30,029 nt of DNA, taken from IMG/VR virus record IMGVR_UViG_3300021438_000056, positions 1-30,029 of that record; one strand, 5' to 3'. This DNA is from a virus. Of the stretch, positions 1 to 30,029 are shown one piece after another. The notes under the pieces were generated by a model. It was not told the DNA's origin. It saw nothing but the letters and a program-made list of their open reading frames with translations, and did no database searches. The stretch's first letter is position 1. The number at the start of each line of letters is the position of its first letter. Position numbers and translations under genes: made by a program.

Positions 1-513
1 TCCGGCGCTGCGATCTATCGCTCGGAGACAGCCGAGACAGTGAGAGAGGTAGTCGAGGCGCTGACGGATCTGATGGGCGCGAACCTGAGGGGCGCGGATC
101 TGAGGGGCGCGGATCTGATGGGCGCGGATCTGAGGGGCGCGGACCTGAGCGGCGCGAACCTGAGCCGCGCGGACCTGCGCAGCGCGGACCTGCGCAGCGC
201 GAACCTGAGCCGCGCGGACCTGAGCGACGCGGACCTGAGCGACGCGGACCTGAGCGACGCGGACCTGAGAGGCGCGAACCTGAGCGCAGTCGTCGGAGTT
301 GTTCACGCGTCCGTGGGCTGGCACACCCACGGAGAGCGCGGGCGCACTCTGCTCGGGGTGATGATTGGCGCCGAACTGAGGCTATTCTGCGGCTGTTTTT
401 GTGGCACCGCGGCGGACCTGCGATCTTACATCGCTGCCGGAGAGGAGCGCTATAGACCGTCGCGTCTGAGGGCCCTCGAAATCGTCGAGGAGCTGATCGG
501 GGGCCAGTCATGA
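1..513 (+). CDS. Pentapeptide-repeat protein, 5' end cut by the window edge
   Basis: The frame is open from base 1 with no stop before the repeats. A GTG at 40 is the first candidate start inside the window, but the upstream codons ([13 protein letters not shown]) read naturally into the protein, so I think the true start lies outside. Fourteen consecutive pentapeptides of the A(D/N)LxG type (bases 76-285) should fold as a right-handed quadrilateral beta-helix of about 3.5 coils. A non-repeat C-terminal part of about 75 residues contains a Cys-rich segment (FCGCFCG) and an acidic helical end. Pentapeptide proteins such as Qnr and MfpA mimic DNA and bind gyrase; whether this one does is inference. 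The stop overlaps the next start by ATGA, placing it in the recombination operon. The family call is secure; the function is unknown. Confidence 0.85.
76..285 (+). repeat. 15-base tandem repeat encoding pentapeptides
   Basis: Fourteen 15-base units of the form GGCGCGGACCTGAGN occur in phase with the reading frame. They encode A(D/N)L repeats. The near identity of neighbouring units at the DNA level suggests recent expansion by slippage or unequal recombination. It is a coding repeat, not a CRISPR array. Confidence 0.85.
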
Positions 514-944
514 CCGGCCTACTCTCCAGGGGCCTCATCTGCACGACGTGTGGAACCGAGGACTGTCGCTCAGGGCGATGCAATAGCCCGATGCAGCGGC
601 ATGTTACGCGGGAGGAGTGGGACCAGGAAAAAGCAGCCGCAATCCGCGGACTGCTCGGCGACGTGAGCAAGCGAGAGGCGCTCATTGGTCCGGAGCGCGA
701 GCGTGTACGCATGGTGAGGCGCGAGCTTGACGCGCTCGGAAGGGCGCTGGACCCGAACTCCGAAGCAGGGGCCGGGCTCCGAAAATGCATCGGAGCTCTT
801 GATGAGCTGTTTGATACGCTTGCCGTTGACCGGTCTGCGTTCGCGGCGCTCATGACGCCCGAGGAGCTCCAGGAGCGCGACCAAGATGTGCGTTACAAAA
901 TCAAGGGTATTCGCGTTGTTTCGACGGAGGAGTGGTGCAGATGA
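510..944 (+). CDS. Hypothetical protein with N-terminal cysteine cluster
   Basis: A 144-residue protein whose ATG overlaps the upstream stop (ATGA at 510). Residues 11-24 hold four cysteines spaced C-x2-C-x4-C-x4-C, which could bind a zinc ion. Residues about 33-80 are rich in charged residues and probably helical. The remainder is acidic with no motif I recognise. Its place between the pentapeptide protein and the recombination genes, with coupled translation on both sides, suggests an early DNA-metabolism or host-interaction role, but no function can be assigned. Confidence 0.7.
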
Positions 945-1234
945 TCAAGCTAGGTTCAGAAGTCAAAGATATTGTTAGTGGTTTTGCAGGGGTTGCAACC
1001 GTGCGCTCCGAATACCTGAACGGTTGCGTGCGGTACGCAGTAGATCCGGGAGGCTTGGACAAGGACGGGAAACCAAAGGAATCATTCTACTTCGATGAGC
1101 AGCAGCTAGTTGTTGTTAGCGAGGTAACAGAAACGACTAAGCATTTGCAGAAAGAGGCCCCGAGGAGCGTAGGCGGACCAAGGCCGGCGCCGGTTGGTCG
1201 CGCTGAACCTCCCGCACGAAGGGCGCCGCGATGA
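941..1234 (+). CDS. Small conserved-looking phage protein
   Basis: A 97-residue product starting at ATG 941. This start overlaps the previous stop (ATGA) and has GGAGG ten bases upstream, so I prefer it to the in-frame GTG at 932. The N-terminal 65 residues (KLGSEVKDIVSGFAGVAT, then YLNGCVRYAVDP and a DEQQLVVV strand) look like a small beta-barrel and resemble an uncharacterised protein found next to phage recombination genes. The C-terminal tail is Pro/Arg-rich and basic. The resemblance is from memory and unverified; no biochemical role is known to me. Confidence 0.7.
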   Translation: MIKLGSEVKDIVSGFAGVATVRSEYLNGCVRYAVDPGGLDKDGKPKESFYFDEQQLVVVSEVTETTKHLQKEAPRSVGGPRPAPVGRAEPPARRAPR

Positions 1235-1428
1235 CCCGCCTACGCACAATGCTGGGCGTCCGCATGACGGTCGAAGAGAGCGAGGCCCAGAGGATGTATT
1301 TCCACGCGGCCATGCTGCGCGAAGGTGCCGAACTCGAACCCGACGAGGGCGAACGGTTGCGCAGAAAACTGGCCGCAGCGAACGCGGAGACGATTGCCCG
1401 GCGGCTGATTGGGAGGGGCGAGGGATGA
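1231..1428 (+). CDS. Small hypothetical helical protein
   Basis: A 65-residue, strongly charged product. Its ATG overlaps the previous stop (ATGA at 1231) and its stop overlaps the ATG of the exonuclease gene (ATGA at 1425). Residues about 14-60 alternate Glu and Arg and are predicted to form helices. No motif is recognised. The double coupling and good start context support a real gene; it may be an accessory factor of the recombination pair, which is inference from position only. Confidence 0.6.
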   Translation: MTRLRTMLGVRMTVEESEAQRMYFHAAMLREGAELEPDEGERLRRKLAAANAETIARRLIGRGEG

Positions 1429-2240
1429 GCGAATGGGATGAGGTTTTCGAGGAGCCGCCGAGAGTTGACAGATACCTGGAAACCCCAGGCCTAAACTGGT
1501 CGACATTGAAGCTCATGGACCAATCCCCGCTCGCGCTACAGGATGCATTGGCTCATGGCAGAGGCGACACGGAGTGGATGCTCTTGGGGCGCGCCATTCA
1601 CTGCTACGCGCTTGAGCGGTCCGAGTTTCACGACCGCTACGCCGTCGCGCCACACTTCGGCGACGGTCGCACAAAGGCCGCAAAAAAAGCCAAAACCGCA
1701 TTTCTGAACGATGCCAGCGGGCGCGAGGTTGTGTCTCACCAGCATTGGATCACGGTGCAGGCGTGCGGCGAAGCGCTGGCAAAACACAAGGTCGCGCGCA
1801 AGCTACTGGAAGGCAAGCGTGAGCACATTGCAACATGGACCCATTCGGGCACAGGCATCGCGTGCAAAGGGCGCATGGATGTCGTTGGAGAACGCGTCGT
1901 TGACCTGAAATCGACGGGCCTACAGAGCGAGCGCCTGATTTTCTCGGATGCCGCCAGTCGGCTCTATTACGGCCAGGGCGCCTGGTACCACGACGGGGCC
2001 ACTACCGCGGGGCTTATTCGGCCGAATGCGCCGCTACCGGCCAATGTTTGGGTGCAGACCTGCCGCCCGTACGATGTGCTTTGCGCGGAAATGGAGGAGG
2101 AAACTTACCTTGCTGGCCTGCGTCTCTATGAGCGTTTGCTGGCCGAGTACCAGGGCTGCATGGCGACCGACTGGTGGCCAGGGATGGCGCCAGAGTTGAA
2201 GAGTTGGAGACTGCCCGTATGGGCTAGAGAGACATCATGA
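1425..2240 (+). CDS. PDDEXK exonuclease, RecE/YqaJ-like
   Basis: A 271-residue protein likely to be the 5'-3' double-strand exonuclease that makes single-stranded tails for the annealing protein encoded next. An upstream in-frame start at 1194 would overlap two other genes, so the ATGA-coupled ATG at 1425 is chosen. Visible signatures are the N-terminal LGRAIHCYALE (residues 54-64, His59), the core with Asp152 (GRMD) and Asp160-Leu-Lys162 (VVDLKSTG), and a downstream Q184xxxY188 motif (GQGAWY). These fit the PD-(D/E)XK nuclease superfamily and the RecE C-terminal or DUF3799 group. The adjacent ERF gene completes a Red/RecET-type module used for phage recombination and end processing. Confidence 0.85.
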   Translation: MSEWDEVFEEPPRVDRYLETPGLNWSTLKLMDQSPLALQDALAHGRGDTEWMLLGRAIHCYALERSEFHDRYAVAPHFGDGRTKAAKKAKTAFLNDASGREVVSHQHWITVQACGEALAKHKVARKLLEGKREHIATWTHSGTGIACKGRMDVVGERVVDLKSTGLQSERLIFSDAASRLYYGQGAWYHDGATTAGLIRPNAPLPANVWVQTCRPYDVLCAEMEEETYLAGLRLYERLLAEYQGCMATDWWPGMAPELKSWRLPVWARETS

Positions 2241-2989
2241 GTGACACACAGATGACAGTAGGCACGCCGGGCGAAGTTCAGACCATGCACCCCATGGTCT
2301 CGGTTGCGCTTGGTTCACGGGAATTGACCACGGAAACCATTCGCGAGCTCATGACGCTTCAGCGCGAGTGGGACGAAAAGCGAGCGGAGAAAGCATTCAC
2401 TCGCGCGATGGTTGCGCTGAAAGCTCAACTGCCGAGCGTTCTTGAGCGAGACAAGACCGTGGACTTCACGTCACAGCGCGGGAGGACCCACTACACACAC
2501 ACGAGCCTCGCGGCTGCGGTTGAGGCCGTGACACCAATTCTCACCGAGCACTATTTTTCGGCGACCTGGACGCCAGACACGACCAAGGGCGAAGTGCGCG
2601 TCACCTGCTCGCTGACTCACGTCGACGGCCACACGAAGTCGGCCTCTATCTCTGCTCCCGCGGACAATTCCGGGAACAAGAGCCCGGCGCAGGCAGTGGC
2701 GTCAACGATTACACTCCTACAGCGCTACACGCTGCTCTCACTGCTCGGTATTGCCACCCGAGACCATGTTGATCCTGAGCCCCAACAGCGCGCCGCGCCT
2801 GTGGTCGACTCAAAAACGAACCTCAAGGCCGCCGCGTGGATCGTGTCTCAGGGGTACAGTCAGGAAGACGTGGCGAAAGTCACCGATGGTCGAGAGGTGC
2901 GCGAGTGGACGGCAGACGACATAGCCGCAATCAAGCGGGCCTTCGCGACAAAGAAGGCCCCCGAGCGCGAGCCAGGAGAGGAGGGGTGA
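2237..2989 (+). CDS. erf: ERF-family single-strand DNA annealing protein
   Basis: A 250-residue recombinase partner of the upstream exonuclease; it would coat and anneal complementary single strands in the cytoplasm. Family features: an N-terminal helical segment, the THYTHTSLAAAVEAVTPILTEH stretch (residues about 84-105), a beta-strand VRVTCSLTHVDG, and the ADNSGNKSPAQAVASTITLLQRYTL region (residues about 143-167) ending in LLGIAT. The C-terminal part after residue 180 is linker-like with a helical basic tail, as in P22 Erf, where the C-terminus is variable. The start overlaps the exonuclease stop (ATGA at 2237). Confidence in the family is high. Confidence 0.88.
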   Translation: MSDTQMTVGTPGEVQTMHPMVSVALGSRELTTETIRELMTLQREWDEKRAEKAFTRAMVALKAQLPSVLERDKTVDFTSQRGRTHYTHTSLAAAVEAVTPILTEHYFSATWTPDTTKGEVRVTCSLTHVDGHTKSASISAPADNSGNKSPAQAVASTITLLQRYTLLSLLGIATRDHVDPEPQQRAAPVVDSKTNLKAAAWIVSQGYSQEDVAKVTDGREVREWTADDIAAIKRAFATKKAPEREPGEEG

Positions 2990-3177
2990 TGGCTAGACAC
3001 ATCTTCGTCGTCACTGGCAAGGGACCCGCCTACTTTTTTCGGCGAGAGATGCCGACGGAAAGAAGAAGCAAAAATGAACTACTACATGATCGAGATGCGC
3101 AACGGCCCTATCACTACCCTACTCGCCACCGCGACGAGCCTGAATACTGCCGAGAGGGCCGCGCAAGTGCTGATTGA
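2989..3177 (+). CDS. Small ORF overlapping a leader and the next gene; doubtful
   Basis: A 62-codon frame starting at ATG 2989, directly overlapping the ERF stop (TGATG) and preceded by a strong GGAGAGGAGGGG purine tract. The first 17 codons look like a normal protein start (MARHIFVVTGKGPAYFF). The rest runs through the type I leader hairpin and then out of frame through the gene at 3074. The start signals look real but the body does not. It may be a leader peptide or the remnant of a gene cut when the leader cassette arrived. Confidence 0.35.
   Translation: MARHIFVVTGKGPAYFFRREMPTERRSKNELLHDRDAQRPYHYPTRHRDEPEYCREGRASAD
3039..3073 (+). promoter_or_regulatory. Type I leader, copy 1: stem-loop plus purine-rich RBS
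   Basis: TCGGC (3039-3043) pairs with GCCGA (3051-3055) around a 7-base loop. It is followed by CGGAAAGAAGAAGCAAAA and then ATG 3074. The element matches copy 2 (3999-4033) at all but one base, including the spacing to the start codon. The GAAAGAAGAAG tract is the likely ribosome-binding region. This copy lacks the 84-base repeat found before copies 2 and 3. Confidence 0.6.
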
Positions 3178-3358
3178 TGCCACTGACGACGAGCCCACGG
3201 GCGGCGCATCTACGGACCTAGAGGACGACGTTCCTGCGCTCGCGTGGGACAATTTCCACGGAGACGAGCACGCATGGAGCCAGGCAGCATTTGCTGTGTC
3301 GCTGTCGTGGCGTGAGCTAGACGGCGGCGTGTGTGTTGCTGGTTTCGAGGAGGGCTGA
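3074..3358 (+). CDS. Hypothetical small acidic protein
   Basis: A 94-residue acidic protein starting right after type I leader copy 1. The N-terminus looks like a beta-strand followed by an amphipathic helix (residues about 20-36, TSLNTAERAAQVLIDA). The middle is Asp/Glu-rich and the C-terminus holds aromatic strands (FAVSLSWRELDGGVCVAGF). Its N-terminal layout is faintly like that of the gene at 4034, which has the same leader, but I cannot demonstrate homology by eye. No known motif. Likely an early accessory protein. Confidence 0.65.
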   Translation: MNYYMIEMRNGPITTLLATATSLNTAERAAQVLIDATDDEPTGGASTDLEDDVPALAWDNFHGDEHAWSQAAFAVSLSWRELDGGVCVAGFEEG

Positions 3359-3383
3359 CCCCCGCCGCCCCCGAACAGACTGA

Positions 3384-3402
3384 CCCCGGTGCAACTCCGG
3401 GG
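3384..3402 (+). terminator. Stem-loop after the 3074-3358 gene, terminator-like but without a U-tract
   Basis: CCCCGG (3384-3389) pairs perfectly with CCGGGG (3397-3402) around a 7-base loop. It lies 26 bases after the upstream stop and before the type II leader. A run of T residues is missing, so it may be a weak or factor-dependent terminator, or an RNA-stabilising hairpin. The equivalent place before copy B of the type II leader holds a different, stronger hairpin. Confidence 0.35.
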
Positions 3403-3410
3403 CAGGGGCC

Positions 3411-3515
3411 TGGCGGCCAGTCGCCCTCGGCGCGGGTTTGGCCCCTGGGAGTTCCCGGGGGCGTAAGCGCTTCGGCCCGCGTCGGGCTCTCAATCGCGGC
3501 TGGTCGCCGCTAACG
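3411..3515 (+). repeat. Type II leader, copy A (about 100 bases, two tandem hairpins)
   Basis: This element is repeated at 4547-4648. The last 60 bases (3456-3515) are identical to 4589-4648; the upstream part differs by a few bases and a short indel. Inside the identical part are two stem-loops, GCCCG-CGT-CGGGC (3475-3487) and GCGGC-TGGTC-GCCGC (3496-3510). Both copies end a few bases before the start of a small gene. No protein is encoded consistently across the two copies, so the conservation is at DNA or RNA level. A structured regulatory leader is the likeliest reading. Confidence 0.65.
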
Positions 3516-3526
3516 GAAGGCAAACA

Positions 3527-3739
3527 ATGCGAGACGATACAATTCGACCCGAGGAACTGCAGGCGCTTTCTGCCTGGCTGTCGCATCCAGGGAGATTGCG
3601 CGAGGTGGCCATGGGCGTAGTTTCCGGGCGCTGGCTGGTCACTTTGGTCGAAAACACAGAATTTGCGCCAACAAAATGGACTTGCTTTGCTGCCCGCTTG
3701 GGCGACGCTGTTGCCGGAGCCCTCGGGATGGCGCCATGA
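3527..3739 (+). CDS. Hypothetical small protein downstream of type II leader A
   Basis: A 70-residue protein starting at ATG 3527 with GGAAGG six bases upstream. Features are an N-terminal helical segment (RPEELQALSAWLSHPGRLREVA) followed by strands (VVSGRWLVTLVE, WTCFAARLGDAVAGAL). It ends in an ATGA overlap with the following ORF. I recognise no family. The good RBS and coupling support a real gene. Confidence 0.6.
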   Translation: MRDDTIRPEELQALSAWLSHPGRLREVAMGVVSGRWLVTLVENTEFAPTKWTCFAARLGDAVAGALGMAP

Positions 3740-3909
3740 GCAATCTGGTAATCCGCGAAGCCGAGCGCGGCACCGGCTGGCGCTGGGTCGCAACTGCCGG
3801 CGGGCGGTGTTTCTGTCGACGATCAAGGTTTGCCCGTGGCCGTATGGCCCACAGGAGCACGCGCGCCAGATACTCAGGCCCATGCCGGAGCCAATTGTTG
3901 GAAGCTTGA
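3736..3909 (+). pseudogene. Disrupted copy of the 4663-5079 gene
   Basis: The first 23 codons (MSNLVIREAERGTGWRWVATAGG) match those of the gene at 4663 at about 85 percent of bases, then similarity stops abruptly. In this frame the remaining 34 residues are Arg/Cys-rich and unlikely-looking, and the stop TGA falls at the start of the 84-base repeat. In another frame the sequence continues as a more protein-like stretch (VFLSTIKVCPWPYGPQEH and onward) to a stop at 3938, so a one-base shift near 3805 would give a longer product. I read it as a frameshifted or recombined paralogue; a functional 57-residue protein is the alternative. Confidence 0.5.
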
Positions 3910-3992
3910 TTGCGAATTCGGCAGCCAAAAACGGCTGAATCACAACTTTCTTTGCTTGCCTACTTGCGCGCGGGCAGCAATGCGCTAAGTTC
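3909..3992 (+). repeat. 84-base perfect direct repeat, copy A
   Basis: Bases 3909-3992 equal bases 5000-5083 without mismatch. The repeat holds a small stem-loop CAGCC-AAAAAC-GGCTG and a pyrimidine-rich stretch, and ends just before a type I leader. In copy A it lies mostly between genes; in copy B it is partly coding. Perfect identity next to diverged flanks indicates a recent duplication or selection on a regulatory sequence. Confidence 0.85.
3964..3991 (+). promoter_or_regulatory. Possible weak sigma70-like promoter in repeat copy A
   Basis: TTGCGC (3964-3969) and TAAGTT (3986-3991) are separated by 16 bases. Transcription starting about 7 bases later would begin at G3998, the first base of the type I stem. 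The same arrangement exists in copy B at 5055-5082, with a predicted start at 5089. Both hexamers are poor matches to consensus, so this is tentative. Confidence 0.3.
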
Positions 3993-3997
3993 ACCTT

Positions 3998-4033
3998 GTC
4001 GGCGAGAGAGGCCGACGGAAAGAAGAAGCAAAA
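3998..4033 (+). promoter_or_regulatory. Type I leader, copy 2: stem-loop plus purine-rich RBS
   Basis: GTCGGC (3998-4003) pairs with GCCGAC (4011-4016) around a 7-base GAGAGAG loop. The purine-rich tract GGAAAGAAGAAGCAAAA then leads directly to ATG 4034. It is the best-paired copy (6 bp). With the possible promoter just upstream, the mRNA could start with this hairpin, which in other systems protects transcripts from 5' decay. That role is inference. Confidence 0.6.
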
Positions 4034-4513
4034 ATGAAACAATATCTAGTGTCATACAAGTACGACGGGGGGCGCGGCTCTGAGCTGGTGACCGCTCCAA
4101 GCGAAACCGCAGCAACGGAACTGGCTATGTCGCAAGCAAAGCCGAACTGGTCTCCCGGCGCACCTGTGCAGCACACGGACACGGTGCGCTGCTACGACTA
4201 CCATGAAATGGTTAGAGCGCCTCGCCGTGGCGTAAATGTGGTGGTGGTCCTTGGCTGGAAATTTCAGGACAAGGGCGACGAATTCCTCGTCACGGAACGA
4301 GGCTCATTTAAGCGCGATTTGCAGTCATATTGGTACGAAAACGCCGCCCTGGTCGCGTCTGAAAAAACCAGAGATTCGGCCGAGAAAAAAGCAAGGCTCC
4401 TGGGCGCCAAGGCGCGCGAGCGCGGCATCAGCGCTGAATACGACGTGGTTCTGCGCGGCGAAGTAGAGATCCGCCACAGCAGCCAGGCCTATGGGTGCAT
4501 CGGTGCCACCTGA
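4034..4513 (+). CDS. Hypothetical protein downstream of type I leader copy 2
   Basis: A 159-residue soluble protein, start fixed by the leader. The N-terminal 40 residues look like strands plus helix (MKQYLVSYKYDGG, then SETAATELAMSQ). A hydrophobic strand VNVVVVLGW lies at about residues 68-76. A basic helical stretch follows (EKTRDSAEKKARLLGAKARERG, about residues 111-132), then strands. No membrane segment, signal peptide or known motif is seen. A stable hairpin follows its stop. Function unknown; context suggests an early accessory gene. Confidence 0.65.
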   Translation: MKQYLVSYKYDGGRGSELVTAPSETAATELAMSQAKPNWSPGAPVQHTDTVRCYDYHEMVRAPRRGVNVVVVLGWKFQDKGDEFLVTERGSFKRDLQSYWYENAALVASEKTRDSAEKKARLLGAKARERGISAEYDVVLRGEVEIRHSSQAYGCIGAT

Positions 4514-4521
4514 CCCCCATC

Positions 4522-4543
4522 CCGCCTCGGTTCGCCGGGGCGG
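4522..4543 (+). terminator. Strong stem-loop with TTCG loop after the 4034-4513 gene
   Basis: CCGCCTCGG (4522-4530) pairs with CCGGGGCGG (4535-4543) through nine pairs including one U-G wobble, closed by a UUCG tetraloop. It begins nine bases after the stop codon. No U-tract follows, so intrinsic termination would be weak; a role in 3' end stabilisation or factor-dependent termination is possible. Confidence 0.45.
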
Positions 4544-4546
4544 CAT

Positions 4547-4648
4547 TGGCGGCCAGTCGCCCCCTGCGCGGGTTTCCCTGGGAGTTCTCGGGGGCGTAAG
4601 CGCTTCGGCCCGCGTCGGGCTCTCAATCGCGGCTGGTCGCCGCTAACG
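4547..4648 (+). repeat. Type II leader, copy B
   Basis: Second copy of the element at 3411-3515. Its two hairpins lie at about 4608-4620 and 4629-4643 and are identical to copy A. It ends 14 bases before ATG 4663. The upstream portion keeps GGCGGCCAGTCGCC, itself a short GGCG/CGCC hairpin, in both copies. Confidence 0.65.
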
Positions 4649-4662
4649 AAAGTGAGTGAATT

Positions 4663-5079
4663 ATGAGTAATCTAGAGGTCCGCGAAGCCGAGCGTGGCAC
4701 GGGGTGGCGCTGGGTCGCGACTGCCGGCGGGCGGAGGAAGAGCGGACGCGAGACGACGGAGGCGAAAGCGCGCAAAGCTGGCAACAAAGCGCTTGCCCAG
4801 CTCCAGGCCATGCCGCCCCGTCAGCGCTCGGGGAAGCGCGTGGCCCCGCCCGGGGAGCGGTTCGTCGTCACGTTCTCGGGCGAGACAGCGAAAGGGCGGG
4901 CGGCATGGGAAGCGGCGGCGGCGGCGGATGACCTGTCGATGCCGGTTTGGCTTGCGCGGCTGGCTGACGCTGCGAGCTCCGCAGGGCTAGACGCAATCAA
5001 TTGCGAATTCGGCAGCCAAAAACGGCTGAATCACAACTTTCTTTGCTTGCCTACTTGCGCGCGGGCAGCAATGCGCTAA
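4663..5079 (+). CDS. Hypothetical protein, intact paralogue of the 3736 fragment
   Basis: A 138-residue basic protein. The N-terminal 23 residues match the disrupted gene at 3736. The middle is Lys/Arg/Ala-rich and helical (residues about 25-60), followed by a strand (ERFVVTFSGE) and an Ala-rich helix. The last 26 or so residues are encoded by the 84-base repeat, so the gene runs into the regulatory region of its neighbour; this tail looks unlike the rest and contains several cysteines. The start at 4663 follows type II leader B but lacks a clear Shine-Dalgarno (GAAAGTGAGTGAATT). Function unknown; high basicity would suit nucleic acid binding, but this is a guess. Confidence 0.6.
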   Translation: MSNLEVREAERGTGWRWVATAGGRRKSGRETTEAKARKAGNKALAQLQAMPPRQRSGKRVAPPGERFVVTFSGETAKGRAAWEAAAAADDLSMPVWLARLADAASSAGLDAINCEFGSQKRLNHNFLCLPTCARAAMR

Positions 5080-5083
5080 GTTC
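5000..5083 (+). repeat. 84-base perfect direct repeat, copy B
   Basis: Identical to 3909-3992. Here the first 80 bases encode the C-terminus and stop codon (TAA 5077-5079) of the gene at 4663. The shared sequence therefore has a coding role in one copy only, which argues that what is conserved is a non-coding signal for the downstream type I leader gene. Confidence 0.85.
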
Positions 5084-5088
5084 TTCTT

Positions 5089-5128
5089 GTCGGCGCGAGA
5101 GGCCGGCAGAAGGAAGAAGCAAAGAAAA
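5089..5128 (+). promoter_or_regulatory. Type I leader, copy 3: stem-loop plus purine-rich RBS
   Basis: GTCGGC (5089-5094) pairs with GCCGGC (5102-5107) around a 7-base loop. Compared with copy 2, an A-to-G change in the 3' arm turns a U-A pair into U-G, so the stem is kept. AGAAGGAAGAAGCAAAGAAAA then precedes ATG 5129. Three copies with preserved pairing support a real RNA structure. Confidence 0.6.
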
Positions 5129-5344
5129 ATGAGCAACATCAACTACGCAAGCCCTGAGATTTTCGCCGCAGTTTTTGGCACCGAGACAACCGAAAGCGTG
5201 CTCAGCGCTGCCGAAGAGTCTGGGTACACTGTCCAGGATTACGTCATGAGTCACGTGATCGAGGCGCGTAAGTGCGGGCTCGAAACTGCGCAGGACGACG
5301 CCTTCTGGGCCTGCTGCGAGGAGCTCCGCGTCCCAGCGATGTGA
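5129..5344 (+). CDS. Hypothetical small acidic protein, last gene of the left block
   Basis: A 71-residue protein. An in-frame start at 5087 would translate the leader hairpin, so ATG 5129, placed like those of the other type I leader genes, is chosen. The sequence is helical and acidic (IFAAVFGTETTESVLSAAEE, then YTVQDYVMSHVIEARK) with three cysteines at residues 49, 62 and 63. No family is recognised. It is followed by the convergent terminator at 5370. Confidence 0.65.
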   Translation: MSNINYASPEIFAAVFGTETTESVLSAAEESGYTVQDYVMSHVIEARKCGLETAQDDAFWACCEELRVPAM

Positions 5345-5369
5345 AGGCTACCTGCGCCACAAAAAGCAA

Positions 5370-5393
5370 CTAGGCCCCATCTCTGGGGCCTAG
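5370..5393. terminator. Bidirectional terminator between the convergent gene blocks
   Basis: CTAGGCCCC (5370-5378) and GGGGCCTAG (5385-5393) form a perfect 9-bp stem with a 6-base loop. On the minus strand it is followed by TTGCTTTTT, a convincing U-tract that would end the long virion operon, although it lies about 110 bases past that operon's last stop. On the plus strand the following bases (CGCTCTGCTTGG) are only weakly T-rich. Position between convergent genes supports the call. Confidence 0.8.
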
Positions 5394-5413
5394 CGCTCTG
5401 CTTGGTGAGTACC

Positions 5414-5429
5414 AGCCGGTTGTCCGGCT
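5414..5429. other. Small stem-loop in the convergent intergenic region
   Basis: AGCCGG (5414-5419) pairs with CCGGCT (5424-5429) around TTGT. A moderately T-containing stretch (ACTTTGCCGCGTTTG) follows on the plus strand, so it could be a second terminator for the left block. Nothing else is recognised in the remaining non-coding bases to 5503. Confidence 0.35.
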
Positions 5430-5503
5430 ACTTTGCCGCGTTTGTCCGGGCCAAGTAGTCCCCGGTGCGTCTCGGAAATGGTGCGCCGAACCGCGGTCCG
5501 ACG

Positions 5504-8287
5504 TCAAGCGATCTGGTCGGAAATCATCAGGTAACCCGCAGTGCTGAGTGGGTCAGTGCTCCGAGGCCCTGACGAGTCGAGCACATCGAGCTGCCAAGCG
5601 TGCTGCCCGGGCCCGAGCAGAGCCACATCTGCAGTAGCGACGATGCCAACGACGGCGCCGGTGGCCCGGTCGAACGTGAGCACGGCAGGCAGCGCAGGCG
5701 GGTTGGCCGATGAGTACTCCGCGACGTGGCCCGCTCCGAACTCACCCACGCGCAAACGCACGTAGCAGTCGCCGGGGAAGGGGGCGCCGCCAATGAGCTG
5801 GATTGGACCCATGTTGAGCGGCTGCCCAATGCGTCCTTGCACTTTTGCCATAATTTTGCTGGTCCTGATGAGGGTCGCTCGGGTGTGGATCGCGCGGATG
5901 ACGACCGGCGGCGCGAACGACGAGCCGACCGTTGCCGCGGGCAGTCGCCGAAGCTCGCGCGAAGGGGTGCCGAGCGTCAGGCTCTGAGTCGTCCCGAGCG
6001 ATGCGCCTGGGGCAGGGAGGACGCGCAGGATCCTGGTGGGAGCTGTGAGCGTCAGCGTCAGCGGGGCTCCGCCGGCAAACGATGGCCCGGGAATGACCCG
6101 TAGCGCGCGCGTGGGGGCCGACAGGATGAGGACCGCGCCTGTGGTGATGGTTGGCGCTGGGAGCTCACGGCGCGCGCGGAGAGGGGCACCCAGCGTCAGC
6201 GATAGGGGCGTCCCCGGGGCGAGGGTCGGGGCGCTGACCGTCCGACGAATGCGGGCGGGCGCGGAGAGCGCAAGCGACTGCTGAGAGCCGAGGGCGAGAG
6301 CAGCCGCGGGGACGGTCCGCAGGGCGCGCAGCGGTGCCGCAAGGGTCGCAGGCTGAGGGGAGCCCAGAGCTAGCGTTGGCGCCGGCAGACGCCGGAGCGC
6401 CCGGAGCGGGGTGTCGAGTGTGATCGTGCCGCCGCTGCCGCTCAGGGTAGCCGCTGGAAGTGACCGCGTAGCCCTCGTGGGTGCGCCCAGCGCGAGAGAC
6501 TGCGCCGAGCCCAGAGCAAGCGTAGCGGCCGACAGTGACCGCCGCACGCGAGCAGGGGCGGAAAGCGTGACGCTGAGCGGCGTACCGGGAGTCAGCGTCG
6601 GAGCCGACAGAACGCGACCCGCTCGCGAAGGGGCACCGAGCGTGACAGAGTTCCCGCTGCTGGCCAGCGTGGCAACGGGCAGTACGCGCAGCGCCCGCAG
6701 CGGAGCCGATAGCGTGACGCTCAGCGGCGAACCGTTGGCCAGCGTCGCGCTTGACAGACCTCGGCGGATGCGAGCAGGGGCCCCGAGGGTAACAGACTGC
6801 TGACTGCCAGCGGCAAGCGTCGGAGCGGCCAGCTTGCGCGCATGAATCGAGCGCAGGCGGTAGGTGATCGCGGGCCGAACCCATGACCCGACCCACGTGA
6901 GCAGGGGCGGCGCGAACCCCTGGCGCGACATTTTCGCATAGCCGAGATCCGAGAGATGCACGGGCCCGGAGAAGAGCGGGTTTGATGCCCCTGGATTGAT
7001 CCCGAATTCAGGTACCAGGTTCCGCAGGTCGATGACGAGATCTGCTGTGCCCTCGCTCGGAATGCGCGTGTTCAGGTCTCGCAGGTATTGAGATTCAAGC
7101 GGGGTGCTCAGATCGGCAACCTCGTCGAGAGGTAGCGCGTTCGCGAAAACGACTTTGAACCCGTCAGCCTTGGCCAGCGTCGAAATCGAATTCAGCAGGG
7201 AAATTTCTGCTGAAACATTGTGCGTCGACTCCAGGTTGTTATGTGATTCAAAGAACAGGAGAATGTTCGTTTTGCCTGCAACGAACAGCGTCCGAATCTG
7301 CGCGGCATAGTTGTCGAACGCGGCCTGCGTGGTGCCCGAGATGTACTCGGAAAACGTCGCGCTCGGGAAGTCCTGGGGCAGACCAAGTGGGCCTGCCAAG
7401 CGATAGTCGCTAACTCCACCCGTGTCTTTGATGCCGGCAACAAGCGAGTTGCCGACGCAAACGAAGTTGAGCCCGGCGCCGGCAAGCGTCGCAGACGGAA
7501 GGGCGCGGCGAATGCGCGACGGCGCAGCCAGAGCCAGAGACTGGGGTGAGCCATTGGCTAGGGTGGGTGCCGGAAGGGCGCGGCGAATGCGCGACGGCGC
7601 GCCCAGCGTCAGCGATTGGCCCGAAGCGGAGACGGCAAACGAAACGATCCGCGAGATGCCATTGTGGACACCTCCAGCCGTTCCGGCGGTCGCTGTGAAT
7701 CCTGTCGTTGCTGTCGCATAGGTCCGCGCAGCAAAACCCGACGTGGCGTTGTTCCAGTCGAGGATATTGACGTCGAAGGCCCACGTGTAGCCGCCACCAG
7801 TCGGCGCGGGCCACGTTTGCGAAGTCCCCTTCGCGTTGACGCCAAGGAAAAAGACGAGCTCGCTCGCGCTTGGAAGCGTGCCGCTTGCGCACGCAATCGG
7901 GTCAACGTCACCCGTCTGCGATGTCGTCAGGCTCGGGGCAGCATTGTTCAGCCCGGAGTGCTCAGAGCACGCAATCGACGCATAGCTTCCACCCGTCGAG
8001 AACGTGACAACGGCATTTGTGTTCGTGCCGCTTGCTGCGTTGTGCAGATAGTAGACGGCTGTGCAGTTAGTATTTGAAAATCCGTCGTTGAATTTGGCCT
8101 CTGCGGCCAACGTCATAGCCACGCCGCCTAGCGTGACAGACGTGGGTGAGGCTACGTTGTTACCGGACGCCTGCCAGCTGATCGTTAGAAAGAACGTGTT
8201 GCCAGCGCTCCTGGTGCCCGTTACGGTAAACGTGGCACTAGAAACGCTGGCATAGCTCTGCCGCGACCAGGTGTTGACGAGCGACAT
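5504..8287 (-). CDS. Large tail fibre-like protein with SGNH-hydrolase domain between repeat blocks
   Basis: A 927-residue virion protein, last gene of the late operon. Order: a beta-rich N-terminal domain (about 1-222); two copies of a 25-residue repeat with core APSRIRRALPxxTLA (223-270); an SGNH/GDSL-hydrolase-like domain (about 272-468); then about 12 more repeats (485-788); and a C-terminal beta domain from Met813. In the SGNH domain, VGNSL supplies Ser281, ESHNNL an Asn at about 350, and GPVHLSDLGY His444. The usual Asp three residues before that His is replaced by Gly. SGNH enzymes in phage fibres remove acetyl or acyl groups from surface sugars; that use is inferred. The repeats may form a fibrous shaft. 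Internal Met813 could also start a separate 115-residue product. Confidence 0.75.
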   Translation of the reverse strand: MSLVNTWSRQSYASVSSATFTVTGTRSAGNTFFLTISWQASGNNVASPTSVTLGGVAMTLAAEAKFNDGFSNTNCTAVYYLHNAASGTNTNAVVTFSTGGSYASIACSEHSGLNNAAPSLTTSQTGDVDPIACASGTLPSASELVFFLGVNAKGTSQTWPAPTGGGYTWAFDVNILDWNNATSGFAARTYATATTGFTATAGTAGGVHNGISRIVSFAVSASGQSLTLGAPSRIRRALPAPTLANGSPQSLALAAPSRIRRALPSATLAGAGLNFVCVGNSLVAGIKDTGGVSDYRLAGPLGLPQDFPSATFSEYISGTTQAAFDNYAAQIRTLFVAGKTNILLFFESHNNLESTHNVSAEISLLNSISTLAKADGFKVVFANALPLDEVADLSTPLESQYLRDLNTRIPSEGTADLVIDLRNLVPEFGINPGASNPLFSGPVHLSDLGYAKMSRQGFAPPLLTWVGSWVRPAITYRLRSIHARKLAAPTLAAGSQQSVTLGAPARIRRGLSSATLANGSPLSVTLSAPLRALRVLPVATLASSGNSVTLGAPSRAGRVLSAPTLTPGTPLSVTLSAPARVRRSLSAATLALGSAQSLALGAPTRATRSLPAATLSGSGGTITLDTPLRALRRLPAPTLALGSPQPATLAAPLRALRTVPAAALALGSQQSLALSAPARIRRTVSAPTLAPGTPLSLTLGAPLRARRELPAPTITTGAVLILSAPTRALRVIPGPSFAGGAPLTLTLTAPTRILRVLPAPGASLGTTQSLTLGTPSRELRRLPAATVGSSFAPPVVIRAIHTRATLIRTSKIMAKVQGRIGQPLNMGPIQLIGGAPFPGDCYVRLRVGEFGAGHVAEYSSANPPALPAVLTFDRATGAVVGIVATADVALLGPGQHAWQLDVLDSSGPRSTDPLSTAGYLMISDQIA
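5924..6835 (-). repeat. Main block of 25-residue fibre repeats (about 75-base units)
   Basis: About 12 units encode variants of SVTLxAPxRxxRxLPAxTLAxGS. Each unit has a hydrophobic strand, an AP turn, an Arg-rich segment and a second strand. The units diverge at silent and replacement sites, so expansion is not very recent. They are in phase with the reading frame and are coding repeats, not CRISPR. Confidence 0.8.
7478..7621 (-). repeat. Short block of the same fibre repeat upstream of the SGNH domain
   Basis: Two units (residues 223-270) share a near-identical core, GxPSRIRRALP, and belong to the same family as the main block at 5924-6835. The SGNH domain separates the two blocks. Confidence 0.8.
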
Positions 8288-8294
8288 TTGTTGG

Positions 8295-8933
8295 TTAGGT
8301 CAGTGAGAGCCAGCCGTTGGGCGCGGACACTGCAACGTTGTTTCCGTCGGTAGTGAGCGATCCGACCATGAACCCGATGACGGGGCTGGTGCCGGCGGTG
8401 CCGGTGTCTTTGTAGAGCGCCACGAGCTCCGTCGTGGTTCCGGTCGGCACGCTGAGCAGCGTGGTAAGCGGGCCCTTGAACAGGCCGCCGGTTGTCGAGC
8501 GGCCTGACGTCGCCATAGCAACCGGGGTACCAATGACACCCGCGGAAATGTCGGAGTAGAACTGGATCGCGTCGAGCTTGAGAATGCGCCCGCCGCTGGT
8601 CCATGTGCCGTTGCCAGCAACGACGGTGCCGTCCATGTTCGCGAAGCTGAACGTGGTACCGCTCGGGGCGGTGTTGATCGTGAAAAGGCCGTTGATCGCG
8701 GTGTTTCCTAGCGCGCCTTGGCAGTATGCACGGTCCCCAACAGCCATGCCATGAGTGGCCGTCGTGATCACCGATGGGCTTGCGTTCGTGGCGGCCGTGA
8801 CAGCTAGGCCGATGACATCAAGATCAACCACCGCGACCTTAAGCGCCGTGTCGGTGAGCATTGCGATAGCACCAGAGCCGCTCCAAAGGGTTTCGGCGTA
8901 CTTGCCTACAAGAAAAGAGTTCGATGTGGTCAT
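8295..8933 (-). CDS. Beta-rich putative virion protein
   Basis: A 212-residue protein with AGGA six bases before ATG 8933. Residues about 48-115 (SVITTATHGMAVGDRAYCQG, then NTAINGLFTI, TFSFANMDG and GNGTWTSGG) resemble a small beta domain often seen in phage tail or fibre proteins, where a bound property and an inner tube-like repeat are described. The remaining sequence is Gly/Thr-rich strands without charged clusters, typical of structural proteins. Its place directly upstream of the fibre gene suggests that it belongs to the fibre or its attachment. Exact role unknown. Confidence 0.65.
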   Translation of the reverse strand: MTTSNSFLVGKYAETLWSGSGAIAMLTDTALKVAVVDLDVIGLAVTAATNASPSVITTATHGMAVGDRAYCQGALGNTAINGLFTINTAPSGTTFSFANMDGTVVAGNGTWTSGGRILKLDAIQFYSDISAGVIGTPVAMATSGRSTTGGLFKGPLTTLLSVPTGTTTELVALYKDTGTAGTSPVIGFMVGSLTTDGNNVAVSAPNGWLSLT

Positions 8934-8951
8934 TGTGAGTCCTTTGTGTGA

Positions 8952-9398
8952 TTACCGAAGAAAACCCGGGACGTGCCCGAGTGAGAGCGAATAAGCGACT
9001 ACTGCTGCCGCAATGAGAGCGACGAGGATCACGACTGAGCTGGCCACGATGAGCGTTTCCCGGAGCGCGACGCGGCGTTCCTTCGGCGGAATCATCTGGA
9101 CGCCGGCAAGTGCGGCCTTTGCGGCCTTCGGGGCATCTGCCGCAACGGTGCGAGCGGTTCCGGTGCGCTCTTCGTCCAACGCTGCATCAATGAGGGCCTC
9201 GACCTGTGAGGTGGTCACCGGTTGCCGCTCGGGCAGAGGCGGGAGAGGTATCGGGTTCCGCGGACGCGTGGGGATTTCTTTGCGTGTGACAGCTTGCCCA
9301 CACGGCGGACGCAACCCGGTAGCAGGGCGCGGAGGCGGATCCGTGTCCTCGCTCGCCGGGTGTCGGCGCGTCGGGTCGTTGGGGTCACGCGGTGTCAT
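8952..9398 (-). CDS. Proline-rich protein with C-terminal membrane anchor
   Basis: A 148-residue protein. Residues 1-60 are Pro/Arg-rich and probably disordered, residues 64-100 helical, and residues about 115-138 (ETLIVASSVVILVALIAAAVVAYSL) form one clear transmembrane helix, followed by ten polar residues. A tail-anchored, N-in layout is likely. It starts with an ATGA overlap with the upstream gene. Given the endolysin three genes upstream, it could be a holin or a membrane-linked lysis accessory, but one C-terminal helix after a long soluble domain is not the usual holin or spanin form. Confidence 0.65.
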   Translation of the reverse strand: MTPRDPNDPTRRHPASEDTDPPPRPATGLRPPCGQAVTRKEIPTRPRNPIPLPPLPERQPVTTSQVEALIDAALDEERTGTARTVAADAPKAAKAALAGVQMIPPKERRVALRETLIVASSVVILVALIAAAVVAYSLSLGHVPGFLR

Positions 9399-9757
9399 GG
9401 GGCGGGAAGGGCCGCACGAACAGCAGCGTCTTTTGCTTCCAGCAATTTCCTAAGAGCAACCGTTCGCTCTGCCGAGTCTTGAATTTGCTGGCAAACGAAA
9501 GCGGCTATGCCAGCAAATGGAGCAGATGTTGCCTGGAGGTGTGTAGGCAAGTGGTCATACCGAAAGAAGCGCAAAAGCGGCTCAGTGTTCGCTGCGTCAT
9601 CACCCGACTCGCAAATGAACATCGATCGCCCCTTCCAGATCGTGAACATCTCTTCTGTGTCCGCAGCGATCTTTGTCGGCGGATAATGCCCAGAGCAAAC
9701 CACAAGGGCCTCGTGAGGTGCTGGCCCTGCGTTCGTGATGCGTAGATTCATTGTCAT
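9395..9757 (-). CDS. Hypothetical protein in the lysis region
   Basis: A 120-residue product from ATG 9757, 14 bases after the upstream stop region; the longer in-frame reading to 9946 would overlap the upstream gene and is rejected. An alternative ATG lies two codons downstream. The sequence has strands at the N-terminus (MNLRITNAGPAPHEALVVCSGHYPP), a middle with TEEMFTIWKGRSMFICESG, and an Ala-rich helical end. No membrane segment or known motif is seen. Its residue pattern suggests a compact soluble protein. Function unknown. Confidence 0.6.
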   Translation of the reverse strand: MTMNLRITNAGPAPHEALVVCSGHYPPTKIAADTEEMFTIWKGRSMFICESGDDAANTEPLLRFFRYDHLPTHLQATSAPFAGIAAFVCQQIQDSAERTVALRKLLEAKDAAVRAALPAP

Positions 9758-9770
9758 TTGGCGGGTGCTT

Positions 9771-10223
9771 TCATGGTGGAGGTGAGGGAATCGTGTCGAA
9801 AATGGCGCCCCATCCATCGGGGCGAGTCTGCCGAGACCAGGTCGCGTCGGCGAGGAGCTCAAGGTTCTGGGCGAACAATCGCTCGCGCCGCTCTTGTTCC
9901 GCTTGGCGCCTCTCAATGTGCTCTTGCCGAAGCTCTTGAGCCGCAACGCTTCGCTCGATCCTGGCTACGGATTCACTGATGTGAACCCCGAGCCCGCGAA
10001 CTGACTCGTTGAGCATCGTCAGATTTGCCGAGTGCTCAGCTCCGATGCGCTCGATCTTTGTGAGCACTTCATCAAATAGCCCCTGGATACGCTCGGCGTC
10101 GTCAGGGAAAACGGTGCCGAGCGCAGGCATTCGCCCGAAGCTCTTCGGCGCCTCATGCCCGAGCGGGTCAGTTGGCGGAGGCTCTGTGTCGTGGAGAGGG
10201 AAGTCGTCCTCGGTCTCCCTCAT
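9771..10223 (-). CDS. Hypothetical coiled-coil protein
   Basis: A 150-residue protein with an acidic, Pro-rich N-terminus (1-40) and a long heptad-like helical segment (about residues 43-125) rich in Glu, Arg and Leu. No membrane segment is present. The ATG overlaps the endolysin stop (ATGA at 10223). It could be a structural rod or a lysis accessory; the position in the lysis-like group does not decide this. Confidence 0.6.
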   Translation of the reverse strand: MRETEDDFPLHDTEPPPTDPLGHEAPKSFGRMPALGTVFPDDAERIQGLFDEVLTKIERIGAEHSANLTMLNESVRGLGVHISESVARIERSVAAQELRQEHIERRQAEQERRERLFAQNLELLADATWSRQTRPDGWGAIFDTIPSPPP

Positions 10224-10714
10224 TGTCCAGCTCCCTCGTTGAGCTCTTTCAGCCAGATTTTGGCCTTGGCGACAACGCTTTTCGCGTAGTCGCTCTGGCT
10301 GCCCGTGAAATACTTGAAGCGCCAGCCTACCAGGGCCATCACAAATCCAGTGGCGTCACCGGCCTTCGCGCGCTCAAGTGATTCCGGGTAGGCGCGCTTG
10401 AGGACCCTGAGCCAATCGGCACATCCTGCAGCGGGAGAGCTGTAGGCGCGGAATCTCTGCTTCACGATAACTTTCGCGTCACCGCTTCCCTCTGGGGTGT
10501 CGAGCTCAACAGAGCCAGCGTCGCCACTACCTTTGATGCCGCCCCAGTTCCACGCGCTCGGCCCGCACATGTGCCGCCAGCCCTCGGTTTCGTGCTCACT
10601 CTGGGCAAGCAGGATCGCGGTTTCAAGTTTTGACGGAGGCGCGCCAAAGACCTCGAAAAAAGCCTTCTCAAGCGCCTCGCGGGCTTGTTGCCGGCCGAGG
10701 ATTGGGTAGCTCAT
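10220..10714 (-). CDS. Endolysin-like peptidoglycan hydrolase (lysozyme-like fold)
   Basis: A 164-residue soluble protein. Residues 30-60 (ETAILLAQSEHETEGW, then CGPSAWNWGGIKG) resemble the glutamate-bearing active-site helix and the following N-W/F-G-x-I-K signature of glucosaminidase or lysozyme-like enzymes. RFRAYSSPAAGCADWLRVLKRAYP (88-110) matches the conserved substrate-cleft region of the same superfamily. Glu40, Glu42 or Glu44 is the probable catalytic acid. There is no signal peptide, so release would need a holin or be virion-associated. It overlaps the flanking genes by four bases on both sides. The superfamily call is reasonable; the exact bond cleaved is not determinable. Confidence 0.7.
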   Translation of the reverse strand: MSYPILGRQQAREALEKAFFEVFGAPPSKLETAILLAQSEHETEGWRHMCGPSAWNWGGIKGSGDAGSVELDTPEGSGDAKVIVKQRFRAYSSPAAGCADWLRVLKRAYPESLERAKAGDATGFVMALVGWRFKYFTGSQSDYAKSVVAKAKIWLKELNEGAGQ

Positions 10715-10860
10715 TTTGCGCCCCTCTTGGTGATGCGGTCCAGGAAAGATCGCTTCGTTCCTTGGAGACGCTCGGCGTCATCTTCCTCCTGCCGCTTAAC
10801 GCTCTCACTGATTGCCTTGGCGAGGCGAATCAGAAGATCGACGATTGCGAAAACCTGCAT
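10711..10860 (-). CDS. Very small hypothetical protein before the endolysin
   Basis: A 49-residue product from ATG 10860 to a TGA that overlaps the endolysin ATG (ATGA). The N-terminus is moderately hydrophobic and amphipathic (MQVFAIVDLLIRLAKAI), and the rest is highly charged and basic at the end. It is not a typical transmembrane holin, although a membrane-surface helix is possible. It starts 15 bases after the tailspike stop, with GAGG very close to the start codon. The coupling makes translation plausible. Confidence 0.55.
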   Translation of the reverse strand: MQVFAIVDLLIRLAKAISESVKRQEEDDAERLQGTKRSFLDRITKRGAK

Positions 10861-10875
10861 TGCCTCATGATTGTA

Positions 10876-12582
10876 TCACGCTCGCGGTGTCACATGGCCG
10901 CGCAAGTGAGGGGCTAGGTCAGCAGGGATGAGTGAGCGACCAGCAACCAGCGCGGTGATGCAAACCTTCGGGCCGCCGGTGCCGGTCGGACGAATCTCAA
11001 GAAGCCCACTTCCTGCCGAAGTTGCCGCGAATTTGCTGGCAAGAATCACCGATTGCGGCTCCTGTGTCAGCGTTGCCTTCACAGTCGGCCCACTGCCCTC
11101 GTAGGGCATAAGCAACTCCACCTCGTGCGTCCCGGAAACGCACCACAAGATCACCCGCACAAGGTAACACTCATCGGTGACCCCTGAGCCTGAGTAGATC
11201 GTGAAGGCCGCTAGGTTGTCTTGCGGGCTGAATGAGCCGGCCGCGCCGGATGCGAATTGAATCGCAGTCACAGTCCCGAAGCGTGTTCCCGAGGCAAATG
11301 CCGTGTCCTGCGTCGGAGTGTGACCGCCGGCATTGAGCATCGTTCCGCTCGGTTGCCAGGGGTTGCCGCCGAGGTCGGCGAACGTGTTTTTCAGGGCCCG
11401 ATCTTCGATTGCGCGCGCCGGGCAATTCCAGGCAGAAAAACCACCGGACTGGTGAATGTCGTCCGGCGTCGCCTTGTCGAATTTCACCTTTTCCCAGTTT
11501 TTTCCGTATAGATTGACCTTCCCGGTAACCTCGCAGCTGCCGGTTCCTGTACACCTAACCGGGATCACTGACGTTGATCCTGTGCTGGCCGCTAGCCAAT
11601 CGCCAACAGTGAGGCGCCCGCCATCATCAACGATGATCCCGTAACCAGTATCCTGCGCAAGAGCAGGGATCCCGGAAAGCTCGCCAATTGAGACCTCAAA
11701 GTTGCGAATGTACCCGAAGCACCGCGACGGTACGGTGATGCCGTCGTGTGTTCTGGGCCACGTTGTCGCGATGGCGCAATTCTCAACGTAAACGTGGTCA
11801 GCGTGCCAGCTAGAATCAATCTCACCGCCGTCGAAAATGAATGCGGGGCCTCCTGTGTTCTGCACACTGAAGTCACAGCCTGAGGAACCGAAAGCCAAAT
11901 TTCTGTCTGTGGCCCTGTTTTTGACGACAATTCCAGCGCCTTGCGCACCGGTGTCAACAATATCAATACGCTCACCCTCGACAAGGATCGCGCCTCCGAA
12001 CGTGGGGTTGTTCTCGATGAGTAGCCCGGAGCCGGTCGAGCTGAACGAGCCCCAGATCGAAAGCCCTTGGAGCTTTGCGTAAATTGCCCCCGTGAGCCTG
12101 AGCCCGCGCGACATTCTGCGCATGGTCAAATTCTCAAGCACCAAATCAAGGGCATTTTGCGCATCGATCCCGGTGATTCCATCGCGGTCAGCGCCGTCGA
12201 GAATCAGATCGCGAATCACATTGATCGCTGCATCATTGTTCGCCCATCCGGATGAGCCAGCGATGCCCAACAGCGTCTGACTGTTGCCAGTCGGCGACAG
12301 CTTGGACATTGCGCCAAAAATTGACTTGTTGAGCGCATTGAGCCCAGAGACACGATAGTCCTTGGCCGATGTGAGTGTTAGGGCGCGCGTCGCATCAAGC
12401 GCCGCTTGAATCGGCGTCGTGTCGTTCGTTGCGTCGTCCGCAGCGGCCCCGGGGATTGCCTGCTGAGTGACCAGTGATGCCGGCACGCGGACCACTGCAC
12501 CGTTCTGGAACCCGAGCAAATGCGAGCCAGAGAGTAGCGAAAGAACCGACGCAAGGCCAGGAATGGGCTTCTTTGTGGTCAT
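10876..12582 (-). CDS. Tailspike with pectate-lyase-like right-handed beta-helix
   Basis: A 568-residue virion protein. A short N-terminal attachment region (1-47) is followed by DDATNDTTPIQAALDA (49-64), the typical entry of phage tailspike or pectate-lyase-3 beta-helices. The central part has many short strands and Gly/Asn turns (about 70-400), then a C-terminal beta-sandwich-like region. Such spikes bind and often cleave capsule or O-antigen; no catalytic residues can be named from sequence alone. The ATG overlaps the upstream gene's stop (ATGA at 12582). Confidence 0.75.
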   Translation of the reverse strand: MTTKKPIPGLASVLSLLSGSHLLGFQNGAVVRVPASLVTQQAIPGAAADDATNDTTPIQAALDATRALTLTSAKDYRVSGLNALNKSIFGAMSKLSPTGNSQTLLGIAGSSGWANNDAAINVIRDLILDGADRDGITGIDAQNALDLVLENLTMRRMSRGLRLTGAIYAKLQGLSIWGSFSSTGSGLLIENNPTFGGAILVEGERIDIVDTGAQGAGIVVKNRATDRNLAFGSSGCDFSVQNTGGPAFIFDGGEIDSSWHADHVYVENCAIATTWPRTHDGITVPSRCFGYIRNFEVSIGELSGIPALAQDTGYGIIVDDGGRLTVGDWLAASTGSTSVIPVRCTGTGSCEVTGKVNLYGKNWEKVKFDKATPDDIHQSGGFSAWNCPARAIEDRALKNTFADLGGNPWQPSGTMLNAGGHTPTQDTAFASGTRFGTVTAIQFASGAAGSFSPQDNLAAFTIYSGSGVTDECYLVRVILWCVSGTHEVELLMPYEGSGPTVKATLTQEPQSVILASKFAATSAGSGLLEIRPTGTGGPKVCITALVAGRSLIPADLAPHLRGHVTPRA

Positions 12583-13703
12583 CGGAAAATCCCAAGGTTG
12601 CTGCTACTCGGCGCCGTTTGGTGCAGAGCAAAAGGCATTTGGCGCTGATGAGTTGCGCCGTTGAAAACCGGCCACACCTCGGGAATCTGGTATGGATCCG
12701 CAAGTCCAAGAGAAACAAGCGGATACCAAGGGGCGCCAACTCCGGCCAATGACCAAAAGAGCTTGGTGGCTGACGGCGACGTCTGGGGCAGCACACCGAA
12801 CAGCAGGTGACCGCATGAAGTGACGTACTTGAAGCCGCCCCAAGCTGCCCCGTGTTTGCCGTTTATGGCACCCATGGCGTCGGTCCAGACGAAACCGTCA
12901 GCAGATGAGTAGAGACACGGTGCACCGCTTTTCGTGCCGGCCACAAAGAAACCTAGCCGCGGAGTCCAGCCGAGTGAGGCAATCGCGTTGCCCGTGCCAG
13001 GTAAAATAACCTCAGTAAATGACTGGCCGTCATTCAGCGAAACGAGGACCGCGCTCGTGCCAGTCGTCAGCACAACGGTTGAGCTAAATGGGGAGCGGGC
13101 GAGCTGTTTGATGCCTGAATAGAATCCGCCACCTGAAGGTGTTGGCAGCGTCCCGCCAGAGACCCACGTCACCCCTCCGTTCGTTGAGCGCGCATAGTGG
13201 CCGGAAAAATCCAGCTCCATGATCCATGTCGCGTAGCTCACGCGCCAGGGCGCCGGGCGCACAGTCGAGGCACTGAACCCGTAGTCACTTGGTAGAGTAA
13301 CCGCCGACCATGAGCCGCCTCCGTTAGTGCTTCGCCAGAGCCTCGAAGCGCTTCCAGATGCTGTGCCGTGACTGAGCAGCACATAGCCAGCGCCAGCCTT
13401 CGCGCGGTAGAAGTTGGGTGCCGTTCCTCCAGGTGTACCCGGGAGAGCAACGCTTGAGGTCCATGTTTCGAGCCCGTCGAACGTCCAGAGCAAGCCATCG
13501 GACACGGTTGTCGCAACAAAGGCGCCAAATTCCGGCTCATAGTCAATGCTCCCTTCGCCCTCCATGTCACGCGCGAGAGTATTGCTTCGGAATGGCACGC
13601 GCCCAGAGTTCCAGGCGATTGCGTCCTGAACCATGTTCAAGAATGCGCCTTTTACCTCAACATTGGCGCCGAAATTTGTGTCGCGAGAAGCCGGGAAACT
13701 CAC
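12579..13703 (-). CDS. Asp-box (BNR-like) beta-propeller tail protein
   Basis: A 374-residue protein right after the baseplate genes. Asp-box-like motifs of the S-x-D/N-x-G-x-x-W type recur: DGLETW (76-81), STNGGGSW (125-132), STNGGVTW (173-180), SLNDGQSF (222-229) and SSADGFVW (266-273). The spacing of about 45 residues fits the blades of a propeller as in sialidases and related sugar-binding proteins. No sialidase catalytic Arg triad can be confirmed. It is probably a receptor-binding or adaptor protein of the tail tip. Confidence 0.7.
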   Translation of the reverse strand: MSFPASRDTNFGANVEVKGAFLNMVQDAIAWNSGRVPFRSNTLARDMEGEGSIDYEPEFGAFVATTVSDGLLWTFDGLETWTSSVALPGTPGGTAPNFYRAKAGAGYVLLSHGTASGSASRLWRSTNGGGSWSAVTLPSDYGFSASTVRPAPWRVSYATWIMELDFSGHYARSTNGGVTWVSGGTLPTPSGGGFYSGIKQLARSPFSSTVVLTTGTSAVLVSLNDGQSFTEVILPGTGNAIASLGWTPRLGFFVAGTKSGAPCLYSSADGFVWTDAMGAINGKHGAAWGGFKYVTSCGHLLFGVLPQTSPSATKLFWSLAGVGAPWYPLVSLGLADPYQIPEVWPVFNGATHQRQMPFALHQTAPSSSNLGIFR

Positions 13704-14278
13704 TCTCTGAGTATATCACGATCCGTTAGTGAATGAGGGTCGTCGCAGAAAAAGCCCTGTCGCTCACAAATGACAATCCGGTCATGTGCATGAGTCAAAG
13801 CATCGGCGATTTCTTGGGCATCCTCGATGCTGTAAGCCCCGGGCAAATCCGGGTCGCGAACGATGTGCAACTCGTAAACATACTCCTGGTGCAGCGTTGC
13901 CTTGGCCTGCTCGGACGTAAGCTGCACGAACGGGATTGCCGCTGGATCCATGCCCAGAGAAGGCGCCAAAAGCTCGCGCAATGTCGGCTCAGTCGGGGTC
14001 GCATCATCGTTCACGCGGGCCATCAGGCGATTAGTATCGCGCGCCGAGTCACCCACGGTCGAGAGTCCAAAGATAGCGAGCCAGCGTGAGAGCGTCGAGC
14101 TTGCCGTGTCCGGGTACGCTTCCGCTTCCGCTTCGTCGGCGGCCGTGTCAACTCGCGCAAGCTCGGCCGCCCCAACGTCAACCATTGAATCGAAGCGCTC
14201 GCCCAGCGAACTCCAGAGCGGACCGCTGGGGAGTAGCTCCCAGATTACGCTTGCCCAGCCGGATGGGTTCAGGCCCAT
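13700..14278 (-). CDS. Baseplate protein, Mu gp48-like (DUF2313)
   Basis: A 192-residue protein with the family pattern: an N-terminal LLPSGPLW (16-23), a helical domain with TLSRWLAIFGL, and a C-terminal part with EYVYELHI and CERQGFFCDD. In Mu, gp48 lies next to gp47 at the outer baseplate and connects to the tail fibres. It overlaps the gp47-like gene by 10 bases and the propeller gene by 4, keeping the Mu order. Confidence 0.85.
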   Translation of the reverse strand: MGLNPSGWASVIWELLPSGPLWSSLGERFDSMVDVGAAELARVDTAADEAEAEAYPDTASSTLSRWLAIFGLSTVGDSARDTNRLMARVNDDATPTEPTLRELLAPSLGMDPAAIPFVQLTSEQAKATLHQEYVYELHIVRDPDLPGAYSIEDAQEIADALTHAHDRIVICERQGFFCDDPHSLTDRDILRE

Positions 14279-15330
14279 GTGATTGACTCAACGTCGGTTG
14301 TTAGAATTCGCTCAGTCCCTGGGATCTGGTCGATGGTCGGTGAAACCAGGTTCCACGACTCGCGCGAACCCACTCCGGCACCGATTGCAGACCGAAGCGC
14401 CGAGGCGAGAATAGTTCCCTTTCCATTGCCGTCTCCTGGCTCAGCCTCATGCGCGAAGAGGCTTTTAATCTGCTGCTTCACGGCCTCGCGCTTTGCCGTA
14501 GGGGCCTGGATTGTGAGCGGCACATTTTGGGCCACTGGGGCCCTCACGCGCACGTCTGCCGTTGCTGGCTCCTTGTCGGCGAACGCCGCCACAACTTCCG
14601 CGATCTCTCCGCTGCTCGGAATGATCGACGCATCACCATCGCGCACAAAGAGCACAACGACGGTTCCGAGCCCGTCTGCGTGTTGGCGCACCCAGACGCG
14701 GGTTACCCCTGGCACAGCAAGTGCCCAGATCTCGTAGTCGTCAACGTGCCCGCCGCGCTTGTTTGCTGCCATGTACTGCGCAAACCGAACACGGAACTCT
14801 GGCAAGCTCTCCTGCTCTGTGCCGCTTGTGACAGTGCTTGCGACAGTCGCCACGCTTCCAACGCCTGCCATGGGTGAGCCAATGCTGAGCGCTGTCCCGT
14901 TGTCGCAGTTGCCGGCAATGCCGCCGATCGCTGCGACTACGGTCAGGGTCGCGGTTCCCCCGGAGATCGTCACATCTCCAGCGGTCTGAAATTCCACGTT
15001 GTCCGCGCGGTAGAAACTGGTGCCGTCAGGGACGACTGTGCCATTGGTCCCGCTCACTGTGGCCGTGAGCTCGGCGAACTCCGGGGGCTTTGGCCGCTGC
15101 CGGCGCGTCGCCGCGTGCCGCAGAAAAGCCTCATCGCTGCAAAGCCGGTCCGGCACCGCGTTGGCCTCGAGCGCGGAGATCCTGCCGTGCATCTCGTGAG
15201 ACGCTCCAGCGAATGCGCGCCCGAGAGCCTGGGCAGCTCCGACGCGAAGCACTGCGCCGCCGAGCTCAAGCGCCGGAACGATGTCGGCTTTAACCCGGTC
15301 AATGATTTGCGTGAGTGTCGGGCGACTCAT
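14269..15330 (-). CDS. Baseplate wedge protein, Mu gp47-like (Baseplate J family)
   Basis: A 353-residue protein, close to the usual family length. Typical features are the N-terminal TLTQIIDRVKADIV helix, the domain ELTATVSGTNGTVVPDGTSFYRAD (88-111) with a GG-rich beta region, ESLPEFRVRF and the central GGHVDDYEIWALAVPGVTRVWV (193-214). It is a wedge component that rearranges on contraction. The start overlaps the gp46-like stop (ATGA at 15330). Confidence 0.9.
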   Translation of the reverse strand: MSRPTLTQIIDRVKADIVPALELGGAVLRVGAAQALGRAFAGASHEMHGRISALEANAVPDRLCSDEAFLRHAATRRQRPKPPEFAELTATVSGTNGTVVPDGTSFYRADNVEFQTAGDVTISGGTATLTVVAAIGGIAGNCDNGTALSIGSPMAGVGSVATVASTVTSGTEQESLPEFRVRFAQYMAANKRGGHVDDYEIWALAVPGVTRVWVRQHADGLGTVVVLFVRDGDASIIPSSGEIAEVVAAFADKEPATADVRVRAPVAQNVPLTIQAPTAKREAVKQQIKSLFAHEAEPGDGNGKGTILASALRSAIGAGVGSRESWNLVSPTIDQIPGTERILTTDVESITWA

Positions 15331-15773
15331 ACCGGGATCCTGCTTCCGTCAGATTGTACCAAATAGTTCCCACCCTCATCGGCGAGCCAGACGCCTGGAG
15401 TCTCGGGAGATTGCTGGATTCTCAGCTTGCGAACCGCCGCACCGGATACTCCAAGCGTGAGTCTCAATGTGCCCCGACCGCGCGCTGAGAAACTGAACTC
15501 AGCCGCAACCGATGTCAGGATCCCTTCGTCCACCATCCAGGACAAATCAGCTTCCGCGTCTTCCTTGAGCCGCTGAGCGTTGGCTGACGATGCAACGGCG
15601 CGCGCAGCAAGTTTTGCGAACCGACCTCCCCAGCCTTTCTCGCCAAGAGCTAGGCACCATTCGGTTGTGAACAGTGAGATCACCACGGCTTCGGCAATGC
15701 CGTCGGCGGCAGCAATGTCGCCCAGAACGACGCTGAAATCTGGCGCCCCGGTGGTTGTTAGGCTGAGCTCCAT
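15327..15773 (-). CDS. Baseplate protein, Mu gp46-like
   Basis: A 148-residue protein of the GP46/GpW25-like lysozyme-related wedge group. It has an N-terminal strand and GDIAAADGI, an EWCLALGEKGWGG segment (54-66) characteristic of the family, a helix KEDAEADLSWMVDEGIL, and a C-terminal part rich in strands. It starts two bases after the gp45-like stop. Position between the spike and the Baseplate J genes agrees with Mu. Confidence 0.85.
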   Translation of the reverse strand: MELSLTTTGAPDFSVVLGDIAAADGIAEAVVISLFTTEWCLALGEKGWGGRFAKLAARAVASSANAQRLKEDAEADLSWMVDEGILTSVAAEFSFSARGRGTLRLTLGVSGAAVRKLRIQQSPETPGVWLADEGGNYLVQSDGSRIPV

Positions 15774-15775
15774 GG

Positions 15776-16303
15776 CTACTCGGAAAACACAATGGGCGAT
15801 CCGTTGGCGTCGCTTAGGCTGGCAAACGTTCCAATTGGCGTGGCCGTTGGGAATGTTCCAGCCGAAGGGGTTCCGCTGTGTGTGTGTGCACTCAGTGCCG
15901 CCAGCCTGAGGTTTATTTGATTGATCACGGCCTGCAGGTCGCTCTTTCGCACAAGCGGATCCGTGGCGTTCGCTCCAAAGCGAGCCTCTTCTCCCTCGAA
16001 AGAGAAGATTTTCCCAAGCTTGAAGCGCACGACGTCTCCCTCGTGCGAGTAAATTACCCCCTCGCCCTTTTGGAGATTTGTCGGGCGGTAACGCTCGTCG
16101 AACGTCGCAACGATGAGCGGCTCTCCGCTGTCACCGTCGGCCAGAGCCTGCACAGCGTTGGCGCCGTCGGGCGGCCGAAACTCGACACCGAACATCCCGA
16201 CGATGGGTGAAACGCGCGTGTCATCGTCGCCAAAGGCGCCCCGAGTCTTGGCTGTTTGAAGCTCGCCGCTCGGGTCTGTGTCGAGAATCTCAACGACCTT
16301 CAT
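15776..16303 (-). CDS. Baseplate spike, Mu gp45-like, with HxH tip motif
   Basis: A 175-residue central spike protein. An N-terminal OB-fold-like part with VSPIVGMFGVEFRPPDGANAVQAL (31-54) is followed by a beta-helical stem. H140-T-H142 in LSAHTHSGTPSAGT (138-151) matches the iron-binding HxH tip of contractile-tail spikes such as P2 gpV and Mu gp45. The metal is inferred from those structures. The trimer would pierce the outer membrane during injection. The ATG overlaps the gpP-like stop. Confidence 0.85.
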   Translation of the reverse strand: MKVVEILDTDPSGELQTAKTRGAFGDDDTRVSPIVGMFGVEFRPPDGANAVQALADGDSGEPLIVATFDERYRPTNLQKGEGVIYSHEGDVVRFKLGKIFSFEGEEARFGANATDPLVRKSDLQAVINQINLRLAALSAHTHSGTPSAGTFPTATPIGTFASLSDANGSPIVFSE

Positions 16304-17298
16304 TTCCCCATCATACTCCCAACATCGATCGGGTCCGGCGTAAATGCCCCGTCTGGCAAAAGCGTCAGGTCACACGCTGGTCCTGCCGTGTTCGATGCGG
16401 TGAACGTCGCGCGCGAGATTACAAGATCCGCGTCGATGTTCTCGCGAGGAAGCACCACCCGAGCAACATCGCCCACTCGCCAGATAGCGTCATCAGAGGG
16501 GCCCCACCCGTTGAGCGAGACATTGATCTCAACCGAGCGGGCAGCGCGCACATTGCGCTCCCACCGCGCGCGCTGAGTGAGCAGATCCCTGGTCCGGCAC
16601 CCGTCGGCGCGCAGCACTTTGGTTCGCGACTCGTGCACCTGATCGTCGAGCTCACGGACAACTGACGGCTTGTCCCCAGTCTTTGCTCCCCGGTACGCGG
16701 CCACGTAGGCGCCGAAACGGTCCGTAACCGAAGCGCGCACGGAGTAACCGCGGAACTTGTCGATGCGCCCCGAGTGGCGGAATTCCGGCCGCTTGAGCAC
16801 GATTGACGAGCCGTCAAACCGGGCCACCGCGCCGAGCGAACGCGCGCACCTGTCGATGACGGTGAAGAGTGTCTCGCCGGCCTCTGCGGAAAACTGGGCC
16901 ATGGCCGGGAACGTGCCCACGAGCTTGACCGGTAATCCGTGCCCGCGCGTCACGTCAGTCAGGAACTTTGCCGCCGTCCCTCCGGTGACCTGCCATCCCC
17001 GAGTTAGCTCGGCCTCCAGCAGCCAACCGGATAGGTCTCGCCCGGTGATGCTCGTCTCGTAGCTCTCCTCGGTGAGCGACACGTCGCGCGTCTCCGCTCG
17101 CCCGGTGATGACCTCCTGCGTGCCAGCAAAGATCCGCACCGGATCCATGGGCATGATGCGCGCCGCCGGCACATTGTCCGACCAAGAGTCATTGGTCGAG
17201 AGCTTAAAAGAGCCACTGATTGCGTCGAAGGCATGCACGAGGATCACGGACCTCCAGCCCGTGATCCTCGCGCCGTTCGCCTCGACGGTGACCCTCAC
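16300..17298 (-). CDS. Baseplate hub protein, Mu gpP-like
   Basis: A 332-residue protein. The GTG at 17298 overlaps the gpN-like stop (GTGA) and is chosen over an upstream start at 17397 that would overlap gpN deeply. The sequence opens with RVTVEANGARITGWRSV and contains DPVRIFAGTQEVITGR (about 56-71), ETSITGRDLSGWLLEAEL, an aspartyl hub-like GRIDKFRGYSV and a C-terminal domain with RVGDVARVVLP. These match the gp27/gpP hub family that forms the adaptor between tube and spike. The gene order gpN-gpP-gp45 is that of Mu. Confidence 0.85.
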   Translation of the reverse strand: MRVTVEANGARITGWRSVILVHAFDAISGSFKLSTNDSWSDNVPAARIMPMDPVRIFAGTQEVITGRAETRDVSLTEESYETSITGRDLSGWLLEAELTRGWQVTGGTAAKFLTDVTRGHGLPVKLVGTFPAMAQFSAEAGETLFTVIDRCARSLGAVARFDGSSIVLKRPEFRHSGRIDKFRGYSVRASVTDRFGAYVAAYRGAKTGDKPSVVRELDDQVHESRTKVLRADGCRTRDLLTQRARWERNVRAARSVEINVSLNGWGPSDDAIWRVGDVARVVLPRENIDADLVISRATFTASNTAGPACDLTLLPDGAFTPDPIDVGSMMGK

Positions 17299-18524
17299 GC
17301 GAGCAGCTCCATCGTGCCGACGATGGCCGCCGGGTGAGGCACTTGGTTTCGCTCGCAGATCTCGACGCTGCGAAACGGATCGCCGTACTCTTCCCACGCG
17401 AGGAGGATCGAGGTCTTGGGAAAGTTCACCTCGACAATGCGCGACTCTGCGCCCGCCCGATCTAGAATTGCGGTTGCCACCGAGGTTTTGAGCCCACCGA
17501 GCAGCGAAAGGAAGTCGTCCGAAGTGGAGTCGCCAGACGACTCCAAGATTTCGCGATCAATGGCCTCGCGCACCTGCTCCACCGTTGTCTGCGCCTCATT
17601 GGCTGTCGTGTAGTCGATGGCGAACGACGCGTCTTGCAGCCCGCGCAGCAAAGCCAGGCGCCGCATGCTGGTTTTTAGGCTCACATTCGAGTCAAGAAGC
17701 GCCCGCTCTTGGGGCGTATCTGCCGGCATTGGCGCGATGAACATGGCGAAAATTGGCTCGTACGTGTCCCGCATTAGGTCCAGGAAGCTGGTCACGAGAA
17801 GCGTTGGATCCATGAACTGGGCGCGCGCCGACTCGAACAGCGCCGCGGGTGTGGTCAGGAGCTGGCCTGCATTGGTGAAGATAGCGTCGGCCTCGCCCTG
17901 GATCTCTGCCACGAGTGCCGCCGATGTGCAGCGTTCTGCCAGCGCATTGATCGAGTCGGTCACCGTTCCAATCGATTTGCTCATAATGTCGATCTGGAAC
18001 TCTTCGGTTGGTGGAGCGAAGGTGCTCTCAAAGCGCTCAGCCTCGATGGTCACCGCTTCCGCAATCTGCTCCCTGACAACCGCATCGGGCGCCACGGTTG
18101 AAGCCGTGGGCTTGTTCTGCGGAGAGAGCACGAATTCAGCGGAAAACTCCACCCATCCCATCGATGCAGTGGACCGCCGAAAGCGAAACGATGGCACCCA
18201 AGCGCTTGCTGTCTTCGCGCGCGGATAGAACGGGTGCACAAGCTCTGCTGTGCCGTCTGCCCAGAGCGCCTCTTCGAGGGCCATGGATTCCTTGAGCGCA
18301 TCTGGCCCAGACAGGTAACCGCTGATCGAGATTGAGCCAGCCTGCGCCCCAGTGTCGTTGACGTAGTGGCTATCAACTCCACCGTCTGCAAACTGGCTCA
18401 CATCGCCGCGCCGCCCGCCGCTCGTCTCGGTATCCACCACGAGGAACGTGACCCCGCGAAACGAAGCGCCGCCGATGCACTCGCGACCGTTGATGACAAC
18501 GCGCTGAAGGTCTTCCTTCTTCAC
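17295..18524 (-). CDS. DNA circularisation/tail protein, Mu gpN-like
   Basis: A 409-residue protein. The N-terminal 100 residues (INGRECIGGASFRGVTFLVV, GRRGDVSQFADG, SGYLSGPDALKESMALEEAL) fit the DNA_circ_N domain of Mu gpN. The rest is helical and ends with RSVEICERNQVPHPAAIVGTMELL, a LysM-like tail-tube-binding element seen in such hub proteins. Despite the family name, in Mu it is a structural tail or baseplate component. It overlaps both neighbours by 4 bases. Confidence 0.85.
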   Translation of the reverse strand: MKKEDLQRVVINGRECIGGASFRGVTFLVVDTETSGGRRGDVSQFADGGVDSHYVNDTGAQAGSISISGYLSGPDALKESMALEEALWADGTAELVHPFYPRAKTASAWVPSFRFRRSTASMGWVEFSAEFVLSPQNKPTASTVAPDAVVREQIAEAVTIEAERFESTFAPPTEEFQIDIMSKSIGTVTDSINALAERCTSAALVAEIQGEADAIFTNAGQLLTTPAALFESARAQFMDPTLLVTSFLDLMRDTYEPIFAMFIAPMPADTPQERALLDSNVSLKTSMRRLALLRGLQDASFAIDYTTANEAQTTVEQVREAIDREILESSGDSTSDDFLSLLGGLKTSVATAILDRAGAESRIVEVNFPKTSILLAWEEYGDPFRSVEICERNQVPHPAAIVGTMELLA

Positions 18525-20275
18525 GGCAGGGCTTTCCCGATGTTGATATCAGGCTCTTTTCCGCCTTTTCCCGTGGCTTTTACGTCGACCCCTTTGGGCA
18601 CGTTCTTGAAATCAATTGTAACATGAGCGCCACCCGCGTCGGCTTTTGCTATGGCTTTCGCGTTCAGGATCGCGTCATGCGCCTTAAATGGATCCATTGT
18701 GCCCATTTCAAGCATTTTTGCCGCTGTCCCTTTGATCCCACCAGACGCTCTGAGCTCAGAGTTGAGCCCCATGATAGCCGCAGTGAGCGCTACCCCGGTA
18801 ACGGCAACGCCAGCCGCAACCCCGGCCACAGCCGCTCCTGAGCTCACCGCAGCAAGCTTGGCCGCAGCCGAGCCAGCCGCGGGAGCGGCTACAGCCGTCC
18901 CCGAGGCAGCCGCCGCAGAGGCCGCCGTCGCCGCCTCCATCGCCGCCGCTGCCTTCATACCGGCGAAGGCTGCCGAGATGCTTCCGACCGTCGCCAGAAC
19001 TCCGCCAAGCGCGACCATGAGCGGCCCGCCTACGGCGAGCAGGCCCGCCGTGCTCATGATCGCGTCCTTGCTTTCGGACGAGAGCCCGTCCCACTTGCCG
19101 ATCAGGCTATCAAGCACCCCATAAAGTCGCTCTTTGATGCGGATCTCGCGCTCACCGATGTCGATCATCGCAGCGTCCAGGCGGTTCCGGCGCTCCTGGT
19201 CCTTTGCCCACTGCATTTCCCTCTGCCGGCGGTAGGCCTCGGACAGGTCATCCACTCCGCTCCGCATGTGGGCCAGCGCATCGCGCTGTGAGTTGATGCT
19301 ACTCGTAATGAGCTCGATTCCAGATGCGCCCTCTTCAGAGCCAACTATATCAAGCAGCTGTTTTGCTCCCTTGGTTTCCGCCTTCACGCGCACGAATGCC
19401 TCAGCGAGGCCGCCTGATTTCTCCACGAGATCGCGAAAGGACTCGGCGCCAAGCTTCTTCAGAATCGGCGCAAAGTCCTTGTTTTCTCGGGTGAGCCCAG
19501 CGATGGCGCTGCGGATCTTCGTGTACGCCTCGGCCGCAGGGAGGTTGCTGCTTGTGAGCGCCGCGGTAGTGGCTAGCAAGTCCTCAAGTGTGCCGCCTGC
19601 CGCGTGAGCAGATGCAGCGGTTCCGGCGAACCCGTTGGCCATCTCTGCCAGCGTCGTTTTGCCGCTGCCAACGGTCTGAAATAGCAGGTTGCTCGCATTG
19701 CGCGCCGCTTCGCCCTCAAGGTGAAAGTCTTTGATCGCGGCCGTCGTTAGGTTCGCGGCCTGCTGTGTTGAACCGAGGCCGGCCACACCTAAGCGCGCTG
19801 CCTCATCTAGGCGCTCCACAGAATCAGCAGCGGAAACGCCTGATGAACGGATATCGTAAAGCGCCGCCGTGAGATCGGCAAAAACAACTGGCGTCCGCTT
19901 CCCAAGCGCGATCACCTCGTCGCTGAGTCGCTTGGTGGACTCAGCGGTCATATCGGGCAACGTGCCGACGTTGCCGATCCCCTTCTGGAACTCGGCGAAC
20001 GTCTCCGACGAGGCTACGCCAAGAGCGACGATGGGAGCTGTTACGCCGGCCGTGAGAAGCGCCCCGGCCTTCGCCGTGCTCTTCCCGAAACTGGCCAGGG
20101 CCTGCGCATCGTCGGCCTTGTTGAGCCAGTGCTGCTCTTCGGTGATGGGGCCAAACGCGGCCTTTTTGGCTTGCTTTGCTGCGCGCTGAGCGTTCTTCGA
20201 GAACTGCTCAAACACACCGGATGCCTGGTCTGTGGCAGTCAGCGCAAAGCGAACGGGGAATGTTCTAGCTGCCAT
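18521..20275 (-). CDS. Tail tape-measure protein
   Basis: A 584-residue protein with the TP901-type core (about 85-330: SSETFAEFQKGIGNVGTL, ALYDIRSSGVSAADS, TLEDLLATTAAL, AYTKIRSAIAGL). A charged helical region (330-400) follows, then hydrophobic stretches at about 408-440 and 480-504 around an Ala-rich segment. These may insert in the host membrane during DNA injection. Its length sets tail length; 584 residues implies a fairly short contractile tail. It starts inside the end of the chaperone extension frame (11-base overlap), the usual arrangement. Confidence 0.9.
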   Translation of the reverse strand: MAARTFPVRFALTATDQASGVFEQFSKNAQRAAKQAKKAAFGPITEEQHWLNKADDAQALASFGKSTAKAGALLTAGVTAPIVALGVASSETFAEFQKGIGNVGTLPDMTAESTKRLSDEVIALGKRTPVVFADLTAALYDIRSSGVSAADSVERLDEAARLGVAGLGSTQQAANLTTAAIKDFHLEGEAARNASNLLFQTVGSGKTTLAEMANGFAGTAASAHAAGGTLEDLLATTAALTSSNLPAAEAYTKIRSAIAGLTRENKDFAPILKKLGAESFRDLVEKSGGLAEAFVRVKAETKGAKQLLDIVGSEEGASGIELITSSINSQRDALAHMRSGVDDLSEAYRRQREMQWAKDQERRNRLDAAMIDIGEREIRIKERLYGVLDSLIGKWDGLSSESKDAIMSTAGLLAVGGPLMVALGGVLATVGSISAAFAGMKAAAAMEAATAASAAAASGTAVAAPAAGSAAAKLAAVSSGAAVAGVAAGVAVTGVALTAAIMGLNSELRASGGIKGTAAKMLEMGTMDPFKAHDAILNAKAIAKADAGGAHVTIDFKNVPKGVDVKATGKGGKEPDINIGKALP

Positions 20276-20471
20276 AGCTCTGGCTCACCATCTCCACCCA
20301 TTCTACCACCTCGCCAACGGTCATCTTTGCAACGTCGGCCGCAGATGTCCCGAGGCGAATCAGGACACCAGCGCAAGCGGTCGCATCTTCCAGCGAGTAC
20401 TCAAGAGCCCTGAAAGTACTCACCGAGCGCGCGGTCCACCTCCGCCCAGTCGGTGAGCGTGATCTGCTCAA
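20265..20471 (-). CDS. Downstream frame of the tail assembly chaperone (frameshift extension)
   Basis: An open frame that overlaps the end of the chaperone gene and stops 11 bases inside the tape-measure gene. Relative to the chaperone it is shifted by +1, which equals -2. Its body after the overlap, EYSLEDATACAGVLIRLG and a helical Val/Glu-rich end, looks like a real protein, whereas the overlapping part does not. Only a TTG start is available, with no RBS, so it is probably made as a C-terminal extension (about 129 residues in total). Slippage candidates are TTT-C (tRNA-Phe reads both frames) or TCT at the TGA stop. Mu's equivalent pair uses a -2 shift. Confidence 0.65.
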   Translation of the reverse strand: MSRSRSPTGRRWTARSVSTFRALEYSLEDATACAGVLIRLGTSAADVAKMTVGEVVEWVEMVSQSYGS

Positions 20472-20655
20472 GAACAGGGATCTTGTAGCCCGTGAGGTTG
20501 CTCAAAACCTTGAGCTCAAACCCTTCGGGGTCCTTCTCGCGAAGGGCCGAAGCGCCACGAATTCCGCCGATTGTCGGAGGCCCAGCGGGGATGTTTAGCT
20601 CAGTGACCTCGTTGTCGAAGTCATCTTTGATTGGGGTCTTCAGCTTGACGAGCAT
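20401..20655 (-). CDS. Tail assembly chaperone, Mu gp41-like
   Basis: An 84-residue protein between tube and tape measure, the universal place of tail assembly chaperones. Sequence: strands VKLKTPIKDD and VTELNIPAGPP, then a helical DPEGFELKVLSNLTG, ending LTDWAEVDRALGEYFQ, which resembles the Mu-type gp41 family. The start codon overlaps the tube stop (TAATG at 20655). It binds the tape-measure protein during tail assembly; a fraction is probably extended into the overlapping frame at 20265-20471. Confidence 0.75.
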   Translation of the reverse strand: MLVKLKTPIKDDFDNEVTELNIPAGPPTIGGIRGASALREKDPEGFELKVLSNLTGYKIPVLEQITLTDWAEVDRALGEYFQGS

Positions 20656-21017
20656 TAGGCCTCCTTGAGCGTCTCAAACACCCAGCGGACACCGATTGCT
20701 CCGGTCCCGGTGTCGCTCTTGCCGTCGCCGGTGAACGTGCCACCGGTGCCCGACAGTTTCTTGCCGTTGGCCAGTAGCAGGGTAACAGACTCGGCTCTAC
20801 CGTTGATGAGCTTGGACACCTTCAGTTCCTTGGTGTCCGCGACGGCGCCCTCAATGTAAGGCGCCGTCGGGGTTTTCTTGATGTAGATCTTTCCGTCGGG
20901 CTGAACCTCTTCTTCGCACTTCTCAGTCAGAAGGCTGTAGGAGAAATGTCCATGTCCGCTGATGACTGAGCCATTTGCGCGAATTTGATAGACGCCTGAG
21001 ATTACTGGTGTCGTCAT
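20655..21017 (-). CDS. Tail tube protein, Mu gpM-like
   Basis: A 120-residue, beta-rich protein directly after the sheath gene, with GGAG six bases before ATG 21017. Residues VYQIRANGSVISGHGHFSYSL (9-29) and the hairpin KTPTAPYIEGAVADTKELKVSKL are typical of the Mu gpM tube family, whose hexameric rings stack to form the inner tube. Length is near that of Mu gpM. Confidence 0.85.
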   Translation of the reverse strand: MTTPVISGVYQIRANGSVISGHGHFSYSLLTEKCEEEVQPDGKIYIKKTPTAPYIEGAVADTKELKVSKLINGRAESVTLLLANGKKLSGTGGTFTGDGKSDTGTGAIGVRWVFETLKEA

Positions 21018-21029
21018 ATCTTGCTCCTA

Positions 21030-22511
21030 TCAAAGGACAAATGCGGCCTTGGCGGCGCCGACCACGAATTGGTTCATGATGTCGGGAGGGAGATACCAGG
21101 CCATACCATTCTTGCCTTGGCGCTCAACGGACAGAGCGGTGATGAACGCATCCAGCCCGGCGGACTCGAAAAGCCCAGCGTTCGCGCAGGTGTTGTACCA
21201 GTCGATGGCAAACGTCTTTCCTTCCGATTCGGTCATGATCGGGAGGTTCGCCGGTAGGTTCGGCGAGTCGCTTGCGATCAGGTGCCTCGGGTACCGCTCG
21301 GCCAACATGCTGCGAAAAAGCTTTCGTGCTCGCCGAAGCGTGAACATTGTGTTCACGTCAAGGAACGCTTCCGACGGTGAGCCAGCCTCGTTCGTCTTGT
21401 AGGTCGTGATCAATCGGTCGATCTTGACCGCCGAGTCGCCGTTTGCAGAGGTCGCCCCGACGCCGTTCCAAAGTAGCGTGTTGCGCTCAGTGTCAGTGAA
21501 GCGAAGGCTTTTGCTTGGCGGGTAAGCTCCGGCCGGTTGCAGTGTTTGGAGCGGCTGCGATGGGAGGTTTGTGAGGCTCGCCAGGGCGATGCCGCCGACG
21601 TATCCAGCGAGCTCATAGCCCGCGGAAGGGCTCTTGGAGCCCGGCGCCGAGACGAACCCCGTGTGTTTGCTGTTGCGCGAGTTGCCGACCGATTGCGCGG
21701 AAGCAAGGGCCAGATTGAGTCCAGCGAGGAAGAAAACATCCATGGCGACCATCGGGCCCCAGCGATTGGCGGCCTCGGTCTCAAGCGTCGTGAGAGAGGT
21801 AGCATCGTCCCAAGCGTGCACACAAAGCGCGAAGTCCTCTCCGGACCAGTTGGCTAGGGCACCCGAGAGCGTCGGGTTGCCGGAGCCGGTGACGGTCTGG
21901 ACAATCGTGACCGTGATGCCGAGATCTGCGGGGATCACATCGCCGCGCCGCCCGCCGCAAAGGGGGGTCAGGTGGTTGCCCATCGTGCCCTTGTTTGCGT
22001 GCGTTGCCGTCACCACTGCGCCGGTAACGCTTGCGGTCACCTGGATGTCAGCATTTGCCCCAAGCGCCGTGTTGATTGCCGCGGCAATCGCGCTCGCGGT
22101 GTCGCCAACAGCCACCCCGACTTGCACAGGCTCAGCAGTGGTGCCGAAGTAGAACGGCAGAGTGCCGGCCTTTGTTGCGGTCCCGGACACCGTGAGGGTC
22201 CAAACGGGGGCAACGCCAGCTCCGTTGTCGTCGATGACACACAGATACCACTCAACGGTGGAGGCGTTCGCCAAAACCGCCTTGGCCATGGCGCGCCCGA
22301 CAGAGCGCCGACCGGCTAAGCGAATCGCGTCGCTATCGGAGAAAATCGGGTTGATTTCCCCGGAAACAGCGGCTCCTGCTGATGTCTTGTTGGCAAATAT
22401 GATGCCTTTGTCAGCGCCAGCGATTGAGGCGTTGGCGTTGCTGCCGTCAAACTCCATCGCGAAGAACGGGATCCGGAGGTTGCTCGGGATAGAGCTGAAA
22501 GCGATGGTCAT
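21030..22511 (-). CDS. Contractile tail sheath protein, Mu gpL-like
   Basis: A 493-residue protein, nearly the length of Mu gpL. It begins FSSIPSNLRIPFFAMEFDGS and contains the family landmarks SVGRAMAKAVLANASTVEWYLC (70-91), a protruding domain (about 95-215), MVAMDVFFLAGLNLALASAQSVGNSRNS (258-285) and a C-terminal helix and strand region (LIASDSPNLPANLP, ESAGLDAFITALSVERQGKNGMAWYLPPDIM). The sheath contracts to drive the tube. The start overlaps the preceding small gene (ATGA at 22511). It proves a myovirus-type tail. Confidence 0.93.
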   Translation of the reverse strand: MTIAFSSIPSNLRIPFFAMEFDGSNANASIAGADKGIIFANKTSAGAAVSGEINPIFSDSDAIRLAGRRSVGRAMAKAVLANASTVEWYLCVIDDNGAGVAPVWTLTVSGTATKAGTLPFYFGTTAEPVQVGVAVGDTASAIAAAINTALGANADIQVTASVTGAVVTATHANKGTMGNHLTPLCGGRRGDVIPADLGITVTIVQTVTGSGNPTLSGALANWSGEDFALCVHAWDDATSLTTLETEAANRWGPMVAMDVFFLAGLNLALASAQSVGNSRNSKHTGFVSAPGSKSPSAGYELAGYVGGIALASLTNLPSQPLQTLQPAGAYPPSKSLRFTDTERNTLLWNGVGATSANGDSAVKIDRLITTYKTNEAGSPSEAFLDVNTMFTLRRARKLFRSMLAERYPRHLIASDSPNLPANLPIMTESEGKTFAIDWYNTCANAGLFESAGLDAFITALSVERQGKNGMAWYLPPDIMNQFVVGAAKAAFVL

Positions 22512-22672
22512 TTGGTAGGCTCCTTCTTCGCGGGCTCTTCGAGAACTTCAGCCGTGCCCTCTGCCACTCGGCGCATGAAGAACACCTCAAGTTCTGCCGG
22601 CGCGTCGAACGTTCCGGCCTCAACCGTCCTCCCGCTCGGGAGAGTGTGGGGCAAAAGCAGCTTGAATTTCAT
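22508..22672 (-). CDS. Small DUF2635-like protein upstream of the sheath
   Basis: A 54-residue product (MKFKLLLPHTLPSGRTVEAG and on). Its ATG overlaps the upstream stop and its TGA overlaps the sheath ATG, so coupling exists on both sides. The central part, VFFMRRVAEGTAEVLEE, resembles the WRRRLADGDV motif of the DUF2635 family, which lies at exactly this place in Mu-type phages. Function of the family is unknown to me. Confidence 0.7.
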   Translation of the reverse strand: MKFKLLLPHTLPSGRTVEAGTFDAPAELEVFFMRRVAEGTAEVLEEPAKKEPTK

Positions 22673-23196
22673 TGTGGCAGGCTCACTTGGTCAGTAGGTC
22701 CTTCGGCCCCCATTTCGGAGGTGCCGGTCAAGAACTGGTCGAGCAAGCTAGCGTCCACCGCAGGCTGCTCTGTGTACTCCACATCATACCATAACGATGC
22801 GGTTCCCCTGATTTTCGCGGAGTCGGTTCCGTATTCGACATCAAGCCCAACTTGGGAGCACGAGCTAACGTTGGATCCGAGTGTTGGGTCCAGGGCCAGA
22901 ACTTTCTCTACGGCCTCCACTCGCGAGTGGATCAGATCTTCTATGGTGTCTGCGGCTCCGGTGTCCAGGATTTCCACGAGAGCCTCCACCTTCCATCGAA
23001 GCAGGCGCGGCGCCGAAAACTGCACATTTTCCGGCTCAATCTTGGAGCTTCCGCAGAAGACAGCGATGCGCGGGAATGGTCCAGGCTGCGTGTTGCGCAC
23101 GTCGTTCGTGATGAGCCCGTCGGACATGTCAGGCTCAAGCCCGACCATGAGCACCTGCTCAATCGCTCGCTTGACCACCATATGCCTGTGCATCAT
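22669..23196 (-). CDS. Putative tail terminator/completion protein
   Basis: A 175-residue product starting at ATG 23196, which overlaps the upstream stop (ATGA); ATG 23193 is also possible. A longer reading to 23334 would translate the upstream gene out of frame and is rejected. The N-terminal helix MVVKRAIEQVLMVGL, a beta domain (PGPFPRIAVFCGSS, RLLRWKVEALVEI) and long Val/Asp-rich strands (SCSQVGLDVEYGTDSAKIRGTASLWYDVEY) fit the alpha/beta fold of tail completion proteins such as lambda gpU or Mu gp37-type proteins. The position between head-tail joining and sheath genes supports this. The exact family is unverified. Confidence 0.55.
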   Translation of the reverse strand: MMHRHMVVKRAIEQVLMVGLEPDMSDGLITNDVRNTQPGPFPRIAVFCGSSKIEPENVQFSAPRLLRWKVEALVEILDTGAADTIEDLIHSRVEAVEKVLALDPTLGSNVSSCSQVGLDVEYGTDSAKIRGTASLWYDVEYTEQPAVDASLLDQFLTGTSEMGAEGPTDQVSLPQ

Positions 23197-23522
23197 GCCT
23201 CCGTTAAAACGAGAGAGATCGAGCCGCTCATGCGGTCGCGTTTTGCCTCGGCCACCGTGTAGTTCTTGCCGCCCATGACGATGATCGCCCGCGGGTTGCT
23301 CTCGGGCTCCTCGGGTAGGTCGGCCGACTTGCAAAAAAGCGTCGCCCGATAGCTCTCAAACCCCAGGAGTTCGCTAGCCTCGCGGCTGTAAACCGTGTCG
23401 AAAACGCCGCGAATTCCGATCTTTTTCGGCATAGGATGCTGGGGGATGTAGTCGAAAGCCACATCCCCCAGAACCGAGACGATTGACGCATCGGCAGAAG
23501 CCAAAGCGTCAGCGAAACTCAC
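23193..23522 (-). CDS. Head-tail joining protein, lambda FII-like
   Basis: A 109-residue protein starting with a GTG that overlaps the DUF2190 stop (GTGA at 23522). The sequence DVAFDYIPQHPMPKKIGIRGVFDTVYSREASELLG (18-52) followed by strands and AIIVMGGKNYTVAEAKRD, ending in a strand, resembles the FII/head-tail connector family (beta-barrel ring proteins that let tails join filled heads). Length and place agree. Confidence is moderate because the family is very diverse. Confidence 0.6.
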   Translation of the reverse strand: MSFADALASADASIVSVLGDVAFDYIPQHPMPKKIGIRGVFDTVYSREASELLGFESYRATLFCKSADLPEEPESNPRAIIVMGGKNYTVAEAKRDRMSGSISLVLTEA

Positions 23523-23857
23523 ACGAGCACCGGCATAATGAGGACTTCGCCGGACGTGTCACCCGAAGCGGCTGAAGCCGCTGCGCACCCGCGCAGAGTG
23601 TTTCCTGCCGACGTGGTGGTGAACTTCTTCGTGCTGTTGTTCCAATACAGCAAAGCATTCGCCGTCCATGCTTCGCCGGTCGTCTTGTCGAACGTTCCGC
23701 GGCAATGGTAGTGGACGGCGACCGTGGCGCCGATTGCGCCATCGGTGATTGGCACAAGAAGCTGTGCGCCCTGCACAAACGGTTTTCCTGACACCTGAGC
23801 CGCCGCAAGAACGACGGGGATAGGATCAAGGATGGTCTGAGTGATGTTCTTTGCCAT
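23519..23857 (-). CDS. DUF2190 family protein, probable capsid decoration
   Basis: A 112-residue protein (MAKNITQTILDPIPV at the start) with the characteristic pattern of DUF2190: LVPITDGAIGATVAVHYHCRGTF, then KTTGEAWTANALLYWNNSTKKFTTTSAGN, and a small Ala-rich end with SGEVLIMPV. Members are found just after the capsid gene in many lambda- and Mu-like phages and are thought to decorate the shell. Starts seven bases after the capsid stop. Confidence 0.8.
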   Translation of the reverse strand: MAKNITQTILDPIPVVLAAAQVSGKPFVQGAQLLVPITDGAIGATVAVHYHCRGTFDKTTGEAWTANALLYWNNSTKKFTTTSAGNTLRGCAAASAASGDTSGEVLIMPVLV

Positions 23858-23863
23858 TGGTCG

Positions 23864-25753
23864 TTACACTCCAGTGCACTTGGCGATACCGCGCCAATCG
23901 GAAACGCCAGCGGCGAAGTCGTGCGCAACGCGCATGGACAGGCCCCCGGAACGGAAGTCAGTTTCTGTCGTGATGATCGGAGAGGTTGCGCCACGAAGGC
24001 GGGCCACCATGATCGTCCCGCGCGAAGCGGGGACCATCAGGAAGAACTCGGGGCCGGTGATGCGCGCCGAGCTGATAATCCTATAACGCCCGCGCCACTG
24101 CATCGCGTCCGATGCCTTGGTTGCCACGATCACCCCATTGGGGTTGATGTCACGCTCTGCGGCGTAGCGCAGATCTGCGCCGCAAATGAAGAACTCAGCG
24201 GCGAGATCCAGAGTGTTTCCGGCTGTGCCCTTTTGCTTGCGCACTACCGCGTCGAGCAGCTGAAGACTACCGCCAGCCGCTCCCGAGTAGACCCCAGTGT
24301 TGAGGTTGGAGTGTGTCGCATGGAACAGCGCGTTGCCGTCATTCATCGTGGGGCCGTTGCCGGCAAGCAACGCGAAAACCATGTCGCCCTCGCGGCGCTT
24401 AGCGGACGCACCGAAGCTGCCAACGACAGCATCAAACGCCCCGAGATCGTCATTGATGAGCGCTTGGCGGGTCAGCTTCACGATCAAGCCGTTGCTGGTG
24501 AGCGTGATCGCTTCCTTGTATTCAAGAATGGTTGATTCATCCGGGCCAGCGCCTTCAACAAAAGGCTTCGTCGTGGGGAGAGATCCCAGCGAGATAAGGC
24601 TCTGCGGCTTGAAGTCGTCGACCTCAATCGCCTTTACCATCTGTTCCCAGTCGGCCGGCTCTTCTCCATAGCCGTCCATAAGCATCTTCCCGCCGGCCTG
24701 CGCCAGGATGTAAGGGAAGTCGCTTGTGCTGTTCGCGCGAGTCGAAACAACACCGTAGAGCTCACCTGGCGAGAATCCGCGCCACTTGATGCCGCCAACC
24801 TCTGCAACCTGCTGCATCAGAGAGAGACCGCGCATTTCGCGCGCGTCTTCCGAGAGCGCTCCTTTGCCTTTGAGACGATGCGTCAGGGCCTCGACAGCCA
24901 AAGAGCGCCGCTTTTCCTGGAGATCTGCGCCGCTCGTCACGGATGCAGAGGGAGCAGCGATGGCCGGAGCGGCCTCAACGTGTCGACCTTTGAGCACCTC
25001 GTTGAGAACTCGCTCACGAGCCTGCGTGATGTTGGATCCGCTGTCCACGAGCTCGCCTGCGAGAGCCTCCGGGAGCCCGGCAGAGCGAACCAAACCGGTC
25101 ACCTCTGCAATTCGCTCTCGCTCCGCCTTTGCGGCGCGCCGCTCGGCTGCCGCCAAATCCACACTAGGCGCACCAGCGGGCGCCTGCTTGATCTCATCTT
25201 CGTCCATTTCGATTTCCTTATCGTGTTCGTCTGCCCTGAATCCCGCCCCGATATCTGCCGGAATCGGCGCGATCGAGACCTCGAACGGCTGCCACCTGGT
25301 GACCAGCACCACGGGAAACCCGTCAATTTCCTGCCCCGTCTTCTTTGCGCTCTTGACCGAATATCCGAACGAAGCGCCCCCCACGATTCCACGGTCAACC
25401 TTGCCAAGCGAAGCGAGTGAGCGCTCGTCGGTATCAAAGCGCACATCAACAAAACCGCTCTCCCCCTGCATTCTGGCCGTTCCCTCCACGGTGACTCCGA
25501 TTACATCCAGGGAGTTCCGGATCTCGTGAGAGTCGAGAAGTGGCGCCTTTGAGTTGAACCTTTCCAGGTCAACGCCTCGCGCTTCTAGCTTCTCCCAGTA
25601 CGGCCCGAGACCAGGAGCCCAGCGCAGGACCGCGGCGCCAGCGGCAAACTCCACGGTGCGCACATTGGTTTCAGCTGCCGGCTCTTCTCCAGAAGATGCC
25701 GCAGGAACAGCGAAAAGCGCCGCCCTATGCTGGGTTTGCTTGAGTTTTGCCAT
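23864..25753 (-). CDS. Prohead protease-major capsid protein fusion
   Basis: A 629-residue fusion. The N-terminal protease (about 1-190, HK97/S78-type) shows LLDSHE (His76), GGASFGYSV (Ser128) and WQPFEVSIAPIPAD (154-167, Glu158). A charged helical linker (about 197-262, Arg/Glu/Ala-rich) may act as scaffold. The major capsid part (about 280-629) has Mu gpT-like features: KGKGALSEDAREMRGLSLM, a spine helix ITQARERVLNEVLKG earlier, TLTSNGLIVKLTRQALINDDLGAFD and C-terminal MVPASRGTIMVARLRG. The protease presumably cuts itself off during maturation. The start overlaps the portal end by 29 bases with no clear RBS. Confidence 0.9.
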   Translation of the reverse strand: MAKLKQTQHRAALFAVPAASSGEEPAAETNVRTVEFAAGAAVLRWAPGLGPYWEKLEARGVDLERFNSKAPLLDSHEIRNSLDVIGVTVEGTARMQGESGFVDVRFDTDERSLASLGKVDRGIVGGASFGYSVKSAKKTGQEIDGFPVVLVTRWQPFEVSIAPIPADIGAGFRADEHDKEIEMDEDEIKQAPAGAPSVDLAAAERRAAKAERERIAEVTGLVRSAGLPEALAGELVDSGSNITQARERVLNEVLKGRHVEAAPAIAAPSASVTSGADLQEKRRSLAVEALTHRLKGKGALSEDAREMRGLSLMQQVAEVGGIKWRGFSPGELYGVVSTRANSTSDFPYILAQAGGKMLMDGYGEEPADWEQMVKAIEVDDFKPQSLISLGSLPTTKPFVEGAGPDESTILEYKEAITLTSNGLIVKLTRQALINDDLGAFDAVVGSFGASAKRREGDMVFALLAGNGPTMNDGNALFHATHSNLNTGVYSGAAGGSLQLLDAVVRKQKGTAGNTLDLAAEFFICGADLRYAAERDINPNGVIVATKASDAMQWRGRYRIISSARITGPEFFLMVPASRGTIMVARLRGATSPIITTETDFRSGGLSMRVAHDFAAGVSDWRGIAKCTGV

Positions 25754-27170
25754 AGGTCTGTTGGTTCTGTCCCTGCTGAGAGAGTTTGCGCGGATCGCTG
25801 TCCAATACGAGTCCTAACGAATCAATCTTAGCACAATCCTCTTGCATCTCTGCGAAGTGAGCCTCGGGATCTTTGCCTCGCTCACGGATTGCTTCGCTCA
25901 GCGTCTTGAGCCCCGAGCGCACTGCCTTCGTGTCGGACTCCGTGTCAGTTGACGGATCGATGATTGGCATCGCAGGTACAACCCAGTCCGCCTTGGTTTT
26001 CAGGGCAATGAGCTTTGCTGCGGCTGAAATGCCCTCTTCTGTGGCAGCGAAGTTCTCCGCGTGCCACGCCCAAACCCGGTCACAGAAGAGAGGGATGAGC
26101 ATGAGCCACTGGTCAACTTCGACGCGCCGCCACGCCGCTATGCGCTCCATGCGCCCACTTGAAAACGTCGCGTTGGTGTAGTCGCCGGTTAGGTCTGCGT
26201 AGGTGATCCCGTTTCCTGCCGCGATTGCCCGAAGGCACGCTTTGGCATACTCGCCAGTTTCGCTCACGTTCGGCGGCTGCGTGAGCACAACATCGGTACC
26301 CGGTTTGAGCGGCTGCATGATGCCGGGCTGCAGGTTGATCGTGGATATTTCAGTAGGCTTTTCCTCGAAAAGCTCGCGGTTGTCCTTGATGAACCCAGCA
26401 AAACACGACGCCACCTTGCGCCGCGTCAGCTCCGCGTCCTCAAACGTCTCATAGTCCCACATACGGACTACGCTCGGCGCCAAACGAGACACGCCGCGCG
26501 TTTGACCGGGGCGCTCGGGGAGGAAGACGTGGATCACTTCGGACGCTGGAACCTTCGACGACTTTGGCGCGCCGCGCTTGAGTGCGTCGCCTGGATGCCT
26601 ATCAAAGAGCCAATAGGCCACGATGTCCCCGTCAGAGTCGCGCTCAATCCCGTCCTCTCCCTTGTCGCTGTCGAGGTAATCAGCTTCGAGTAGCTGAATC
26701 TTGAGGCGTCTGGTTTTCTTGCTGATTCTGCGCACAGCCAGCGCTTCGCCGGCCTCGCCGACTGCTCCCATGACCTGGCGTGTCAGCCCACCGAACGTGG
26801 ACACGCCAAGGTAGTCGCATGCTGTCGACTCCGACCAGGACCTCCATGCCGCATCGAGCTCGGGAAGCTGAGACTTGGCAGAGAAGCCATAGCCGACGGT
26901 CTGGTCACAGATTACATTGATCGACTTGTTCGCCCAGACACTGTTTCGTCGGAGCTCGCGAATGTTCCCGCGGAGCTGCTTTGCGTACGGCCGGACAGCG
27001 CTCGGGGCGTCGTCGATTCTGCCGGCAAGCCCAGAGAGTCGCGCGGCCTTTGAGGCTCCCTCGAAGGTGCGTTTTTGATCGCCGTAGAGCTGAAGGGCCT
27101 GCCGCGCCTGTGCTCGACGCAAGCCGGCCTGAGGCGAAAAGGCTGAAATGAGCTTGTCCAGGACGTTCAT
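25725..27170 (-). CDS. Portal protein, lambda gpB-like
   Basis: A 481-residue protein of the Phage_portal_2 (lambda B) family. Landmarks: RELRRNSVWANKSINVICDQTVGYGFSAKS (about 73-102), LQLLEADYLD-like KIQLLEADYLDSD, IVAYWLFDRHPGD, EVIHVFLPERPGQTRGVS and NGITYADLTGDYTNATFSSGRMERI with DQWLMLIPLFCDRVW. The dodecameric ring is the DNA gate and terminase dock. The ATG overlaps the gpW-like stop (ATGA at 27170). Confidence 0.93.
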   Translation of the reverse strand: MNVLDKLISAFSPQAGLRRAQARQALQLYGDQKRTFEGASKAARLSGLAGRIDDAPSAVRPYAKQLRGNIRELRRNSVWANKSINVICDQTVGYGFSAKSQLPELDAAWRSWSESTACDYLGVSTFGGLTRQVMGAVGEAGEALAVRRISKKTRRLKIQLLEADYLDSDKGEDGIERDSDGDIVAYWLFDRHPGDALKRGAPKSSKVPASEVIHVFLPERPGQTRGVSRLAPSVVRMWDYETFEDAELTRRKVASCFAGFIKDNRELFEEKPTEISTINLQPGIMQPLKPGTDVVLTQPPNVSETGEYAKACLRAIAAGNGITYADLTGDYTNATFSSGRMERIAAWRRVEVDQWLMLIPLFCDRVWAWHAENFAATEEGISAAAKLIALKTKADWVVPAMPIIDPSTDTESDTKAVRSGLKTLSEAIRERGKDPEAHFAEMQEDCAKIDSLGLVLDSDPRKLSQQGQNQQTYGKTQANPA

Positions 27171-27379
27171 AGGCCCTTGCTCACCACCGCAACCTGCCGC
27201 CCGATTGCGATCCCAGAGCTTCCAGCTAGCTCGGCGCGCATGTCAGCCAAAAGGGACTTCATCTGATCTAGTGACTGGTACTCAATCTCACGCCGCGGGG
27301 GGCCCTCGTATAGCACGCGCTTCACACCGCTATATATTGCGGCCGAAAGCGTATCAATGTCCTTCTGAGTCGCCGCCAT
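27167..27379 (-). CDS. Head completion protein, lambda gpW-like
   Basis: A 70-residue protein between the large terminase and portal, as in lambda. The sequence KDIDTLSAAIYSGVKRVLYEG (6-26) and REIEYQSLDQMKSLLADMRAEL (30-51) matches the small helix-hairpin-helix gpW fold. It joins the portal after packaging to hold DNA in the head and make the tail-binding site. It starts 21 bases after the terminase stop. Confidence 0.85.
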   Translation of the reverse strand: MAATQKDIDTLSAAIYSGVKRVLYEGPPRREIEYQSLDQMKSLLADMRAELAGSSGIAIGRQVAVVSKGL

Positions 27380-27400
27380 GAGTCATCATTCTATCACGAT

Positions 27401-29314
27401 TCACCACGTATATTCGCGACGCGACCATGGCTTTGCTGCCTGTTGTTCGGTGCGCTGAGTTACTGGCACCGGTGACGGAGCCGCCTCTGCCGTCGGCGCG
27501 TGCACCGGGGCCGCTTCTGTTGGCTGTGTGACAGCTGCGCGCACAACTCTGCCGAACCCGAGGCGCGCCGCAGCTGCCCGAGCGTACGAACGGCAGTCGA
27601 GCAGGTGGTTTTCGCGGCCAACAATGACCTGCCAAACCTTGCGCGCAAACCCGTTTTTATCGCGCTCTTCAACCGTGTGCTCTGAGGTGAACTGCTGAAA
27701 GATCTCCTGGGTGTACTCGGGGAAATGGCAGCTACCTTGCTCCCCAGGATCGCGCCCTAGTCGTGTGTAAAAGTCCTCTTTGGCAATGTCTGGCCCCACG
27801 CCCCAGAGCGTTGCGCCCGTGTTTTTGCCGGCAAAGGTTACGTCGATCTTGCTCGGCTTCCCGAGGAGCACATAGGGATTCTTCGAGTCGCCGCGCACCA
27901 CCATGGCTTTCCGTGGGTGCTTTAGCGCCCACTCATAGACCATGTTTTTGCGGTAGTTGCCGTCGATGGCCAGCAGCTTCGGCACCATTGTGCCCTGCGT
28001 TTCGTGGGGGAATTCGCGGTTGATGAGCGCCGAAAGTGGCTCAAATGTCCTCGGGTGCGTCGTGTCGCCCTCGATTGACATTGCTTCGATTGACCAGCTC
28101 TCTGAAGTCGTGCGGCTCCACCCAACTACCTCATAGTAAATGCGGTCGCCCTGCACATCGCACCCGATTGTGATGTAGTCCACACCGGCCGGCGCGGTCC
28201 CAATCGGGTAGTTCTCGCGCCGGTTCATCAACGCTTCCCAGTCTGGCGCGTCGCCTTTGATGATCCAGGTGTCTCCGTAGACGGTGTTAAAGTGCGTTCT
28301 CAGGTGCTCCGCGCCGGCCTTTTCACAGAGCACATGCTCCTCTGCGATGGTCGCCCAAGATGCGTTTGGTGCGAACGAGTACGCCGCCCAAATGTGAAAC
28401 GATGCCCAGCCGCGTGAAGTGGAAAAAGCCTTCCAGTTTCCGTTTGCCACCATCTCGAACTTGTCCGCGTGGTCGATGCGACGACAACACGAGAAGCAGA
28501 CGAAGTGAGCATCGTCGGTGTTCGACGGGTCAAACTCGAACAGGTGCGCATCCGCTGACTCATCTCCGATGCGAGCATCCTTGCGCCCAAGCCGAGCGAA
28601 TGACCCACACTTGAGGCACGGCACAAGGTAGTGGCGTTGATCTCCAGCCAGAAAGTCGAGCTTGATCCGGCTGTCACCCTCCACGAGAGGCGTTGAGCAC
28701 TCGTAGATCTTCCGGTTCTCGTAGTGCTGTGTGCGCATGATGGCAGCAAGCAGCGGATCGCCGTCGATTCCGGCGCTCTTTGCGTAGGCGTCCACCTCGT
28801 CCGCAGTCAGGACTCTTTGAGAGGAGCGCCGGAAATTGCGCCCAATATTCGACCCGACAATGGTCAATTTTCCGCCAGGGAAGAACTTGGAGAGGATGGT
28901 TTCGTCGGATACTCGCGACTTGCGCCCGACGCTCCGGAAGTGCCGCCCAACGTCTGGGCAGTCACGGATCATCGTGGCGATCTCTTCCTTCGAGTAGCCC
29001 TTTGCGTCCTCTTGGGTGGGTTGAATCACCATGATTGACGCCGGATCGTCGTCGATGTGGTAGCCAACGAAAGCGTTGAGGATCTTCGTGGCCCCAACGC
29101 GAGAGCTCTTCATCCACACAACGCGCCAGATGTTTGGATCACCAAGCGCCTCCATCACCCCGATCTGAAACGGGTAGGGGCGCCATTTGGTTTTTACGTC
29201 TACCGCAGCGCTCTCAGGAGAGAGGAAGTAGCTAGATTTGGCCCATTCTACGAACTTCTTCCGCTTCCTCGGGAACCACCCGGCGCGGTTGAATTGGATG
29301 TCCGTCGCAAGCAT
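27401..29314 (-). CDS. terL: Terminase large subunit, lambda gpA-like
   Basis: A 637-residue packaging motor and nuclease, the length of lambda gpA. ATPase: the Walker A-like WMKSSRVGATK (67-77) and Walker B-like LTADEVDAY (169-177). A zinc-binding CLKC (233-236) and CFSCC (273-277) follow, as in GpA. The nuclease begins at ITIGCDVQGDRIYYEVVGW (381-399, Asp386). It packages DNA with the small subunit and cuts at cos-type sites; cos use here is inferred from the family. The ATG at 29314 has no good Shine-Dalgarno and lies after a large inverted repeat. Confidence 0.95.
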   Translation of the reverse strand: MLATDIQFNRAGWFPRKRKKFVEWAKSSYFLSPESAAVDVKTKWRPYPFQIGVMEALGDPNIWRVVWMKSSRVGATKILNAFVGYHIDDDPASIMVIQPTQEDAKGYSKEEIATMIRDCPDVGRHFRSVGRKSRVSDETILSKFFPGGKLTIVGSNIGRNFRRSSQRVLTADEVDAYAKSAGIDGDPLLAAIMRTQHYENRKIYECSTPLVEGDSRIKLDFLAGDQRHYLVPCLKCGSFARLGRKDARIGDESADAHLFEFDPSNTDDAHFVCFSCCRRIDHADKFEMVANGNWKAFSTSRGWASFHIWAAYSFAPNASWATIAEEHVLCEKAGAEHLRTHFNTVYGDTWIIKGDAPDWEALMNRRENYPIGTAPAGVDYITIGCDVQGDRIYYEVVGWSRTTSESWSIEAMSIEGDTTHPRTFEPLSALINREFPHETQGTMVPKLLAIDGNYRKNMVYEWALKHPRKAMVVRGDSKNPYVLLGKPSKIDVTFAGKNTGATLWGVGPDIAKEDFYTRLGRDPGEQGSCHFPEYTQEIFQQFTSEHTVEERDKNGFARKVWQVIVGRENHLLDCRSYARAAAARLGFGRVVRAAVTQPTEAAPVHAPTAEAAPSPVPVTQRTEQQAAKPWSRREYTW

Positions 29315-29326
29315 GAGTTGAAAAGC

Positions 29327-29367
29327 GGGCGCCCCGTGCGGGGGGAGGTTTGAAACACGGGGCGCCC
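29327..29367 (-). promoter_or_regulatory. 12-bp inverted repeat between the terminase genes
   Basis: GGGCGCCCCGTG (29327-29338) pairs perfectly with CACGGGGCGCCC (29356-29367) around a 17-base loop. It fills the 82-base gap between terS and terL; the gene distances elsewhere are nearly zero. On the minus strand the stem is followed by GCTTTTC, so partial intrinsic termination (attenuation) is possible. The loop reads TTTCAAACCTCCCCCCG in that sense and contains an anti-Shine-Dalgarno-like CCTCC. A binding site for terminase is an alternative. Confidence 0.7.
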
Positions 29368-29396
29368 TGTCCCAGGTCAGGGATGTCTTGATTCTA

Positions 29397-29969
29397 TCAC
29401 ACCTCAGTTAGCTCTTCGGGTTCCGACTCAGGAGACGACGCGACAACGCCGCTGAGTTCTGTGAGAGCGTCTCGAATCATCTCGTCGAGCTCATCACGAT
29501 GGGCGTCCGAGCATTGGGTCTTGCGCTTGTACTCGCGAGGAATGGCCAGCAAACGAGCTTTCACCATCGCGATCTCACGGTCATAGGCGGCTTGCGCGTC
29601 GCCCTTCCGGATGAGGTCGCCGGCCTCACTGATGACCTTCAGTCTCTGGCCCTCAGCTTGCCAGTAGGTGAGTTTGGCCTTGCTGTCCTCGTAGGTCTGG
29701 CCGTTGTACCCGAGCTCGCCGTCTGCCGCCGCTTCGGCCGCGTAGTCGCGAGGCGGAGCAGGCGCTTGAGGTAGCCCTCTGCCTGCGTGCCTCATGAGGT
29801 GCACGATCTGCTCAGACAGCATGATCCGCTCTTGGCCCGTGGGTGACGGTGAGCGCCGATAGAGCTCAGGAGGGACCTCCCCGTTCCGGATCCGCAGCCG
29901 GATAAGCTCGGCCGTGCAGCCGATTCTTTGCGCGGCTGCTTTTACTGTAAGCGGAAACTGTCCTGTCAC
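29397..29969 (-). CDS. terS: Terminase small subunit, lambda Nu1-like
   Basis: A 190-residue protein. The N-terminus FPLTVKAAAQRIGCTAELIRLRIRNGEVP (5-33) is a winged helix-turn-helix like that of Nu1, which binds cosB DNA. A long helical middle (Glu/Lys-rich, about 90-150) should mediate oligomerisation and large-subunit binding, and the C-terminus is acidic. The start is a GTG at 29969 without a visible Shine-Dalgarno, kept because the HTH begins at once. Nothing recognisable lies in the remaining 60 bases to the window edge. Confidence 0.85.
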   Translation of the reverse strand: MTGQFPLTVKAAAQRIGCTAELIRLRIRNGEVPPELYRRSPSPTGQERIMLSEQIVHLMRHAGRGLPQAPAPPRDYAAEAAADGELGYNGQTYEDSKAKLTYWQAEGQRLKVISEAGDLIRKGDAQAAYDREIAMVKARLLAIPREYKRKTQCSDAHRDELDEMIRDALTELSGVVASSPESEPEELTEV

Positions 29970-30029
29970 GTTGGATTTGTTTGTATGGTCACGAGCACAA
30001 ACATGCGTGATTTTGACGGTCTAGGGCCA

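Follow-up and report, generated by a model that had tools for sequence, protein, structure and literature searches.

We identified P0001, a protein of 927 residues encoded in the virus record IMGVR_UViG_3300021438_000056 (30029 bases, the whole of which is the window analysed here), as a candidate receptor-binding or tail-accessory protein of the virion, similar in type to a tail fibre or spike, in which an SGNH esterase with a catalytic dyad would be carried on a cationic repeat stalk. Taking all lines of evidence jointly, we give this reading a probability of about one in two. The gene is a single open frame on the minus strand, on which the domain matches also lie, and the plus strand across positions 5504-8287 is not open. 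Its parts are the following.

5504..8287, minus strand: whole P0001 gene, 927 aa
7619..8287, minus strand: N-terminal beta-rich domain, aa 1-223 (matches phrog_553, minor tail protein, at E 6.5e-10 when searched by itself)
7472..7618, minus strand: two upstream 25-residue units, aa 224-272 (matched by the profile of the 12 downstream units)
6872..7471, minus strand: SGNH/GDSL hydrolase domain, aa 273-472 (PF13472, four-block alignment, hhalign)
6800..6835, minus strand: half repeat unit after the SGNH domain, aa 485-496 (weak profile match)
5912..6799, minus strand: twelve 25-residue units, aa 497-792, Arg-rich
5507..5911, minus strand: C-terminal domain, aa 793-927 (Ig-like He_PIG, E 0.0015, under the curated cut-off)

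The late genes of the record are encoded on the minus strand and comprise terminase, portal, a head protein fused with a protease, sheath, tail tube, tape measure, hub proteins, Gp46-like and Baseplate_J wedge proteins, and Gp48; judged by this gene content, the phage is a Mu-like, contractile-tailed myophage. Since the nearest relatives of its baseplate J protein are those of Bordetella phages (39%), a host among the Pseudomonadota is likely. Past Gp48 the order is a BNR/propeller-like gene, a tail-fibre-like gene, a lysis gene, small genes, the gene of a 212-aa protein and finally P0001, which is thus placed past the lysis gene and is not adjacent to the baseplate genes. The early genes (exonuclease VIII and Erf-like recombination proteins) are on the plus strand and head toward P0001. 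Three of the neighbours on the P0001 side are listed here.

10876-12582, minus strand: tail-fibre-like protein (weak phrog_4818 match)
10220-10714, minus strand: glucosaminidase-type lysis gene
8295..8933, minus strand: 212-aa structural-type protein (phrog_644, E 3.6e-8; phrog_584, tail, E 5.7e-5)

The last of these lies upstream of P0001 with a gap of 7 bases, and its product is a probable partner of P0001. Elsewhere in the record, a 374-aa protein that adjoins the baseplate genes (12579-13703, minus strand) has weak BNR/Sortilin and F510_1955 glycosylhydrolase-like matches, and is possibly a propeller adhesin or an enzyme. The major head protein (23864-25753, minus strand) is apparently fused with its own maturation protease (phrog_4523, E 1.2e-127), and the record starts with a pentapeptide-repeat protein (40-513, plus strand; PF00805, E 1.5e-27).

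Residues 17-202 of the N-terminal domain align to positions 129-300 of the PHROG 553 profile, a likeness to a minor tail protein that covers only the N-terminal fifth of P0001. The same domain has weak tblastn matches, at E 3-10, among the minor tail proteins of mycobacteriophages. P0001 is probably, as far as these matches tell, a large tail-associated protein. At the other end of the molecule, the stretch past the last repeat (aa 793-813; 5849-5911, minus strand), VVIRAIHTRATL, resembles by eye the segment YRLRSIHARKL that follows the SGNH domain; a degenerate capping unit at both exits is possible.

The repeat has 14 full units, and the 2 before and about 12 after the SGNH domain that the first-pass annotation had reported were counted as 2 (aa 224-272) and 12 (aa 497-792); the additional half-unit (aa 485-496) corresponds to unit positions 13-25 and, with a profile E of about 2, is suggestive only. 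The unit consensus is x-S-L-T-L-x-A-P-x-R-x-x-R-x-L-P-A-P-T-L-A-x-G-x-x. It contains the core AP-x-R-x-x-R-x-LP as previously described, within which the strictly invariant residues are only P8, R10 and R13; together with L5 these are identical in 14/14 units. Autocorrelation at lag 25 reaches 1.27, against a maximum of 0.12 at any lag from 10 to 60 in 1000 shuffles. A profile built from the 12 downstream units only gives the upstream units 42.7 and 26.6 bits, and the highest score among 1000 composition-matched shuffles is 10.7 bits, so that one repeat family does stand on both sides of the SGNH-type domain, as had been proposed. In the array (segment 473-496 plus the 12 units), 33 Arg stand against 1 Lys and 3 acidic residues; its pI is 12.0, and it is rich in Pro and Ala and poor in aromatics. 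Where the amino acid is equal between units, 33% of the codons are identical, and codon usage alone would predict 32%. Silent sites have thus been randomised while the protein pattern, with its four invariant residues, stayed, which marks the repeat as old and under selection at the protein level and not as a product of recent slippage.

The sole clear exception to this randomisation is the upstream pair. Between its two units 12 of 15 codons are the same (p 2e-4, the smallest value among 91 unit pairs), whereas all other pairs share codons near the codon-usage expectation, and the two units look like the outcome of a recent duplication. By the same codon comparison, there was perhaps one unit ahead of the enzyme before that event. 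This bears on the earlier suggestion that an enzyme had been inserted into a fibrous shaft: repeats do flank the SGNH domain, but a long shaft existing beforehand is not favoured by the recent origin of the upstream pair. Moreover, in the tables of unit similarity the units flanking the SGNH domain are not specially alike across it, and insertion into a long pre-existing shaft is for this reason possible and not demonstrated.

The middle domain, which is acidic (pI 4.8), aligns over positions 1-177 of 178 of PF13472 with E 1.1e-4 and 23.2 bits when taken alone, and with E 0.0022 and 18.9 bits within whole P0001, in both cases under the Pfam cut-off of 32.9 bits. The proven deacetylase gp63.1 of phage G7C, as a whole protein, scores 15.6 bits against the same profile and is recognised by PF00657 instead. 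In an hhalign comparison the domain reached 21.8, against a maximum of 19.5 in 60 shuffles, which is modest support. A MAFFT alignment of the domain with TesA and three SGNH proteins from phage records places Ser281, Gly318, Asn350 and His444 in register with the SGNH blocks.

7445..7447, minus strand: block I Ser281 (GNSL)
7334..7336, minus strand: block II Gly318 (SGTT)
7238..7240, minus strand: block III Asn350 (SHNN; Ser348 replaces the usual first G of GxND)
6956..6967, minus strand: block V Gly441-Pro-Val-His444, replacing D-x-x-H (His444 at 6956-6958)

An Asp three residues before the block V His is usual in SGNH hydrolases, though not obligatory. P0001 has Gly441 at this position, and the alignment thereby bears out both parts of the first-pass annotation: the block I Ser and the block V His are present, and the Asp is replaced by Gly. 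SGNH enzymes that lack this Asp do exist: many CE2 enzymes and a Streptomyces scabies esterase orient the His through main-chain carbonyls, and CE20 enzymes of the SGNH type do so with water (PMC9487903, PMC12313940). By analogy with these precedents, the Ser-His pair that had been suggested is plausible as a Ser281-His444 dyad.

Structure prediction added little. The AlphaFold2 model of the SGNH domain, made without relatives, has a pLDDT of 41.6, too low to use, and its Foldseek matches, none of them to an SGNH protein, are meaningless. A block of four repeat units, also modelled without relatives, gave no confident fold (pLDDT 46.2), and Foldseek with this model returned nothing usable. In the repeat model each unit of 25 residues contains about three short strands, which at this confidence is only a lead; such strands would suit a solenoid. 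Given the low confidence of both models, the fold of the shaft, its trimerisation and catalysis are inferred.

How might such a protein work? The N-terminal domain would tie P0001 to the virion, and the repeats would form a long stalk with a strong positive charge, in contact with the acidic envelope of the host. Part-way along this stalk, the SGNH domain would act as an esterase taking O-acetyl groups off the host surface polysaccharide, with catalysis through the Ser281-His444 dyad, in which His444 would be oriented by a carbonyl of the main chain or by water in the place of Asp. The C-terminal domain would add binding. We favour this adsorption esterase because the gene is part of a contractile phage's late tail operon and encodes a phrog_553 N-terminal domain; because the SGNH profile matches, above the score of gp63.1, and the four blocks are in place; and because phage fibres and spikes with SGNH domains deacetylate, SGNH enzymes with a dyad are known and the array is Arg-rich. 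We counted against it the sub-cut-off PF13472 score, the low pLDDT of the models and the lack of a predicted fibre fold for the repeat. The replaced triad Asp and the replaced first Gly of GxND would also fit an inactive domain, and the position of the gene past the lysis gene, away from the baseplate genes, counts against this reading as well. A more elaborate version, which we regard as unlikely, is that the repeat has an undescribed fold, such as a beta-solenoid or trimeric beta-prism, whose two stacked ladders of Arg bind acidic polymers of the surface and which holds the Asp-less esterase at mid-shaft, so that binding and deacetylation alternate along the glycan.

Other explanations start from the same features. 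The SGNH domain could be a pseudo-enzyme for binding only, which retains the fold and grips a surface sugar without cutting it, with the repeats merely spacing binding domains. The exchanges at Gly441 and Ser348 and the low profile score would agree with this, but none of Ser, Gly, Asn and His has been lost, although a non-catalytic domain could do without them, and lack of the Asp does not abolish activity in the CE2 and S. scabies esterases (PMC9487903, PMC12313940). We consider lost activity an unlikely alternative. Far less likely still, in our view, is a false SGNH call, with another alpha/beta fold in the middle domain. The sub-threshold Pfam score and the model, with its non-SGNH Foldseek matches, leave room for such an error, and a PDB sequence search with the domain matched no SGNH enzyme; yet the Pfam alignment is full-length, the four motifs are in register and the score exceeds that of shuffles.

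The repeats, for their part, could be extended Arg/Pro/Ala-rich linkers or tethers that bind polyanions, in a monomer that might just as well decorate the head or serve as some other accessory protein of the virion. The use of Arg throughout instead of Lys, the pI of 12, the abundance of Pro and Ala with few aromatics, the lack of a confident fold, the gene position past the lysis gene and the Ig-like hint at the C-terminus would all agree with this. A loose linker, however, is hard to reconcile with the strict 25-residue period, the invariant L5, P8, R10 and R13 and the saturated synonymous sites, which point to a constrained fold, and both the N-terminal domain and the neighbouring 212-aa protein match tail families. 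On these grounds we hold this explanation to be unlikely too, and keep the tail-associated esterase as our preferred reading.

Searches with tblastn, run against phages with several E limits and against plasmids, gave no relatives of P0001 or of its parts, and scans of IMG/VR viral and GTDB genome contigs for its peptide patterns and for the DNA patterns of the repeat gave none either; the few matches were checked and are due to chance. A weak match to NatCom_3357 was rejected as a relative, as it sits in an unrelated protein. Relatives of the phage were not found in viral contigs through baseplate J or terminase, nor by megablast of the late region. The baseplate J gene has its best match in Bordetella phage PBb001, where P0001 is not encoded. 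Between 16836 and 20623 of PBb001, hypothetical proteins or nothing are annotated on the plus strand, and longer minus-strand frames look real; by eye they include a 566-aa SMC/AAA-like ATPase, a 364-aa RecT-like and a 330-aa exonuclease-like protein. The first-pass annotation did not recognise the repeat core from known fibre folds, and profile and sequence searches agree in giving the repeat no significant Pfam, PHROG, NCBIfam or PDB match. Because the pattern scans depend on peptides that are nearly exact, or on set codon patterns, and overlook distant relatives, the absence of relatives means that the protein and its parts are rare or diverged, not that they are unique.

An SGNH deacetylase domain in phage fibres and spikes, also in mid-chain, is already known. 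The tailspike gp63.1 of Escherichia phage G7C deacetylates O-polysaccharide (PMC10743462) and, like P0001, carries its SGNH domain mid-protein (aa 270-485 of 851) with domains on both sides; unlike P0001, it has the Pfam domains Tail_spike_N, G7C_GBD and G7C_C, a D-x-x-H motif and no 25-residue repeat. In Pectobacterium phage Possum, the long fibre gp66 O-deacetylates host polysaccharide and likewise has a central SGNH domain, whereas the phage is N4-like and the parts of the report consulted describe no such repeat (PMC9569702). Aristophanes gp41 is a further SGNH fibre or spike that deacetylates host polysaccharide (PMC8471582). SGNH receptor-binding proteins of Klebsiella prophages, which are tail fibres, have esterase activity and cleave pNPA (PMC13123978), but their SGNH domain is part of a C-terminal brush-like architecture. 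The CE2 and S. scabies esterases are SGNH enzymes that work without the block V Asp, which P0001 lacks as well, and differ in being cellular enzymes (PMC9487903, PMC12313940). What is new in P0001 is the Arg-rich 25-residue repeat, found nowhere else within searches of limited sensitivity; at the level of sequence, this repeat and the missing Asp set it apart from the established SGNH fibres and spikes. Since phage fibres and spikes bearing a deacetylase are established in principle, the surprise is moderate. If our reading is true, a repeat class with a strongly cationic surface would join the building blocks of phage adsorption proteins, along with a phage SGNH esterase that may function without its Asp.
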